From NCBI RefSeq assembly GCF_018881575.1, contig NZ_JACVQB010000001.1:358986-422985 (forward strand): a DNA stretch of 64,000 bases, written 5' to 3'. The notes beneath the pieces are model-generated. The model had not been told where the DNA came from, made no database searches, and saw nothing but the letters and a program-made list of their open reading frames with translations. The stretch's first letter is position 1, and each line of letters starts with the position of its first letter. Below are positions 1 through 64,000 of this stretch, in pieces. Position numbers and translations under genes: made by a program. The stretch is from Polynucleobacter sp. UK-Kesae-W10. GTDB lineage: Bacteria; Pseudomonadota; Gammaproteobacteria; Burkholderiales; Burkholderiaceae.

Positions 1-494
1 AAGGCTTGTGCATTTGCTTTGGCAATATTCAGTGCATCTGCAGATTGGTCTGTAGCAAGAATATTTACATGTGGGGCATCGTAAGCAAGTGCTAGAGCAA
101 TCGCACCAGAACCGGTTCCAAGATCAAGTGCGGTAATCGAAGGATTTTCTCCTGGTAATTTCTTTAGGCGTGAAATTTCGCGCAGTCCAATTTCAACCAG
201 TAGTTCAGTTTCGGGACGAGGGATTAAAACACCTGGGGCTACCTGAAGTTCAATATTATGAAAACCTCTTTTACCAATTAAGTAGGCAATCGGCTGGCCT
301 TCGAGTCTTTTCGCTTCGAGTGCGCGCCATTCTTCAAGTGCATTGGAGCCCAGCTCCATATTATCCCGAGACAACACTGCGGAACGCGGTAATTGGTAAT
401 GTTTATCCAGCACAAAAGCCATTAGCATGCGGGCTTCGTTTGCAGGAAGCGCAGTGTCGCTCAATAAGGAGCGCAGGCTTAAGGCAGTAGTCAT
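1..494 (-). CDS. prmC: Release factor glutamine methyltransferase PrmC (partial, C-terminus outside window)
   Basis: PrmC transfers a methyl group from S-adenosylmethionine to the glutamine of the GGQ motif of RF1 and RF2, which improves peptide release. The visible 164 codons give the N-terminal helical domain (starting MTTALSLRSL), the linker motif LIPRPETELLVE, and the SAM-binding motif I DLGTGSGAIALALA at about residues 126-139. The catalytic NPPY motif would lie beyond base 1 and cannot be checked. The ATG at 494-492 is 5 nt after the prfA stop, so it is co-transcribed with its own substrate gene prfA and with hemA. The gene is cut only by the window edge; no frameshift is seen. Confidence 0.93.
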   Translation of the reverse strand, partial: MTTALSLRSLLSDTALPANEARMLMAFVLDKHYQLPRSAVLSRDNMELGSNALEEWRALEAKRLEGQPIAYLIGKRGFHNIELQVAPGVLIPRPETELLVEIGLREISRLKKLPGENPSITALDLGTGSGAIALALAYDAPHVNILATDQSADALNIAKANAQA

Positions 495-499
495 GAGGC

Positions 500-1579
500 T
501 TAGTTATCGCCTAGGGCGGCTAGTAGCTCAGCTTGGTGTTCGGACGCTAGCGCATTACAAAGATCATCGATATCCCCATCCATCATTGCATCTATCTTGT
601 AGAGCGTGAGATTGATGCGGTGGTCTGTAATGCGACCTTGTGGAAAGTTATAAGTCCGGATGCGGTCACTGCGATCGCCAGATCCAATGAGCGACTTTCG
701 TGTCTGCGCTTCAAGTTGATGTTTTTCACGCTCTCGTGCATCCATAATGCGTGAAACGAGTACCTTCATGGCTTGCTCACGATTGCGATGTTGACTGCGA
801 TCATCCTGACATTCCACTACAGTGCCGGTAGGCAAATGGGTAATACGGACTGCCGAATCAGTTTTATTAATATGTTGTCCGCCTGCACCGGAGGCGCGGA
901 AGGTATCAATCCGCAGTTCTGCAGGATTAATTTTGACCGCCTCAAGTTCATCTGCTTCGGGCATTACTGCAACAGTACAGGCAGAGGTATGAATGCGCCC
1001 TTGAGTCTCGGTTTGAGGAACGCGTTGTACGCGATGACCACCAGATTCAAATTTGAGGCGTGAATAAACCGATTGACCTACCAAGCGTAAGACCACTTCT
1101 TTGTAGCCACCTAAATCAGACTCTGCGGCACTAACAACTTCCACTTTCCAGCCTTGACGCTCTGCAAAGCGGGTATACATTCTGAGTAGATCGCCGGCAA
1201 ATAGGGCGCTCTCGTCCCCGCCAGTCCCTGCCCGTATCTCTAGGAAGACGTTACGTTCGTCATTCTCATCCTTGGGTAATAGGAGCTTTTGTAGTGTGCC
1301 CTCTAGGGCCTCCATGGTGGCAAGCGCTTGCTTTTGCTCTTCATCTGCGAAGTCCTTCATTTCGGGATCTTTGCGCATTTCTTCGGCTGCCTGAGCATCT
1401 GCTTCCGCTTGCTTATAGAGCCCAAACTGTTCAACCACTGTCGCGATGTCGGAATGTTCACGCGTGAGTTTCCGATAGGCATCCATATCTTTGGTTGCCT
1501 CTTCTGAGGTTAAAAGGGAATTAAGTTCGGCTAAGCGCGTGTCTAGATGATCTAGCTTAGCCCGCATGCTGGGCTTCAT
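500..1579 (-). CDS. prfA: Peptide chain release factor 1 (RF1)
   Basis: RF1 reads UAA and UAG in the ribosomal A site and triggers hydrolysis of peptidyl-tRNA. The 359-residue length is normal. The catalytic GGQ lies at residues 233-235 inside [15 protein letters not shown]. The codon-recognition tripeptide is PQT at 188-190 ([10 protein letters not shown]), of the PxT type that defines RF1; RF2 would have SPF. The start ATG at 1579 directly abuts the hemA stop and the next gene is prmC, which modifies this protein, so hemA-prfA-prmC is one transcription unit, an order common in beta- and gammaproteobacteria. Confidence 0.98.
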
Positions 1580-2896
1580 CTAATGATCTTCTGGCTTGGT
1601 ATGTGAGGCGAATAGTTTTGGCAAAAGCTTGATTAAAGCATCACGCTCAGCACCATTGGAATGTTGCAATGCATGTAAGGACCCATGCAGAAATTTATTG
1701 GTTAATCCCTGGGCCATGGCATTTAATACTTCTTGAGGATCATCGCCGCGCATTAAGCGCTTCATGGCGCGTTCGAGTTCAAGTTGTCTTAAACGCTCAC
1801 CTTGTTGTTGAATATCTTGAATGATTGGAACGGCGTTGCGTCCTTGCATCCAATGCATAAAATTTCCAACACGATCTTCAATGATGGCCTCGGCCTGACT
1901 AACAGCAGCTTGACGTAAATTGGCGCCCGTTTGAATCATGACGCCTAAATCATCTACCGTATAGAGATAGACATCATCTAATCTAGAGATTTCTGGTTCG
2001 AAGTCGCGCGGCACCGCTAGATCAATCATCACCATCGGCTTATGACGGCGCTGCTTGAGGGCGCTCTCTACCATGCCAAGACCAATAATGGGCAATGAGG
2101 AGGCGGTGCTGGAGACGATGATGTCAAATTCATGCAGGCGTCCAGGAAGCTCGGATAACTTAAAGGATTCTGCCTGGACATCTTGTACCGAAATTGAGTC
2201 TGCAAGCTCCTGACCACGCTCAATAGTGCGGTTCGCAATCGCTACATTCTTAGGCTTACGGGCAACAAAATGCGTGGCGCATAAGGTAATCATTTCGCCG
2301 GCGCCGATAAACAAAATTTTCTGATCTGAAATTTTTTCGAAAATGCGTTCTGAAAGTCGCACCGATGCAGCCGCCATTGAAATAGAGTGCGCACCAATTT
2401 CAGTGGTGCCGCGCACTTCTTTTGCAACAGCAAAAGTTTTTTGAAACAGTTGATTGAGATAGGTGCCCAGAACGCCTGCATCATTTGCGGTACGCACGGC
2501 ATCTTTCATTTGCCCTAAGATTTGGGTTTCACCGATAACCATTGAATCTAAACCGCAGGCAACTCTAAAAGCATGGCGCACTGCATCCGATTGCGGTAGT
2601 GAGTAGATGTGTGGTTGGAGGCTGCTAGGGGCTAGTTGTTGTGTTTTAGCCAACCAATCAAAGGTAGCCTCATGCAATATGCCAGCAGCATTAGCGTCGT
2701 TTGCTGCGCAATAGACTTCCGTGCGATTGCAGGTAGACAGGATGGTTGCTTCAGGCAGGCCGGATTGATTCGCTCCAAGCAAATGCTGGCGAAGATCGTG
2801 CAACGCTTCTTGAAGAAATTCAGGATCAAAGGCGACCTTTTCCCGAATGGCGACCGGCGCTGTGTGATGATTGATGCCGAGTGTCAACAACTTCAT
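1580..2896 (-). CDS. hemA: Glutamyl-tRNA reductase
   Basis: HemA reduces glutamyl-tRNA(Glu) to glutamate-1-semialdehyde with NADPH, the first committed step of C5-pathway tetrapyrrole synthesis. The catalytic cysteine is C56 in [11 protein letters not shown], followed by the conserved [15 protein letters not shown] and the nucleotide-binding IGAGEM segment; the C-terminal dimerisation domain is complete (438 residues). The frame stays open 51 codons further upstream, but the family N-terminus [14 protein letters not shown] fixes the start at the ATG at 2896-2894. The gene is divergent from a small membrane protein gene. It heads hemA-prfA-prmC, so heme synthesis and translation termination share a transcript. 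Confidence 0.97.
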
Positions 2897-2939
2897 AATG
2901 GTGATTATAGATTTGATGACAGCACTAATGGGGGTAAGA

Positions 2940-3194
2940 ATGGGGTTTTTAGCTTTTCTGCTAATTGGGGGTGGATCTGGGGCGTCAGCCTGGATGCTAT
3001 ATCCCGCCCGCCCCAAGGGCCCCAATAGCTGGGGCTTAGCAATGGCCATATTCCTTGGCTTCCTCGCCGCGGCAGCGAGCTCGTATTTAGGGCAATTTTC
3101 TGGCTTTTTTCAGTCTGGCCAAATGCTGGAGTGGATAAGTGCTGTTTTGGCCTCCTGCCTCGCTGGGTGTATTTACACCGCTTTAGTCAAATAG
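2940..3194 (+). CDS. Small three-helix membrane protein, unknown function
   Basis: I do not recognise this 84-residue protein with certainty. It has three hydrophobic segments, beginning at [15 protein letters not shown], at [19 protein letters not shown] and at [18 protein letters not shown], joined by short loops. That layout resembles the small YeaQ/YmgE (GlsB) type of inner-membrane proteins, but this is only a resemblance. The ATG at 2940 was chosen because GGGGGTAAG sits 4 nt upstream; in-frame ATGs at 2898, 2916 and 2928 are possible and would bring the start to within 1 nt of the divergent hemA start. The 3' end overlaps the convergent ung gene by 12 nt. Confidence 0.6.
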
Positions 3195-3956
3195 CTTTTT
3201 TTGTAGCGCTACCTCTGCAGTATTAGAGCGGGAGGACACCCATGCAATAGCGGGCTGCCCGCGGCTAGTGAGCCATTTATTGGTTTTGGTGAAGTGCCTG
3301 CAGCTATCACTGCCTCCCGGCAGCAAAAATGGCCGCTCGGTTTTATAGACTCCCAGTCCAGAAGGGTGTGAAGATTGCAGAATCAGCTGATCTTGCCCTG
3401 CTTCGATGAGCGGGAGTTTGGATTGTGCATGGCCTCCCCAAAGCATCCATACGAGTGATTTTTTTTCCCGAGCTAAACCAGAAATCAAAGAGTCAATCAG
3501 ACTTTTCCATCCTAGGTTTGCATGGCTTCCTGCTTCACCCAGTTTGACGCTTAATGCCGTATTGAGTAGTAATACTCCCTGTTCAGCCCAGCTATGGAGA
3601 TCGCCGTTGGATAGTGCCCCAAACCCTTCTAGTGCAAGAGCTTTGCTGATATTGCGTAGTGAACTTGGAAACTGTCGAGAACTGATAGAGATATTGTCAG
3701 GAATAGAAAATGCCAAACCCTGCGCCAGTCCGGGCGAGTGATAGGGGTCTTGACCAAGAATGACAACCTTGACTGAGCGAACAGGAGTTAGCGCTAGAGC
3801 CTTAAAGAAATTTTTTGGCTCCGGGGCAATTTCTGTAGAGTGCGTTAAAACTGTTTGAATATTTTTTTCTAAGACATTCCAGGCGGCTGATTCAAAGTAG
3901 CTGCCTAATAATTGACGCCAGTCTTGTGGAATGTCTTCTTGAGAAAAAGCGTCCAT
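3183..3956 (-). CDS. ung: Uracil-DNA glycosylase (family 1)
   Basis: Ung removes uracil from DNA to start base-excision repair. The water-activating motif GQDPYH (catalytic D70) is followed by SPGLAQGLAFS, and LLLNTALSVKLGEAGSH matches the family LLLNxxLTV segment. The minor-groove loop reads HPSGLGVYK where many family members have HPSPLS, and a short extension follows before CRHF. ATG at 3956 is preferred over the TTG one codon upstream. The gene lies just after the M61 peptidase stop (9 nt) on the same strand, and its 3' end overlaps the convergent small membrane protein gene. Confidence 0.94.
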   Translation of the reverse strand: MDAFSQEDIPQDWRQLLGSYFESAAWNVLEKNIQTVLTHSTEIAPEPKNFFKALALTPVRSVKVVILGQDPYHSPGLAQGLAFSIPDNISISSRQFPSSLRNISKALALEGFGALSNGDLHSWAEQGVLLLNTALSVKLGEAGSHANLGWKSLIDSLISGLAREKKSLVWMLWGGHAQSKLPLIEAGQDQLILQSSHPSGLGVYKTERPFLLPGGSDSCRHFTKTNKWLTSRGQPAIAWVSSRSNTAEVALQKKLFD

Positions 3957-3965
3957 CAAAAAGTG

Positions 3966-5750
3966 TTAGCCATTGCTCGGACTAAGTTCGTATTGAGTAG
4001 GTAGCTGTGATGGCTCAAGGCGCAAAATGCGTTCATGCTCTAGATCATCGCGAAAGAAGCTGATTGCAATGGCTTGGCCCTCTGAAAGGCGTCCTAGGGT
4101 CTGGTCCCATAGCGCACTCGTAACCCGTTGTCCATTGATGCTGGCCAAAAGATCGCCAGGAGCCAGGCCTGCCGCTTGGGCTGCGCCACCATCAAGTACA
4201 TGGCTTACTTTTAGCCAACCATGGGCGTCCACATGGCGCATACCCATTTGCAGCTTGGTTTTTTCTAACCCGCTAGCGCGCTTTGGTTTTACAGAGACCA
4301 CTTTAGAGCCAATCCATTTTTGAATTGGAATATCTTCAGTTCCAAATAGGTAGCGTAATTTCATATCAGACCAAGTTTTGGCAAATTCGCCACCCATTAA
4401 CTCGACTATCAAATCATCTAAACCATTCTCAGCAATGCCATTCATCGTCACGCCATGTTGATTCCAAATTAAGCGCATCAGATCGTCTAACGATTTTTTA
4501 TTTTTAGAGAAGGCGCGAATTTGTAAATCGAGCCCCAAGGCTAGCAGCGCGCCCTTGCCGTAATAGCTGACAACAGCGTTGGGAGTGTTCTCATCAGCCT
4601 GGTAATACTTTGTCCAGGCATCAAAAGAGCTGTCTGCCAAACTTTGCTTTTGCCTGCCAGGACCGCGCAAAATAGCATTCCAATTATTGGCAACCAATTT
4701 GAGATAAGCGCCTAAATCAATGCGTTTGCTACGGAATAGTTGCAGGTCGTCGTAATAACTGGTGAATCCTTCAAATAGCCAAAGTAGTCGCGTGAGATTG
4801 CGATTTTGAAGGTCGTAGGGCTGAAATGCTTTTGGCAAAATCCGCTTGACCAGCCACGCATGAAAGTATTCGTGGCTACATAGCCCAAGAAATTCTCGAT
4901 AAGCAGACTCTTCAAACAAAACCTGATTTTGTGGAATTTGATCGCGACGACAAAGTAAGGCGGTACTATCGCGATGTTCTAAGCCTCCATAACCATTTGA
5001 GACTGCATTGACTAGAAAAAGATAGTGTTGAAAAGGGGCGGACTTAGACTTTGGTTCAAATAAATTGATTGTGCTGGTACAGATAGCTTGTAAGTCATTG
5101 GCAAGGCGTGCAGCATCAATGGGGTGAATGCACCCTTGAATAGCCATGCTATGAGGCACCTCATTAGCGGTCCAGCGCACTATCTGAAACTCACCGATAG
5201 CGACCGGATGATCTAGTAAATCAGCATAATTTTGCGCCAGGTAAAAACCAAAGCCATTTGCATCAACTTTGACTTCTCGCAGCGTAGTTTGAACAGACCA
5301 ATGTTGAGCAAAACCATCTTCTGGTTTAGCCAAGGCTAGTGAGCAGGGAATATCTTCTTGTCCCTTGACCGCTAAACACAAGCTGCTGGCGTTGAAGAAT
5401 GCACGTTCAGTATCTAGGTAGGCAGCGCGTACTGAAGAGTCAAAGGCGTATACCGTTATTACGATAGCTACGGCACCTTCATGCTTTGGGAGGCGCCACT
5501 GATTGTTATCAATCCGCTCAAGCGTAAGTTTTTTCTTGGCGCCATCAGCAGTGCGAGCTTCAATGGATTCAATATGTTTTGAAAAATCTCGAATCAGATA
5601 ACTTCCTGGAATCCAAGCAGGCATTTGCAGGATCTGGCCATTGGGGTCTGGATTAGCGATATGCAGTTTTACTTGGAAGCGATGGCCGTGGAGATCTTTT
5701 GGCCAAACGGTGTACTGGATTGCTGGAAGATCAGAGATATTCATAGTCAT
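3966..5750 (-). CDS. M61 family metallopeptidase with PDZ domain
   Basis: This is a 594-residue gluzincin-type aminopeptidase related to Sphingomonas glycyl aminopeptidase. An N-terminal beta-rich domain (about 1-240) is followed by the catalytic domain with the zinc motif HEYFH at 293-297 inside SHEYFHAW and a downstream Glu-containing helix (LLWLFEGFTSYYDD). A PDZ domain occupies about residues 505-575 (HGWLKVSHVL, GLAPGDLLASINGQRV). No convincing signal peptide is visible, so location is uncertain. Substrate is unknown. The ATG overlaps the dsbC stop in a TAATG arrangement, so it is translated from the FAD hydroxylase-dsbC operon. Confidence 0.9.
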   Translation of the reverse strand: MTMNISDLPAIQYTVWPKDLHGHRFQVKLHIANPDPNGQILQMPAWIPGSYLIRDFSKHIESIEARTADGAKKKLTLERIDNNQWRLPKHEGAVAIVITVYAFDSSVRAAYLDTERAFFNASSLCLAVKGQEDIPCSLALAKPEDGFAQHWSVQTTLREVKVDANGFGFYLAQNYADLLDHPVAIGEFQIVRWTANEVPHSMAIQGCIHPIDAARLANDLQAICTSTINLFEPKSKSAPFQHYLFLVNAVSNGYGGLEHRDSTALLCRRDQIPQNQVLFEESAYREFLGLCSHEYFHAWLVKRILPKAFQPYDLQNRNLTRLLWLFEGFTSYYDDLQLFRSKRIDLGAYLKLVANNWNAILRGPGRQKQSLADSSFDAWTKYYQADENTPNAVVSYYGKGALLALGLDLQIRAFSKNKKSLDDLMRLIWNQHGVTMNGIAENGLDDLIVELMGGEFAKTWSDMKLRYLFGTEDIPIQKWIGSKVVSVKPKRASGLEKTKLQMGMRHVDAHGWLKVSHVLDGGAAQAAGLAPGDLLASINGQRVTSALWDQTLGRLSEGQAIAISFFRDDLEHERILRLEPSQLPTQYELSPSNG

Positions 5751-6466
5751 TACTTCAGAGAATTCAATTTCTTTTCAATATCAGTAATTTGAACCGCACC
5801 AGGGAAGCGACTGCCATCTGTAAAGAAGATGGTGGGGGTGCCGGTGATGCCATAGCTTTTGGCGGTAGTCAGATTTTTATCCAAAGGGTTGCTGCAGTCC
5901 GTTTTTCCGCTGGGACTTATACCGTTGACCATCCAATCAATATAAGCCTTATAGGGTTCTGGTGAGCACCAAATTTGTTTGGCTTTTTGTGCTGAATCAG
6001 GGGATAGGATGGGAATGAGATAGGTGTAGATTGTCACGTTATCCAGCTGCTGTAAGGATTTTTCAAGTCGCTTGCAGTAACCGCAATTAGGGTCGGAGAA
6101 GATCGCCAATTGACGGCTGCCATTACCGCGTACGTTCTTGATGGCGTTGGCTTGATTGAGGTCACTCCATTTAATGCGATTGAGATCAGATTGTCTTTGC
6201 TCGGTTATGTTTTTGCCTGTTGAAAGCTCAATGATTTCGCCTTGAATGAGATATTTTCCAGCGCTATCCGTATAAAAAATCTCGTTGCCAACCAATATCT
6301 CATATAGGCCGGCAACTGGTGCTGGAGAAACGCTGCGCACTTTTGCATTTGCCCCCAATTTTTTCTGAATATCATTCTTTAGTTGTTGCTCTGATTGGGA
6401 GTGTGCTAAGCCTGAAAAAATGAGGCCAGCACTCATCAGGAAAACGACAGATAAAAATTTAGTCAA
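5750..6466 (-). CDS. dsbC: Thiol:disulfide interchange protein DsbC
   Basis: DsbC is the periplasmic dimeric disulfide isomerase that corrects wrong disulfide bonds. The protein has a signal peptide (residues 1-23, ending GLAHS), an N-terminal dimerisation domain, and a thioredoxin fold with the active site CGYC at 128-131 and the cis-proline loop TGTPTIF. A second cysteine pair (about 167 and 190) matches the structural disulfide of DsbC. The start is TTG at 6466, decided by AGGAGA placed 8 nt upstream and by the need for a full signal peptide; the first in-frame ATG (6436) would destroy it. It overlaps the upstream FAD hydroxylase by 8 nt. Confidence 0.93.
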   Translation of the reverse strand: MTKFLSVVFLMSAGLIFSGLAHSQSEQQLKNDIQKKLGANAKVRSVSPAPVAGLYEILVGNEIFYTDSAGKYLIQGEIIELSTGKNITEQRQSDLNRIKWSDLNQANAIKNVRGNGSRQLAIFSDPNCGYCKRLEKSLQQLDNVTIYTYLIPILSPDSAQKAKQIWCSPEPYKAYIDWMVNGISPSGKTDCSNPLDKNLTTAKSYGITGTPTIFFTDGSRFPGAVQITDIEKKLNSLK

Positions 6467-7733
6467 AATGTATTTCTCCTAGAGCGCGTTCAATCAGGCG
6501 CTGTTTAATAAAGTGACTCTTATTTACTAGTCCTAAGCCCCAATTGCGCAACTGCTTTTCCGTGCTGCTATTGCCGGAAAATAATTTCTTTAATTTATCG
6601 GTAACCCACAGCAAAGCGCTAGTATCTCCTTGGCGTTGGCGTTCATAACGACGCAAGAGCTTTTGATCATTGAGGGTGCGGAAGGATTCACGCTTACCGA
6701 TGATATTGAGTAATACAGAGACGTCACGCAGGCCTAAGTTCAGACCTTGCCCAGCTAAAGGATGCATGACATGTGCGGCATCTCCAATCAGTGCAACTTG
6801 GGGGTTTTCTGCGGGACCAATGAAGCGAGTGGCTCGAATTTTTCTGAGCGGAAAGGCGGCGGGAGTCGAGTTAAGCGTGAGTTCGCCCAGTTGTTTGGGG
6901 ATAGCGCCATTGGCAATCGACATAAATCGATCTGACCATTGCGATGGCGTCAGAGACAGAAGCTCTGCTGCATGCTCTGGAGAGGTTGACCACACCATTG
7001 AGACTTGTTGATTGGGCAACGGCAACATGGCAACAATATCGCCACCCGGCAAGAACCACTGAAAAGCAGTCTCTAGATGTGGATAGGTGCAATGCCAATT
7101 TGCAACAACCGCATTTTGCTCATAGCTTTCTTCGCTGGCAGTAATGCCAATTGCAGAACGTATAGGTGAATTTGCTCCATCTGCTGCAATAACCAGTTGT
7201 GCATGAATCGAGAGACCGCTTTTTAAAAGCACGGTGCTTACCGTGTCACTTACTTCAATTTTTTCAACAACATCACTGAGTCGCTCAAGTTTGTTTTGAA
7301 AACGGGAGGCTTGATCAAGGGTGTGCTCAATTAAGTTAGATTCACCAATCCAAGCCAGTTGTGGTGTTCCTGCTTCAAATGCGGATAGATGTAGTTGGTC
7401 ATGCTGTTCACCGCGATCGCCATAAATTCGCATATCTCGCACTACTTGTAGGCGACTATGGTCAAGGGCATCCCAAATTTGTAAATGGGCTAGTAATTTT
7501 TGGGTGCTTGGAGAAAAGGCGTAAATCCTTTGGCCCCACTGAGATCCTTGGGGTGTGGGGACTATAGCCCCTAATTCAGGGGCAATTTCCAGGGTTTGGA
7601 GGCCTAATTGGGCTAGGCCTAGTGCACAAGCCTTACCAGCAATGCCTCCGCCGATGACAAGGACATCCACCGAGCAGCTGTGGGCGGGTTTTGTGGGGTG
7701 CTGCGGTAAATGATTTTGGTGGGCTTCTGACAT
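6459..7733 (-). CDS. UbiH/UbiF/COQ6-family FAD-dependent hydroxylase
   Basis: This is a flavin monooxygenase of the family that hydroxylates the ubiquinone ring. Visible motifs are the FAD-binding VLVIGGGIAG near residues 25-34, LVIAADGANSPIR (the DG motif), and GDAAHVMHPLAGQGLNLGLRD, the UbiH/COQ6 signature. At 424 residues it is slightly longer than the 390-410 usual for the family because of about 20 extra N-terminal residues. Which ring position (C1, C5 or C6) it hydroxylates cannot be told from sequence; coq7 elsewhere in the window covers the DMQ step. It is first in the operon with dsbC and the M61 peptidase and divergent from ychF across 40 nt. Confidence 0.88.
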   Translation of the reverse strand: MSEAHQNHLPQHPTKPAHSCSVDVLVIGGGIAGKACALGLAQLGLQTLEIAPELGAIVPTPQGSQWGQRIYAFSPSTQKLLAHLQIWDALDHSRLQVVRDMRIYGDRGEQHDQLHLSAFEAGTPQLAWIGESNLIEHTLDQASRFQNKLERLSDVVEKIEVSDTVSTVLLKSGLSIHAQLVIAADGANSPIRSAIGITASEESYEQNAVVANWHCTYPHLETAFQWFLPGGDIVAMLPLPNQQVSMVWSTSPEHAAELLSLTPSQWSDRFMSIANGAIPKQLGELTLNSTPAAFPLRKIRATRFIGPAENPQVALIGDAAHVMHPLAGQGLNLGLRDVSVLLNIIGKRESFRTLNDQKLLRRYERQRQGDTSALLWVTDKLKKLFSGNSSTEKQLRNWGLGLVNKSHFIKQRLIERALGEIHFD

Positions 7734-7773
7734 AACTCGATGATATCGAAACCTGCCCCTTTACAATATCGCT

Positions 7774-8868
7774 ATGTCTTTGAAATGTGGCATCGTCGGC
7801 CTGCCTAACGTCGGCAAATCTACCCTCTTTAATGCGCTTACCAAAGCTGGAATCGCGGCGGAAAACTACCCTTTCTGCACGATCGAGCCAAATGTGGGCG
7901 TGGTTGAGGTTCCTGACCCTCGATTGGCGGCCTTGGCCGAGATCGTGAAGCCGGAGCGCATCCTGCCAGCAGCAGTTGAATTTGTTGATATTGCTGGTTT
8001 GGTCGCTGGTGCTTCCAAAGGGGAGGGCTTGGGAAATCAATTCTTGGCCAATATCCGAGAAACGGATGCCATTACGCATGTGGTGCGTTGCTTTGAGGAT
8101 CCGAATGTGATTCACGTAGCAGGCAAGATTGATCCGATTGCTGATATTGGTGTGATCGATACAGAGTTAGCTCTTTCGGATTTAGCGACTGTAGAGAAAA
8201 CACTCAATCGCTCAAGTAAGGCCGCTAAGTCTGGCAACGATAAAGAAGCTGCAGCTCTGGTAGCGGTGTTAACCAAAGTACAGGCGCACTTAGATTCGGC
8301 ATTGCCGGTGCGTAGCTTAGATTTAAGCGATGATGAAAAACTCCTCATCAAGCCCTTATGTTTAATTACTGCTAAGCCTGCGATGTATGTTGCAAACGTG
8401 AAGGAAGATGGTTTTGAAAACAATCCACACCTTGATGCGGTAAAGCAGCATGCAGCCAAAGAAAAAGCCCCAGTAGTAGCGGTATGCGCAGCTATTGAGG
8501 CAGAAATCGCCGATTTAGATGAGGCTGATAAAACCGAGTTCTTAGCGGATCTAGGGATGGCCGAACCTGGTTTAGATCGCGTGATTCGTGCTGGCTATGC
8601 TTTGTTGGGCCTACACACCTACTTCACGGCCGGCGTTAAAGAAGTGCGCGCTTGGACGATTCACCAAGGTGATACTGCCCCTCAGGCCGCTGGTGTTATT
8701 CATACTGATTTTGAGCGTGGATTTATTCGTGCCCAAACCATTTCTTATGATGACTTCATTCAGTTTAAAGGCGAGTCAGGCGCTAAAGAAGCCGGCAAGA
8801 TGAGAGCCGAGGGAAAAGAGTACGTCGTGAAAGATGGAGACGTCTTGAACTTCTTGTTTAATGTCTAA
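7774..8868 (+). CDS. ychF: Redox-regulated ATPase YchF (Ola1/EngD)
   Basis: YchF is an Obg-family P-loop protein that prefers ATP and binds ribosomes; it is implicated in stress responses. The P-loop GLPNVGKST is at residues 9-17 and the G3 segment is [17 protein letters not shown]. The G4 position reads NVKE (208-211) instead of the GTPase NKxD, which is the hallmark of the ATP-specific YchF branch. The C-terminal TGS domain ends [11 protein letters not shown]. The 364-residue length is standard. The gene is monocistronic, bounded upstream by a 40-nt divergent promoter region and downstream by a strong terminator. Confidence 0.97.
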
Positions 8869-8892
8869 AGATATCTTCTTTTCGGTTCAAAA

Positions 8893-8925
8893 TAAAAAAG
8901 CCCTCATTAAAGGGCTTTTTTATTA
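8893..8925. terminator. Bidirectional intrinsic terminator after ychF
   Basis: The inverted repeat AAAAAAGCCCT / AGGGCTTTTTT with loop CATTAA has an A-run on its left and a T-run on its right. It can therefore end both the ychF transcript and the convergent winged-helix regulator transcript. Confidence 0.93.
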
Positions 8926-8943
8926 TTCAAGCTGAGGTATTAC

Positions 8944-9303
8944 TCAAGCGATTTTTGCTGCCTTCTCTAGGCACTTAGAAATCTCTTCATAGCGCTTAAT
9001 GGCGAGCTTGGTTGGAAGCACTTGTTTTTTTCGTCCATCAATATTGCTCGCCATTTTGATGTAGCCCATGGCGCTTAGATTTTTGAGGCGTCCATGTAAA
9101 GTGGCTTGGGAGCCCAGTTCAGCCAGTGCAATTAAATCGCCAACCAAGACGGTTTGTCCTGCATCTGCACAAGTCACAATGCGGTTTAAAAGACTCTCTT
9201 CAATAGAGTCGAGTTTCTTACCGGGGTTAATTCGATCCAGTGCGTCGATCAAATTGAGAAACCGTAAATAGGGGGATTGCTTAGTGGTAGGCATATCTTT
9301 CAT
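8944..9303 (-). CDS. Small winged helix-turn-helix transcriptional regulator
   Basis: This 119-residue protein looks like a stand-alone MarR-like winged helix. The segment VGDLIALAELGSQATLHGRLKNLSAMGYIKM (about residues 54-84) has the helix-turn-helix layout with a recognition helix after GSQATLHGRL, and GRKKQVLPTKLAIKRYEE is a basic wing followed by a C-terminal helix. No ligand-binding domain is present. The start may be ATG 9303 or ATG 9294; the second has a weak GAAAG upstream. The promoter carries a perfect FNR-type box at the activator position and a dyad over the start point, so oxygen-linked activation and autoregulation are plausible. Target genes are unknown. Confidence 0.8.
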   Translation of the reverse strand: MKDMPTTKQSPYLRFLNLIDALDRINPGKKLDSIEESLLNRIVTCADAGQTVLVGDLIALAELGSQATLHGRLKNLSAMGYIKMASNIDGRKKQVLPTKLAIKRYEEISKCLEKAAKIA

Positions 9304-9324
9304 TATAGATATTGCGGCTTATTA

Positions 9325-9340
9325 TTAGCCATAGGGCTAA
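9325..9340. promoter_or_regulatory. Dyad over the predicted start point of the wHTH regulator gene
   Basis: TTAGCC-ATAG-GGCTAA is a perfect 6-bp inverted repeat. It covers the predicted transcription start at about 9338, a position typical of a repressor operator. Autoregulation by the adjacent winged-helix protein is an inference. Confidence 0.45.
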
Positions 9341-9344
9341 TGCT

Positions 9345-9387
9345 ATTTTATTCTTCATCTCCCTATTGAGCAATTGATTGAGATCAA
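9345..9387 (-). promoter_or_regulatory. FNR-type box with class II spacing upstream of the wHTH regulator
   Basis: TTGAT-TGAG-ATCAA at 9374-9387 matches the FNR/ANR consensus TTGAT-N4-ATCAA exactly. On the minus strand it is followed after 23 nt by the -10-like hexamer TAAAAT (9350-9345). That places the box centre near -42 relative to a start at about 9338, the class II activator position. No good -35 hexamer is present, as expected for an activator-dependent promoter. Confidence 0.6.
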
Positions 9388-9410
9388 GCAATTCATCCAT
9401 ACTGTCAGTA

Positions 9411-9980
9411 ATGTTAAAAATTTTCTCACTCACCCGTGAATGGACCGCAGGCTTTTTGATAAGTGCCATCGCTTATGGGGCCCTTTTTTATGTGAATTCC
9501 TGGCTAACAAGCAGCTTGGTTTTTGGTTTGGGCGTGAACTGGATTTATCTACCCGCTGGCCTGCGTTTGTTTTTAACGCTGATTTTTGGGCTACCTGGAG
9601 CCATGGGAATTGCTTTAGCCTCATTTTTGATTAGTTATTGCGGCGACTTTCCGCATGATCTTGCTATTTGCGTTGGCGTTGGTTTGATCTCGGGTTTTGC
9701 CCCTTACATAGCGAGAATCTTTGTGATCAGCAATGTGAAGCTCGAACCAGACCTGAGTAATTTGAATTTACCTAAATTAGTCATTTGTATTTTGGTCTAC
9801 GCTCTCTTGAGCGCCGGGCTGCATCAATTTTGGTTCGCCACAAATGCCCTCGACGATACGGGCACCCTCAACCACTTTTTTGTGATGTTTCTCGGTGATG
9901 TTTTGGGATCACTCTTGCTCATCTGCGTCATCAAGTATGGACTTGATGTGCTCAAAAAGCTTAAGAAAACAGCGTGCTAA
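9411..9980 (+). CDS. Multi-pass membrane protein, MASE1-like sensor domain without output domain
   Basis: The 189-residue protein has about six hydrophobic segments ([114 protein letters not shown]). The motif [17 protein letters not shown] recalls the WLPsG motif of MASE1 domains, which are usually fused to kinases or GGDEF domains; here no such domain follows. ATG 9411 is chosen over an upstream TTG at 9378 that lies inside the FNR-type box. The last 20 nt overlap the convergent trpC. Function is unknown. Confidence 0.72.
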
Positions 9981-10764
9981 GGGCAATACCGGGATCTTCT
10001 GAGCGCATGAATGCCTCGCCTACCAAGAATGCATTGACCTGATGGTCGCGCATCAGCTGCACATCTGCGCGTCCCAGAATGCCTGACTCGGTAACCAAGG
10101 TTTTATCGTTGGGGACCGATGAGAGTAAGGATAGGGTCGTTTGTAGTGTGACCTCAAAAGTTTTGAGGTTGCGATTATTGATGCCCAGTAAGGGTGTCTT
10201 CAGCTCCAGCGCTTGATCAAGCTCAGCAGCGTTATGTACCTCTACCAATACATCTAAGCCTAATTCATGTGCGCAAGCTTCCAGATCTTGCATTTGCTTA
10301 AGTTCAAGGCAAGCAACGATTAGCAAAATCGCATCGGCACCGATGGCACGTGCTTCATAGACTTGATAGGGATCGATGGTGAAATCTTTACGCAACACGG
10401 GAATGTTGCAGGCTGCGCGAGCTTCTTGCAGATAGGCATTACTTCCCTGGAAGTACTCAACATCGGTGAGAACCGATAGGCAGGCTGCTCCGTGCTGCTC
10501 ATAGGAGCGAGCAATTTCAGCGGGCATAAAGTGCTCGCGCAAGATGCCTTTGCTTGGGCTAGCTTTCTTGATTTCAGTGATGACGCCTGCCTTACCTGCT
10601 GCAATTTTTGTTTGAATCGAGCGAATAAAGCCGCGTGGCTTGAATAGAGTATCTCGATTATTTTGTTCTGCCAGTGCGCGTTGTTGCGCTAAAGAAACAT
10701 GCTTTAGTTGATTTGCAACCTCAATTTTTTTAGTTGCAACAATTTTTTCGAGAATATCGCTCAT
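9961..10764 (-). CDS. trpC: Indole-3-glycerol phosphate synthase
   Basis: TrpC closes the indole ring, converting CdRP to indole-3-glycerol phosphate in tryptophan synthesis. The (beta/alpha)8 barrel shows the phosphate and substrate motif [13 protein letters not shown], the catalytic segment [42 protein letters not shown] and VTESGI. The start is ATG 10764 ([13 protein letters not shown], 267 residues), since the frame upstream overlaps trpD and lacks family similarity. It follows trpD by 10 nt and is the last gene of rpe-trpEGDC. Its end overlaps the convergent membrane protein gene by 20 nt and no terminator is visible. Confidence 0.97.
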
Positions 10765-10774
10765 GAATAGCCGC

Positions 10775-11800
10775 TTATTTTGATTGGGTAGCCGCAATAA
10801 AGGCATCTAATTTTTGACGCGCGGCACCAGAAGCAATAGCTTCCTTAGCCTTGGCGATTCCGGTGGCGATATCTGGGGTGATACCGGCTACATATAGAGT
10901 GGCACCAGCATTTAGGCAGACGATATCGCTGGCAGCGCCAGGTTTGCCATCGATGACATCTAAAACAATTTTTTTAGACTCATCAGCATTGGCAACTTTG
11001 AAGCTATTGGTAGGCGCTGTGCTCAATCCAAAATCCTGCGGATGAATTTCATATTCACGAACCAGTCCATCTTTGAGTTCTCCCACCAGAGTAGGACCCT
11101 CTAGGGAAATTTCATCGAGACCATCACGGCCATAAACCACTAGGGCGTGATCCATGCCGAGTGCTTGCAGAACGCGGGCCTGAATGCCAACAAGATCTGG
11201 GTGAAATACGCCCATCAAAATACGTTTTGCATCTGCAGGGTTTGTGAGTGGCCCCAGGATATTGAAAATAGTGCGTACGCCCAATTGTTTGCGAATAGGC
11301 ACTACGTTCTTCATTGCGGGATGATGGTTAGGGGCAAACATAAATCCAGCGCCAACCGTTGAGATGCATTGGGCCACCTGATCAGCCGTGAGCGCTAGAT
11401 TCACGCCGAGAGCCTCTAAAACATCTGCGCTACCAGATTTACTACTAACACTGCGATTGCCGTGCTTAGCAATTTTGGCTCCAGCCGCTGCTGCAACAAA
11501 CATGGCAGCAGTAGAGATATTAAAAGTATGAGCGCCATCGCCGCCCGTACCAACGACATCTACTAGGTGCGAGCGATCTTGAACTTGAACTGAAGTGGCA
11601 AATTCACGCATTACTTGAGCTGCTGCCGCAATTTCGCCAACAGTTTCCTTCTTCGTACGTAGTGCTACCAAGAGTCCCGCAACCAGTTCAGGCGCCATCT
11701 CTCCACTCATGATCAAGCGCATCATGTCAGTCATTTCATCGTGGAAAAGTTCGCGGTGCTCAATGCAGCGTTGCAGTGCTTCTTGCGGGGTAATTGGCAT
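10775..11800 (-). CDS. trpD: Anthranilate phosphoribosyltransferase
   Basis: TrpD joins anthranilate to PRPP, giving phosphoribosyl-anthranilate. The PRPP-binding glycine loop GTGGD is at residues 84-88, followed by NISTAAM, and the anthranilate/PRPP motif [15 protein letters not shown] starts at 112. The metal-site DE pair occurs in [14 protein letters not shown]. The length of 341 is typical for the unfused enzyme. The gene sits 20 nt after trpG in the trpEGDC operon, and the ATG at 11800 gives the usual family N-terminus ([23 protein letters not shown]). Confidence 0.98.
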
Positions 11801-11820
11801 GGTGCTTTGAAGAGAAAAAG

Positions 11821-12387
11821 TTATTTAATTTGTAAAAAATTCTTGAGAAGGGCGTGACCATGCTCGGACAAGATGGACTCTGGATGAAATTGAACGCCTT
11901 CTACGGCGAGTTCGCGGTGGCGTACACCCATGATTTCTCCATCAGAAGAGCTTGCAGTCACTTCCAGGACTGCTGGCAGGGAACTTCTCTCAATCGCCAG
12001 AGAGTGATAGCGGGTGACTTTAAAAGGATCTGGCAAATTTTTAAACACGCCAACGCCAGTATGGTGAATGCTATCGGTTTTGCCATGCATCACTTTTTGT
12101 GCACGAATCACTTTGCCGCCAAAAGCTTCGCCAATGGCTTGATGGCCAAGGCACACACCCAGAATAGGAATTTTTCCTGCGTATTGTTGAATGGTCTCGA
12201 TAGAGATACCAGCTTCTGCGGGGCTACAGGGTCCGGGAGAAATGCAAATACGTGCAGGATTGAGTTTTGCAATCTCTGCCACCGTAATCTCATCATTACG
12301 AAATACTTTTACTTCTTCACCTAACTCCGCAAAATACTGCACAAGGTTATAGGTAAAAGAATCGTAGTTATCAATCATTAGGAGCAT
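11821..12387 (-). CDS. trpG: Anthranilate synthase component II (glutamine amidotransferase)
   Basis: This subunit releases ammonia from glutamine for TrpE; in many betaproteobacteria the same protein also serves aminodeoxychorismate synthase (PabA role), which the sequence cannot exclude. The class I amidotransferase triad is visible: C79 in [10 protein letters not shown], and His/Glu in [13 protein letters not shown] near the C-terminus. The oxyanion strand [12 protein letters not shown] is typical of TrpG/PabA. The start is ATG 12387 ([14 protein letters not shown]) rather than the TTG one codon upstream; it overlaps the end of trpE by 17 nt, consistent with translational coupling of the two subunits. 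Confidence 0.97.
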
Positions 12388-13876
12388 CAAGTCCTCCTTG
12401 TACTAAATCAGCAGCGGTTAGCACTGCACGTGCTTTGGCTTCAGTTTCTTTCCATTCGGCTGTTGGATCAGAGTCAGCTACAACGCCAGCACCAGCCTGG
12501 GAGTGCAGTAGTCCGTCACGGATGACCCCGGTACGAATAGCAATTGCTACATCCATGTCGCCAGAGAATGAAAGGTAGCCAACAGCGCCACCATAGACAC
12601 CACGTTTCACAATCTCCATCTCGTCGATGATTTCCATTGCACGAATCTTGGGCGCACCAGACAATGTTCCGGCTGGGAAGGTGGCGCGAAGCACATCCAT
12701 ATTGCTCATATTGTCTAAAAGATCGCCTTCTACGGAGCTCACAATATGTTGAACATGCGAATATTTTTCAATCGACATTGAATCTGTGACTTTGACTGAG
12801 CCTGTTTTCGCAATTCGTCCTACATCGTTGCGTGCAAGATCTATCAGCATCACGTGCTCAGCAATTTCTTTCGGATCAGCTAAGAGCTCTTTCGCTAAGC
12901 GCTCATCCTCTTCAGGGTTTGCTCCGCGTGGCCGCGTACCTGCTAGCGGACGAATTGTCACAATCTTTTCTGCGCCACGTTTTTCTTGGCGTACCAAGAT
13001 TTCCGGAGAAGATCCTACGATTTGCAGATCGCCAAAGTCATAGAAATACATATATGGCGATGGATTTAATGAGCGTAGGGCGCGGTAGAGGGCGAGGGGA
13101 GAATCAGTGAAGGGTTTGCTAATGCGTTGACCAATCACGACCTGCATGCAATCGCCGGCCAAAATGTATTCTTTGGTTTTGAGGACTGCATCTTCAAAAT
13201 CAGCGGCTTTGAATTTCCGGATGAGCTCAGTCTTTGTACTGGCTAATGAAGGCGGCATGCTGATCTGTTGTCCAAGGCAAGCAAATAATTCTTTTAAGCG
13301 TACCTGGGCTTTTTCAAAGCCATCAGCAACACTAGGGTCCGCATAGACGATGAAATAAATTTTCCCAGCAACATTATCGATAACGGCTAACTCTTCTGTC
13401 AGCATGAGCTGAATATCAGGTACGCCCAATTCATCGGGTAGATGATGTTTTGCTAAACGCGCTTCGATATATCGGACGGTGTCATATCCAAAATAGCCCG
13501 CTAGACCGCCACAAAAACGGGGAAGGCCAGGTTGTACTGCAACCTTAAAGCGTTTGAAATAAGCATCGACAAAATCTAGTGGGTTATCCGTGTTGGTCTC
13601 TATTACTTTGCCATCGGTCAACACTTCGTTAACTGGATTGGAGGGGGTGCCAACAGTACGAATCACTGTTTTGGCGGGCAGGCCAATAAAGGAGAAGCGG
13701 CCGAAACGTTCGCCACCTAAGACAGACTCCAGAAGGTAGGTATTTTTTGTGCCGAATGCTTGACTCAGTTTGACGTAAAGAGATAGTGGTGTTTCTAAAT
13801 CGGCTAATACCTCTTTTACAAGAGGGATGCGATTGAAACCTTGTTTTGCTAAAGCATTAAATTCTTCGCGTTGCAT
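12371..13876 (-). CDS. trpE: Anthranilate synthase component I
   Basis: TrpE makes anthranilate from chorismate using ammonia delivered by TrpG. The N-terminal regulatory segment contains LLES at 48-51 ([20 protein letters not shown]), the tryptophan feedback-inhibition motif, so the enzyme is probably end-product inhibited. The chorismate-binding domain shows [26 protein letters not shown] and the C-terminal [10 protein letters not shown]. The length of 501 is normal. The ATG overlaps the rpe stop by 1 nt (TAATG), leaving no room for a leader peptide or attenuator in front of trpE. Confidence 0.98.
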
Positions 13877-14601
13877 TAGGCGGTTCCTAGCTTTCCTAAT
13901 TCAGTGCGCATGGAGTTAATCACGTCAGCATAATTTTCTTTGCCGAAAATAGCAGAGCCCGCAACGAAGGTGTCTGCTCCAGCTTGTGCAACTTGTGCAA
14001 TGTTATCGACTTTGATGCCGCCATCTACCTCTAAACGAATTTGCCGTCCTGTCTCTGTTTGATGGCGATCAAGGCGCGCACGCACTTGTGCAATCTTGTG
14101 GAGAGTGCTTGGAATGAATGATTGACCGCCAAAGCCTGGGTTTACTGACATGAGTAATACTAGGTCCAGCAATTCCAGGGTGTGATCTAAGTGATCTAGT
14201 GGAGTGGCGGGATTGAGCACTAGTCCAGCTTGACATCCTTGGTCGCGGATTAAATTCAAGGTGCGATTGACATGCGGGCTTGCCTCCGGATGAAAGCTAA
14301 TCAAATTAGCACCAGCTTTTGCAAAATCTGGCACGATGCGATCGACGGGCTCAATCATGAGGTGTACATCGATGATTGCAGGTTTGCCGTCTTTATTTGC
14401 ATAAGGACGAATAGCCTCACAAACCAGGGGGCCAATTGTGAGGTTCGGAACGTAATGGTTATCCATCACATCGAAATGAATCCAATCTGCTCCGGCAACC
14501 AGTACGTCCTGTACTTCCTTGCCCAAACAGGCGAAGTCAGCCGACAAAATGGAGGGGGCAATCAGAAATTGGCGGTTTGATGGTGTTTTTTGGCTTTCCA
14601 T
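13876..14601 (-). CDS. rpe: Ribulose-phosphate 3-epimerase
   Basis: Rpe interconverts ribulose 5-phosphate and xylulose 5-phosphate in the pentose phosphate pathway. The TIM-barrel motifs are [33 protein letters not shown] (metal His and Asp), [12 protein letters not shown] and [11 protein letters not shown], with VAGSAIFG as phosphate loop. There is a slightly long N-terminus ([13 protein letters not shown]). It is the first gene of the trp operon and overlaps trpE by 1 nt; other Burkholderiales often carry gph between them, but here it is absent. It is divergent from apaG, so the shared 31-49 nt gap must hold both promoters. Confidence 0.97.
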
Positions 14602-14650
14602 CCCTAGATTCTAGCTTGCAGTTGGCCTTGGGATGGAGCAGAATTCGACC

Positions 14651-15025
14651 ATGAATCCCCACGAAATCAGCATTACTGTCAAGACCCAGTACCTTCCGGA
14701 CCAATCTGACCCAGATAATCGCCAATTTGCCTTCGCTTATACGGTCACCATACGCAATACTGGGTCGGCCAGTATTCAGCTGATTGCCCGCCATTGGTTC
14801 ATTACGGACGGTGATAACGATGTTCAGGAGGTCCGAGGTCTGGGGGTAGTTGGGCAGCAGCCCTTATTGCGCTCCGGAGAGCAATTTGAGTACACCAGTT
14901 GGGCTACGCTCCCTACGCCAGCCGGAACGATGCGTGGCGAGTATTTCTGTGTCACAGAGGATGCACAGTTTTTTCAGGCCCCGATTCCAGAATTTGCGCT
15001 GGTCATGCCTCGAACACTGCATTAA
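14651..15025 (+). CDS. apaG: ApaG protein
   Basis: ApaG is a small protein with an immunoglobulin-like beta-sandwich, linked to divalent cation and diadenosine-nucleotide phenotypes in enterobacteria; its molecular role is unsettled. The conserved core reads FAYTVTIRNTGSASIQLIARHWFITDGD, followed by GLGVVGQQPLLRSGEQFEYTSW and TPAGTMRGEYFC, matching the family closely. With the start at ATG 14651 the protein has 124 residues, like the E. coli protein; an in-frame ATG at 14633 would add six residues. It is divergent from rpe and apparently monocistronic. Confidence 0.94.
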   Translation: MNPHEISITVKTQYLPDQSDPDNRQFAFAYTVTIRNTGSASIQLIARHWFITDGDNDVQEVRGLGVVGQQPLLRSGEQFEYTSWATLPTPAGTMRGEYFCVTEDAQFFQAPIPEFALVMPRTLH

Positions 15026-15034
15026 GCGCTAGGC

Positions 15035-15148
15035 TTATTTTTTACCCTTACCGGTCCAAAGCACAATAAATAATAAGAGGCCTAGGGCAATAGCGCCCTC
15101 AACGACAAACAGTAGCATTGGGTATTCATCGAGTAAATTGGCAATCAT
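15035..15148 (-). CDS. Putative 37-residue single-pass membrane protein
   Basis: On the minus strand, ATG at 15148 opens a 37-codon frame ending TAA at 15035. Residues 1-9 (MIANLLDEY) are polar, about 11-31 form one hydrophobic helix (MLLFVVEGAIALGLLLFIVLW), and the tail TGKGKK is basic. This is the layout of a small inner-membrane protein with a cytoplasmic positive C-terminus. It fills the apaG-mltA gap almost exactly and overlaps the divergent mltA start by 2 nt. No clear Shine-Dalgarno sequence is seen, so translation is unproven. Function is unknown. Confidence 0.5.
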   Translation of the reverse strand: MIANLLDEYPMLLFVVEGAIALGLLLFIVLWTGKGKK

Positions 15149-16277
15149 GATTTCTAAATTTAAATTATCTGTATTAAGTGTATTCGCTATTTTGCTGGCC
15201 AGTTTGATTGTCGGATGTTCAACTCCACCTACTCGTGGATCTGGATATCGCTCTAGTGGGTCTGGTGCAGCCCCTGCAAATTACAGTTCGTCAATTGCAA
15301 GCTTTAATGCAGTTGCTTGGCAAGCGCTGCCAGGCTGGCAGGAGGATGATTTATCCCAAGCTTGGCCTGCTTGGCTCAAAAGTTGTGATGCTTTGCGAAG
15401 ACGCTCTAGCGAAGTCAATTGGCGCCAAGCCTGTTCTCAGGTTGCAGGTGTCTCAGGGCGTGACACACAGGCGATCCGGCGATACTTTGAAAGTAACTTT
15501 CAGGCGTATGAGATTCGCAATAACTCTGGTAGCGAGACTGGCTTAATTACGGGCTACTACGAGCCTGTGATGAATGGCTCGCAAACACGCACCAGCACCT
15601 TTACTGTGCCACTATACGGCTACCCAAATGCCTGGAAAAAATCGCGGCCTAATCCCGGCCCCACTCGCGCTGAACTCATGAGTTCGGGAGTACTGCAAGG
15701 TTCAGAAATTGCCTGGGTGCAAGATCCCGTGGCAGCTGCATTTATGCAAATTCAGGGCTCAGGAAAAATTCGTCTTCAAGATGGCAGAGTCTTGCGTTTA
15801 GGTTTTGCTGGAACGAATGAGCAACCTTTTAAATCTTTTGCTCAGTGGCTATTGGATCGTAAAGAAATTACTCGCAGTGAAGCAACGATGCAGGGAATTT
15901 CACAATGGGCTAAGCGCAATCCGGATCGCGTGAATGAAATGCTCAACGCTAATCCACGCTTTGTTTTCTTTAAAGAATTGCCAAGTAATGTCGAGGCGGA
16001 TTTAGGCCCTACAGGTGCTCTAGGTGTGCCTCTGACGGGGGAGCGTAGTATTGCGATTGATTTGCAAGCAATGCCTCTGGGCGCTCCAGTATTTTTAGCA
16101 ACTACGAAACCGCTCAGCAGTCAGCCTTTACAGAAGCTAGTGATGGCGCAAGATACTGGCAAAGCCATTGTCGGGGGCGTACGAGCCGATTACTATTGGG
16201 GTTCAGGCGAGGCAGCTGGAGAAATGGCCGGCCGTATGAAACAAAATGGCAAGATGTGGTTATTGCTACCGCGTTAA
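15147..16277 (+). CDS. mltA: Membrane-bound lytic murein transglycosylase A (lipoprotein)
   Basis: MltA cleaves the glycan strands of peptidoglycan, forming 1,6-anhydro-muropeptides, from the inner face of the outer membrane. The N-terminus is a lipoprotein signal with lipobox LIVGC (Cys at about 24). The MltA domain has ITGYYEPVMNGS and MQIQGSGKIRLQDG, and the C-terminal 3D domain contains MAQDTGKAIVGGVRADYYWGSG with the three Asp residues. ATG 15147 is chosen over a TTG three codons upstream. It is followed after 25 nt by an enoyl-CoA hydratase gene on the same strand. Confidence 0.96.
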   Translation: MISKFKLSVLSVFAILLASLIVGCSTPPTRGSGYRSSGSGAAPANYSSSIASFNAVAWQALPGWQEDDLSQAWPAWLKSCDALRRRSSEVNWRQACSQVAGVSGRDTQAIRRYFESNFQAYEIRNNSGSETGLITGYYEPVMNGSQTRTSTFTVPLYGYPNAWKKSRPNPGPTRAELMSSGVLQGSEIAWVQDPVAAAFMQIQGSGKIRLQDGRVLRLGFAGTNEQPFKSFAQWLLDRKEITRSEATMQGISQWAKRNPDRVNEMLNANPRFVFFKELPSNVEADLGPTGALGVPLTGERSIAIDLQAMPLGAPVFLATTKPLSSQPLQKLVMAQDTGKAIVGGVRADYYWGSGEAAGEMAGRMKQNGKMWLLLPR

Positions 16278-16302
16278 TGAATGACACACTGGAAAGAAAA
16301 GC

Positions 16303-17079
16303 ATGAGCTACAAAACAATTCTGACTGAAGTTGAAGGCAAGGTTGCCACCATCACTTTGAATCGCCCCGAAGTGCTCAATGCGCTCAATGATCAATTGAT
16401 GGATGAGCTTGGAGCAGCCTTACTTGGGTTTGATGCAGATGATCATGTTGGTTGCATTATTGTGACTGGTAGCGAAAAAGCATTTGCTGCTGGTGCTGAT
16501 ATTGCATCTATGGCTAAGTATGGTTTGAAAGATGTATATCGCGGTGATTTCATTTCTCGCAACTGGGAGCATATGAAAAGCGTACGCAAACCGGTGATTG
16601 CCGCTGTATCTGGCTATGCTCTTGGTGGTGGGTGTGAGCTGGCGATGATGTGCGACACGATCATGGCAGCAGATAATGCCAAGTTTGCTCAACCAGAAAT
16701 TAAGCTTGGCATTATTCCTGGGGCTGGTGGTACGCAGCGTTTGCCACGTGCTGTATCTAAAGCCAAAGCCATGGATCTCGCCTTAACAGGTCGCATGATG
16801 GATGCAGCTGAGGCTGAACGCGCTGGCCTAGTAGCACGCATTTTCCCCAAAGCGGATTTTCTCAAAGAAGTCAAAGCGATTGCAAAAGAAATTGCAGATA
16901 TGCCTTTATTGACAACCATGATGGTGAAGGAAGCAGTCAATACAGCCTACGAAACCACGCTCTCAGAAGGTATTCACTTTGAGCGCCGTTTATTCCACGC
17001 ATGCTTTGGAACTAATGATCAAAAAGAAGGCATGGCTGCATTTATGGAAAAGCGGCCTGCTAAATTTACTAACTCTTAA
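16303..17079 (+). CDS. Enoyl-CoA hydratase
   Basis: This 258-residue crotonase-fold enzyme should hydrate trans-2-enoyl-CoA to 3-hydroxyacyl-CoA. The oxyanion-hole segments FAAGADIASMA and SGYALGGGCELAMMCD are present, and both catalytic glutamates of true hydratases are visible, one in GGGCELAM and one in PEIKLGIIPGAGGTQRLPRAV. The sequence follows the mitochondrial short-chain hydratase type closely. The physiological substrate (fatty acid, phenylacetate or amino-acid breakdown) cannot be assigned, since no beta-oxidation partner is adjacent. GGAAAG lies 7 nt before the ATG. Confidence 0.93.
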   Translation: MSYKTILTEVEGKVATITLNRPEVLNALNDQLMDELGAALLGFDADDHVGCIIVTGSEKAFAAGADIASMAKYGLKDVYRGDFISRNWEHMKSVRKPVIAAVSGYALGGGCELAMMCDTIMAADNAKFAQPEIKLGIIPGAGGTQRLPRAVSKAKAMDLALTGRMMDAAEAERAGLVARIFPKADFLKEVKAIAKEIADMPLLTTMMVKEAVNTAYETTLSEGIHFERRLFHACFGTNDQKEGMAAFMEKRPAKFTNS

Positions 17080-17085
17080 GCAGGG

Positions 17086-17103
17086 CGGGCCTTTATAGGC
17101 CCG
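17086..17103. terminator. Short GC hairpin between convergent genes, possible terminator
   Basis: CGGGCC-TTTATA-GGCCCG is a perfect 6-bp hairpin in the 32-nt gap between the enoyl-CoA hydratase gene and the convergent M20 gene. It lacks a clear T-run on either side, so intrinsic termination would be weak. Confidence 0.4.
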
Positions 17104-17111
17104 GTAAAGTC

Positions 17112-18308
17112 TTAGTTTTTTTCTAGGTAGCGTTGAGCGAGTTTGACCCAATAGCTCACACCTACCGGAATCAAGGCGTCATTGAAGTCGTACGATGGGT
17201 TGTGCAAATGGCATGGCCCCATGCCGTGCCCTACTGAGCGATGATCGCCATCGCCATTGCCTAAAAAGACATAGCAGCCGGGTTTTTCAAGCAACATAAA
17301 TGCAAAGTCTTCTGCGCCCATCGTAGGGTCAATCGCGGTATCTACATTTTTTTCGCCAACCAATTCGCTCATGACTGCGCTAGCAAATTCAACTTCACTT
17401 TCATGATTAATCAGTGGCGGGTAGTTTCTGGAGAACTGAATCTCTGCTTGGCAATCAAATGCAGCTGCAACACTACGCGCAATATCACGCAAGCGTTGTT
17501 CAATTAAATCCAAGACCTCAAGCGTGAAAGTGCGTACGGTGCCGCCAATAAAGGCGCTATCGGGTATGACATTGCTAGTTTCACCAGCATGAAATTGCGT
17601 GACTGACAGCACTGCGGCATCGACGGGTCGTTTATTGCGGGTAATGATGCTTTGCAAAGCTAGAACTACCTGAGCGCCTGCAAATACTGGATCAGCACTA
17701 TTGTGTGGCAAGGCTGCATGGCCTCCTCTGCCGGTGATCTTGATTTCAAAAGCATTGCTTGAGGCCATCATAGGGCCTGCAGTAACACCAAAGCTGCCTT
17801 GCGCTAAGCCAGGCCAGTTATGAAGTCCAAATACCGCATCACAAGGAAATTGCTCGAAAAGACCATCTTTGATCATTTCTCGAGCACCTGCACCACCTTC
17901 TTCAGCAGGTTGAAAAATGAATATCACGGTTCCTTTAAAGTCGCGATGATTAGATAAGTATTGCGCTGCGCCCAGTAACATTGCAGTGTGGCCATCATGA
18001 CCACAGGCGTGCATCTTTCCGGGGTTGCGTGAGGCATGCTCAAAGTTGTTGTGCTCTTGCAGTGGGAGTGCGTCCATATCGGCACGTAGACCAATCATTT
18101 TCCCAGGGCCTAAGTCACCCTCGAGTTTGCCAACTACTCCGGTTTTGCCCATGCCGCGATAAACCGAAATTCCCCAGCTTGAAAGTGCTTCTGCAACAAG
18201 ATCAGCCGTTCGATTTTCTTCAAAACGCAACTCGGGGTGCGCATGAATATTGCGTCGGATATCTTGTATCTCTTTGGCGGATTCAGTGATTTCGGGGAGT
18301 AAATGCAT
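17112..18308 (-). CDS. M20 family amidohydrolase (hippurate hydrolase type)
   Basis: This is a 398-residue metal-dependent amidohydrolase of the M20D/HipO group, which releases carboxylic acids from N-acyl amino acids. The di-metal motif MHACGHDGHTAMLL is at about residues 98-111, RADMDALP just before it, and FQPAEEGGAGAREMI carries the catalytic Glu-Glu. The C-terminal metal ligand His lies in GPCHLHNPSYDFND. The substrate cannot be told from sequence. The gene is alone between a convergent enoyl-CoA hydratase gene and the end of the bioAFD operon (64 nt downstream of bioD), so it could be read through from bioD. Confidence 0.9.
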   Translation of the reverse strand: MHLLPEITESAKEIQDIRRNIHAHPELRFEENRTADLVAEALSSWGISVYRGMGKTGVVGKLEGDLGPGKMIGLRADMDALPLQEHNNFEHASRNPGKMHACGHDGHTAMLLGAAQYLSNHRDFKGTVIFIFQPAEEGGAGAREMIKDGLFEQFPCDAVFGLHNWPGLAQGSFGVTAGPMMASSNAFEIKITGRGGHAALPHNSADPVFAGAQVVLALQSIITRNKRPVDAAVLSVTQFHAGETSNVIPDSAFIGGTVRTFTLEVLDLIEQRLRDIARSVAAAFDCQAEIQFSRNYPPLINHESEVEFASAVMSELVGEKNVDTAIDPTMGAEDFAFMLLEKPGCYVFLGNGDGDHRSVGHGMGPCHLHNPSYDFNDALIPVGVSYWVKLAQRYLEKN

Positions 18309-18372
18309 CCCTTCATCTTATCCGAAACTCAATTAAGACGCTGCCGAACTGAGCTTGAGTTGTCATTTTTTG

Positions 18373-19080
18373 CTAAGGAAGTTGAATATGCTCTGCAGCA
18401 AATTGCAATGCACCCATAGAGTAGGGGGAATTATTTTGTTTCTGAAGTTCTGGGGGCAGCGGAGGAATGAGGCCTAAAAATGGGATGGGTATTCTTGAGC
18501 GTAGTGTCTCAATGTTCTCTGGAAGTAAATGCATTTCCTGGGCTAGGGCATTTGCCACCCATCCAAGCACATTGAGGCGACGAGCCTTTAAGGCTTCCAG
18601 GGTGAGGAGTGCATGGTTGATACAGCCTAGTTTCATGCCCACCACCAAGATGACGGGTAAGTTGATTTGTTGTGCAAAGTGGCTCAAGTCTTCATGATCA
18701 TTTATTGGGATCAACAATCCTCCAGCCCCCTCTACAACAACGGCATCACACTGTTTTTTCGCCTCAGTGAATGCGTCGATCATGATGCCCATATCAAGGC
18801 TGATGCCTGCAGACCGAGCCACTAAATGGGGTGCTGCAGGGTCATTCAAAATATAGGGACAATTCACTTCCGTTGACGGGTGCGAAGCGATGCGTAATGT
18901 CTCTAAATCTTCATTGAGCGTTTGGCCACCAGCATCTTGGTAAGTGCCTGCAACCACCGGTTTAAAACCCAGTACTCGCTGATGATGTGCGCGCAATTTG
19001 AGAATGAGTGCGCCACTTACTAATGTCTTGCCGACCTCAGTATCGGTGCCGGTAACAAAGAAGCCAGTGTGCCCATTCAT
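18373..19080 (-). CDS. bioD: Dethiobiotin synthetase
   Basis: BioD carboxylates and closes 7,8-diaminopelargonate to dethiobiotin with ATP. The P-loop GTDTEVGKT starts at about residue 10, followed by the substrate lysine motif VLGFKPVVAGT; VVVEGAGGLLIPI is the conserved switch segment. The 235-residue length is standard. The ATG overlaps the bioF stop in an ATGA arrangement. It is the last gene of bioA-bioF-bioD; bioC and bioH, which make the pimeloyl precursor, are not in the window. Confidence 0.97.
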   Translation of the reverse strand: MNGHTGFFVTGTDTEVGKTLVSGALILKLRAHHQRVLGFKPVVAGTYQDAGGQTLNEDLETLRIASHPSTEVNCPYILNDPAAPHLVARSAGISLDMGIMIDAFTEAKKQCDAVVVEGAGGLLIPINDHEDLSHFAQQINLPVILVVGMKLGCINHALLTLEALKARRLNVLGWVANALAQEMHLLPENIETLRSRIPIPFLGLIPPLPPELQKQNNSPYSMGALQFAAEHIQLP

Positions 19081-20324
19081 GAAGAAGCCTTTGCGCTAAT
19101 TTGCTGCTCAATATGATTGAGAGTGCTCATGAGTTGACGTAAGTCGGCTTCGCTATGATTTGCAGAAAAGGTGATACGCAAGCGAGAGCTGCCAATCGGT
19201 ACGGTAGGAGGCCTGATAGCAGGAATCCAATATCCAGCATCATCTAGCAAGCTAGCAGCTTGTAAGGCGTTGGCATTGCTGCCTAGAATTACGGGCTGAA
19301 TGGGGGTGCAAGAGGCAACTTTTTGCCAGCCTGAAAATTGCATTTCCTTTTGCCAAATTTCAATGAGGCGGTATAAGTGCTGGCGACGTTCAGAGCCCTC
19401 TTCGCTTTCGATGATATCCAGACTTTTGCAAAGCGCATGTGCAATTGCGGGCGGGGTAGCCGTGCTATAGATGTAGGGGCGACCTTTTTGGATTAACCAT
19501 TCAATGAATGCATCCTGTGCGCAGATAAATGCGCCGCTAACACCAGCCGCTTTCCCAAGGGTGCCGATATAAATGATGCGTTCGGAAAAGATATTATCTT
19601 GCTCAAGAATGCCATGACCTCGTTTGCCTAGGACGCCAAAACCGTGTGCATCATCTACCAACAAGAGGGCGTCATACTGCTGAGCAATTGTCACCAATTC
19701 ATTCACTGGCGCTAGGTCGCCATCCATGCTGAATACACCATCGGTGACAATCAATTTCAGTGGTCTCTTATCCTGCTGGAGCGCTTCACGCAATGAGTTC
19801 AATTGCGTGTGATCAAAAAGGGTGACCATGGCATTGGTTTGGGCGCTCGCTAAGCGAATCCCATCAATGAGTGAGGCGTGGTTCAGTTTGGCTGAATAAA
19901 TACTCGCGCCACCCTGGGGGGCGAGCCTCACCAGTCCTGTAATCGCGGCGAGATTAGCGAGATAGCCGGTACTGAAAAATAAGGCACGTGCCTCAGGAAT
20001 ATGTTTCGCCTGAAACTCTGCCAAGCGTTTTTCGAGGGATTCATGCGCCAAACTATGGCCGCTAATTAAATGGGAGGCGCCGCTACCTACCCCATACTTA
20101 CTGATGCCTTCGGCTAATGCACTACCAATATCAGGATGATTAGCTAGACCCAAGTAATCATTGCTACAAAAAGCGTGCAATGGGCGACCTGCAACGATTG
20201 CTTTGGTATCACAGGGAGACTGGGTCACTCGCAATTTTCGTTTAAGTAACTGTTGATCTAAATCTGCGATCTGATCTTTTGCTAAATCAAGAGCGGTAAA
20301 TGTAGCTAAAGATGGTTTTGTCAT
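19077..20324 (-). CDS. bioF: 8-amino-7-oxononanoate synthase
   Basis: BioF is the PLP-dependent condensing enzyme joining pimeloyl thioester and L-alanine. Visible signatures are CSNDYLGLANHP, GVGSGASHLISGHSLAHESLE, the PLP-ring Asp and His in VDDAHGFGVLG, and the Schiff-base lysine in IGTLGKAAGVSGAFI. The length of 415 is slightly above the usual 385-400 owing to N-terminal residues (MTKPSLATFTALDLAKDQ). It overlaps bioA and bioD by 4 nt on each side (ATGA), so all three are translationally coupled. Confidence 0.96.
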   Translation of the reverse strand: MTKPSLATFTALDLAKDQIADLDQQLLKRKLRVTQSPCDTKAIVAGRPLHAFCSNDYLGLANHPDIGSALAEGISKYGVGSGASHLISGHSLAHESLEKRLAEFQAKHIPEARALFFSTGYLANLAAITGLVRLAPQGGASIYSAKLNHASLIDGIRLASAQTNAMVTLFDHTQLNSLREALQQDKRPLKLIVTDGVFSMDGDLAPVNELVTIAQQYDALLLVDDAHGFGVLGKRGHGILEQDNIFSERIIYIGTLGKAAGVSGAFICAQDAFIEWLIQKGRPYIYSTATPPAIAHALCKSLDIIESEEGSERRQHLYRLIEIWQKEMQFSGWQKVASCTPIQPVILGSNANALQAASLLDDAGYWIPAIRPPTVPIGSSRLRITFSANHSEADLRQLMSTLNHIEQQISAKASS

Positions 20325-21667
20325 GCCAGCACCCGATCAAATGCTTTCTGAACAGCGACACCTAAATGCATCATTTCTTGTTTCGACAAAATGTAGGGCG
20401 GCATGACATAAATCGTGTGCCCAATAGGCCTTATTAGCACGCCTTCTTTTAAGCACTGCGAAAACATTTCACGTGGAAAAGTGCTGACATTTTTCAAGGC
20501 GGACGATTTAATATCAAACGCCAGAATCATCCCTTGTTGGCGCCAATGTTCAATACGTTGATCTGTTTTTGCCCATGCAAATGCATTGGCTAGATCACTC
20601 GATTGCTTTTGATTATTTTCTAAAACATGGTCAGATTCAAAAATATCAAGACATGCTAAAGCAGCTGCGCAGGCAAGGGGATTTCCAGTATAGGAGTGGG
20701 AATGCAAGAAGCCCTGTCGCGTTTGGTCGCTATAAAAAGCACGATAGATCTTATCGGTTGTCATGCAGAGGGAGAGAGGAAGATAGCCGCCACTAATCCC
20801 TTTGGAGAGGGTCAAAAAGTCTGGCCAAATTTCTGCATGCTCGCAAGCAAAAAACTTCCCGCTTCGCCCACATCCCACTGCGATCTCATCGGCAATGAGG
20901 TGAATCTCATAGCGATCACATAAGGCTCTAACAAGTCGTAAATATTCTGGGGAATACATAGCCATTTGTCCTGCACATTGCACTAAAGGCTCGACAATGA
21001 TGGCAGCGATTTGCTCATGCTCTTTTGCAAACAATGCTTCTAGTGTATTTGCAGCTGCTCTAGCAACATCTTCTGCACTCTCATGATGTTTAGCTTTGCG
21101 AGCATCTGGTGATGGTGCAGTAAAAACATCTTGCAATAATGATCCATAAGCCTCACGGAAAATTGCCACGTCGGTGACCGCTAGTGCGCCCAGTGTTTCG
21201 CCGTGATAGCCATTTTCAAGGCACACAAATTTTTTCTTTTTTGGCTTGCCATTCAGTTGCCAAAAATGATGACTCATTTTGAGTGCAATCTCGACTGCAG
21301 ATGCACCATCAGAGGCATAAAAAACGTGACCTAAATTTCCACGAGTTAATTTAGATAGTCTTTCTGATAGCTCCACAACCGGTGGATGGGTAAATCCAGC
21401 CAGCATCACATGTTCAATTTTTTCGAGTTGATTGGTAATTGCCTGATTAATGCGCGGATTAGAGTGTCCGAATAAATTGGTCCACCAGGAGCTAATAGAG
21501 TCGAGTAAGGCGTTTCCGTGCTCATCGTAGAGCCAAGCCCCCTTGCCCTTGGTGATAGCGACCAAGGGAAAGGATTCATGCTGCTTCATTTGAGTGCAGG
21601 GGTGCCAGACTGCGGCCAGACTGCGATCTACGAGGGCGGGTTGATTTAGATCAGAAATAACCTTCAT
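20321..21667 (-). CDS. bioA: Adenosylmethionine-8-amino-7-oxononanoate aminotransferase
   Basis: BioA transfers the amino group of S-adenosylmethionine to 8-amino-7-oxononanoate. The class III aminotransferase motifs are VWHPCTQMKQHE near the start, SSWWTNLFGHSNPRIN, FYASDGASAVEIALKMS, the PLP Asp in LIADEIAVGCGRSGKFFACEHA and the Schiff-base lysine in LTLSKGISGGYLPLS. The start is set at ATG 21667 (MKVISDLNQPALVDRS, 448 residues) because the family N-terminus begins there; the frame runs upstream only into the bioB promoter region. It heads bioAFD and is divergent from bioB, a layout suited to joint biotin control, although no clear BirA operator is visible in 21668-21756. Confidence 0.96.
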   Translation of the reverse strand: MKVISDLNQPALVDRSLAAVWHPCTQMKQHESFPLVAITKGKGAWLYDEHGNALLDSISSWWTNLFGHSNPRINQAITNQLEKIEHVMLAGFTHPPVVELSERLSKLTRGNLGHVFYASDGASAVEIALKMSHHFWQLNGKPKKKKFVCLENGYHGETLGALAVTDVAIFREAYGSLLQDVFTAPSPDARKAKHHESAEDVARAAANTLEALFAKEHEQIAAIIVEPLVQCAGQMAMYSPEYLRLVRALCDRYEIHLIADEIAVGCGRSGKFFACEHAEIWPDFLTLSKGISGGYLPLSLCMTTDKIYRAFYSDQTRQGFLHSHSYTGNPLACAAALACLDIFESDHVLENNQKQSSDLANAFAWAKTDQRIEHWRQQGMILAFDIKSSALKNVSTFPREMFSQCLKEGVLIRPIGHTIYVMPPYILSKQEMMHLGVAVQKAFDRVLA

Positions 21668-21756
21668 GTTTGATATTTGACCACTAGTTTTTCCTAATTC
21701 CGGCCTGTATCTGTTATGTTTATGGCTTGAATTCACTTATTTTCTGGAATTTACCC

Positions 21757-22794
21757 ATGTTGGACGCCCAAACAGTAGAAAAACCCCTTACCCACGTCAA
21801 ATCTGAGGCCGATTTACGCAAAGAGGTGGATGCGTCTGGTCAATGGACAGTAGCCCAGATTGAAGCCCTATTTGCCCTGCCTTTTAATGAGCTAATGCTC
21901 AAGGCCCAAGAAACCCATCAGACGTATTTTCCCGAAGGGGATGTCGAATTGGCAACCTTGCTATCGATTAAAACGGGCGGCTGTCCTGAGGATTGCGGAT
22001 ATTGCCCGCAAGCTGCTCGCTATGACACCGATGTGAAGGCTGAAAAATTAATGGGTTTAGAGGAAGTTCTCGAGGCTGCCAAAGCTGCCAAAGCAGCTGG
22101 TTCAAACCGTTTTTGCATGGGCGCTGCTTGGCGCGAACCTAAGGATCGGGATATTGAAAAAGTCACCGCCATGATTAAGGGCGTAAAGGCTTTAGGTCTG
22201 GAAACTTGTGCCACCTTAGGCATGTTGGAAGCTGATCAAGCGCAGGCCTTATCAGAGGCAGGCCTCGATTTTTACAATCACAATCTTGACACTAGCGAAG
22301 ATTTTTATCGCTCAGTAATTTCAACACGCGGCTACCAGGATCGCTTGGATACGATTTCTAATGTGCGCTCAGCAGGTATGTCCGTATGTTGTGGCGGCAT
22401 TGTTGGCATGGGTGAATCACGTGAGCAGCGCGCAGCATTTTTAGCACGTTTGGCAAACCTCAGTCCTTATCCTGAATCCGTTCCAATTAATCATCTCGTG
22501 CCTGTAGCTGGTACTCCATTGGCCGACCAAAAACCTTTGGATCCATTGGAGTTTGTTAGAACGATTGCGGTTGCCAGAATCACAATGCCCAAAGCGCGCG
22601 TGCGTTTATCGGCTGGTCGCCAAGAGTTAGGTAGGGCTGTGCAAGCCATGTGTTTCATGGCTGGCGCGAACTCCATCTTCTACGGTGAGCAACTGCTCAC
22701 TACCGGTAATCCTGAAGCAGAACAAGACCGCGCGCTCTTAGCTGAGCTTGGTCTGAAGACCAAGCAAAGTTGTAAAGCCGAGGTTTTAGTCTAA
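21757..22794 (+). CDS. bioB: Biotin synthase
   Basis: BioB inserts sulfur into dethiobiotin. It is a radical-SAM enzyme whose 4Fe-4S cysteines are C76, C80 and C83 in [12 protein letters not shown]. The auxiliary cluster ligands are visible further on ([19 protein letters not shown]-like segment, and [12 protein letters not shown]), with the Arg ligand in [12 protein letters not shown]. The start is ATG 21757 (345 residues); a TTG ten codons upstream is less likely. It is divergent from bioA and followed after 13 nt by coq7, with which it may share a transcript. Confidence 0.97.
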
Positions 22795-22807
22795 ATTTGC
22801 CTCGCCA

Positions 22808-23434
22808 ATGTCACCCATTGATCGTCTGATTATTGAGTTTGATACTGCACTGCGATCAGTCGTTGGTGGAGCAAACGCAGGGCGACCGAATCCAGGCTCT
22901 TCTATCCCCACTCAAACATTAAATTCAGCCGAGCGCAAACATGCTGCAGGCTTGATGCGCGTAAATCATGTGGGTGAAGTCTGTGCACAAGCGCTGTATC
23001 AATCGCAAAAATTAGTTGCGCGAAATTCGCAAATCCAAGAGATGCTCGAGCACTCCGGAAAAGAGGAAATGGATCACTTGGCTTGGTGTGAAACTCGACT
23101 TCAAGAATTGGGTTCTCATACGAGTTATCTAAATCCACTTTGGTATGCAGGGTCTTTTGCAATTGGCCTCGTTGCAGGTCTAGCTGGAGATAAGTGGAGT
23201 TTAGGTTTTGTTGCTGAAACAGAAAAGCAAGTTGAAAATCATTTAGAAAGTCATCTTGAAAAATTACCGCAAGATGATCATCGCTCTCGCGCTATTGTTG
23301 ATCAAATGCGCATTGACGAAATTGAGCATGGCCAAGCTGCAGTGCATGCCGGGGGAGTTGCCCTACCGGAGCCTGTCCAAAAAGTAATGCAGGCTATGTC
23401 CAAGGTGATGACGAGTACTGCTTACAAAATTTAG
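22808..23434 (+). CDS. coq7: Demethoxyubiquinone monooxygenase Coq7
   Basis: Coq7 adds the C6 hydroxyl in ubiquinone synthesis and replaces UbiF in many betaproteobacteria. It is a carboxylate-bridged diiron protein: ligands lie in [39 protein letters not shown] and [11 protein letters not shown], with the E-x-x-H pattern repeated. A hydrophobic hairpin ([17 protein letters not shown]) allows membrane attachment. The 208-residue length is normal for the proteobacterial form. It lies directly after bioB; downstream is a 293-nt AT-rich region before mraZ. Together with the FAD hydroxylase at 6459-7733 and ispB it belongs to ubiquinone synthesis. Confidence 0.95.
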
Positions 23435-23474
23435 CAGGACCCTGAATCGTTTTTGGCTTATAAAAAAATATTGA

Positions 23475-23512
23475 TTGATTTAAAAATGGATTTACTGTGT
23501 ATAAATACAGTG
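23475..23512. promoter_or_regulatory. LexA-type SOS box overlapping a possible promoter upstream of the dcw cluster
   Basis: CTGT-GTATAAAT-ACAG at 23495-23510 fits the E. coli-type LexA consensus CTGT-N8-ACAG, with TA before and TG after it (TACTGT...ACAGTG). The plus-strand hexamers TTGATT (23475-23480) and TGTATA (23498-23503), 17 nt apart, form a weak sigma70-like promoter whose -10 lies inside the box. The box is 216 nt before mraZ and 61 nt after the coq7 stop. Confidence 0.55.
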
Positions 23513-23623
23513 GATTTTGGGGTTATTTAGCTCTATAGCTAAGACTTGGTCTTAAGTATATTTTCCAAGCCATTGTTTCAAGTAGCTATTTTATTATCAC
23601 CATTTTATGAACACAATGCGCTA

Positions 23624-23639
23624 AGTGTTTGTAAACACT
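23624..23639. promoter_or_regulatory. Perfect 7-bp dyad in the mraZ upstream region
   Basis: AGTGTTT-GT-AAACACT is a perfect inverted repeat centred 40 nt before the -35 hexamer of the predicted mraZ promoter. It could be a regulator-binding site; the protein is unknown. Confidence 0.4.
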
Positions 23640-23671
23640 AGAGAAATTCCCAAAAAAATCCCCAAAAACAC

Positions 23672-23700
23672 TTGACCCTCTTAGTACGATCCTCTAAAGT
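23672..23700 (+). promoter_or_regulatory. Predicted sigma70 promoter of mraZ and the dcw cluster
   Basis: TTGACC (23672-23677) and TAAAGT (23695-23700) are separated by exactly 17 nt. Transcription would begin near 23707, about 20 nt before the mraZ ATG, so the leader is very short. Confidence 0.7.
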
Positions 23701-23724
23701 GGGAGGAAGTGTGAAAAAGTGGGG
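23699..23724 (+). promoter_or_regulatory. MraZ operator: three GTGGG-type repeats with 10-bp period
   Basis: GTGGGA (23699), GTGTGA (23709) and GTGGGG (23719) repeat every 10 bp, one helical turn, overlapping the -10 end and the start site of the mraZ promoter. This matches the known MraZ binding pattern of direct TGGGN repeats with 5-nt spacers, so MraZ is expected to repress its own operon. Confidence 0.8.
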
Positions 23725-23727
23725 TAA

Positions 23728-24159
23728 ATGGTGTTTCAAGGCGCGTCAGCTCTCAATTTAGATGCAAAAGGTCGGATGTCTATTCCAGCCAAGCATCGTG
23801 ACGCCTTGTTGGTTCAAGGCGAGGGCAGAGTCACGCTGACAAAGCACCCTGATGGTTGCCTCCTATTATTCCCAAGACCAGAGTGGGAAGCATTCCGCGC
23901 GCGAGTTGCGCAATTACCCATGGATGCTCATTGGTGGCGTCGTATTTTCCTTGGTAACGCAGCGGAGATGGACTTGGATAGTGCTGGCAGAATTTTGGTG
24001 AGCCCTGAATTGCGTGCTGCTGCAGGAATTGAAAAAGAAGTCATTCTGTTGGGTATGGGTAGTCACTTGGAATTGTGGGATGCAGCAACATACGCTGCAA
24101 AAGAACAGGCTGCGATTGCGCAAGGTATGCCTGAAGCACTCAAGCAATTTAATTTTTGA
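23728..24159 (+). CDS. mraZ: Transcriptional regulator MraZ
   Basis: MraZ is a ring-forming DNA-binding protein made of two AbrB-like SpoVT domains; in E. coli it represses the dcw operon. The first domain begins [23 protein letters not shown] and the second contains [41 protein letters not shown], both with the conserved DxxGR motif. Length 143 is close to the usual 150. It is the first gene of the cluster; its operator repeats lie directly before the ATG. The ATG at 23728 sits only a few bases after the last repeat. Confidence 0.96.
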
Positions 24160-24171
24160 TGACAGGGTGCC

Positions 24172-25122
24172 ATGAACATAACTCATCGCCCAGTGTTGCT
24201 GGCCGAGGCGGTGACGGCGCTAATCAGTGGTCCGCTCATTCAACATTCATCTGCAACACAGAGTACCTTGGTAATCGATGGAACATTTGGGCGCGGCGGC
24301 CACACACAAGCTTTGCTCAACAAGCTTCCATTGACTGCGCGCATGATTTCCTTCGACAAAGATTTGGATGCCATTGCAGTAGCAAAACAAATCAACGATT
24401 CGCGTTTGACGATCGTGCACGACAGCTTTGCTCGGATGGATCAATACGCGCAAGCAGAATCGGTCGATGGAATTTTGTTGGATTTGGGAATCAGCTCGCC
24501 GCAAGTGGACGAAGCACATCGAGGCTTTTCTTTTCGTCGCGAGGGCCCACTCGATATGCGTATGAACACGGATCATGGCTTAACGGCTGCAGAGTGGCTG
24601 GAACAGGCACCGCTGGAGGAAATCACACGCGTGATTAAGACTTACGGCGAAGAGCGTTTTGCATTTCAAATCGCAAAGGCCATAGTGGCCAAGCGAGAAG
24701 AGGGCTTGTCTCCAAAAACTACTACGCAACTAGCTAGTTTGGTCGCTGGTGTTGTGCGCACTCGGGAAGCGGGTCAAGACCCAGCCACGCGAACTTTTCA
24801 GGCGCTCCGAATTTTCATCAATCGCGAGTTAGAAGATTTAGAGCTCGGGCTGAGAGCAGCATTGAAATTATTAAAACCAGGCGCAAGATTGGCTGTGATT
24901 AGTTTTCATTCGCTAGAAGATCGCATTGTGAAGCAGTTTTTACAGGCGCATGCCAAGGTAGAGATCCCACGTGGTTTACCTGTTCGCGAAAAAGACTTGC
25001 CACAAAGCGCGCTCGAAATTATTGGGCGTGTAAAGCCAAGTGATGCTGAGGTATCTGAAAATCCTCGAGCCCGTTCAGCAATTATGCGAGTAGCAGAAAA
25101 GCGTATGGAGGCGAGTGCATGA
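24172..25122 (+). CDS. rsmH: 16S rRNA (cytosine1402-N4)-methyltransferase RsmH
   Basis: RsmH methylates N4 of C1402 in the 16S rRNA decoding centre. It shows [13 protein letters not shown] at the N-terminus, the SAM motif [16 protein letters not shown] at about residues 34-49, the catalytic-region motif [33 protein letters not shown], and the C-terminal [16 protein letters not shown]. Residue length 316 is typical. It starts 12 nt after mraZ and overlaps ftsL by 4 nt (ATGA). Confidence 0.98.
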
Positions 25123-25385
25123 ATCGCGCCACTTTGACCCTGCTCGCCCTCTTATTAATCTGCGCCTTGTCCTTGGTGGCCGCACAGCAACGTGCGCGCA
25201 AGTTATTTATTGCTCAGGAGCGGGCTCAGATTGAAGAGCGCAAGTTGAATCAAGAGTGGTTGCGCCTAGAGTATGAGCAACGCAATCTCTCTAAATCTGC
25301 ACGTATTCGTGATGTGGCACGCAATCAACTGCGGATGGTGCCAATTTCTCCTGAACGTACTTTGTACCTAAAGGAGGCTCAATGA
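25119..25385 (+). CDS. ftsL: Cell division protein FtsL
   Basis: FtsL is a bitopic divisome protein that pairs with FtsB by a periplasmic coiled coil and recruits and activates FtsWI. The 88-residue protein has a transmembrane helix at about residues 4-23 ([20 protein letters not shown]) and then a heptad-like helix ([27 protein letters not shown]). It lies between rsmH and ftsI with 4-nt ATGA overlaps on both sides. Confidence 0.93.
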
Positions 25386-27154
25386 GGCCGGTAGGTTTTT
25401 CTACGACACCAAATTTAGTCTTGCGCTTGCCGATGTGGCGTTCGCGCTTGATGTTATTCCTCTTATTTTTTGTATTCATGATGCTGCTACTGCGTGCATT
25501 TTGGATACAAGGCCCAGGCAACGCATTTTATGAAGCGAAAGGCGTTCGCGGTACACAGCGTGAGCTGGAATTGCCTGCTAGTCGTGGAAAAATCTTAGAC
25601 CGAAATGGTCAGGTGATCGCAACCAGTCTTGAGGCAAAGTCAGTCATCGCCTATAACGATACCGTTCCTGATGATTTGGCGGCCGATAAGGTGCAAAAAT
25701 TGGCAAGCTTATTGCAGATGAGTGAAGCTGATTTACGTAAAAAACTAAAAGATGAACGCAAGCAGATTTTCTTAAAGCGTCAGGTTGATCCTGATGTAGG
25801 TCAGCAGATTAAACAATTGGAAATCCCAGGCATTGGCCTGAATAACGAATATCGCCGCTTCTATCCAGAAGGCGAGGCAATGGCTCACGTAGTTGGCTTT
25901 ACAAACGTGAATGACAAAGGCCAGGAAGGCATGGAGCTTTCTCGCGAGAAAGATCTTGCTGCGCATCCTGGCCAAAGACGTGTAGTGATTGATCGTCTTG
26001 GGCGCGTGGTTGAAGACGTTGCGATTGAGCAGTTACCGCAAAATGGTAAAGATCTACAGTTATCGATTGATAGCAAGATTCAATATCTTGCCTATAACGC
26101 GGTTAAGAGCGCCGTTGAGCAGCATCACGCAAAAGCCGGTGGCGCGGTTGTTTTAGATACTCAGACTGGCGAGATTTTGGCTTTGGCCAACTATCCAAGC
26201 TATAACCCGAACGATCGCCGCAACTTAAGTGGAGAGCAATTACGCAATCGTGTTTTAACTGACACCTTTGAACCTGGTTCTACGATTAAGCCGTTAACTA
26301 TTTCCATTGCCTTAGAAAAAGGTGCTGTGGCACCGAATACCAATATGGTGATTGGTGCGAAATATTTAGTGGGTCCTAAGCCTATTACTGATACGCATCC
26401 TTATGGAAATTTGACCGTTGCTCAAGTGATTCAAAAATCTAGCAATATTGGTACGGCAAAGATTGCGATGAATAATCTTTCGCCAGAAGAGATGTGGGAT
26501 TTTTATACCGCTGTGGGTTTAGGCCAAGCCCCGAAAATCGGTTTCCCTGGCGCGGTTGCGGGCACTGTGCATCCATTTAAAAAGTGGATGCCAACAGATC
26601 AAGCCCGTATCGCTTTTGGATATGGTATTTCTGCTTCCCTCTTTCAGGTGGCACGCGCATACACAGTATTTGCACGCGATGGCGAGTTAGTGCCGTTGAC
26701 GATCGAGCGCAGTCCAGAATTTAAGCCAGGTACACGTGTCCTTTCAGCAAAGACAGCAATTGAAATGCGTGAAATGCTAGAGACTGTCACCGAGCCTGGC
26801 GGTACGGCGGTTAAAGCGCAGTCTGAGGGATATCGCGTTGGTGGAAAAACTGGTACGGCCCATAAATTGGTTGGTAAGGGTTACGGAAATTCTTACCGCG
26901 CCTACTTTGCGGGGCTAGCTCCCATTAGTGCACCTCGCATTGTGGTGGCGGTCATGATTGATGAGCCCACTGGCGGAAGCCACTATGGCGGAGATGTGGC
27001 CGCACCGGTGTTCTCAACGATTGTTGGTGAAACATTGCGCACACTCAATGTATTGCCCGATACCAAAGTAAAGCAAATGGTTCTTGATGACAAGGGCCCG
27101 CAAGAGGTTCGTACGGCGAATGTTCAAACACAGCATGTGGTTCTGAAAAGATGA
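25382..27154 (+). CDS. ftsI: Peptidoglycan D,D-transpeptidase FtsI (PBP3)
   Basis: FtsI cross-links septal peptidoglycan. The N-terminal transmembrane helix (LMLFLLFFVFMMLLLRAFW, about 23-41) is followed by the non-catalytic domain with LPASRGKILDRNG. The transpeptidase domain has the nucleophile Ser300 in EPGSTIKP, the SxN motif in KSSNIGTAKIA and KTG in VGGKTGTAHK. At 590 residues it is full length. It overlaps ftsL and murE by 4 nt each. The long coding span without promoters suggests dependence on upstream dcw promoters. Confidence 0.98.
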   Translation: MRPVGFSTTPNLVLRLPMWRSRLMLFLLFFVFMMLLLRAFWIQGPGNAFYEAKGVRGTQRELELPASRGKILDRNGQVIATSLEAKSVIAYNDTVPDDLAADKVQKLASLLQMSEADLRKKLKDERKQIFLKRQVDPDVGQQIKQLEIPGIGLNNEYRRFYPEGEAMAHVVGFTNVNDKGQEGMELSREKDLAAHPGQRRVVIDRLGRVVEDVAIEQLPQNGKDLQLSIDSKIQYLAYNAVKSAVEQHHAKAGGAVVLDTQTGEILALANYPSYNPNDRRNLSGEQLRNRVLTDTFEPGSTIKPLTISIALEKGAVAPNTNMVIGAKYLVGPKPITDTHPYGNLTVAQVIQKSSNIGTAKIAMNNLSPEEMWDFYTAVGLGQAPKIGFPGAVAGTVHPFKKWMPTDQARIAFGYGISASLFQVARAYTVFARDGELVPLTIERSPEFKPGTRVLSAKTAIEMREMLETVTEPGGTAVKAQSEGYRVGGKTGTAHKLVGKGYGNSYRAYFAGLAPISAPRIVVAVMIDEPTGGSHYGGDVAAPVFSTIVGETLRTLNVLPDTKVKQMVLDDKGPQEVRTANVQTQHVVLKR

Positions 27155-28701
27155 GGGTGGCATTGAAAATAGAGCCCAATCACTTGATTGACCACTTACA
27201 CGCACTTGCAAATGCTACTGCAAAGGTGAGTGCGGATAGTCGCCAGATACAGTCTGGCGATATCTTTTTTGCTTACCCTGTGGGGCATGGAAATGCTTTG
27301 CGCGATGGCCGACAATTTATTGATGCTGCTTTAGAGAATGGCGCTGCTGCAGTAGTATTGGATCCCGCAGGAATTGGATCTCAGTATGAAAATCACCCCC
27401 AATGTTTTGCTATTGATAATCTAGCGGAAAAAGCGGGTGAGCTTTGCGCACAGTGGTACGGATATCCAAGTAAGCAATTACAAATGATTGGTGTCACTGG
27501 CACCAATGGAAAAACAAGCATTACTCAATGGCTGGCTCAAGCATTAGATCAGCCAAGTCATCGCACTGCCGTTTTAGGTACCTTGGGTACTGGCTTTCCA
27601 GGCGCGCTCGTGAAGACTGGATATACAACGCCGGATGCTCCCAAATTGCAGACTCAATTAAAAGAGTTGCTTGATGCTGGCGCTAAACAAGTAGCCATTG
27701 AAGTTTCATCACACGCTTTGGATCAGAGTCGAATTGCAGGTACTTGGTTTAATTGCGCAGTATTTACCAATCTGACTCAAGATCATTTGGACTATCACGG
27801 CACCATGGCCGATTATGCTGAAGCAAAGGCGAAGCTCTTTATGCAGCCTGGCCTTGAGCATGCTGTCATTAATATAGATGATCCATTTGGTCGTGAGTTG
27901 GCAATAAATCTATTGGCAAAAGGCGAGATCACTATATGGGCATATGCACTGACGCCGGCTACTTTCCAGAGTTTTGAAAAATTTGGTAATCGTATTCAGC
28001 GCATTTTTGCAGCAGATACCGCATTCAATGGCGCTGGATATGAAGCAGTCTTTACGCACGAAGGGGTATCTAGCACTTCTCTGCACATTCCTTTGCTGGG
28101 CGCTTTTAACTTAAGCAATGCCTTGGCTGTATGGGCTGTATTACTTGCTCAGGGATTGACGCCTGAAGATGCGGGTAAGCGTGTGAGTCATTTGCAGCCA
28201 GTGCTCGGTCGCATGGAATTGATTCAGTTAGGCAAGAGTCAAAAAGCGGAAGGCTTAATGGCGGTTGTGGATTATGCGCACACTCCAGATGCGCTTGAAA
28301 AAAGCTTACAAGCACTACGTCCGATTGCTCAGCAACGTAGCGGAAAAATTTGGTGCGTGTTTGGATGTGGTGGTGATCGTGATAGTAGTAAGCGCTCAAA
28401 AATGGGTGCGGTAGCTCAGCAATATGCTGATCAAATTATTGTTACGAGTGATAACCCAAGATCAGAAGATCCTCAAGAAATTATTCGCATGGTTTGTGAT
28501 GGGCTAACAAGTTCATCTGCCAATGTTCAAGCTATTGCGGACAGGGCTGCGGCCATTATGGCCGCGATTCGACATGCTGGTGCAAACGATATTGTGTTGG
28601 TTGCTGGCAAAGGGCATGAAACTACGCAAGAGATTAATGGTAAAAAGTTTGAATTCTCCGATCAAGAGCACATTCGCTTGGCTGCTGGAGGGATGGCTTA
28701 A
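27151..28701 (+). CDS. murE: UDP-MurNAc-tripeptide synthetase (meso-DAP adding)
   Basis: MurE adds the third amino acid to the peptidoglycan stem. The ATP loop GVTGTNGKTSIT starts at residue 114. The specificity motif DNPR at about 434-437 (TSDNPRSEDPQEI) indicates meso-diaminopimelate as substrate, as in other Gram-negatives. The KHND-type central domain motifs are visible (FTNLTQDHLDYHGTMADYAEAK, with the lysine to be carbamylated near AKAKLF). Length is 516. It overlaps ftsI by 4 nt and murF by 1 nt (TAATG). Confidence 0.98.
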   Translation: MRVALKIEPNHLIDHLHALANATAKVSADSRQIQSGDIFFAYPVGHGNALRDGRQFIDAALENGAAAVVLDPAGIGSQYENHPQCFAIDNLAEKAGELCAQWYGYPSKQLQMIGVTGTNGKTSITQWLAQALDQPSHRTAVLGTLGTGFPGALVKTGYTTPDAPKLQTQLKELLDAGAKQVAIEVSSHALDQSRIAGTWFNCAVFTNLTQDHLDYHGTMADYAEAKAKLFMQPGLEHAVINIDDPFGRELAINLLAKGEITIWAYALTPATFQSFEKFGNRIQRIFAADTAFNGAGYEAVFTHEGVSSTSLHIPLLGAFNLSNALAVWAVLLAQGLTPEDAGKRVSHLQPVLGRMELIQLGKSQKAEGLMAVVDYAHTPDALEKSLQALRPIAQQRSGKIWCVFGCGGDRDSSKRSKMGAVAQQYADQIIVTSDNPRSEDPQEIIRMVCDGLTSSSANVQAIADRAAAIMAAIRHAGANDIVLVAGKGHETTQEINGKKFEFSDQEHIRLAAGGMA

Positions 28702-30146
28702 TGTCCAGGATGATGACATTGGCTCAAGTGCATGCCATGCTTCCTGGTAGCCAATTGCTTAATGTGTCTGAACAGGATGCTCAAACTCTAGCTATTTCGC
28801 GAGTAGGTACTGACAGTCGTCAAATTGACGCGGGTGAATTATTTGTTGCTTTATCAGGCGAGCGTTTTGATGCTCATGACTTCCTGGTAGATGTAGTCAA
28901 TTCTGGTGTTGGTGCTGCGCTCATCAGTGATGCGCAAAAGTGCCCAAAAAACTTACCGGCAGTTTGTGTGTCTAATACACGGAGTGGCCTAGCAGCTTTG
29001 GCAAAAGCATGGCGCAAACAGTACGATATTCCTTTGGCGGTGGTAACGGGAAGTAACGGCAAAACTACCGTGAAAGAAATGATCGCGGCAATCTTTAAAG
29101 CTTCAGCTGGTGACGCTCATGCTTTGGTGACCAAAGGCAATTTAAATAATGACATTGGATTACCTTTGACATTATTGAAATTACGTTCCACCGATCGTCT
29201 TGCGGTAGTTGAGCTGGGTATGAACCATCCTGGCGAGACTGCGCTGCTAGCTGATATTGCTCATGCAAGCATTGCATTGATTAATAACGCTCAGCGTGAA
29301 CATCAAGAATTTATGGCCACAGTTGAAGCGGTTGCACAAGAGCACGCTGATGTAGTTAGAGCTTTGCCTAAAGAGGGTGTTGCTGTATTTCCTGCAGATT
29401 CTGAGTTCAGCTCTGTTTGGCGTGATGCGGCTGCAGAAAGAAAGGTGATCGATTTCGCTTTGAATTCTGCCCAGGCCAGTTCGAATGCCTCTGTAAGAGG
29501 ACGTTTATTAAATAATGGTCGCGTAGAGGTGGTGACTGAGCTTGGATCAATTGAGATTCAGTTAAATACGCTTGGTAGTCACAATGTACGCAACGCTTTG
29601 GCCGCAAGTGCTGTTGCCTTGGCAGCGGGGATCAGTTTAGACAAGATCAAACAAGGTCTGGAGACCTTTACGCCAGTCAATGGTCGGATGCAAGCTAAGA
29701 AGCTTGATGCTAGTCACACCATTATTGATGATAGCTATAACGCCAATCCAGATTCTGTAAGAGCTGCTATTGATGCCTTAAAGCAGTCGGGCAATCTGTC
29801 ATGGCTGATTCTGGGAGATATGGGAGAAGTAGGCAGTCAAGGGCCTGAGTTTCATCGTGAAGTTGGTGCTTATGCTGCTGAGCAGGGCGTTACTAAGTTA
29901 TTTGCTCTTGGTGAGCAATGTCAGTTTGCCATTCAAGGATTTGAGGGGGCAAATAAAGCAGCTCCTGCAGCAAAGGCTATGCATTACTCCGACATGGATA
30001 GTCTGATCTCTCAAGTTCGAGATGCACTGCATGCACAGTCGACCGGTAGCAATCAACACTTCAATATTTTGGTCAAAGGTTCACGTTTTATGCGCATGGA
30101 GCGTGTAGTGCAAGCCTTGTTAGAGGAGGCAAAAACATGCTCTTAA
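28701..30146 (+). CDS. murF: UDP-MurNAc-tripeptide D-Ala-D-Ala ligase
   Basis: MurF attaches D-alanyl-D-alanine to UDP-MurNAc-tripeptide. The ATP motif [14 protein letters not shown] is at about residues 113-126, [18 protein letters not shown] is the conserved carbamylation/DNxxGxP-type region, and [15 protein letters not shown] marks the C-terminal domain. The protein has 481 residues. The N-terminus also contains [16 protein letters not shown], the shared MurE/MurF domain. Its last 10 nt overlap mraY, which carries its own strong ribosome-binding site. Confidence 0.97.
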
Positions 30147-31306
30147 TGCTCGCTCAATGGTTGCAAGAAGACTTTGGTTTTTTTCGGGTATTTAACTACA
30201 TCACTTTTAGAGCAGTGATGGCAACGGTTACTGCCTTATTGATTGGATTAGCAGCAGGCCCTTGGGTGATTCGGAAGTTGGCTGAATTAAAGATGGGGCA
30301 GGCAGTGCGTACTGATGGACCTCAAACCCATTTAGTGAAATCAGGTACCCCTACGATGGGCGGCGTTCTGATTTTGTTGGGCATGTTTGTTTCTTGCATG
30401 TTGTGGGCTGATCTTAGCAATCGCTTTATTTGGATTGTGATGATTGTGACTTTTGGATTTGGCGCTGTTGGCTGGGTAGATGACTATCGCAAAGTTGCGC
30501 GCAAAGACCCTAAGGGCATGGCTTCGCGAGAAAAGTTTTTTTGGCAAACCTTAATTGGATTATTTGCTGCTATCTACTTGGCATTTTCTGTATCCGAGGT
30601 CAATAACCTCAAAGTATTGCAGCTGTTTTATGAATGGCTAAAGAGTGGTTTTGCATTGGATCTTCCTGCTAAAACAAATCTGCTAATACCTTTCATGAAA
30701 GAGGTGAGCTATCCCTTGGGCATGATGGGCTTCATCATTTTGAGTTACTTGGTGATTGTAGGCAGTAGCAATGCGGTCAATCTCACGGATGGTCTAGATG
30801 GTTTGGTAATCATGCCGGTGATTTTAGTGGGTGCTGCATTAGGCGCATTTGCATATGTCATGGGTAATGCGATTTACGCCAAGTATCTATTGTTTCCCTA
30901 TATTCCCGGCGCTGGTGAATTGATGATTTTTTGCGGCGCTATGGGCGGCGCAGGCTTGGCCTTTCTTTGGTACAACACACATCCCGCGCAAGTCTTTATG
31001 GGTGATGTAGGTGCCCTAGCCTTAGGCGGCGCTTTAGGAACGATTGCAGTCATTGTGCGCCAAGAGATTGTGCTCTTTGTTATGGGCGGAATTTTTGTTG
31101 CCGAAACAGTTTCAGTAATGATGCAAGTCTTTTGGTTCAAGTTAACTAAAAAACACTTTGGCGAAGGCCGCAGAATTTTTCGGATGGCCCCTTTGCACCA
31201 TCACTTTGAATTAGGCGGCTGGAAAGAGACGCAAGTCGTTGTTCGTTTTTGGATTATCACCATCTTGTTAGTGCTAGTGGGTTTATCTAGCTTGAAATTA
31301 CGGTGA
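30137..31306 (+). CDS. mraY: Phospho-MurNAc-pentapeptide transferase MraY
   Basis: MraY moves phospho-MurNAc-pentapeptide onto undecaprenyl phosphate to make lipid I. It is a ten-helix inner-membrane enzyme; conserved acidic motifs are [18 protein letters not shown] and [16 protein letters not shown], and [15 protein letters not shown] is the C-terminal HHH motif. Length 389 is normal. The ATG at 30137 has AGGAGG 8 nt upstream, one of the best ribosome-binding sites in the cluster, and overlaps murF by 10 nt. Confidence 0.98.
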
Positions 31307-31320
31307 ACTAAAGAATAGAT

Positions 31321-32940
31321 ATGTTGAGTTTAGAAAACACCTTCGCAAATCCAGCAGCAGTTGCTGATGCAGGCTATGAAGCCCCAAATCGATTTTTGAT
31401 TTTGGGTCTCGGTGAGTCTGGTGTTGCCATGGCTAAATGGTGCTTATTCAATGGTGCTGTAGTCCGTTTGGCGGACACGCGCGAACAATCACAATTGACA
31501 GAGCGTCAATTGGCCTGGTTAGAAGACTTACGAATTGCTGGCCTTAAAGATGTTGTGCTTGGCCCATTAAGTGACGAGCTGCTTTCTGATATTGATGTGA
31601 TTGGAATCAGTCCTGGCTTATCGCCAATGCAAGAGCCCACACAATCATTCTTGGTATCTGCTCGGAAATCCAGAATTGATGTCTGGAGTGAAATTGAATT
31701 TTTTGCGCGTGCGATCGCTGCATTAAGTCGTATGGCTCAGGCAGCTGAGTCAAGCTATTCATCTGCAGTGCTTGCTATTACCGGTACTAACGGCAAAACA
31801 ACGACTACCGCTTTAACAGGGCAATTATGTGAGCGAGCTGGTAAGAAGGTGGCAGTTGCAGGAAATATTAGCCCTGCTGCACTAGATAAGTTGATCGATT
31901 GTTTAGAAGGTTCTGACCAGATCGAGGATATGCCCGATATCTGGGTTTTAGAGTTATCTAGCTTTCAGTTGGTTTATACCCACTCACTAAATGCTACCGC
32001 AGCTACGGTTCTCAATATTACCCAGGACCATTTAGATTGGCATGGCGATATGCCGAATTATGCTCAAGCAAAGGGCAAAATTTTTGGTGCTGATACTGTC
32101 TGCATTTTGAATCGCGATGATCCCTTGGTAATGGGCTTGCTCACAGATGAGCAAAAGATAGAAAAAGCAGTAGTGAGCTTTGGTTCGAATCGACCTGATG
32201 AGCAAGGCGCTTTCGGTATCGAGCATGATCTCCGTGCTGGTGGAATTGATTGGTTAGTGTGGGCGGAGGTGGATGAGGACCTGGAGCCAAAGCCTAAACG
32301 TCGTCGTAAGTCTGTAGCGGTAGAGGAAGACGAGCCATTGCGCCTAAAGCGTTTGATTCCGGCTGATGCTCTGCGTATTCGAGGCCGTCACAATGCATTA
32401 AATGCCCTAGCGGCTCTGGCTCTGGCTCGCGCAGCTAACCTGCCAATGAATGTTTTGTTGCATGGATTGCGTGATTACCATGGTGAACCACATCGTGTTC
32501 AAAGTGTTGCGATTGTGAATGATGTGGAGTACGTGGATGACAGCAAGGGTACTAATGTTGGTGCAACTGTTGCTGCTCTGAATGGCTTAGGTAGTAATGA
32601 GTCTGGAAAACGCATTTGGTTAATTGCCGGCGGTGATGGTAAAGGTCAAGACTTTAGTCCATTGCGTGAGCCTGCACTTCGTTTTGTAAAAGGCGTCTTC
32701 TTAATTGGAAAAGATGCCGACAAGATTGCCCAAGCAATGGGCGATATTCCTTGCGTGACGAGTGGTGACTTACAGTCTGCCGTGCGGGCGGCCGCTGCCC
32801 AAGCTGTTACAGGCGATTTGGTTTTACTCTCCCCTGCTTGCGCTAGCTTGGATCAGTTCCGCGATTACAAAGAGCGTGCGCAGGTTTTTGTGGCAGAGGT
32901 TGAAGAGTTAGGAATGCGCTTCGAAGGAGTTCAGGCATGA
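31321..32940 (+). CDS. murD: UDP-MurNAc-L-alanine:D-glutamate ligase
   Basis: MurD adds D-glutamate to UDP-MurNAc-L-Ala. The N-terminal Rossmann-like motif FLILGLGESGVAMAKWC, the ATP loop ITGTNGKTTTTALTGQL (about 153-168), LELSSFQL and TQDHLDWHG are all present, as is the C-terminal DDSKGTNVGATVAAL. At 539 residues it is longer than the E. coli enzyme (about 440). Part of the excess is a highly charged segment at about residues 318-343 (EVDEDLEPKPKRRRKS, VAVEEDEPLR) between the central-domain strands, probably an exposed loop. It starts 14 nt after mraY and overlaps ftsW by 4 nt. Confidence 0.97.
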   Translation: MLSLENTFANPAAVADAGYEAPNRFLILGLGESGVAMAKWCLFNGAVVRLADTREQSQLTERQLAWLEDLRIAGLKDVVLGPLSDELLSDIDVIGISPGLSPMQEPTQSFLVSARKSRIDVWSEIEFFARAIAALSRMAQAAESSYSSAVLAITGTNGKTTTTALTGQLCERAGKKVAVAGNISPAALDKLIDCLEGSDQIEDMPDIWVLELSSFQLVYTHSLNATAATVLNITQDHLDWHGDMPNYAQAKGKIFGADTVCILNRDDPLVMGLLTDEQKIEKAVVSFGSNRPDEQGAFGIEHDLRAGGIDWLVWAEVDEDLEPKPKRRRKSVAVEEDEPLRLKRLIPADALRIRGRHNALNALAALALARAANLPMNVLLHGLRDYHGEPHRVQSVAIVNDVEYVDDSKGTNVGATVAALNGLGSNESGKRIWLIAGGDGKGQDFSPLREPALRFVKGVFLIGKDADKIAQAMGDIPCVTSGDLQSAVRAAAAQAVTGDLVLLSPACASLDQFRDYKERAQVFVAEVEELGMRFEGVQA

Positions 32941-34208
32941 GCTTAAAAGAAAAACTATTCCCAGAAAATCGTCTTGGCTTGGATCGCTTTTGGAACTTTT
33001 CCAGGGGCGGTATTGATAACTTCCGAACTGGCTTGAGGGATGCTGTCTCTGGCGTAGAGCAGACGCGCTCACGCATGATGGAATACGACCAGTTACTGGT
33101 ATGGGCAGTTTTATCTCTCATGCTCATTGGTTTAGTGATGGTTTATTCAGCCTCCATTACTTTGGCTGACGGTCCTAAGTACGCGAATTACAGTAGTAAT
33201 TTCTTTTTAATTCGCCATGTAATTTCTTTGGCAATTGCGATTGGCGTAGGGATTTGGGCTTTCAAGATTCCGACTAAGGTTTGGGATCGCTACTCACCAG
33301 TGATTTTTGGTTTTACAGTCCTGCTTCTCATAGCAGTTTTAATCCCAGGTATTGGCAAAGGGGTGAATGGCGCTAAACGCTGGATTCCATTGGGCGTAAT
33401 GAATTTTCAGCCTTCTGAGTTGATGAAGTTTGCTGCAGTGATCTTTGCAGCAAGTTATACCGTTCAGCGACAAGAATATTTGCATTCTTTTTCTAAGGGA
33501 ATGCTCCCTATGGGAATCGCTGTTGCCTTGGTGGGTGGCCTGCTCATGAAAGAGCCTGATATGGGTGCTTTTGTAGTAGTAGCTTTAATTGCATTTGGTA
33601 TTTTATTTTTAGGCGGTATTAACGCTAAATTATTTGGCGGTTTGATTGTGGTTGGCTTATTAAGTGGTGCAGCCATGATTGCCCTCTCTCCATTCCGCCG
33701 TGGTCGTATGTTGGCATTTATGGATCCTTGGCAGGTGGATAACGCTGCCAATAAAGGCTATCAATTAACTCATTCACTCATGGCTTTTGGTCGAGGCGAG
33801 TGGTTCGGTACAGGTCTTGGCGGTAGCGTTGAGAAGCTCCACTATCTCCCTGAAGCTCATACTGACTTCATCATGGCAGTGATCGGTGAGGAGTTGGGTT
33901 TTGTCGGTGTTGTAGTGATGATCTTCTTGTTCTATTGGATCGTGCGTCGCGCATTCATTATTGGCCGTACTGCATTGCAGTTAGATCGTAGTTTTGCTGG
34001 CTTAGCTGCAAAAGGCGTTGCAATTTGGATTGGTTGGCAAGCTTTTATCAATATGGGCGTGAACTTAGGTTTGTTGCCAACAAAAGGCTTAACCCTGCCA
34101 TTAGTGAGTTATGGTGGCTCGGGCATTTTGATGAATGCAGTAGCAATCGCCATGTTGCTGCGAATTGACTATGAGAACCGTATCCTGATGCGCGGAGGGA
34201 AGCTGTGA
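32937..34208 (+). CDS. ftsW: Septal peptidoglycan glycosyltransferase FtsW
   Basis: FtsW is a SEDS-family polymerase that works with FtsI at the septum. A cytoplasmic extension of about 50 residues precedes ten hydrophobic helices; conserved motifs are VMVYSASI, NGAKRWIPLGVMNFQPSELMKFA, FIMAVIGEELGFVG and GLTLPLVSYGGSGILMNAVAIAMLLRI. The catalytic-type Asp lies in the extracellular loop region KEPDMGA. The protein has 423 residues. It starts with ATGA overlap at murD and its stop overlaps the murG GTG start by 3 nt. Confidence 0.97.
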   Translation: MSLKEKLFPENRLGLDRFWNFSRGGIDNFRTGLRDAVSGVEQTRSRMMEYDQLLVWAVLSLMLIGLVMVYSASITLADGPKYANYSSNFFLIRHVISLAIAIGVGIWAFKIPTKVWDRYSPVIFGFTVLLLIAVLIPGIGKGVNGAKRWIPLGVMNFQPSELMKFAAVIFAASYTVQRQEYLHSFSKGMLPMGIAVALVGGLLMKEPDMGAFVVVALIAFGILFLGGINAKLFGGLIVVGLLSGAAMIALSPFRRGRMLAFMDPWQVDNAANKGYQLTHSLMAFGRGEWFGTGLGGSVEKLHYLPEAHTDFIMAVIGEELGFVGVVVMIFLFYWIVRRAFIIGRTALQLDRSFAGLAAKGVAIWIGWQAFINMGVNLGLLPTKGLTLPLVSYGGSGILMNAVAIAMLLRIDYENRILMRGGKL

Positions 34209-35278
34209 CAAAACCCTCAATATTGGTGATGGCTGGTGGCACTGGAGGACATATCTTTCCAGGGCTGGCTGTCGCCGAATATTTGCGGATTTGCGGTTGG
34301 CAGGTTTCTTGGCTAGGCAATCGGAATGGCATGGAGTATCGCCTGGTGAAGTCTTGCGATTTTCCATTTGAGGCAGTTGAGTTCGGTGGCTTGCGAGGTA
34401 AAGGCGCAAAAGCAAAAATCATGCTGCCGATTAATTTGGCACGCGCATGCTTTCAGAGCTGGAAGATTATGCGTCGCCTAAAGCCAAGTGTTGTTTTGGG
34501 TATGGGCGGTTACATTACCTTCCCTGGCGGATTGGTAACAAAGTTATTGAAGCGACCATTAGTGTTGCATGAGGCAAATTCTGTAGCTGGAAGCGCCAAT
34601 CGTGCACTTGCTAAGATTGCCATGCGTACCTTAACGGGCTTCCCTGACACTATGCAAAATGCTGAGTGGGTTGGTAATCCGATTCGGGAAGAGTTTGACC
34701 ACATACAAAATCCAGAATTGCGTTATCAGGAACGTCAAGGTCCTTTATCTATTTTGGTGGTTGGTGGTAGCTTGGGTGCTGCAGCCTTAAATGAAAACAT
34801 CCCTGCTGCCTTGGCGCTGCTCCCAAAAGAATCTCGCCCAACAGTGATTCATCAAGCGGGCGATAAACATTTGGCAGAGCTACAGCAGCGCTATGCGGAC
34901 CTGGGTGTTGAGGCAGATACTCGACCATTTATTGATGACATGCCTGCGGCATATGCGCAAGCAGATTTGGTGATTTGTCGATCCGGTGCAATGACGGTAT
35001 CCGAGTTGGCTGCATGTGGTGTTGCTTCATGTTTGATTCCCTTTCCGCATGCTATTGATGACCATCAAACTGCGAATGCCAAATTTTTATCGGATGCGGA
35101 TGCGGCAGTGTTGTTACCGCAGCAATACCTTAATCCTCAGGACTTGGCATCCATGATTCAAAACTTGAATCGCGCAGATTTAAAAGAGATGGCAGTGCGT
35201 GCACACGCATTAGCTAAACCACACGCTACACAGCGTGTTGCTGAAGTATGTGCGGATTGCGCGGGGGTGGGTGTATGA
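34205..35278 (+). CDS. murG: Lipid II synthase MurG (GlcNAc transferase)
   Basis: MurG adds GlcNAc to lipid I on the cytoplasmic membrane face, giving lipid II. It is a GT-B enzyme: [20 protein letters not shown] is the first glycine-rich loop, [14 protein letters not shown] the second, and [14 protein letters not shown] plus [17 protein letters not shown] with [15 protein letters not shown] form the donor site. The start is GTG at 34205 overlapping the ftsW TGA (GTGA), with GGAGGGAAG just upstream; no ATG gives the conserved N-terminus. It has 357 residues and overlaps murC by 4 nt. Confidence 0.98.
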
Positions 35279-36711
35279 AACATATTGTTCAGCAAATACA
35301 TTTTATTGGCATTGGTGGCGCTGGTATGAGCGGCATCGCTGAGGTTCTCTTGAATTTGGGTTATCAAGTATCAGGCTCTGATTTGGCTGGGAGTGTGACG
35401 ACCAAACGTCTTCAAGAGTTGGGTGCAGTCATTTATATTGGGCATGACCCTAAAAATGTGGGCACTGCAGAGGCGGTAGTGATTTCAACTGCTGTAGCTG
35501 GCAATAATCCAGAGGTGCTGGCAGCTCGCGCTGCCAAAATTCCAGTCATTCAGCGCGCAGTAATGCTGGGCGAGTTAATGCGCCTAAAGCAGGGTATTGC
35601 GATTGCAGGTACCCATGGCAAAACAACGACTACGAGTTTAGTTGCATCCGTTTTGGCAGAAGGTGGCTTAGATCCGACTTTTGTCATTGGCGGAAAGCTC
35701 AACTCTGCCGGGGCCAATGCACGTTTGGGTCGTGGTGATTTTATTGTCGTTGAAGCAGATGAATCGGATGCTTCATTCTTACAGCTATTTCCAGCCATGG
35801 AAGTGGTTACTAATATTGATGCTGATCATATGGATACCTATCAGCACGATATGGCAAGACTCAAACAGGCTTTTGTGCAATTCATTCAACGTATGCCATT
35901 TTATGGCGTAGCAGTTTTATGTATCGATGATGCGAATGTACGCGACATTATTCCCTTTGTGTCGCAGCCCGTTTTGCGGTATGGCTTATCAGAAGATGCA
36001 GACATCCGCGCAAGCAATGTGCGTGCTGATGGAACAAGGATGCACTTTACAGTTGAGCGTCGCACAGTTCGCCGACATGGTAATAAACCAGGCCCGCTGG
36101 AAGTGACTTTGAATTTACCTGGCTTGCATAACGTTCGTAATGCATTGGCAGCGATTGGAATTGCAACCGAATTAGGTGTTGGGGATGAGGCTATTAAGAA
36201 GGCCTTGTCTGAGTTTGGTGGCGTAGGCCGGCGCTTCCAGCGTTATGGCGATATAGCACTGTCTTCTGGCGGTAGCTTTACTCTCATTGATGACTATGGC
36301 CATCACCCAGTAGAGATGGCAGCTACTTTGGCTGCAGCGCGCGGCGCGTTCCCAGGTCGTCGTTTGGTGTTGGCATTCCAGCCACATCGCTTTACGAGAA
36401 CACGGGATTGTTTTGGAGAGTTTGTTCAAGTTCTGCGTAATTTTGATGCCTTGGTATTGACCGAGGTATATCCAGCTGGCGAGGCAAAAATTCCCGGAGC
36501 CGATGGTAAGAGTTTGATGAAAGCTGCAGTAGCTGAGGATAAGAATTCCCAATCATTACTCAATTTTGCGGCGGTGGTATTCGCGTCCAATGTTGCTGAG
36601 ATGCCAGAAAAATTAAGTCAAGTTTTAAAAGATGGAGATGTATTAATTACGATGGGTGCAGGTTCTATTTCAGCATTGCCACACACCTTGGCGGAGGCAA
36701 AGAATGTCTAA
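35275..36711 (+). CDS. murC: UDP-MurNAc:L-alanine ligase
   Basis: MurC starts the peptide stem by adding L-alanine to UDP-MurNAc. The N-terminal Rossmann-like motif [19 protein letters not shown], the ATP loop [17 protein letters not shown], the central [12 protein letters not shown] and the C-terminal [15 protein letters not shown] and FQPHRFTRT are diagnostic of MurC. The start is ATG 35275 (478 residues), overlapping the murG TGA as ATGA; an apparent start 27 nt earlier is only an upstream GTG/TTG-type codon inside murG. Its end overlaps ddl by 8 nt. Confidence 0.98.
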
Positions 36712-37711
36712 GCAAGGTTTAAGCTTGTGGGGCGAGCGCGTTCAATCTCAGTTAGCCAACCTGGATGTGAAGCGTTTTGGTCGCGTAGGTGTTTTACTGG
36801 GTGGTCGCTCTGGGGAGCGCGAGATTTCTTTGATGTCTGGTAATGGCGTACTCCAGGCCCTTTTATCCAAAGGGGTTGATGCCCACGCTTTTGATCCAGG
36901 AGTACGCAACCCAACTGAATTGGTAGCGGAAAAATTTGATCGCGTATTTATTTCTCTCCATGGTCGATATGGTGAAGACGGCACAATCCAGGGCTTACTC
37001 GATTTGCTGCAGTTGCCTTACACCGGCAGTGGTGTACTAGCTTCCGCATTAGCGATTGACAAGATTGTTACGAAACAAGTTTGGATTAGTAACGGACTTT
37101 CTACTCCTGAATTTGAGGAATTAACTGCGGATAGCGACTGGGATAGCGTTGTGAAGCATCTAGGCCTACCTTTGATTGTGAAGCCAGCTCATGAGGGCTC
37201 CTCACTGGGTTTAACAAAGGTGAAGTCAGTTGATGAGTTGCCAGCCGCATATCAATTAGCTGCTGGCCTAGATAAAAAAGTGATTGCTGAAACTTGCATC
37301 GTAGGCGATGAGTTGACTTGCCCATTGGTTGGTCAAGGTAATAGCGCTGAAGCGCTGCCCGTAATCAAAATTATTCCACCCCAAGCAAACTACGATTTTC
37401 ATAATAAGTATTTTTCTGATGAGACTCAGTACCTCTGCCCAACTGGCTTGGCGGCAGAGGTCAATGAACGGGTTCAGGCACTTGCCCTGGCTGCATATAA
37501 AGCATTGGGTTGCCGTACTTGGGGGCGCGCAGATGTGATGTTGGATCAAAAGACTGGCAAGCCTTATTTATTGGAGATGAATACCTCTCCTGGTATGACA
37601 TCGCACTCGTTGGTGCCAATGGCGGCTAAAGCTGCTGGTGTTGAATATGCCGATTTAGTGCTGTGGTTGTTAAGTCAAACGCTGCAACAAAAAGAGAGTG
37701 CTACTGCATGA
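36704..37711 (+). CDS. ddl: D-alanine-D-alanine ligase
   Basis: Ddl makes the D-Ala-D-Ala dipeptide used by MurF. It is an ATP-grasp enzyme: [21 protein letters not shown] at the N-terminus, the phosphate-loop segment [14 protein letters not shown], and the metal-binding [15 protein letters not shown]. Length is 335. ATG 36704 is chosen because GGAGG lies 7 nt upstream and the family N-terminus fits; it overlaps the murC end by 8 nt, and the stop overlaps the ftsQ ATG (ATGA). Confidence 0.97.
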
Positions 37712-38565
37712 GTTCGTTTATGGACCGGTTCGGCGAGATTTTCGCCATGCTGATGTCTCCTCTCTGGAATCATCCAGAGCGGATGCAAAAGCTCAGCCGT
37801 TTCTTGATGCGCTGTTTTGCAGTTCTGATGGCGATTGGTATTTTGGTTTGGTTGAGCCAAAGACCGGTATTTGCATTAAAGCAAATACAGATTGAGCCAG
37901 TGTCTGGTCAAACCTTGAAACACATTAATAAGTCGGTTGTGAAGCAGCAGGTATTGGAGACTGTGCAAGGTAATTTCTTTAGCGTGCGCCTAGAAGATGT
38001 GAAGCGAGGCTTTGAAAGCATGCCTTGGGTACGCCACGCTAATGTCCGCCGTGTTTGGCCAAATGGACTCATTGTGAGTATTGAGGAGCAAAAGCCATTT
38101 GGTACATGGGGTGGTGCAGACAGCCATACCTTAATTAATAACCATGGCGAGATATTTGCTGGCCGTGTATCAGAGATTGGTGATGACCTGCGTTTGGTCG
38201 ATTTTTATGGTCCAGAAGATGCCGGCAAAGAAGTCATGAGTCTTTATGAAAAGGCAAACAACTGGTTTAAACCTTGGGGCGCAGAGGTTGTCAGTCTTGC
38301 ATTAACTGAGCGTTACGCTTGGCATATCAAATTATCCAATGGTATGAAAGTGGAGTTTGGCCGCGATGAAGAGAGTTCCGATAAGAATTTGACTGAAGAG
38401 CGGGTTGCTCGTCTCTTTAAGTATTGGCCTCAAGTGCAGGATAAGTGGCCCAATCGTGTTGACGCAGTAGATCTCCGTTATGCAAATGGATTTGCAGTTC
38501 ATCTTGCTGCTGCAGGCATGAAAAAGAATGATGTTGATGGCAAGAAAAGCGAGCTGAAGCAATGA
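37708..38565 (+). CDS. ftsQ: Cell division protein FtsQ
   Basis: FtsQ is a bitopic membrane protein linking early and late divisome proteins. A cytoplasmic tail of about 35 residues is followed by the transmembrane helix [20 protein letters not shown], then a POTRA domain ([45 protein letters not shown]) and the FtsQ beta domain, with [13 protein letters not shown] near the end. Length 285 is normal. It starts at ATG 37708 in an ATGA overlap with ddl. Confidence 0.95.
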
Positions 38566-38574
38566 GGAATGGTA

Positions 38575-39804
38575 ATGAGTAAAGACAATCGCGATATTTT
38601 GGTTGGTTTGGATATTGGCACTTCCAAGGTGGTTGCCTTGGTCGCTGAATTAGCACCAGATGGTCAATTTAATGTGGTGGGTGTTGGACAAACAGCTTCC
38701 AAGGGTTTGAAGAAGGGTGTTGTTGTCAATATTGAGGCTACCGTTCAGTCAATTCAAAAGGCTCTCGAAGAAGCGGAGATCATGGCGGATCGCCAGATCG
38801 TTCAAGTTTTCACTGGAATTGCTGGTAATCATATTGTGAGCTTTAACTCTAGCGGCATGGTTGCGATTCGCGATAAAGAAGTGAGTGCTAGCGATGTGGA
38901 GCGTGTCTTAGAGACCGCAAAAGCGATCAATATTCCAACCGATCAGCAAATTTTGCATATTTTGGTTCAAGAATTCATCATCGATGGTCAAGAGGATGTG
39001 CGTGAGCCGATTGGTATGAGCGGCCTACGGTTAGAGGTGAAGGTTCATATTGTTACTGGCGCAGTCAGTGCTGCCCAAAATATTGTGAAGTGTGTGCGTC
39101 GCTGTGGCTTAGAGGTTAACGACCTGATTTTGCAGCCTTTGGCATCAAGTTTGGCCGTGCTCACGGAGGATGAGAAAGAGCTCGGCGTTGTCCTGGTCGA
39201 TATCGGTGGCGGCACAACCGATATTGCTATCTATTGCCAGGGCTCTATCCGCCATACCGCGGTGATTCCGATTGCAGGCGATCAAATTACCAATGACATT
39301 GCGATGGCATTGCGTACGCCAACCATTGATGCGGAAGATTTGAAAATTGCACATGGAATTGCGCGTCAAGAAATGGCCGATCCAACGGCCATGATTGATG
39401 TACCTGGCGTTGGCGATCGTGAGCCACGTCCGATGTCCAAGCAGGCCCTTGCTGCAGTTATTGAGCCACGTGTTGAAGAGTTATTCACGCTCGTTCGTGG
39501 TGTAGTACGTGACTCTGGTTACGAAGATATGGTGTCTTCAGGCATTGTGTTGACCGGTGGGACTGCACTCATGCCAGGTATGGTGGAGTTGGCAGAGCAA
39601 GTATTTTTGCGGCCAGCCCGTATCGGCACTCCGGAATACCGCGGCCATCTACATGAAGTTCTGCGTAGCCCGCGTTTTGCTACCAGTATCGGTTTATTAA
39701 TGGAAGGCCAGGCGCAGTTATTGCGCGGTCGTCGGGTATCTCAATCAGGCGCGTTACAAGGTGTTATATCGCGTATGAAGGAATGGTTTGCAGGAAATTT
39801 TTAA
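38575..39804 (+). CDS. ftsA: Cell division protein FtsA
   Basis: FtsA is the actin-like ATPase that tethers FtsZ to the membrane. The phosphate-1 motif LVGLDIGTSKVVALV is at about residues 9-23, the second phosphate motif is VLVDIGGGTTDIAIY, the adenosine motif is GIVLTGGTALMPGM, and the C-terminal amphipathic membrane anchor is SRMKEWFAGNF. ATG 38575 (409 residues) is preferred over ATG 38569, because GAGGA lies at a usable distance only from the former. It is followed by a 49-nt gap and ftsZ. Confidence 0.97.
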   Translation: MSKDNRDILVGLDIGTSKVVALVAELAPDGQFNVVGVGQTASKGLKKGVVVNIEATVQSIQKALEEAEIMADRQIVQVFTGIAGNHIVSFNSSGMVAIRDKEVSASDVERVLETAKAINIPTDQQILHILVQEFIIDGQEDVREPIGMSGLRLEVKVHIVTGAVSAAQNIVKCVRRCGLEVNDLILQPLASSLAVLTEDEKELGVVLVDIGGGTTDIAIYCQGSIRHTAVIPIAGDQITNDIAMALRTPTIDAEDLKIAHGIARQEMADPTAMIDVPGVGDREPRPMSKQALAAVIEPRVEELFTLVRGVVRDSGYEDMVSSGIVLTGGTALMPGMVELAEQVFLRPARIGTPEYRGHLHEVLRSPRFATSIGLLMEGQAQLLRGRRVSQSGALQGVISRMKEWFAGNF

Positions 39805-39853
39805 GTTTTTTTCGTCGTCGTCAATGTAGTACGTTTTTTACCTAGGAGGGTAT

Positions 39854-41203
39854 ATGGAATTTGAAATGTTAGATCAAGAAACAGCTGGCAAAACCATTAT
39901 TAAAGTGGTTGGAGTTGGTGGGGCTGGTGGTAATGCCGTCCAACACATGATCCGTCGCGGAGTGAATGGCGTAGAGTTCATTTGCATGAACACCGATGCA
40001 GGCGCGTTACAGCGTTCTGAAGCATCTGTGAATTTGCAACTGGGCTCTAGCGGGTTAGGTGCTGGTGCAAAACCAGAAATCGGTGCTGCTTCTGCTGAAG
40101 AAGCGCGCGCTCGTATTGCAGATACATTGCAAGGTGCCCACATGGTATTTATTACCGCTGGTATGGGCGGTGGCACAGGTACTGGAGCAGCGCCAATTGT
40201 TGCTCAGGTTGCAAAAGAGATGGGTATTTTGACAGTTGGCGTAATTAGTAAGCCGTTTGACTTTGAGGGCGTAAAGCGTCTTAAGGTTGCTGAAAATGGT
40301 GCGGCTGAGCTCGAGTCTTATGTAGATTCATTGATCGTGGTTCTCAATGAAAAACTCTTTGAAGTGATGGGCGAGGATGCTGAGTTTGATAAGGCATTCG
40401 CATGCGCTGATGATGTATTGCACAATGCCGTTTCTGGAATTGCAGAAATCATCAACGTTCAAGGTTTGATTAACGTCGACTTTGAAGATGTGAAGACGGT
40501 GATGGGCGAGCAAGGTAAAGCGATGATGGGAACGGCGACTGTTTCCGGTATGGATCGTGCACGCTTGGCTGCAGAAGCTGCTGTTGCATCACCATTGCTC
40601 GAGGGCGTAGATTTATCTGGCGCTCGCGGTGTATTAGTCAACATCACTGCTAGCCGTTCATTGAAGTTATCTGAAACTCGCGAAGTGATGGCTGCAATCC
40701 GTGGTTACGCTGCAGATGATGCAACAGTGATTTTCGGTACCGTATATGACGAGAGCTTAGGCGATGCATTGCGCGTTACTGTCGTTGCGACTGGTTTAAA
40801 TAATCCACAAGCACGTAAGGCAAACCAACCAGAGGTAGTTTGGAGACAAGCTACTGGTACGCATGATGCAATGCCAACTATGGCTGATCTCAATAGTTTT
40901 GCTCCTGCCAGCGCATCTGCTGCAATTAGTAAAGTAAGCTTGGATTCAGCTTTGGGTACTAGCGCTGGTATGGCATCGATTGGGTCTGCAAGTGCACCGG
41001 CAATGCCGATGCAAGCAGCACAACCTGCAGCTGGTGGCGTTGATTACAGTCAGTATGACTTGCCGCGGGTTTTTCGTAGCTCTCGTGAAGCGACTCCTGC
41101 GCCTACCTTAGGTGCGGATAGCTCTCCTCAAGCAAAAACCTTGCTTGATAAAGGGGCTGATTACTATGAAATCCCAGCGTTTTTACGTAAGCAAGCAGAT
41201 TAA
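39854..41203 (+). CDS. ftsZ: Cell division protein FtsZ
   Basis: FtsZ is the tubulin-like GTPase that forms the Z ring. [14 protein letters not shown], the tubulin signature GGGTGTG at 105-111, and the synergy-loop [11 protein letters not shown] with catalytic Asp are all present. A variable linker (about 335-430) leads to the C-terminal peptide [11 protein letters not shown], the docking site for FtsA and, by analogy, ZapD, also encoded in the window. The ATG has AGGAGGG 5 nt upstream, a much stronger site than ftsA, fitting the higher level needed for FtsZ. Length is 449, long because of an Ala/Ser-rich linker. Confidence 0.98.
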
Positions 41204-41217
41204 TTGACTGCTTAATA

Positions 41218-41307
41218 CAATAGGTGATTGCGAAATGCCGGCGCGGCGCCCCTCCGGACGACGAATCCCGCGCTTGCGTTGGCATGCTTACTAACGATTA
41301 CCTATTG
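41218..41307 (+). ncRNA. Candidate structured leader RNA upstream of the peroxiredoxin gene
   Basis: The ftsZ-peroxiredoxin gap can fold into one long hairpin. Helix P1 pairs 41218-41230 with 41295-41307 (13 bp, two G-U). After an internal loop, helix P2 pairs 41235-41246 with 41274-41285 (12 bp, four G-U), then 3 more pairs after a bulge. The apical loop 41250-41269 contains CCTCC, complementary to the gene's own ribosome-binding site GGAG (41307-41310). An alternative inner stem GCGCGG/CCGCGC (41241-41246 with 41268-41273) competes with P2. No T-run follows, so it is not an ordinary terminator. Confidence 0.5.
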
Positions 41308-41315
41308 GAGACGCC

Positions 41316-41816
41316 ATGATTGCTGTTGGACAAAAACTACCAAATGCCACTCTTTATGAATTTTTTAATGAAGAGACAGAAGGGTGTGCATTAGGACCAA
41401 ATGCATTTGAAGTTGACAAACTTGCAGCTGGCAAAAAGATTGTTATCTTTGCCTTGCCTGGCGCATTTACCCCAACCTGCTCTGCCAAGCATGTGCCAGG
41501 ATACGTTGAACACTTCGATGCTATTAAAGCAAAAGGTGTCGATGAGATCTGGTGCATTTCCGTAAATGACCCATTTGTCATGGGCGCTTGGGGACGTGAT
41601 CAAAAGGTCGGTAAAAAAATTCGCATGCTAGGTGATGGCAGTGCCGAGTTCACTAAAAAAGTAGGTCTCGAGTTGGATTTAACCGCTCGCGGATTTGGTG
41701 TTCGCTCAGACCGTTATGCCATGATTGTGGAAGACGGCGTTGTAAAGAGCTTAGATCGCGAAGCTCCTGGCAAGTTTGAAGTGAGTGATGCGGCATCGAT
41801 CCTCAAAAAATTATAA
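41316..41816 (+). CDS. Peroxiredoxin (Prx5/AHP1 type)
   Basis: This thiol peroxidase reduces hydrogen peroxide or organic peroxides, probably with glutathione, glutaredoxin or thioredoxin as donor. The peroxidatic cysteine is C55 in PGAFTPTCSAKHVPGY, the Prx5 signature; further cysteines at about 24 and 81 could resolve it, but which is used cannot be told. Length 166 fits the family. SD TTGGAGA lies 5-9 nt before the ATG and is adjacent to the structured leader. It sits between ftsZ and lpxC, which is a usual place for it in related bacteria. Confidence 0.93.
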   Translation: MIAVGQKLPNATLYEFFNEETEGCALGPNAFEVDKLAAGKKIVIFALPGAFTPTCSAKHVPGYVEHFDAIKAKGVDEIWCISVNDPFVMGAWGRDQKVGKKIRMLGDGSAEFTKKVGLELDLTARGFGVRSDRYAMIVEDGVVKSLDREAPGKFEVSDAASILKKL

Positions 41817-41854
41817 TTTTTTAATAAGCGCCCCCTGAATTTAGAGATGTCATC

Positions 41855-42769
41855 ATGATGAAGCAAAGAACCATTGCAAGCCCTGTGAAAACAGTGGGTA
41901 TTGGTTTGCACTCTGGCCGCAAGGTGACTATCTCTATTAAGCCAGCCCCAGTGAATTCAGGGGTGCAATTTGTACGTGTAGATACTCCGGAGCAGTCACT
42001 TGTTCCGGCCACCGCTCTAGCGGTCTGTGACACTAGGCTTGCCTCGGTAATTCAAAAAGATGGTGTGCGAGTTTCTACGGTAGAGCATTTGCTTTCAGCC
42101 TGCGCTGGCCTTGGCTTAGATAACTTATTGATAGAGCTTGATGGTGAAGAAGTGCCCATCATGGACGGCAGTGCAGCTTCCTTTTTGTTTTTAATTGAGT
42201 CAGCCGGCATCATCGAACAAGAAGCGCCACGTCAGTTCCTAGTGATTAAAAAGCCGGTCGAAGTGAAAGACGGAGACAAGCTTGCGCGTCTTGAACCATT
42301 CTTTGGATTTAAATTAGATTTCACGATTGATTTCAAGCATCCTGCAGTGGACAAGACTGGCCAACGATTTGTTGTAGATTTTGCAGAACATGCCTACCGG
42401 AGTGAAATCGGTCGAGCACGCACTTTTGGTTTTGCTCACGAAGTTGAAGCGCTCAGAGAGATGGGGCTTGCTCGTGGTGGTAGTTTAGATAACGCGATTG
42501 TTTTGGATGAGCACCGGATTCTGAACAATGAAGAATTGCGTTACGAAGATGAGTTTGTGCGTCACAAAATTCTGGATGCCATTGGGGATTTATATTTAAT
42601 TGGCCATCCCATTGTCGGAGCTTATGTTGCCGAAAAATCAGGCCATGCCTTAAATAATGCGCTCTTACGTAAACTTTTAGAAGATCCAAGTTCTTACGAA
42701 ATTTGTGAGTTTGCTGAAAACAAGGCCCCTGAAGCCTACTCTCAAGAAAATCAGCCCCTCTTCTTTTAA
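41855..42769 (+). CDS. lpxC: UDP-3-O-acyl-N-acetylglucosamine deacetylase LpxC
   Basis: LpxC performs the committed step of lipid A synthesis. Zinc ligands are visible: H78 in STVEHLLSA, and His and Asp in [15 protein letters not shown]. The N-terminus [19 protein letters not shown] and the motif [17 protein letters not shown] are typical. Length is 304. No strong ribosome-binding site precedes ATG 41855 or the ATG one codon on. It ends 8 nt before the convergent dciA gene with no terminator between them. Confidence 0.98.
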
Positions 42770-42777
42770 GTTTGGGC

Positions 42778-43281
42778 TTATTTCGGTTTTCGCTGCAAGA
42801 GCCGTTCTACCGTTTTTCTAAGCTCTGAATCTGGGGCGAGCTTATCGAGCAAGTCCTCCCAGGATTTCTTGGCTACCGCATTAAAACCCACTATTTTTTG
42901 GTTTTTTTGATCATCGGCCCTTGGCTTTACTTCCCAGTTTGCCGGTGAGGGCTTCATTTTCACTTTAATGCCCTTACAGGGCAATCCAAGTACTGATAAC
43001 TCCTTGATTAGACTGGGTAAATTTTGTTGAAGGCGGGTGGCAATACTAGCGCTTCCAACCTGCAAAAAGAGCTCATCCTGGCCCCCAGAGTGCCATCCAG
43101 CTTCAATTTTTGAACTTAAATGCTCTAAGCCTATATTGCTTAAGGCTTTGCTGAGGGTGACCTTGAGTTTGGCTAAATCCTCTGTTTTGGCCAAAATACC
43201 CCCAAGTCCATTGGACTGACGCAGGTATTCCAGCCAATCGTGGGCTGTTTGCTTGCGGGGTGGTTTGGGGCTGAAGTTCAT
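42778..43281 (-). CDS. dciA: DciA-type (DUF721) replicative helicase loader
   Basis: DciA is the ancestral loader or operator of the replicative helicase DnaB in bacteria without DnaC. The 167-residue protein shows the DUF721 core: an N-terminal basic stretch (MNFSPKPPRKQTAHDWLEYL), the KH-like segment ELFLQVGSASIATRLQQNLPSLIKEL, and a lysine-rich C-terminal half. ATG 43281 is used; the frame is open 16 codons further but reaches the secA promoter region. It is divergent from secA and convergent with lpxC, the same setting as in other betaproteobacteria. Confidence 0.82.
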   Translation of the reverse strand: MNFSPKPPRKQTAHDWLEYLRQSNGLGGILAKTEDLAKLKVTLSKALSNIGLEHLSSKIEAGWHSGGQDELFLQVGSASIATRLQQNLPSLIKELSVLGLPCKGIKVKMKPSPANWEVKPRADDQKNQKIVGFNAVAKKSWEDLLDKLAPDSELRKTVERLLQRKPK

Positions 43282-43335
43282 AAAAAATGGGGTTGCGGGT
43301 GATAAACTCAAGGACTTAATTTTCTTCAATATCCC

Positions 43336-46101
43336 ATGGTAATCGGTCTTCTTAAAACCCTGGTCGGCAGTCGAAACGACCGCCTCTTAAAACAGTATCG
43401 CAAAGTCGTTGCCAAGGTCGCCGCTTTTGAAGCGAGCCTGCAATCTTTGGATGATGCCGCGCTTGCAGCCAAGACAACAGAATTTAAGTCTCGTCTGGCA
43501 GCCGGTGAGTCTTTGGACGATATTGCTCCGGAGGCATTTGCAGTTGTTCGCGAGGCCAGCGTACGCGTGATGAAAATGCGTCACTTTGATGCTCAGCTGA
43601 TGGGTGGCTTAGCCTTGCATCAAGGCAAGATCGCAGAGATGGGTACCGGCGAAGGAAAAACCTTAACAGCAACCTTGCCAGTGTATTTGAATGCACTTAC
43701 TGGCAAAGGAGTTCACGTAGTTACCGTCAATGATTATTTGGCGCAGCGTGATGCGGAGTGGATGTCTAAGTTATATAACTTCTTGGGCATGAAAGTTGGC
43801 GTGAATCTTTCTCAAATGGATCACACTGCCAAACAAGAAGCTTATGCCGCCGATATTACTTACGGAACAAATAACGAATTTGGTTTTGATTATTTGCGTG
43901 ACAACATGGTCCAGGATTTGGATCAGCGTGTACAGCGTGGTTTAGCTTACGCCATTGTTGACGAGGTTGACTCCATCTTGATTGATGAGGCACGAACCCC
44001 ATTGATTATTTCTGGTCAGGCAGACGACCATACCGATCTTTATATCAAGATTAATGCCTTACCCTCCTATTTAGAGCGTCAGATAGGAGAAGAAAAGGCT
44101 GATGGTACTGGCGTTGAGAAGCCTGGAGATTATTGGGTTGATGAAAAATCTCAACAGGTTTATCTCACAGAGCAAGGTCACGATAAAGCAGAACAAGTGC
44201 TGGTGCAGATTGGTGCTTTAAATGATGGCGATTCACTTTATGCTCCGCAGAACATTACCTTAATGCACCACGTGTATGCCGCGCTGCGCGCTCATACTTT
44301 GTATAACCGTGATCAACAGTATGTTGTTCAAAACAAAGAAGTCATCATTGTTGATGAGTTCACCGGTCGTCTCATGCAAGGTCGTCGCTGGTCTGATGGT
44401 TTACATCAGGCAGTAGAGGCTAAAGAAGGTGTTCCGATTCAGAATGAGAATCAAACTTTAGCAACGATCACCTTCCAGAATTACTTCCGTATGTACGGAA
44501 AATTAGCCGGTATGACCGGAACTGCTGATACTGAGGCGTATGAATTTAAAGAAATCTATAACCTAGAGACGGTTGTCATTCCTCCGAACCGCATTAGTCA
44601 GCGTAAAGACAAGCAAGATCAAATTTACAAGTCTTCGCGCGAGCGTTACGACGCCGTCATTAAAGATATTGAGGATTGCTATCAACGGGGTCAGCCAGTC
44701 TTGGTAGGAACAACCTCCATTGAAAACTCGGAACTCATTGCTAGTCTGCTCGATAAGCGTAAGTTACCGCATCAAGTGCTCAACGCGAAGCAACATGCGC
44801 GTGAAGCAGAGATCATTGCTCAAGCAGGTCGCCCCAAAATGATTACCATCGCCACGAATATGGCAGGTCGTGGAACAGATATCGTGCTTGGCGGTAATGT
44901 TGGCAAGCAGTCTGCTTTGATTGAGGCTGATGACTCATTAAGTGATTCTGATAAAGCAGCCAAGATTAAGCAGCTTCAAGACGAGTGGCAAAGTATTCAC
45001 GATCAAGTGTTGGCTGCAGGTGGCTTGCACATCATCGGTACGGAGCGCCATGAAAGCCGCCGTATTGATAACCAACTAAGAGGCCGCTCAGGTCGCCAGG
45101 GTGATCCAGGTTCTTCCCGTTTCTATCTTTCATTGGATGACCCCCTCTTGCGCATCTTTGCTGGAGATCGCCTACGCGCCGTGATGGAGCGCTTGAAGAT
45201 GCCTGATGGTGAGCCAATTGAGGCAGGCATGGTGACTCGCTCGATCGAGTCTGCTCAGCGCAAGGTGGAAGGCCGTAATTTTGATATTCGCAAGCAATTG
45301 CTTGAATATGATGACGTTGCGAATGATCAGCGTAAAGAAACTTACCGTCTGAGAAATCAGGTTCTAGAGAGCCAAGATATTGGTGAGCTTATCGCCAATC
45401 TTCGAGAAGATGTCTTGCGCTCAGTCTGTGCGTTCTATGTTCCCCTAGAGTCTATGGAAGAGCAATGGGATTTGCCAGGGCTGGAGAATGTTTTAGCTAA
45501 CGAGTGGGGCTTAACCGTTGATCTGCAAAAGTGGGTTGAGCGCGCCGAGAGTATTGATGATGCTGAAATAGTTGAGCGCGTTCTGCAAGCGGCTAAAGAT
45601 GCCTATGATGCGAAGGTTGAGCTGTCTGGGCGTGATTCTTTTGCAAGTTTTGAGCGCTCTGTTCTTTTGTATAGTGTCGACACGCATTGGCGCGAGCATT
45701 TAGCGGCTTTGGATCATTTACGCCAAGGCATTCATTTGCGCGGCTATGCGCAAAAGGATCCAAAGCAGGAATACCGTCGTGAAGCCTTTGAGCTTTATGG
45801 AGAACTTCTCGACGTTATCAAGAATGATGTTGTGAAAAGCATCATGACTGTACAAATTCGGAGTGCTAGCGAGCTGGATCGCGCCTCAGAGTCCATGAAT
45901 GAAGATTTAGCCAAGTTGAAAGATCTTCAGTATCAGCACGCAGATGCTGATATGGAGGTGGCCGGCTCAACTGGTGACCGCGGTGCTGCAATTGACATCC
46001 AGCCTGCGCCTGCACGCACTGGACCAAAGATTGGTCGCAATGATCCATGTTCTTGCGGTAGTGGCAAGAAATACAAAAATTGTTGTGGCGCATTGACGTA
46101 A
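43336..46101 (+). CDS. secA: Preprotein translocase ATPase SecA
   Basis: SecA drives post-translational secretion through SecYEG. The 921-residue protein has the Walker A motif MGTGEGKT at 102-109, the DEAD-type [20 protein letters not shown], the preprotein cross-linking domain, [15 protein letters not shown] in motor domain 2, and the C-terminal zinc finger [16 protein letters not shown] that binds SecB. It is monocistronic: dciA is divergent upstream, and a strong terminator follows 25 nt downstream. Confidence 0.99.
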
Positions 46102-46125
46102 TTTTTGCGCCAATGTAATCAACTT

Positions 46126-46155
46126 AAATGGCTCGAATGTATTCGAGCCATTTTT
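46126..46155 (+). terminator. Intrinsic terminator of secA
   Basis: AAATGGCTCGAA-TGTA-TTCGAGCCATTT is a perfect 12-bp hairpin followed by TTTTTC. It isolates secA from the molybdenum hydroxylase genes. Confidence 0.95.
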
Positions 46156-46222
46156 CTTGGTGGAATCCCTAAGCCTTGATTTCAGCGTAAATCTTCCATA
46201 TCTGTCATTATTTGTAATTGAT

Positions 46223-46237
46223 AAAACAATTTGTTTT
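46223..46237. promoter_or_regulatory. 7-bp dyad upstream of the molybdenum hydroxylase genes
   Basis: AAAACAA-T-TTGTTTT is a perfect inverted repeat 34 nt before the first ATG of the two-gene operon. It may be an operator, but the low sequence complexity of this AT-rich stretch allows chance occurrence. Confidence 0.35.
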
Positions 46238-46271
46238 CATTCCCACTCTTTCAATTTATTAAGGGGGCGTT

Positions 46272-46730
46272 ATGGCCGTATCTTTCACTCTGAATGGCAA
46301 AGCAGTTAATTTTGAGGGGGATCCAGAAACCCCAATCCTTTGGGTTCTGCGAGATCACTTGGATGTCACTAGCCCTAAGTATGGCTGTGGTGCTGGTCTA
46401 TGTGGTGCCTGTACTGTGCATCTTGAGGGTGCAGCAATTCGCTCTTGCTCAACTCCTATTTCAGCTGCTGCTGGAAAAAAAGTGACTACGCTTGAGGGTC
46501 TCTCAGACAAAGTCGGCAAAGCTTTAGCTGATGCTTGGATTGAATTCGATGTTCCTCAGTGTGGTTATTGCCAGACAGGACAAATGATGTCTGCCGCAGA
46601 TTTACTGGCAAAGAAAAAACAGCCTAGTAGCGATGATATTAAAAACGCCATGAGCGGAAATATCTGTCGCTGTGGAACCTATTCCCGTATTGAAAAAGCA
46701 GTCAAACGTGCTGCCGATAAATTGGCTTAA
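46272..46730 (+). CDS. (2Fe-2S) ferredoxin-like subunit of a molybdenum hydroxylase (IorA type)
   Basis: This 152-residue protein carries two [2Fe-2S] clusters: a plant-ferredoxin-type site in YGCGAGLCGACTVH with a later RSCSTP cysteine, and a helical domain site with CGYCQTGQ and NICRCGTY. It passes electrons from the molybdenum subunit, as in isoquinoline 1-oxidoreductase and aldehyde oxidoreductases of the xanthine oxidase family. AAGGGGG lies 5 nt before the ATG. It is the first gene of a two-gene operon with the catalytic subunit 13 nt downstream, located between secA and argJ with terminators on both sides. Confidence 0.94.
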   Translation: MAVSFTLNGKAVNFEGDPETPILWVLRDHLDVTSPKYGCGAGLCGACTVHLEGAAIRSCSTPISAAAGKKVTTLEGLSDKVGKALADAWIEFDVPQCGYCQTGQMMSAADLLAKKKQPSSDDIKNAMSGNICRCGTYSRIEKAVKRAADKLA

Positions 46731-46743
46731 AGGGGATATATAG

Positions 46744-48867
46744 ATGAAAAATAATTCTTTACCAAATCAAGGTCGTCGCCAGTTCCTGCAGCAGGGCGCA
46801 GCAGCCACAGGAGCCTTTGTAATTGGCACGCACCTGCCATTGTCTAGTCAAGCTGCGACAGGAGGAAGTAATCAAGCGGCATTGGCAAATGCCTGGATTC
46901 AAATCACGCCCAATAATCAAATTACCTTAATCTGCGCGCGCTCGGAAATGGGTCAAGACGTCTACACCTCTTTGCCAGCTTTGCTCGCTGAGGAATTGAA
47001 TTTGCCTTTATCAATGATTAAGGTAGAGATTGCAGGAGTTGCGCCGGTGTATATCAATGCGATGTTGGGCGGCCAAATTACTGGTGGCTCTACTTCAGTG
47101 CGTGAAGCCTTCGATAAGTTGCGGACAGCTGGAGCTGCTACGCGCTCCGTCTTGGTTCAAGCGGCGGCTCAGAAGTGGAATGTAGCAGCGGCTGACTGTA
47201 AGGCGATGAATGGCAAGGTGGTTCACGCGAACGGTAAGTCTGCCACCTATGGTGAATTGGCTGCGGATGCTGCAAAGCTGCCGTTACCAGAAAAACCAAC
47301 CCTGAAGTCACCAGCTAATTTCATGGTAATTGGTAAAGAGAGTATGCGCCGCTTAGATACGCCAGCGAAGGTCGCTGGTAAAGCGGTATATGGCATCGAT
47401 GTGAAGATTCCCGGTATGGCGATTGCTTCTCTAGCCCAATGTCCAGTAATTGGCGGTACCCCAACATCCTTTGATGCATCAGGAGCCATGAAAGTTTCTG
47501 GCGTGATCAAGGTGGTTCAGATTTCTGATGGCGTGGCCGTATTGGCAAAGGATTTCTATGCCGCACGCAAAGGCAGGGATGCGCTGAAGATCACCTGGAA
47601 CGAAGGCCCTAATGCAAACTTAAACAATGCAGTTGTCCGTAAGTCCCTAGAAGATGGCCTCTCTCAAAAAGGGGCGGTTATCAAAACAGTCGGTGACACG
47701 GGCGCTGCCGTACCAAATGGTAAGGCCATCAGCGCGCAATATTTCTTGCCGTATTTGGCGCACTCCACAATGGAGCCAGTCAATTGCTCAGCTGATGTTT
47801 CTAATGGCAAATGCAGAATTATTGGACCAATTCAATTCCAACAGGGTGGTCAGGCTGTTGCGGCTGCAGCTGCAGGCGTTAAACCTGAAGATGTCACGAT
47901 TGAAACGACCTTCTTGGGCGGTGGATTTGGGCGTAAATTAGAACTCGACTTTATCCGTCAGGCTGCTGAAATTTCAAAGGCGGCTGGCATGCCAGTGAAG
48001 ATGCTGTGGACCAAAGAAGACGACATCACCCATGACTTCTATCGTCCAATGAGTATTCATCGCGTTGAGGGCGTTTTGGGCGCAAATGGTCAATTGGCAA
48101 CCATGAAGGCCAAAATGGTTTCCCAGTCGGTAACCGCGCGTGCTTTCCCTGGCTTTGTGAAGGATGGTTTTGATCCCTTTATGGTTGAAGGCTCCAACAA
48201 TATTACGTATGAAATTCCGAATTTAGAAATCACCAACGTGATTACGGATACGGGATTACGTGTGGGTTATTGGCGTTCAGTGAGTAATGCACTCAATGCA
48301 TTTGCCATTGAGAGTTTTGTCGATGAGGCTGCAAAAGCTGCTGGTAAGGATCCTGTAGCTTATCGTCTGGCATCCTTGAGCAAGCACCCAAGAGCAAAAG
48401 CCGTGCTGGAGACAGCCGTCAAGAAGTCGGGTTATGTTGCTGGTAGCAAGCGCTTTGGCGTTGCTCAAATGGAGTGTTATGACACCTATTCTGCTTGTAT
48501 TTTGGAGCTCGATACTGCCGCTCCTGATACTAAGGTGAAGAAGATTACCTTTGTGTCGGATTGCGGCATTGCGGTTCACCCAGATCAAGCAAGGGCCCAA
48601 CTCATGGGAGGCGTGATTTATGGTTTAAGCGCTGCCTTGGGGAATGTGATCACAATTGAAAATGGGCGAGTTCAGCAAAACAATTTCAATGACTACCCAA
48701 GTCTGCGTCAAAATCAGGTGCCCAATATTGAGGTGCATCTCATTCCTAGCCAGGAAAAGCCAGGTGGCTTGGGTGAGGTTGGGGTGCCTTTAGTAGCGCC
48801 GGCCTTGGCTAATGCAATTGCAGCAGCTACTGGTAAGCGCATTCGAGAGTTACCAGTAAAAGCCTAA
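46744..48867 (+). CDS. Molybdopterin-binding catalytic subunit (IorB-like aldehyde/heterocycle oxidoreductase), Tat-exported
   Basis: This is the 707-residue molybdenum subunit of a xanthine-oxidase-family enzyme in its single-subunit IorB form. The N-terminus has a twin-arginine signal (GRRQFLQQGAAATGAFVIG, residues 10-28), so export is expected. Motifs include GGQITGGSTSVREAFDKLR, TFLGGGFGRKLELDF for cofactor binding, and GGLGEVGVPLVAPALANAI with the catalytic Glu near the end. The substrate is unknown: aldehydes or N-heterocycles. The electron acceptor may be a cytochrome not encoded here. A terminator follows 19 nt downstream. Confidence 0.9.
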   Translation: MKNNSLPNQGRRQFLQQGAAATGAFVIGTHLPLSSQAATGGSNQAALANAWIQITPNNQITLICARSEMGQDVYTSLPALLAEELNLPLSMIKVEIAGVAPVYINAMLGGQITGGSTSVREAFDKLRTAGAATRSVLVQAAAQKWNVAAADCKAMNGKVVHANGKSATYGELAADAAKLPLPEKPTLKSPANFMVIGKESMRRLDTPAKVAGKAVYGIDVKIPGMAIASLAQCPVIGGTPTSFDASGAMKVSGVIKVVQISDGVAVLAKDFYAARKGRDALKITWNEGPNANLNNAVVRKSLEDGLSQKGAVIKTVGDTGAAVPNGKAISAQYFLPYLAHSTMEPVNCSADVSNGKCRIIGPIQFQQGGQAVAAAAAGVKPEDVTIETTFLGGGFGRKLELDFIRQAAEISKAAGMPVKMLWTKEDDITHDFYRPMSIHRVEGVLGANGQLATMKAKMVSQSVTARAFPGFVKDGFDPFMVEGSNNITYEIPNLEITNVITDTGLRVGYWRSVSNALNAFAIESFVDEAAKAAGKDPVAYRLASLSKHPRAKAVLETAVKKSGYVAGSKRFGVAQMECYDTYSACILELDTAAPDTKVKKITFVSDCGIAVHPDQARAQLMGGVIYGLSAALGNVITIENGRVQQNNFNDYPSLRQNQVPNIEVHLIPSQEKPGGLGEVGVPLVAPALANAIAAATGKRIRELPVKA

Positions 48868-48886
48868 TCAGGCCTTTTTGATAGAT

Positions 48887-48918
48887 AAAGCGCGCCACCG
48901 GTTGGCGCGCTTTGTTTT
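48887..48918 (+). terminator. Intrinsic terminator after the molybdenum hydroxylase operon
   Basis: AAAGCGCGCCA-CCGGT-TGGCGCGCTTT is an 11-bp hairpin followed by GTTTTTA. It ends 26 nt before the argJ ATG, so argJ needs its own promoter or depends on read-through. Confidence 0.93.
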
Positions 48919-48944
48919 TACGCCTCATCTACAATTATCAGACT

Positions 48945-50180
48945 ATGACAGTTAACTTACCCCTCCCCCAAAAAGCCGATCTCAAGCCTGTTAAAGGTTT
49001 TGAAATGGGCATCGCTGAAGCCGGAATTAAAAAGGCAAATCGCAAAGATTTATTGGTCATGACATTGGCGCCTGGATCGCAGGTAGCCGGTGTTTTTACT
49101 TTAAATCGCTTCTGTGCCGCCCCGGTACAAGTTTGTCGAGAGCATTTGGCGCAAGAGGGCCGTAACGGTGAGATTCGGGCTTTGGTGGTGAATACTGGTA
49201 ATGCAAATGCTGGTACTGGTGAGCAAGGCATGCGCCATGCATTAGAGACTTGCGCTGCCTTAGCGAAAGATCTCCGGATTCATCCAGAGCAAATCTTGCC
49301 ATTTTCAACAGGTGTCATTCTGGAGCCTTTACCAATTCAAAAAATCATTACCGCCTTACCCAAGGCAGTTGCAAATTTAGGTGAAGATAACTGGTTTGAT
49401 GCAGCTCAAGCAATCATGACAACGGATACGCAACCCAAAGCCAGTTCTGTCACGATTCAAACTCCAGCGGGTGAGGTGGTGCTTACTGGTATTTGCAAAG
49501 GTGCTGGAATGATTCATCCCAATATGGCAACCATGTTGGGATTTATTGCAACGGATGCAGGCTTTGCACCAGGCCTGCTTGCCAATCTGACGCGTGAAGT
49601 AGCTGATCTTTCTTTTAACGCTATTACGATCGATGGTGATACTTCTACAAATGATTCCTTCATCATCATGGCTACTGGCCAGTCCAAGGTACAGATTCAA
49701 TCTGTGAATGATCCAAGTTATATAGTGGTGCGCGATGCATTGATTGCTTTGGCTAGAACATTGGCCCAAATGATTGTGCGCGATGGGGAAGGCGCTACCA
49801 AATTTATGACGATTGAAGTTGTTGGTGGAAAAACTCCAGAAGAATGTCGTTTGGTGGCTAAGGCCGTGGCGCACTCTCCCTTGGTAAAGACCGCTTTCTT
49901 TGCTAGTGATCCTAATTTAGGGCGAATTTTGGCCGCCATTGGTTACGCCGGCATTCAAGACTTGGATGTGAATCATGTGCAGATGTGGCTAGGGGATGTT
50001 TGGGTGGCTAAGGATGGTGGGCGCAATCCGAGCTATCAAGAGGCCGATGGCCAGCGTGTCATGCAGGCTGCTGAGATCACCGTCAAGATTGACCTAGGGC
50101 GCGGTAGCGCAACGCAAACAATGTGGACATGTGATTTGTCTCATGAATATGTCTCGATTAATGCAGACTATCGCTCTTAA
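48945..50180 (+). CDS. argJ: Bifunctional glutamate N-acetyltransferase / amino-acid acetyltransferase ArgJ
   Basis: ArgJ recycles the acetyl group from N-acetylornithine to glutamate in arginine synthesis. It self-cleaves before the catalytic Thr, here T196 in [15 protein letters not shown], giving alpha and beta chains. N-terminal [13 protein letters not shown] and [17 protein letters not shown] (oxyanion Thr region) are conserved, and the C-terminus ends [15 protein letters not shown], typical of the family. ATG 48945 is chosen (411 residues); upstream in-frame codons fall in the preceding terminator. Confidence 0.97.
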
Positions 50181-50195
50181 TAGATCACTCAGACC

Positions 50196-51056
50196 ATGAA
50201 TAAGAAATTAGACCAACTTTTAGACCATCTCGAAACCTTCTTACCTAAAGCATTGTCTGAAGAGCAGTGGAAGTCTTCCACTGCATTTAGATGGCGCCGC
50301 AGAGATAGTATTTTTGGCAGCATCGGTTTTTTACAGCCCGTAAAGCATGTGGCTGATATTACGTTTGATGACCTTCAAAATATCGATCGCCAGCGGGATG
50401 CTATTCGGGACAACACCAAAAACTTTATTCAAAAAAAGCCAGCCAATAATATTTTGCTCACTGGTGCCCGCGGCACCGGCAAATCCTCTTTAATTAAAGC
50501 AAGTTTGCATGAATTTGCTAGCCAAGGGTTGCGCTTGGTAGAGGTGGAAAAAGAACATTTAGCAGATTTGGCCGACATTACTGAACTTTTAGCCGATCGG
50601 CCAGAGCGCTTCATTATTTTTTGCGACGATCTCTCTTTTGAGGATGGAGAATCCGGCTACAAGGCCATGAAATCGGCTCTAGACGGCTCAGTATCCGCCC
50701 AAGTCGACAATATTTTGATTTATGCCACCTCAAATCGACGTCACTTGTTACCTGAATATATGAAAGATAACGAGGGTTATGTGCATGGTGATGATGGCGA
50801 GATTCACCCTGGTGAAGTCGTTGAAGAAAAAATATCTTTGTCGGAGCGTTTTGGATTGTGGCTCTCTTTTTATCCGCCAAAGCAAGACGAGTACTTGGCG
50901 ATTGTTGCGCATTGGCTCAATCATTTTGGTTTAAGTGCCGAAGAAATTGAGACCGCTCGTTCTGAGGCCTTGGTGTGGGCGTTGGAGCGTGGTTCACGCT
51001 CGGGTCGAGTCGCTTGGCAGTTTGCCAAGCACTGGGCTGGCTCCCATCCTAAATAA
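50196..51056 (+). CDS. DUF815 family AAA-type ATP-binding protein
   Basis: This 286-residue protein belongs to a conserved but poorly understood AAA-type family. The Walker A motif GARGTGKSSLIKA is at about residues 90-102, Walker B is FIIFCDDLSFED, and a sensor-like segment ILIYATSNRRHLLPEYM follows, with a C-terminal arginine-rich helix GSRSGRVAWQFAKHW. The neighbours argJ and mutT are its usual partners in betaproteobacteria but do not reveal its role. It starts 15 nt after argJ and ends 10 nt before mutT. Confidence 0.88.
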   Translation: MNKKLDQLLDHLETFLPKALSEEQWKSSTAFRWRRRDSIFGSIGFLQPVKHVADITFDDLQNIDRQRDAIRDNTKNFIQKKPANNILLTGARGTGKSSLIKASLHEFASQGLRLVEVEKEHLADLADITELLADRPERFIIFCDDLSFEDGESGYKAMKSALDGSVSAQVDNILIYATSNRRHLLPEYMKDNEGYVHGDDGEIHPGEVVEEKISLSERFGLWLSFYPPKQDEYLAIVAHWLNHFGLSAEEIETARSEALVWALERGSRSGRVAWQFAKHWAGSHPK

Positions 51057-51066
51057 GTAATGCTGT

Positions 51067-51483
51067 ATGACAGACACTAAGCGTCCAGTTACTGAAGTTG
51101 CTGCGGGAATATTGCTGGATCAATCCGGTCGTTATTTACTAGGCCAAAGGCCTGCCGGAAAACCCTACGCTGGATATTGGGAAGTACCAGGTGGAAAGAT
51201 TGAAAAAGGTGAGTCTGTATTTGAGGCGCTCAAACGCGAATTGCAAGAAGAGCTCGGCATTGATATTCAGGCGAGTGAAGAGCTGACTGTTCTAGAGCAT
51301 GATTATCCTCATGCTTATGTACGCCTACATGTGAGCATTATTCGGGATTGGATTGGGGTGCCAAAAGGCTGTGAGGGACAGGCCCTCTCATGGGAACTTC
51401 TGAAGGCAGAAAAACCGAGTGTAGCCCCTTTGTTACCGGCCGCATGGCCAATGCTGGAAAAGCTTAAGGCCCTGATAGATTAA
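51067..51483 (+). CDS. mutT: 8-oxo-dGTP diphosphatase MutT (Nudix)
   Basis: MutT hydrolyses 8-oxo-dGTP and prevents its incorporation into DNA. The Nudix box is GGKIEKGESVFEALKRELQEELGI at about 38-61, fitting GX5EX7REUXEEXGU. The N-terminus VTEVAAGILLDQSGRYLLGQRPAGKPYAGYWEVPGGK is typical of MutT. The length of 138 is normal for the domain alone; the thiamine-synthase-like fusion seen in some relatives is absent. The stop overlaps the convergent zapD stop by 4 nt, so the yacG gene that is often found between them is missing here. Confidence 0.94.
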   Translation: MTDTKRPVTEVAAGILLDQSGRYLLGQRPAGKPYAGYWEVPGGKIEKGESVFEALKRELQEELGIDIQASEELTVLEHDYPHAYVRLHVSIIRDWIGVPKGCEGQALSWELLKAEKPSVAPLLPAAWPMLEKLKALID

Positions 51484-52232
51484 AGCTGGCAGAGGGTTAG
51501 CTTGAAGCCAACATCCTGATTTACTGGCTGCGCTTTTTTGTCGCGATCCGATTGTAAAAAACGTACTGATAGCAAGTATTTATTAGCACTAATCTCAGAG
51601 AAAAGCGTGTCATCTTCGACTGCAATGCGCATCAATTGATAGACTTTGCCAGAAGGCGCCTGCTGAAATGAGCCGTTGTGTGCAACTACTTCTTTTGCTT
51701 CGCCGGATTGACGCAACAAACGTAAAAATAGCTGACAAGCATCTTGCCAAGGCAAGAGCGGGCTGACAAAATTTTCTAATAAATTGCGGCGCTCAGAAGA
51801 GGGGCTATTTTTCCAAGCGTGATAGCTTGGCAAATCGATAGGGCTTGTACCGCCAGGAATATTTAAGCGCGTACGAATAGCGTTAAGCCATTCGCTTTCA
51901 GCAATCACTAAATTAGGTCTTCCTGCGGATTGGTTAATCTTGCCTGCAACCGCGTCGATTTCTGAGAGTGTTTGTGCAAGAGCCTCTTGATCTACCTTTT
52001 GGGAAGATTTCAGACCATTCAACGCGTACCTTTGGCGCTCAAACTCTTTTAAGAGTAGTGACTTGATATCTCCGCGTGCACCAATATCACCAAGATCAAA
52101 CAAAATGGAAATCGCATTGTGATGCAGCTCTGGATCATCCGAACGAGTGAAGTGATTAAAGCGGGCGAACAAATACTCCAGTCGAAGCATGCTTCGAACT
52201 AATTCGTTGAAGGGGTATTCGTAGACAATCAC
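51480..52232 (-). CDS. zapD: Cell division protein ZapD
   Basis: ZapD binds the C-terminal peptide of FtsZ and bundles its filaments at mid-cell. The 250-residue protein shows the DUF1342 features: YEYPFNELVRSMLRLEYLFARF at the N-terminus, an alpha-helical domain, and a C-terminal beta domain (KVYQLMRIAVEDD, YLLSVRFLQ). The start is GTG at 52232; the first ATG would remove the conserved YEYPFNE segment. It follows coaE by 11 nt at the end of the corC-pilBCD-coaE-zapD unit. Confidence 0.94.
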   Translation of the reverse strand: MIVYEYPFNELVRSMLRLEYLFARFNHFTRSDDPELHHNAISILFDLGDIGARGDIKSLLLKEFERQRYALNGLKSSQKVDQEALAQTLSEIDAVAGKINQSAGRPNLVIAESEWLNAIRTRLNIPGGTSPIDLPSYHAWKNSPSSERRNLLENFVSPLLPWQDACQLFLRLLRQSGEAKEVVAHNGSFQQAPSGKVYQLMRIAVEDDTLFSEISANKYLLSVRFLQSDRDKKAQPVNQDVGFKLTLCQL

Positions 52233-52243
52233 AAGCCCATATT

Positions 52244-52930
52244 CTATGACGAACTGAGCAGATCTTTCTGAATCTGTAGGATTTTTTGGTGCAAGCGGAT
52301 GACTTCGGGTTCTAAATCACCAAGTGCCCCTTGGTTTTGAATAACCATATCCGCCCTGGTCAAGCGCTGCTCTCTGGTGGCCTGGGCCTGCAGAATTTTC
52401 TCCACTTCCTGGCGAGATAAATTGCTGCGCTGCATCACTCTTTCAATCTGGGTCGCTTCAGGGCAGTCCACCACGACCAATAGATCTATCAAAGTCTCCC
52501 AAGAGCCCGACTCCAGCAGCAGGGGAACCACAAAGACTAGGTAAGGGGCGCCTGATTTGGCTAGATGGGTTGCCTGTCGAATCGTTTCTTGGCGAATCAG
52601 TGGATGGGTAATGGCCTCCAAAGCCTTTCTAGCCTCCGGTTTTGCAAAGACCAATGCACGCATTTTGCTTCTGTCTAAAGCGCCAGAAGAGTCGATAAAT
52701 TCTGCCCCAAAGCTGTCTTTAATCGATTGGATTGCCGCTCCTTGGGGCGCGGTAATTTGGTGTGCAATTAAATCGGTATCAATGATGCCGGCACCCAGCT
52801 TTCCCAGGAGATCACTTACGGCAGTTTTGCCGGAACCAATCCCGCCAGTTAAGCCGATAAGGGGTAGAACCCTTTTTAAGCTGCTTAAGCAGGGCTGCTC
52901 AGAGTCAAGGAGTAAAGAAGCTGTGGCCAT
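52244..52930 (-). CDS. coaE: Dephospho-CoA kinase
   Basis: CoaE phosphorylates dephospho-CoA in the last step of coenzyme A synthesis. The P-loop is [14 protein letters not shown] at about residues 25-38, followed by [22 protein letters not shown] and [16 protein letters not shown]. About 20 extra residues precede the usual N-terminus, and no other start codon lies between ATG 52930 and the P-loop. The 5' end therefore truly overlaps the end of pilD by 46 nt in another frame. Length is 228 against about 205 usually. Confidence 0.96.
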
Positions 52931-53382
52931 AACAACTCAATAATGCCAGCAATGGCAAGAAATGGTCCAAAAGGGAAGGCTGTGCGCATCGTCTGCCTTT
53001 GGGAGCGAAGCCAAATCATCCCACCTAGCAAGCCGCTTAAAGAGGCGATGAACAGGATGCCGGGTAAGGCGCTCCAGCCAAACCATGCACCAAGAGCGGC
53101 CAGTAGTTTTGCGTCACCCATGCCAATACCGTTTTGTTGATAAAGCTTGTGATAGCAAAAGTTCAGAAACCAAAGAGAGTAGTAGCCAGTAAGGGCGCCA
53201 AGTAGAGAGTTTTGTAAATCCGTAAAACTGATGCTAGCTAGTCCGCTAAAGAGGATGCCTGCCCCAAGCAGTGGCATTGTGATGAGGTCGGGCAGCCGAA
53301 AAGTTCGCCAATCCTTATAAGCCAAATAAATCAATACGACTATCAGCGCAATACGAATGTAATCGATTGGTAGCATGGGCAT
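52885..53382 (-). CDS. pilD: Type IV prepilin peptidase, peptidase domain only
   Basis: This A24-family aspartic protease cleaves prepilin leader peptides at the inner membrane. The two catalytic aspartates lie in [11 protein letters not shown] near the first helix and in the GxGD motif IGMGDAKLL. About six hydrophobic helices are present. At 165 residues it lacks the N-terminal cysteine-rich methyltransferase domain of standard PilD (about 280-290 residues), so N-methylation of pilins is not expected from this protein. Start ATG 53382 is 3 nt from the pilC stop, so the shortness is not caused by a broken start. Confidence 0.9.
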
Positions 53383-53384
53383 CG

Positions 53385-54431
53385 TTAAATAATTTGTCCA
53401 AGGTTAAAAATCGGTAGATACAAGATTATGACTAGGCTACCAATAATGATGCCAACAGTAATGATGAGTAGGGGCTCTAGTGTATGGCTGAGATTGTTTA
53501 GGTGCGCACCCAGTTGGGCACTCAAAGTATTAGCACGCTTGCCGAGCATTTCAGGAAGAAAGCCACTTTCAGAGGCAATATGAAGCAATTGCAAGGTTTG
53601 GGTATCAAACAGATGTTTTTTGGGATCTGCTTTATTGAGTGCTTCACCCAGAGACCAACCTCGTGTCAGATGCTTAAAGACTTCTGCGCTCAGATCATGG
53701 CTCAGCCAGTGATTAGAGGATTGCGCGGTCACGCGCAATGCATCTGGAAGCGCAAGACCAGAACTCAGGAGATGACCTAACGTTCTGCACCAGTAAACCA
53801 GGGCGGCAAGGCGAAATAGTCTCCCCAATAATGGCATCTGTAGGCTCCATAGATCACATTTTCTTTGCAATGATGGTGATTTCATCCAAGCCAAAAAAAA
53901 GAGTGTGGCGCTACCAAACAAGCATGTGCAAATTTCTAAGAAGAAGTGGTTCATGATTGCAGAGGCTTGCAGCAGTGTTTTGGTAGGCAGTGGAAGTTCT
54001 GCTTGGAAGTGAGAGAAGACCTCCTTAAATACAGGCACCACCCAAATCATCATCACGATCACAAGTAGGCAGGCGCTCCCTAAGGTAATCACTGGATAGC
54101 TCAATGCCTGTTGAATTTTGCGCCGCAATTCAATTTGAGCTTCCAGTTGCTGACTAATCGTGTGAAGGGCAAGAACAAGATCTCCAGTGCGTTCGCTAAC
54201 GCGAATCAGATTGATAAATTCTATCGAGAATTGCTTGCCCTGCGAGGCTAAGGATTGGGAAAAGCTATCCCCTTTTCGTAGTGTTGATTGAATGTGCTCA
54301 AGCCAAGATTGCCATTCTTTTGGGGCAGAGGCTTGAATCAGTTCAATAGCATTTAAGAGCGCTAAGCCGGCGTTTAAGAGGGTGAGTAACTGCTGTGCGA
54401 ATTCGAATTGACGCTCTTTACTTAATGCCAT
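53385..54431 (-). CDS. pilC: Type IV pilus/type II secretion inner-membrane platform protein (PilC/GspF family)
   Basis: PilC is the polytopic platform that couples the assembly ATPase to pilin extraction. Two T2SSF domains are visible: one from FAQQLLTLLNAGLALLNAIE to about residue 125 with LSYPVITLGSACLLVIVMMIWVVPVF as membrane helix, and a second from LVYWCRTLGHLLSSGLALPDAL with the final helix PLLIITVGIIIGSLVIILYLPIF. At 348 residues it lacks the roughly 60-residue N-terminal region of PilC proteins of about 405. The ATG overlaps the pilB stop by 10 nt. Confidence 0.9.
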   Translation of the reverse strand: MALSKERQFEFAQQLLTLLNAGLALLNAIELIQASAPKEWQSWLEHIQSTLRKGDSFSQSLASQGKQFSIEFINLIRVSERTGDLVLALHTISQQLEAQIELRRKIQQALSYPVITLGSACLLVIVMMIWVVPVFKEVFSHFQAELPLPTKTLLQASAIMNHFFLEICTCLFGSATLFFLAWMKSPSLQRKCDLWSLQMPLLGRLFRLAALVYWCRTLGHLLSSGLALPDALRVTAQSSNHWLSHDLSAEVFKHLTRGWSLGEALNKADPKKHLFDTQTLQLLHIASESGFLPEMLGKRANTLSAQLGAHLNNLSHTLEPLLIITVGIIIGSLVIILYLPIFNLGQII

Positions 54432-55498
54432 GAACTCACCTCGGCATCCAGGGCGGCCTGATCGATTAAGCCAGCATGAACATGGCGCATACCCGCCTCT
54501 TGAAGGCTGAGAAAGGATAGTGACGGGTCAATTAAATGAGGTATATCAAGAACCTCATGCACGCCAATACGACCTTGGTAGCCACTTCCCTTGCAGATGC
54601 TGCAGGATTTGGCGCCCTGAAGATTCGAGTTTTTGCATCCGGCGCAAAGCTTTCGTACTAGTCGCTGGGAACTGATGCTGCGAATGCAGGTTTCAATGGA
54701 TTCCTGATCTATTCCGAGATTTTTCAATCTGACCAAGGCGCCTCTAGCGTCTCGAGTGTGGAGCGTACTCAATACGAGGTGACCAGTTTGTGCTGCTTGA
54801 AATGCAAGATGCGCAGTCACACTATCTCGAATTTCTCCAATCATGATGACGTCTGGATCTTGCCTTAGCAGCGCTCTAATAATGACTGGAAAATCTAGAC
54901 CTGCACGAGGGTGGTAGGCAACCTGATTAATTCCTGGCAGTCGAATTTCTATTGGATCCTCAATGGAGCATATATTGCGTTGCTCTTGATTGAGTCTATG
55001 AAGACAGCTATAGAGCGTCCGTGTTTTGCCGCTCCCCGTTGGCCCTGTCACCAAGATCAGGCCATTGGTTTTAGCAATTGCATGTTGAAAGATGGCTAAT
55101 TGCTCCGGTAAGAGACCAGTATTTTCTAGCTCGAGCTCGTCCAAGCAATTGGGCAAGATGCGAATGACGGCTTTTTCTCCATGGAGTGTCGGCAGAATGG
55201 ATACGCGGCAATCAATGCTGGGTTTTGAGAACTCCAGGCCAATACGTAAGCGACCATCTTGGGGTATGCGTTTCTCAGCGAGATCTAGCCGTGCCAATAC
55301 TTTGATGCGAGCAATCAGGCGATCATGAAATTCGCTCGGATAGCGTGACTGAATTTGTAACAAGCCATCGACTCGAATGCGGATCGAAGTGTCCTGTAAT
55401 CCTGCCTCTATATGAATATCGCTAGCTCTGGCCTGAATTGCATGAGCTGCAATTTCATACCATGTACGAATAATGAGTGAGTCATCTTGAAGGCTCAA
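54422..55498 (-). CDS. pilB: Pilus assembly ATPase PilB/GspE family, short form without N-terminal domain
   Basis: This hexameric ATPase powers pilin assembly. The protein begins almost directly with the N2 domain (IQARASDIHIEAGLQDTSIRIRVDG), followed by Walker A GPTGSGKT at about 150, the Asp box CSIEDPIE, Walker B PDVIMIGEIRD, the His box TGHLVLSTLHT, and a zinc-type CAGC...CSIC pair. At 358 residues it lacks the N1/MshEN domain of PilB (about 570) and resembles competence ATPase ComGA in layout. The start is TTG at 55498, overlapping the corC-like stop by 4 nt; no earlier start codon is available in frame. Confidence 0.9.
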   Translation of the reverse strand: MSLQDDSLIIRTWYEIAAHAIQARASDIHIEAGLQDTSIRIRVDGLLQIQSRYPSEFHDRLIARIKVLARLDLAEKRIPQDGRLRIGLEFSKPSIDCRVSILPTLHGEKAVIRILPNCLDELELENTGLLPEQLAIFQHAIAKTNGLILVTGPTGSGKTRTLYSCLHRLNQEQRNICSIEDPIEIRLPGINQVAYHPRAGLDFPVIIRALLRQDPDVIMIGEIRDSVTAHLAFQAAQTGHLVLSTLHTRDARGALVRLKNLGIDQESIETCIRSISSQRLVRKLCAGCKNSNLQGAKSCSICKGSGYQGRIGVHEVLDIPHLIDPSLSFLSLQEAGMRHVHAGLIDQAALDAEVSSWH

Positions 55499-56778
55499 TC
55501 TTGTTCTTGAGCGGGTTTATGGAGTTTGACTGTTTTAATGCCTTGATCATCAAACTGAACGATCTCCATCACAACGCCAGCAATTTTGATGCTGACATCA
55601 TGATCCGGAATGGCTTCTAACTTTTCAAGGATAAGACCATTCAGTGTTCTGGGGCCATCTAAGGGTAGATTCAGATTGAGAAGGCGATTAAGGTCACGCA
55701 AAGTTGCGCTGCCACTGGCAAGATAAGTGCCATCAGCCAACCAGCGTGGATCGGTTGAAAGATTGGAGAATGAGGTTGTGAACTCACCAATCAATTCTTC
55801 AACGATGTCTTCAAAAGTCACCAAGCCCAACACTTCCCCATATTCATTCACAACCAAACTCAAGCGCTGCTGATTATCTTGAAAAAACTGCATTTGCTGC
55901 AAGACGGGTGTGCCGCTAGGAATAAAGTAAGGCTCATTGACGAGGACCCTAAAGTCCTCATGCTTTAAGTCTGAGTTACCTAAGAGGGAGAGCGCTTTCT
56001 TGACGGACAAAATTCCGACAATCCGCTCAGAGTCGCCATCACATACTGGTAATTTATTGTGATAACAGGTCTCTAGCTGCTGCACCACCTCATCGATGGG
56101 GCGCGAAAGGTCCAATACCTCTATTTTTGATCTTGGCGTCATCACATCATCTACGGTGATATTTTCAAGATTAAATAGATTGAGCAAAATATTGCGATGG
56201 TGATTGGAGACAAAGCGGTTCGATTCCAATACAAGACTGCGCAATTCTTCTTTACTCATTGCCCTGCTATCCGATGTCGATTGCAGACCAGAAACCTTCA
56301 TGAGCCCAGAGACAAAGCTATTGATGAACCACAGCAAGGGTTTGAGTATGTAAGTGAGGGGGAGGATGAGCCATCCCACATTGCTGGCAATCTTTTCTGG
56401 AAATGCGGCGCCAATTACTTTTGGAGTGATTTCACTAAAGATAATGATTAATAAGGCAACCACTAAAGTTGCAATGGAGAGAACAAAACCGCTCTCACCG
56501 AATAAGTGCAGTGCAACACCCGTAACCAAGATTGGCAGGATGGTGTTAATTAGGTTATTGGAGATCAGCAAGACCGATAAGAGTGAGTCAATCCGCTTTA
56601 GTAATCGCTCTGCTAATGCAGCGCCGGCGTTCCCACTATTTGCCATAGCCCGAAGGCGATGGCGGTTTGAAGACAGCATGCTGGTTTCGGCCATTGAAAA
56701 AAAGCCAGAAAGTGCAAGTAAAAATAGGACTAAAGCGACCTGGCTATATAAGGGCCAATCGTCAAAAAAGTTGTCCAT
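55495..56778 (-). CDS. HlyC/CorC family transporter with DUF21 and CBS domains
   Basis: This 427-residue protein has an N-terminal DUF21 membrane domain with about four helices (VALVLFLLALSGFFSMAETSML, LISNNLINTILPILVTGVALHLF, IATLVVALLIIIFSEITPKVIGAAFPEKIA), two CBS domains starting DVMTPRSKIEVLDL, and a CorC_HlyC domain at the end. Proteins of this family (CorB/YfjD, CNNM-like) are linked to magnesium or cobalt efflux. The pair SEITPK and the AETSM motif are family signatures. It is first in the operon with pilBCD, coaE and zapD and divergent from ogt across 122 nt. Confidence 0.92.
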   Translation of the reverse strand: MDNFFDDWPLYSQVALVLFLLALSGFFSMAETSMLSSNRHRLRAMANSGNAGAALAERLLKRIDSLLSVLLISNNLINTILPILVTGVALHLFGESGFVLSIATLVVALLIIIFSEITPKVIGAAFPEKIASNVGWLILPLTYILKPLLWFINSFVSGLMKVSGLQSTSDSRAMSKEELRSLVLESNRFVSNHHRNILLNLFNLENITVDDVMTPRSKIEVLDLSRPIDEVVQQLETCYHNKLPVCDGDSERIVGILSVKKALSLLGNSDLKHEDFRVLVNEPYFIPSGTPVLQQMQFFQDNQQRLSLVVNEYGEVLGLVTFEDIVEELIGEFTTSFSNLSTDPRWLADGTYLASGSATLRDLNRLLNLNLPLDGPRTLNGLILEKLEAIPDHDVSIKIAGVVMEIVQFDDQGIKTVKLHKPAQEQD

Positions 56779-56900
56779 GAAGGTTTGCCTGCAAAAAAGT
56801 AATGAGGATTCAATATAGCAAAGTAGTATTTCTAAGGCTATAGCGCCACTGGAAATCTGGCGTCATCCACCCGATCGATCTATGTCAGAATCATCCACAT

Positions 56901-57413
56901 ATGACCTTATCTAGAAAACCCCTCTTGCCAGAAAGTGCACGTTATTGCGTGATTGCCGCACCATTTGGTCGGCTTGGGATTTTGACGGAGTTGGTAGAGG
57001 GGAGCTTAATGTTGTCAAAAATTGACTACCTCCCATCAGAAGTTGCTTTACTAGCGCCGCAAAATGCATTGGCTAAAAAAGTAGCAAAACAGTGCCAAGC
57101 GTATTTCACAGATCCTCATTATGTATTTGATTTACCGCTCAAGCCCTTGGGAACAGCCCATCAACAAAGGGTCTGGCAGAAAATTGGCCAGATCGCTAGT
57201 GGCAAGACGCAAACCTATGGTGAGCTTGCAAAAGCGATACAGAGTGGTCCACGTGCTGTGGGAACGGCGTGTGGTGCAAATCCTTTTCCATTGATTACCC
57301 CTTGCCATCGAGTGGTATCAAGCCAAGGCATTGGTGGTTTTATGAAGGAGAATGCGCCAGGACTTTATCGCCAAATTAAAATCTGGCTTTTACAGTATGA
57401 AGGCGCTCTGTAG
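56901..57413 (+). CDS. ogt: Methylated-DNA-protein cysteine methyltransferase
   Basis: This suicide enzyme removes O6-alkyl groups from guanine in DNA. The acceptor cysteine is in ITPCHRVVSSQGIGGF (PCHRV motif), preceded by the helix-turn-helix GKTQTYGELAKAI and the arginine-finger segment RAVGTACGANPFP. Length of 170 residues fits Ogt-type proteins without the Ada regulatory domain. The stop lies against the stop of the convergent squalene-synthase-type gene, without a terminator. No ribosome-binding site is evident. Confidence 0.92.
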   Translation: MTLSRKPLLPESARYCVIAAPFGRLGILTELVEGSLMLSKIDYLPSEVALLAPQNALAKKVAKQCQAYFTDPHYVFDLPLKPLGTAHQQRVWQKIGQIASGKTQTYGELAKAIQSGPRAVGTACGANPFPLITPCHRVVSSQGIGGFMKENAPGLYRQIKIWLLQYEGAL

Positions 57414-58397
57414 TTATTCGGCGATGCTGCGCAGGGGTTTTCCTGCAATTGCGAAGAAAGCTTTCATCAGCGCATCACTGCAAACAGCAATTTTTGTGAA
57501 AGCATAAAAAGCCATTACCACTTTTCTTGAAAGCTTTACTTCATCCTTAAATTGAAATTGGTTGTGAGTCGCAATTTTGGAAAGTGTCATAACCGCTAGA
57601 CCAAAAGCAAGAAAGCAAAAACGGCGCATGCCATAGTCTTCCTTGGGGATTAGTAGGATATAGCGTAAGGAGTCTTTCAGTTTTTGATTCGCGATGATCA
57701 ATAACTCCGCTTGGCTGACTAGAGTAGGCTTCCAGGAGACCCCACGTGCCTTATCCTCTGGAGAGTCTTTGAGAATATTGGTCATTTGTAGGGCTTGACC
57801 AAAAGCCACCGCTAAATCCTCATGTCCCTGAAGTTGCTTGGCAAATGCGGGAGAGTGAGTTGCAAAGATCGTAGTGAGCAATTCTCCAACGACTCCAGCG
57901 ACAACGTAACAGTAATGTTCGAATTCTGCTAAGTCCTTCAGACCTGCTTCACTTTGTTTGTTATGAAAATAAGACATGCCTTCGGACATGATGGAAACGC
58001 ATCGACTGACTGCGGCTTGATCATTACTTGAGCAGGTATGCAAAATTCTCAGAACGGTAGGGGTATGTGCAATCAAATCGAGCTCATCTTGATTACCATA
58101 GTCTTTTAGCGCGATGAGGCAAGGGTCTACAAAAGACTGCACAGATGCCTTCTCAAGCACAGCATCTAAAAATAATTTCGACAGTGTTTGCTTCGTTTCA
58201 GGACTCAGACTCCCAGCATCTTCAATCGTGTCAACGATGCGACAAAGCAAGTAGGTATTACCAACGACGATTTCAATATCGGGCGGCAATAAGGGGATTG
58301 TGAGCGCGAAGGTTCGGGATACCGAGCTCAAAATGGTCTTTTGATAGGCCAGATCTGCTTCTAGGTTATCTGTGGGGTGAATTTGGGGTGTGCGCAC
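57414..58397 (-). CDS. Squalene/phytoene synthase family prenyl-condensing enzyme
   Basis: The 327-residue enzyme joins two prenyl diphosphates head to head. The first acidic motif is DTIED at 56-60 (YLLCRIVDTIED) and the second NILKDSPEDKARG at about 210; the SRTFALTIPLLPP start of the family is present, as is FEHYCYVVAGVVGELLT. This could be a squalene, presqualene or phytoene synthase; no hopanoid or carotenoid partner gene is in the window. A hydrophobic segment near the C-terminus (FCFLAFGLAVMTL) may contact the membrane. The start is GTG 58397, since no ATG precedes the conserved region. It is divergent from the sodium symporter. Confidence 0.87.
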   Translation of the reverse strand: MRTPQIHPTDNLEADLAYQKTILSSVSRTFALTIPLLPPDIEIVVGNTYLLCRIVDTIEDAGSLSPETKQTLSKLFLDAVLEKASVQSFVDPCLIALKDYGNQDELDLIAHTPTVLRILHTCSSNDQAAVSRCVSIMSEGMSYFHNKQSEAGLKDLAEFEHYCYVVAGVVGELLTTIFATHSPAFAKQLQGHEDLAVAFGQALQMTNILKDSPEDKARGVSWKPTLVSQAELLIIANQKLKDSLRYILLIPKEDYGMRRFCFLAFGLAVMTLSKIATHNQFQFKDEVKLSRKVVMAFYAFTKIAVCSDALMKAFFAIAGKPLRSIAE

Positions 58398-58504
58398 TAC
58401 TGAATTATGTCAGACCTGCATGCTCTAAATTGGCACTTATATCCATACTTCTAAAAGTGACATGGCCATATAATTTCAGCAAATTCTGGAAGGAGAAGTT
58501 CGGC

Positions 58505-59920
58505 GTGCTTATTTGGTTCGTCATTATTTACTGGGTAGTTTCAGTAGGCATTGGCCTCTGGGCTGCCTTGCGTGTAAAAGATACGGCTGACTTTGCTGCT
58601 GCTGGTCACAGCCTTCCTATGCCGATTGTTACAGCAACTGTTTTTGCAACTTGGTTTGGTTCAGAGACTGTTTTAGGTATTCCGGCGACTTTTTTAAAAG
58701 AGGGCTTAGGCGGTGTAGTTGCCGATCCGTTTGGCTCATCCCTTTGCCTTATTTTGGTAGGCCTATTTTTTGCGCGACATTTATACAACCGTCGCATGCT
58801 CACGATTGGTGATTTCTTTCGTGAAAAATATGGCCGCACAGTAGAGGTATTGGTTACCCTTTGCATTGTGGTGTCTTACTTGGGTTGGGTTGCTGCGCAA
58901 ATAAAAGCTTTGGGACTCGTTTTCAATGTGGTTTCGGAAGGTAGTATTTCGCAAACAGGCGGGATGTTGATAGGTGCTGCCAGTGTTTTGATTTACACCT
59001 TATTTGGCGGTATGTGGTCTGTGGCTATTACCGACTTTATCCAGATGATCATCATTGTGATCGGCATGCTGTACATCGGTGGTGAGATGACCGTCCAAAC
59101 CGGGGGCATTGGCGTCGTCATTGAGCACGCCGCAGCTGCCGGTCAGTTCAGTAATTTCTGGCCTGATATGAACTTGGCATCGATTTTGGGTTTCGTGGCC
59201 GCGCTATGCACCATGATGCTAGGCTCGATTCCACAGCAAGACGTTTTCCAACGCATCACCTCTAGTAAGAACGTTAACATTGCAGTCAATGCGGCCATAC
59301 TTGGCGGCGTCTTGTATTTCATTTTTGCATTTGTCCCAATGTATCTGGCTTACTCCGCGACTTTAATTAGTCCTGATTTGGTCAAGCAATATTTAGATAC
59401 TGATCCACAAATGATCTTGCCTAAGTTAATCTTGAATCATGCGCCCATCATTGCACAGGTAATGTTCTTTGGCGCCTTGCTATCCGCAATTAAGAGTTGT
59501 GCGAGTGCTACCTTGTTAGCACCATCGGTCACTTTTGCAGAAAATATTGTGCGAGGATTCTTTAAGCATCTTTCAGACCGACAACTGTTGAAGATTATGC
59601 GTATTACGGTGCTGTGTTTTGCTGTCGTCGTCACTTTCTTTGCTGTTAATTCTGAGCTTTCTATTTTTAAGATGGTTGAAAGCGCTTACAAAGTCACCTT
59701 GGTTGCTGCATTTGTGCCTCTCGCATTTGGGGTCTATTGGTCTAGAGCAAATTCTTTGGGTGGTTTATTAGCGGTAGTTGGCGGTCTGACGATTTGGATA
59801 AGCTGTGAGATTCTGGCGCCCCATGCGATTGTGCCTCCGCAGTTAGCAGGTTTATTGGCGAGCATGGCAGGAATGATCCTCGGAAGCCTAGTGCCAAAAG
59901 ATGCCTTGAAAGCGGTTTAA
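58505..59920 (+). CDS. Sodium:solute symporter family protein
   Basis: The 471-residue protein has the SSS (PutP-like) fold with about 13 membrane helices. Recognisable are the first helices LIWFVIIYWVVSVGIGLWAA, the substrate/sodium-site region AAAGHSLPMPIVTATVFATWFGSETVLGIPATF, LIYTLFGGMWSVAITDFIQMIIIVIGM, and MMLGSIPQQDVFQRITSS. The substrate cannot be assigned. The start is GTG 58505 with AGGAGA 8-9 nt upstream; an open frame of 39 codons further upstream has no such site. A -10-like TATAAT lies at 58469-58474. Confidence 0.9.
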   Translation: MLIWFVIIYWVVSVGIGLWAALRVKDTADFAAAGHSLPMPIVTATVFATWFGSETVLGIPATFLKEGLGGVVADPFGSSLCLILVGLFFARHLYNRRMLTIGDFFREKYGRTVEVLVTLCIVVSYLGWVAAQIKALGLVFNVVSEGSISQTGGMLIGAASVLIYTLFGGMWSVAITDFIQMIIIVIGMLYIGGEMTVQTGGIGVVIEHAAAAGQFSNFWPDMNLASILGFVAALCTMMLGSIPQQDVFQRITSSKNVNIAVNAAILGGVLYFIFAFVPMYLAYSATLISPDLVKQYLDTDPQMILPKLILNHAPIIAQVMFFGALLSAIKSCASATLLAPSVTFAENIVRGFFKHLSDRQLLKIMRITVLCFAVVVTFFAVNSELSIFKMVESAYKVTLVAAFVPLAFGVYWSRANSLGGLLAVVGGLTIWISCEILAPHAIVPPQLAGLLASMAGMILGSLVPKDALKAV

Positions 59921-59928
59921 ATTGTCAT

Positions 59929-59947
59929 TTGCCTAAAAATTAGGCAA
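59929..59947. terminator. Inverted repeat between the symporter gene and the ketopantoate reductase gene
   Basis: TTGCCTAA-AAA-TTAGGCAA is a perfect 8-bp inverted repeat 9 nt after the symporter stop. It lacks a T-run, so it may be a weak terminator or a regulator site just upstream of the next promoter. Confidence 0.4.
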
Positions 59948-59954
59948 TAAATTG

Positions 59955-59983
59955 TTGCACCGCAAAATATTCTCATCTAATAT
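59955..59983 (+). promoter_or_regulatory. Predicted sigma70 promoter of the ketopantoate reductase family gene
   Basis: TTGCAC (59955-59960) and TAATAT (59978-59983) are separated by 17 nt. The start point would be near 59990, giving a leader of about 33 nt. Confidence 0.55.
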
Positions 59984-60022
59984 GACAGTAATTCAAAAAT
60001 TTTTGTTCTTGTGGAGTTTTTT

Positions 60023-61042
60023 ATGAAAATCTGTGTGATCGGTGGGGGCGGCGCAATTGGCGGCTACCTGGCTGTCATGTTGGCGCGAGCTGGTAACGAC
60101 GTTACCGTTGTAGCCCGTGGCGCAACTTTAGCCGCCATTAAAGAGCGTGGCTTAGCTTTAATTATGGACGATCAGCCTGAGCCTCTCGTAGCCCAGGTGA
60201 AGGCCGTCGAAAAAATTCGGGATGCAGAAACGCCTGATGTCGTGATATTGGCAGTTAAAGCGCATCAAGTAGAACCAATCATTGATGACTTAGCAGCCAT
60301 CATGGGCCCTGAAACTATTTTGATTCCGATGCAAAACGGTATTCCTTGGTGGTATTTCCAAAAGCTGGGTGGCGAGTATCAAGATCACTCAGTTGAAACT
60401 GTGGATGCAGGTGGAGTTGCTAAGAAGACAATTAATCCCAACAACATCATTGGTTGCGTAGTGTATCCAGCGACCTTTACTCAGGCGCCTGGTGTGATTC
60501 GCCACGTAGAGGGCAATCGCTTTCCATTAGGCGAGTTGGATGGCAAGACCACTGAGCGTATCCAGAAGATGTCTGAAATGATGGGTGCAGCTGGATTTAA
60601 GTCCCCCATCTTGGACGATATTCGTTCAGAGATTTGGCTCAAACTTTGGGGCAATATGACTTTCAACCCAATCAGTTCATTGACTCACGGCACCCTCGAG
60701 GGTATTTGCCAGTATCCGCTGACCAAAGAGTTAGCGCGCAATATGATGGCTGAAGCTCAAACAATTGCAGAAAAATTGGGTGTTACTTTCCGTGTTGATA
60801 TTGAGCGACGCATTGCTGGTGCTGAGAAAGTCGGCAAACACAAGACTTCTATGTTGCAAGACTTAGAAGCTGGACGTAGTTTGGAAATTGATGCTTTGTT
60901 AGGTTCCGTGATTGAGCTGGGTAAGATCACTCAAACCCCTACACCTTGCTTAAATACTGTCTTTGCTTTGACGAAATATTTGGATGAAAATGTCCAAGCT
61001 TCTAAAGGTAGTTTGGCCTTACCTTCTGTATCGGGCTATTAA
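60023..61042 (+). CDS. 2-dehydropantoate 2-reductase family protein (ApbA/PanE)
   Basis: PanE reduces ketopantoate to pantoate with NADPH in coenzyme A synthesis; close homologues act on other 2-keto acids. The dinucleotide motif ICVIGGGGAIGGYLA is at residues 3-17, ILAVKAHQ and IPMQNGIPWW follow, and the catalytic lysine lies in SEIWLKLWGNMTFNPISSL; HKTSMLQDLEAGRSLEIDAL is the C-terminal signature. At 339 residues it is longer than typical PanE (about 300), so it may belong to a paralogous branch. ATG 60023 is used rather than an upstream GTG. A strong bidirectional terminator follows. Confidence 0.87.
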   Translation: MKICVIGGGGAIGGYLAVMLARAGNDVTVVARGATLAAIKERGLALIMDDQPEPLVAQVKAVEKIRDAETPDVVILAVKAHQVEPIIDDLAAIMGPETILIPMQNGIPWWYFQKLGGEYQDHSVETVDAGGVAKKTINPNNIIGCVVYPATFTQAPGVIRHVEGNRFPLGELDGKTTERIQKMSEMMGAAGFKSPILDDIRSEIWLKLWGNMTFNPISSLTHGTLEGICQYPLTKELARNMMAEAQTIAEKLGVTFRVDIERRIAGAEKVGKHKTSMLQDLEAGRSLEIDALLGSVIELGKITQTPTPCLNTVFALTKYLDENVQASKGSLALPSVSGY

Positions 61043-61083
61043 ACGATAAGCTCGCGGCACATTCGCAGTAGATTTGCTGCAAT

Positions 61084-61122
61084 AAAAAACCCTTGCTAGT
61101 AATTTAGCAAGGGTTTTTGTTT
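61084..61122. terminator. Bidirectional intrinsic terminator
   Basis: AAAAACCCTTGCTA-GTAATT-TAGCAAGGGTTTTT is a 14-bp hairpin flanked by A- and T-rich ends. It serves the ketopantoate-reductase-type gene and the convergent fumarylacetoacetate-hydrolase-type gene. Confidence 0.95.
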
Positions 61123-61136
61123 TATTGGATTGACAA

Positions 61137-61904
61137 TTATTCGAAACGATTATCGAGGCGTCCAACTCCATCGATGATGATGCTGACATTGCTACCGGGT
61201 TTCATGGAGCCTACACCCGCAGAGGTGCCGCAGGCAATGATGTCACCTGCTTCGAGTGGTACATCTTGGGAGATCAGGCTGACTAATTTTGCGGGCGGGA
61301 AAATCATATCTGCCACCGGATAGTTTTGACGTTCTTGATCGTTCAAAATCGTTTTGATAGTGAGCTTGCTGGGATCAACATCAGTTGTGATGTACGGGCC
61401 AAAGACGCCAAAGGTATTAAAGCTCTTTGAGCGAGTCCACTGGGCATATCCGGGATCACGATTAAGGATTTCGATGGCTGTGACATCGTTGATGCAGGTG
61501 TAGCCAAAAATCGCCTTAGCCGCCTCTGCTTCATCTGCCTCATGGCAACGCTTACCAATCACAATGCCCAGTTCACCTTCGTAAACCACTTTGCCTGAGT
61601 AAGATTTTGGTGTGCGAATGACTTGATTGGCGGCCAAGAAAGAATTGTTACCTTTGAGAAAGTACAGTGGTTCGGCGGGTACGGCATGCTCTAGTTTGGT
61701 GACCAGCGCATGAAAGTTATCAACCATCGCCACCATTTTGGATGGCGTACATGGGATGTCCAGCGTGACGTCGCCCAGCTTGAGTGTTTCACCGGTTGCT
61801 GTTGGCGCATTAAATAAATCGCCTGAGTAGACCAAAATTTGGTCACCTTGAACCTGTCCTAAACCAGTTTTTCCTTGATGCTGAAAACGAAGCCATTGAG
61901 CCAT
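61137..61904 (-). CDS. Fumarylacetoacetate hydrolase family protein
   Basis: The 255-residue protein has the FAH fold found in hydrolases, isomerases and decarboxylases of aromatic and keto-acid breakdown. The metal-site motif is VVYEGELGIVIGK (E-x-E), with a later Asp in CINDVTAIEILNRD and GDIIACGTSAGVGSMKPG at the C-terminus. The active site His is likely in VDNFHALV. The true substrate is unknown (acylpyruvate or 2-hydroxyhepta-2,4-diene-dioate type). It starts 30 nt after ispB on the same strand. Confidence 0.9.
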   Translation of the reverse strand: MAQWLRFQHQGKTGLGQVQGDQILVYSGDLFNAPTATGETLKLGDVTLDIPCTPSKMVAMVDNFHALVTKLEHAVPAEPLYFLKGNNSFLAANQVIRTPKSYSGKVVYEGELGIVIGKRCHEADEAEAAKAIFGYTCINDVTAIEILNRDPGYAQWTRSKSFNTFGVFGPYITTDVDPSKLTIKTILNDQERQNYPVADMIFPPAKLVSLISQDVPLEAGDIIACGTSAGVGSMKPGSNVSIIIDGVGRLDNRFE

Positions 61905-61934
61905 GATGAAGTCCTATGAAGTAATGATGAAATC

Positions 61935-62939
61935 TTAGGTCTGGCGTGCCAGAGAGTAGCTACATAAGTCGCGCAGTGCTGTAGTAGCCTCATTGTCTGG
62001 AAAGTGTTGAATGCATTCCAGCGCCAAGTCTGCTTCACGCTTTGCGGCTGTTTGGGTGTATTCCAAGGCGCCAGAGCTTTGAACGGCTGCCAGAATTTGT
62101 GCAAAGACATCATCTGGTAAATCTTGATTTTGTTCAATGGCGGCGCGCACTAACAGGCGCTCTTCATTGCTACCATTTTCTAGGAGATAGATCAGTGGCA
62201 AGGTTGGCTTGCCCTCGCGCAAATCATCGCCTGCATTCTTGCCCATCTGAGCAGCGTTTGCGGTGTAGTCCAATAAGTCATCCATGAGTTGGAATGCAGT
62301 TCCAATATGACGTCCAAAGGCGGCTGCTTGCTCGCGTTGTGCTGCTGATGCATTGGCAAGAATTGCGCCTAGTTCTGTAGATGCTTCAAACAGTTTGGCG
62401 GTTTTATAGCGAATCACCTGCAGATAGCTTGCTTCATCTACTTCTGGGTCATTCATATTGAGCAGTTGCAGCACTTCACCTTCAGCAATGGTATTAGTGG
62501 CATCCGAGAGAATTTGCATGACCCGCAGATCATTGGGGCCGACCATCATCTGGAATGCTCGGGAATAGAGAAAATCGCCAACTAAAACACTGGCAGCGTT
62601 GCCAAAAGCAGCATTAGCAGTCTCCCGCCCCCTTCTGAGGGTGGATTCATCGACCACGTCATCATGTAAGAGGGTGGCGGTATGGATAAATTCCACAACC
62701 GCAGCCATTTCTAGGGCGTGTGGGGTAGCTTGGCCCTTGGCTAGGGCCTTGGCAACCAACATCAATAAGGCCGGTCTGACCCGTTTTCCACCCGCCTGGA
62801 TGATGTAACTGGAGATTTGGTCAATTAAGGCAACTTTTGAGGCTAATCGCAGGCGTATCACCTCATCTAAGCCCTTGAAATCTAAGGCGATCGGGGCCAG
62901 AATCTGGCTTAATTCATTGATTTTGACAGTGCTCGTCAT
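61935..62939 (-). CDS. ispB: Polyprenyl (octaprenyl) diphosphate synthase
   Basis: IspB builds the long isoprenoid tail of ubiquinone by adding isopentenyl diphosphate units. The first aspartate-rich motif is LLHDDVVDES and the second is LMDDLLDYT; GGKRVRPAL precedes them and RRGRETAN supplies the arginines. Length of 334 is typical of octaprenyl synthases; the exact chain length is inferred, not shown. The gene is divergent from rplU and its first codons overlap the -35 region of the rplU promoter. It shares a role with coq7 and the FAD hydroxylase. Confidence 0.94.
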   Translation of the reverse strand: MTSTVKINELSQILAPIALDFKGLDEVIRLRLASKVALIDQISSYIIQAGGKRVRPALLMLVAKALAKGQATPHALEMAAVVEFIHTATLLHDDVVDESTLRRGRETANAAFGNAASVLVGDFLYSRAFQMMVGPNDLRVMQILSDATNTIAEGEVLQLLNMNDPEVDEASYLQVIRYKTAKLFEASTELGAILANASAAQREQAAAFGRHIGTAFQLMDDLLDYTANAAQMGKNAGDDLREGKPTLPLIYLLENGSNEERLLVRAAIEQNQDLPDDVFAQILAAVQSSGALEYTQTAAKREADLALECIQHFPDNEATTALRDLCSYSLARQT

Positions 62940-62951
62940 GCAAGATATAAT
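62923..62951 (+). promoter_or_regulatory. Consensus sigma70 promoter of rplU-rpmA
   Basis: TTGACA (62923-62928), a 17-nt spacer, and TATAAT (62946-62951) match the consensus at all twelve positions. Transcription should begin near 62958. The -35 lies inside the first codons of ispB on the other strand. Confidence 0.92.
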
Positions 62952-62960
62952 AATGGGCTT

Positions 62961-62983
62961 AGCTTATCCAGGGTGGATTAGCT
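62961..62983 (+). promoter_or_regulatory. Hairpin at the 5' end of the rplU leader
   Basis: AGCTTATCCA-GGG-TGGATTAGCT pairs over ten positions with a single T-T mismatch. It sits in the first bases of the predicted 57-nt rplU leader, where it could stabilise the mRNA or act as an autoregulatory site for L21. Confidence 0.5.
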
Positions 62984-63014
62984 TAAATGTAGATATTAAT
63001 TGAGGTTTCAAACC

Positions 63015-63326
63015 ATGTACGCGGTCATAAAAACCGGTGGCAAACAGTATAAAGTTGCTGCAGGCGAAAAATTGAAAATAGAACAGATACCAGCGGAAAT
63101 CGGCAGCGAAATCACTCTTGACCAAGTCCTCGCCGTTGGCGAAGGCGCTTCACTGAAATTAGGTGATCCATTGGTTAATGGTGCAGCTGTGATGGCCACT
63201 GTCGTCTCCCAAGGACGTCACGATAAAGTGACAATCTTTAAGATGCGCCGTCGCAAGCATTATCAAAAGCACCAAGGCCATCGTCAGAATTTCACTGAAA
63301 TTTTGATCAACACGATTAAAGCCTAA
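63015..63326 (+). CDS. rplU: 50S ribosomal protein L21
   Basis: L21 binds 23S rRNA in the large subunit. The 103-residue protein has the family sequence [30 protein letters not shown] and the C-terminal signature [29 protein letters not shown] 63015 is the family start; GAGG lies 9 nt upstream. It is first in rplU-rpmA, 19 nt before rpmA, under a consensus promoter. Confidence 0.99.
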
Positions 63327-63345
63327 TTCAGGGTAGGAGAAAGAT

Positions 63346-63606
63346 ATGGCACAGAAAAAAGGCGGCGGCTCAACACGAAATGGCCGCGACTCAGAATCGA
63401 AACGCTTAGGCGTTAAAGTATTCGGCGGCGAGCATATTAATGCTGGCAGCATCATTATTCGTCAACGTGGCACACGTGTTCATCCGGGCGCAAACGTTGG
63501 TATTGGTAAAGATCACACTTTGTTCGCCTTAATTGACGGCCAAGTGGAATTCGGCGTTAAGGGTGCTTTGAAGAAGGCCCAAGTTTCAGTCTTGCCTCGT
63601 TCATAA
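63346..63606 (+). CDS. rpmA: 50S ribosomal protein L27
   Basis: L27 reaches toward the peptidyl transferase centre with its N-terminal tail. The sequence [28 protein letters not shown] and [19 protein letters not shown] is diagnostic; length is 86. There is no Firmicutes-type cleavable N-terminal extension. AGGAGA lies 6 nt before the ATG. A hairpin with a T-run follows 57 nt downstream. Confidence 0.99.
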
Positions 63607-63663
63607 GGCGCCTGACTGAGACTCGTTTGATTCAGATTTATTCCGAATTTAACTCTTAGGAAC

Positions 63664-63689
63664 AGGCCTCGCTAAGCGAGGCCTTTTTT
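63664..63689 (+). terminator. Intrinsic terminator after rpmA, immediately before the obg start
   Basis: AGGCCTCGC-TAA-GCGAGGCCT is a perfect 9-bp hairpin followed by TTTTTA. It ends 4 nt before the obg ATG, so it may act either as the rpmA terminator or as an attenuator controlling obg; its 3' arm holds the only GAGG near the obg start. Confidence 0.88.
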
Positions 63690-63693
63690 ATTC

Positions 63694-64000
63694 ATGAAAT
63701 TTATAGACGAAGCACGCATTGAAGTCATAGCCGGCCAGGGTGGCGCCGGGAGCGCCTCTATGCGCCGTGAAAAGTTTATTGAATTTGGCGGACCGGATGG
63801 CGGCGATGGCGGCAAAGGCGGAAGTGTTTGGGCTACTGCTGATCGCAACATCAATACGCTGATTGATTACCGCTACGCAAAAACCCACACCGCAAAAAAT
63901 GGTGAGCCAGGTCGTGGTGCCGATTGCTATGGCCGCGCTGGTGACGATATCGAATTGCGAATGCCCGTGGGAACCATTATTTCTGACTACGAAACTGGTG
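63694..64000 (+). CDS. obg: GTPase Obg/CgtA (partial, C-terminus outside window)
   Basis: Obg is an essential ribosome-assembly and stress GTPase. The visible 102 codons form the N-terminal glycine-rich Obg fold: [45 protein letters not shown], then [32 protein letters not shown] and MPVGTII. The GTPase domain lies beyond the window. It follows rpmA, the usual order rplU-rpmA-obg, but a terminator separates them and the ATG stands only 4 nt after the T-run. Confidence 0.97.

Follow-up and report, generated by a model that had tools for sequence, protein, structure and literature searches.

The region studied here lies within a 64,000-nucleotide stretch of Polynucleobacter sp. UK-Kesae-W10 DNA (the window) and has the gene order ftsZ, a gap that holds a hairpin, the adjacent peroxiredoxin gene (prx) and then lpxC (Table 1). 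A previous sequence-only reading of this DNA had described a hairpin with two helices and a 20-nt loop carrying CCTCC in this gap. Folding placed it exactly there, with an outer helix of 13 bp and an inner helix of 15 pairs plus one bulge. The minimum free energy is -41.6 kcal/mol (z -2.55) and 2 of 200 shuffled sequences were equally good. That the prx Shine-Dalgarno (SD) GGAG starts on the last pair of the outer helix is correct for this species, but in other clades the SD lies off the helix end. Neither a sigma-70 promoter nor an intrinsic terminator was called in the ftsZ-prx gap; a conserved TACAAT is without a -35 and overlaps the helix. A small ORF in the hairpin (ATGCCAGCG...) was rejected, its frame not being kept across species. 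Single-base indels were read in the gaps of L025, L031 and L168 with the loop letters unchanged, and reading frames through the hairpin differ between clades while the loop letters stay the same.

Table 1. Features of the ftsZ leader and the ftsZ-prx gap, given as positions of the window.
Feature	Position	Strand	Basis
ftsZ leader (ftsA-ftsZ gap), upstream target TTCGTCGTC	39811..39819	+	conserved island; unique with GGAGG in genome
Downstream target, ftsZ SD GGAGGG	39845..39850	+	sequence comparison
ftsZ, 449 aa	39854..41203	+	TIGR00065, 376.5 bits
Whole hairpin, PBC-28-3-like element, 3' of ftsZ	41218..41307	+	fold, covariance model, core motif
Outer helix 5' arm, CAATAGGTGATTG	41218..41230	+	fold; arm-swap test
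Inner GC-rich helix 5' arm	41235..41249	+	fold; covariation
Apical loop, 20 nt, with CCCTCC	41250..41269	+	fold
Loop half 1, CCCTCC, predicted antisense to ftsZ SD GGAGGG	41250..41255	+	CCTCC invariance; clade matching
Loop half 2, GACGACGAA, predicted antisense to TTCGTCGTC of the ftsZ leader	41257..41265	+	9 bp complement
Inner helix 3' arm, bulge 41274; first part also in GCGCGG/CCGCGC register	41270..41285	+	fold; covariation
Outer helix 3' arm	41295..41307	+	fold; arm-swap test
prx SD GGAG, 4-nt complement to loop	41307..41310	+	sequence
Peroxiredoxin (prx), Redoxin family, 166 aa, adjacent gene	41316..41816	+	PF08534, 130.5 bits

Using a covariance model we found the hairpin in 147 of 151 Polynucleobacter genomes, with one strong match each. 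Three of the other four genomes have no prx match and in the fourth prx lies at a contig end; every Polynucleobacter genome with an intact gap carries one hairpin copy there. No confident match of the model was obtained in 337 other Burkholderiaceae. A DNA search at E<=1 reached 128 of the 151 genomes, the weakest of these matches being chance. From 201 loci in which the whole gap between ftsZ stop and prx start was readable we drew 122 distinct gaps: the core CCTCC-N(0-10)-GACGAC is present in 122/122, and CCUCC and GACGAC of the loop are both kept throughout (122/122). Covariation of the helices in homologous gaps, proposed earlier as a check, was indeed found for both of them. Among 40 divergent sequences both-sided changes occur at 13 of 16 inner-helix pairs, and 91.2% of the inner-helix cells are paired, compared to 77.4% in shuffles and 24–47% when slid. 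For the outer helix, indels made MAFFT column counts unusable and an arm-swap test was used instead: own arms gave -12.3 and swapped arms -9.9 kcal/mol, and none of 5000 permutations was as good. Taken together, conservation, covariation and the arm-swap results exceed chance by far, and we therefore conclude that the hairpin is an RNA structure under selection. A dispersed, MITE-like repeat, named earlier as the main alternative, can be set aside, since a genome-wide search gave a single copy and the hairpin is always situated in the ftsZ-prx gap across the genus. A terminator-like T-run follows the hairpin in L220, L223, L072 and L227-L235 and is absent from the main clade.

Sequence comparison predicts that the loop is antisense, in two parts, to the region where translation of ftsZ begins and not to prx. 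Loop half 1 (CCCUCC) complements the ftsZ SD over 6 bp, loop half 2 complements UUCGUCGUC (39811-39819) over 9 bp, and both halves stand in the correct antiparallel order relative to their targets in the ftsZ leader. Across species the GACGACGA(A) loop half corresponds to a UUCGUCGUC-type leader site about 5–40 nt upstream of the ftsZ SD, and a GTCGTC-type site together with GGAGG is present in 105 of 107 rows of genus ftsZ leaders, counting leaders read far enough. Upstream of the SD the ftsA-ftsZ gap shows TTCGTCGTCGTCAA in the main and mid clades, GTCGTCGTCAA in the cosmopolitanus clade and GTAGTCGTCAA in kasalickyi and most of the L227-L235 group; in L096 TCGTCGTC lies immediately 5' of TAGGAGG. 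The target letters and GGAGGGTATATGG form conserved islands in the main-clade ftsZ leader. Searching this genome for the two-part target TCGTCGTC-N(3-33)-GGAGG returned ftsZ only, and the target occurs in 59 of 61 genus genomes, usually at ftsZ only. By eye we noticed a hairpin between the two target sites in mid-clade ftsZ leaders; the extra stem-loop seen there in G120, G104, G127, G110, G054 and G068 (L312-L319; ATCGG..CCGAT; CTCGGCTATT/AATAGTTGAG) would draw the two sites together. In Limnobacter (L090, L097, L101) GATAGGA of the ftsZ leader complements TCCTATC of the ftsZ-prx gap.

The longest Watson-Crick match between the GACGAC segment and its own leader has a mean of 8.8 nt over the genus; after shuffling of the leaders the mean is 4.3 nt, and the highest mean among 200 shuffles is 4.5. 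Observed matches include CCCTCC/GGAGGG in the near clade, CCTCCTA/TAGGAGG in G015, TTCCTCCAA/TTGGAGGAA (9 bp) in the L227 clade and TGACGACTACT with AGTAGTCGTCA (11 nt) in G078. CCUCC complements any strong SD and half 1 alone is therefore unspecific; it is matched to the ftsZ SD by clade, however (P 0.002; 0.0085; 0.013). Exact permutations with one value for each of nine clades gave P 0.013 for the SD half, P 0.12 for the GACGAC half and P 0.009 for both jointly, the GACGAC half being non-significant on its own because the core is invariant. The 3' motif is thus complementary to the SD region of its upstream gene above chance. In a naive energy calculation the duplexes amount to -10.3 and -12.8 kcal/mol (total -23.1) and opening of the sites costs 4.1 and 2.3 kcal/mol (about 6.5), leaving a net of about -16.7 kcal/mol with loop and kissing-loop penalties excluded.

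The hairpin had been put forward as novel, which its resemblance to a published motif contradicts. It is very likely PBC-28-3 (RNA Biol 2021; PMC8632094), matched by the description in the text and not by the consensus figure, because the core is found at only one of the eight AhpC/TSA genes of this genome, namely this prx. That description counts 21 examples of PBC-28-3, located 5' of genes for AhpC-like peroxiredoxins with the start codon adjacent, and gives the motif a long covarying stem and a loop that is highly conserved and contains pyrimidine stretches. Motifs of the same paper that also bear the number 28 are from Beta proteobacterium CB, a Polynucleobacter relative. Our element shares the Polynucleobacter-related genome, the AhpC-like prx directly downstream in the same orientation, the adjacent start codon and likewise the stem and loop characters. 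No Rfam family matched in the window at gathering score, in 41150-41400 at E<=1 or in the loci of 17 relatives; Polynucleobacter-1 RNA (RF01718), which is in Rfam, was considered and has no match here. PBC-28-3 was published as a cis-regulator of prx with protein binding suggested and its function unexplained, and complementarity to the ftsZ leader is not mentioned in the motif's description (PMC8632094). Within the literature searched, ftsZ as pairing partner and the recurring hairpins of other genera, described below, appear to be new.

The protein-binding suggestion, made from the 21 published examples in the motif's description (PMC8632094), would make the hairpin part of a prx leader in which an unknown protein reads the pyrimidine-containing loop. 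A protein site, however, needs neither complementarity to two sites of the ftsZ leader nor variation with them from clade to clade, and we regard this explanation as unlikely. Even so, the loop-leader pairing could be helped by a chaperone, for instance Hfq or ProQ.

We judge it rather improbable, too, that the element is a cis leader of prx, in which loop CUCC pairs with the prx SD, or the helix hides it, and two folds switch Prx translation. The hairpin is always located upstream of prx and co-oriented with it in Polynucleobacter, and in this species the prx SD sits at the helix base. Yet the pairing of loop CUCC with prx GGAG, proposed earlier as regulatory, extends over 4 bp only, and its probability in the nested fold is about 1e-13. 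Swapping prx SDs between species revealed no matching by clade (P 0.50; 0.19). The core is up to about 120 nt away from the prx start codon (about 80–120 nt in the P. cosmopolitanus clade), and none of the 7 other AhpC/TSA genes of the genome carries it. The invariant GACGAC has no partner near prx and is not explained by this model. The redox, temperature or metabolite switch once proposed for prx is left without support. The conservation of prx GGAG itself is ordinary, because the ftsZ SD is equally invariant (all element-bearing gaps, all ftsZ leaders). From the idea of a leader RNA we thus retain a conserved covarying structure that is not a repeat, but not the prx SD as partner of its loop. 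At lpxC (window 41835-41855) a GGAG Shine-Dalgarno was seen in 0 of 103 Polynucleobacter loci, unlike at ftsZ and prx.

Two further observations bear on prx. In one clade the prx SD has a possible pairing partner at the beginning of the gap: just after the ftsZ stop L227, L231, L233 and L235 carry CCTGT or CCTTTT, which change jointly with the prx SD (ACAGG/AAAAGG), so that hiding of the prx SD may take place in this clade only. The second is the competing stem GCGCGG/CCGCGC of the sequence-only reading, which does exist and dominates partial transcripts in folding (P 0.95–0.99), in favor of a switch, but is less stable by about 6.6 kcal/mol when the complete gap is folded. At the variable pair of this stem we counted G-C 75 times, A-T 14 times, G-T 3 times and A-C never. 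The dominance in partial transcripts and the absence of A-C at the R-Y pair of GCGCRG/CYGCGC hint that folding follows an ordered path, though in no clade but the main one. As a conserved switch the two-register stem was rejected, since it is confined to the main clade and independent changes are too few for significance.

We also analyzed ftsZ loci from Burkholderiaceae genera and other families, counting a hairpin between ftsZ and lpxC as strong if its stem had at least 11 bp. Counting hairpins outside the prx coding sequence, 28 of 69 loci, from 15 of 40 genera, have a loop antisense to their own ftsZ SD over 6 nt or more, and the longest complement in other genera reaches 10 bp. The sense-strand control gave 0/69, the same scan against other SDs gave 1/29 for ftsA, 1/31 for prx and 0/60 for lpxC, and no genus-level swap was as good in 20000. 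A control by complement without reversal was uninformative because GGAGG is mirror-symmetric. Outside Burkholderiaceae the broad scan alone, at 7 nt or more, gave 5 of 20 and was not clearly above the sense control with 3 of 20. Loops and SDs differ among the loci: the loop is TGCCTCC in L342, L344-L346, L348, L350, L351, L353 and L354, GCCTCCGT in L356, L357 and L364, TGCCTCCGT in L343 and L373, TGGCCTCC in L383 and TGCGTCC in L382, while loop/SD pairs are GTGCCTCCGT/ACGGAGGCAC in L347 and L366, CTGCCTCCT/AGGAGGCAG in L372, where the stem is bulged, and TCCCCTT/AAGGGGA in L376 and L377, where the ftsZ SD itself differs. The latter two loci show a tandem hairpin pair at about +26 and +72 after ftsZ, both with CCCCTT loops facing the unusual SD AAGGGGA. 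Matches in g10 and g13 (TCCGTCAA) were discarded as they fall within the prx coding sequence.

The hairpin follows prx in g10, g12 and g17, and prx was not detected next to ftsZ in the g8, g11, g15, g16, g20 and g25 loci; with the hairpin beyond prx or prx absent, the constant partner is therefore ftsZ and not prx. In L344-L346, L351 and L354 the anti-ftsZ-SD hairpin lies about +850 to +885 after ftsZ, between prx and lpxC, and may belong to the lpxC leader or to a separate small RNA. With regard to PBC-28-3 the hairpins of other genera may be convergent rather than homologous. It seems to us an evenly balanced proposition that RNA feedback on ftsZ is widespread in Burkholderiales, with a hairpin that closes the division cluster and shifts in sequence and position, a loop tuned to the ftsZ SD of the same genome, loop and target rebuilt together in each lineage, and a second, conserved contact gained in Polynucleobacter.

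A trans-acting anti-SD sRNA with many targets, ftsZ being one among them, would agree with CCUCC loops being able to pair with any GGAGG and with the location of the hairpin beyond prx, away from ftsZ, in Burkholderia-type genera. The GACGAC half, however, has a conserved partner at ftsZ only, and loops of other genera match the flanks of the ftsZ SD past GGAGG, so we hold this explanation to be as improbable as a cis leader of prx. A terminator or 3'-end stabilizing hairpin of the ftsZ transcript acting without regulatory pairing is extremely unlikely: in some divergent clades (L220, L223, L227-L235) the hairpin is followed by U-runs, but the main clade has none, no terminator was called and such a role would not require an invariant loop. 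A role of the loop as mimic or antisense of rRNA was considered and not adopted.

The explanation we consider probable, judging from the complementarities, is that the hairpin loop serves as a bipartite antisense of the ftsZ initiation region and gives RNA feedback on ftsZ. CCUCC of the loop would pair with the ftsZ SD and the GACGAC half with the upstream leader site; this pairing would block 30S binding on ftsZ and thereby lower FtsZ synthesis, resulting in negative feedback. It could take place in cis, by a kissing contact between the 5' and 3' UTRs of a single ftsZ mRNA, or in trans, if the 3' region of ftsZ gives rise to an RNA fragment or an sRNA. Structure, conservation and covariation, complementarity, specificity in the genome and clade matching are read from sequence; pairing in cells, repression rather than stabilization and the choice between cis and trans are what we infer. 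Cis action fits Polynucleobacter. In B. cenocepacia no ftsZ-BCAL3456 co-transcript was obtained by RT-PCR (PMC7761207), and as the hairpin also lies beyond prx in Burkholderia-type genera, cis action cannot hold everywhere; in B. cenocepacia a processed RNA or action in trans may apply.

The amount of FtsZ helps to set the timing of division, and to our knowledge the RNAs described as controlling ftsZ are mainly sRNAs whose genes lie at other loci, such as DicF and DinR. If feedback on ftsZ is true, the hairpin beside the gene would serve as an intrinsic measure of ftsZ mRNA, and the orphan motif PBC-28-3 would gain a function, its target moving from a peroxide-defence gene to a central division gene. 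The co-varying pairs across many lineages make this idea directly testable.

The predicted arrangement resembles several described systems. In S. aureus the 3' UTR of icaR mRNA contains an anti-RBS motif, UCCCC, which blocks translation by pairing with the RBS of that mRNA (PMC7821165). As in icaR, a 3' motif is complementary to the SD of the upstream gene, the pairing here being predicted from sequence. The icaR element, however, is a single short motif whose conservation does not extend to sister species, and described bacterial 5'-3' UTR pairings are poorly conserved between species in general (reviewed in PMC7821165), whereas the bipartite hairpin loop is found genus-wide and belongs to a division gene that is essential. 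OppZ and CarZ of V. cholerae are RNAs from transcript 3' ends that pair with their own mRNA and inhibit translation (PMC7398697); these are RNase E-processed, Hfq-dependent sRNAs with experimental proof, while our hairpin is known as a sequence. The sRNAs DicF of E. coli and DinR of Klebsiella act as antisense at the ftsZ ribosome binding site and lower FtsZ (PMC10907235), and the predicted target of the loop is the same site. Both, however, are encoded elsewhere (in a prophage and at the dinI 3' end, respectively) and tied to other signals (PMC10907235), whereas the hairpin described here is encoded beside ftsZ itself.
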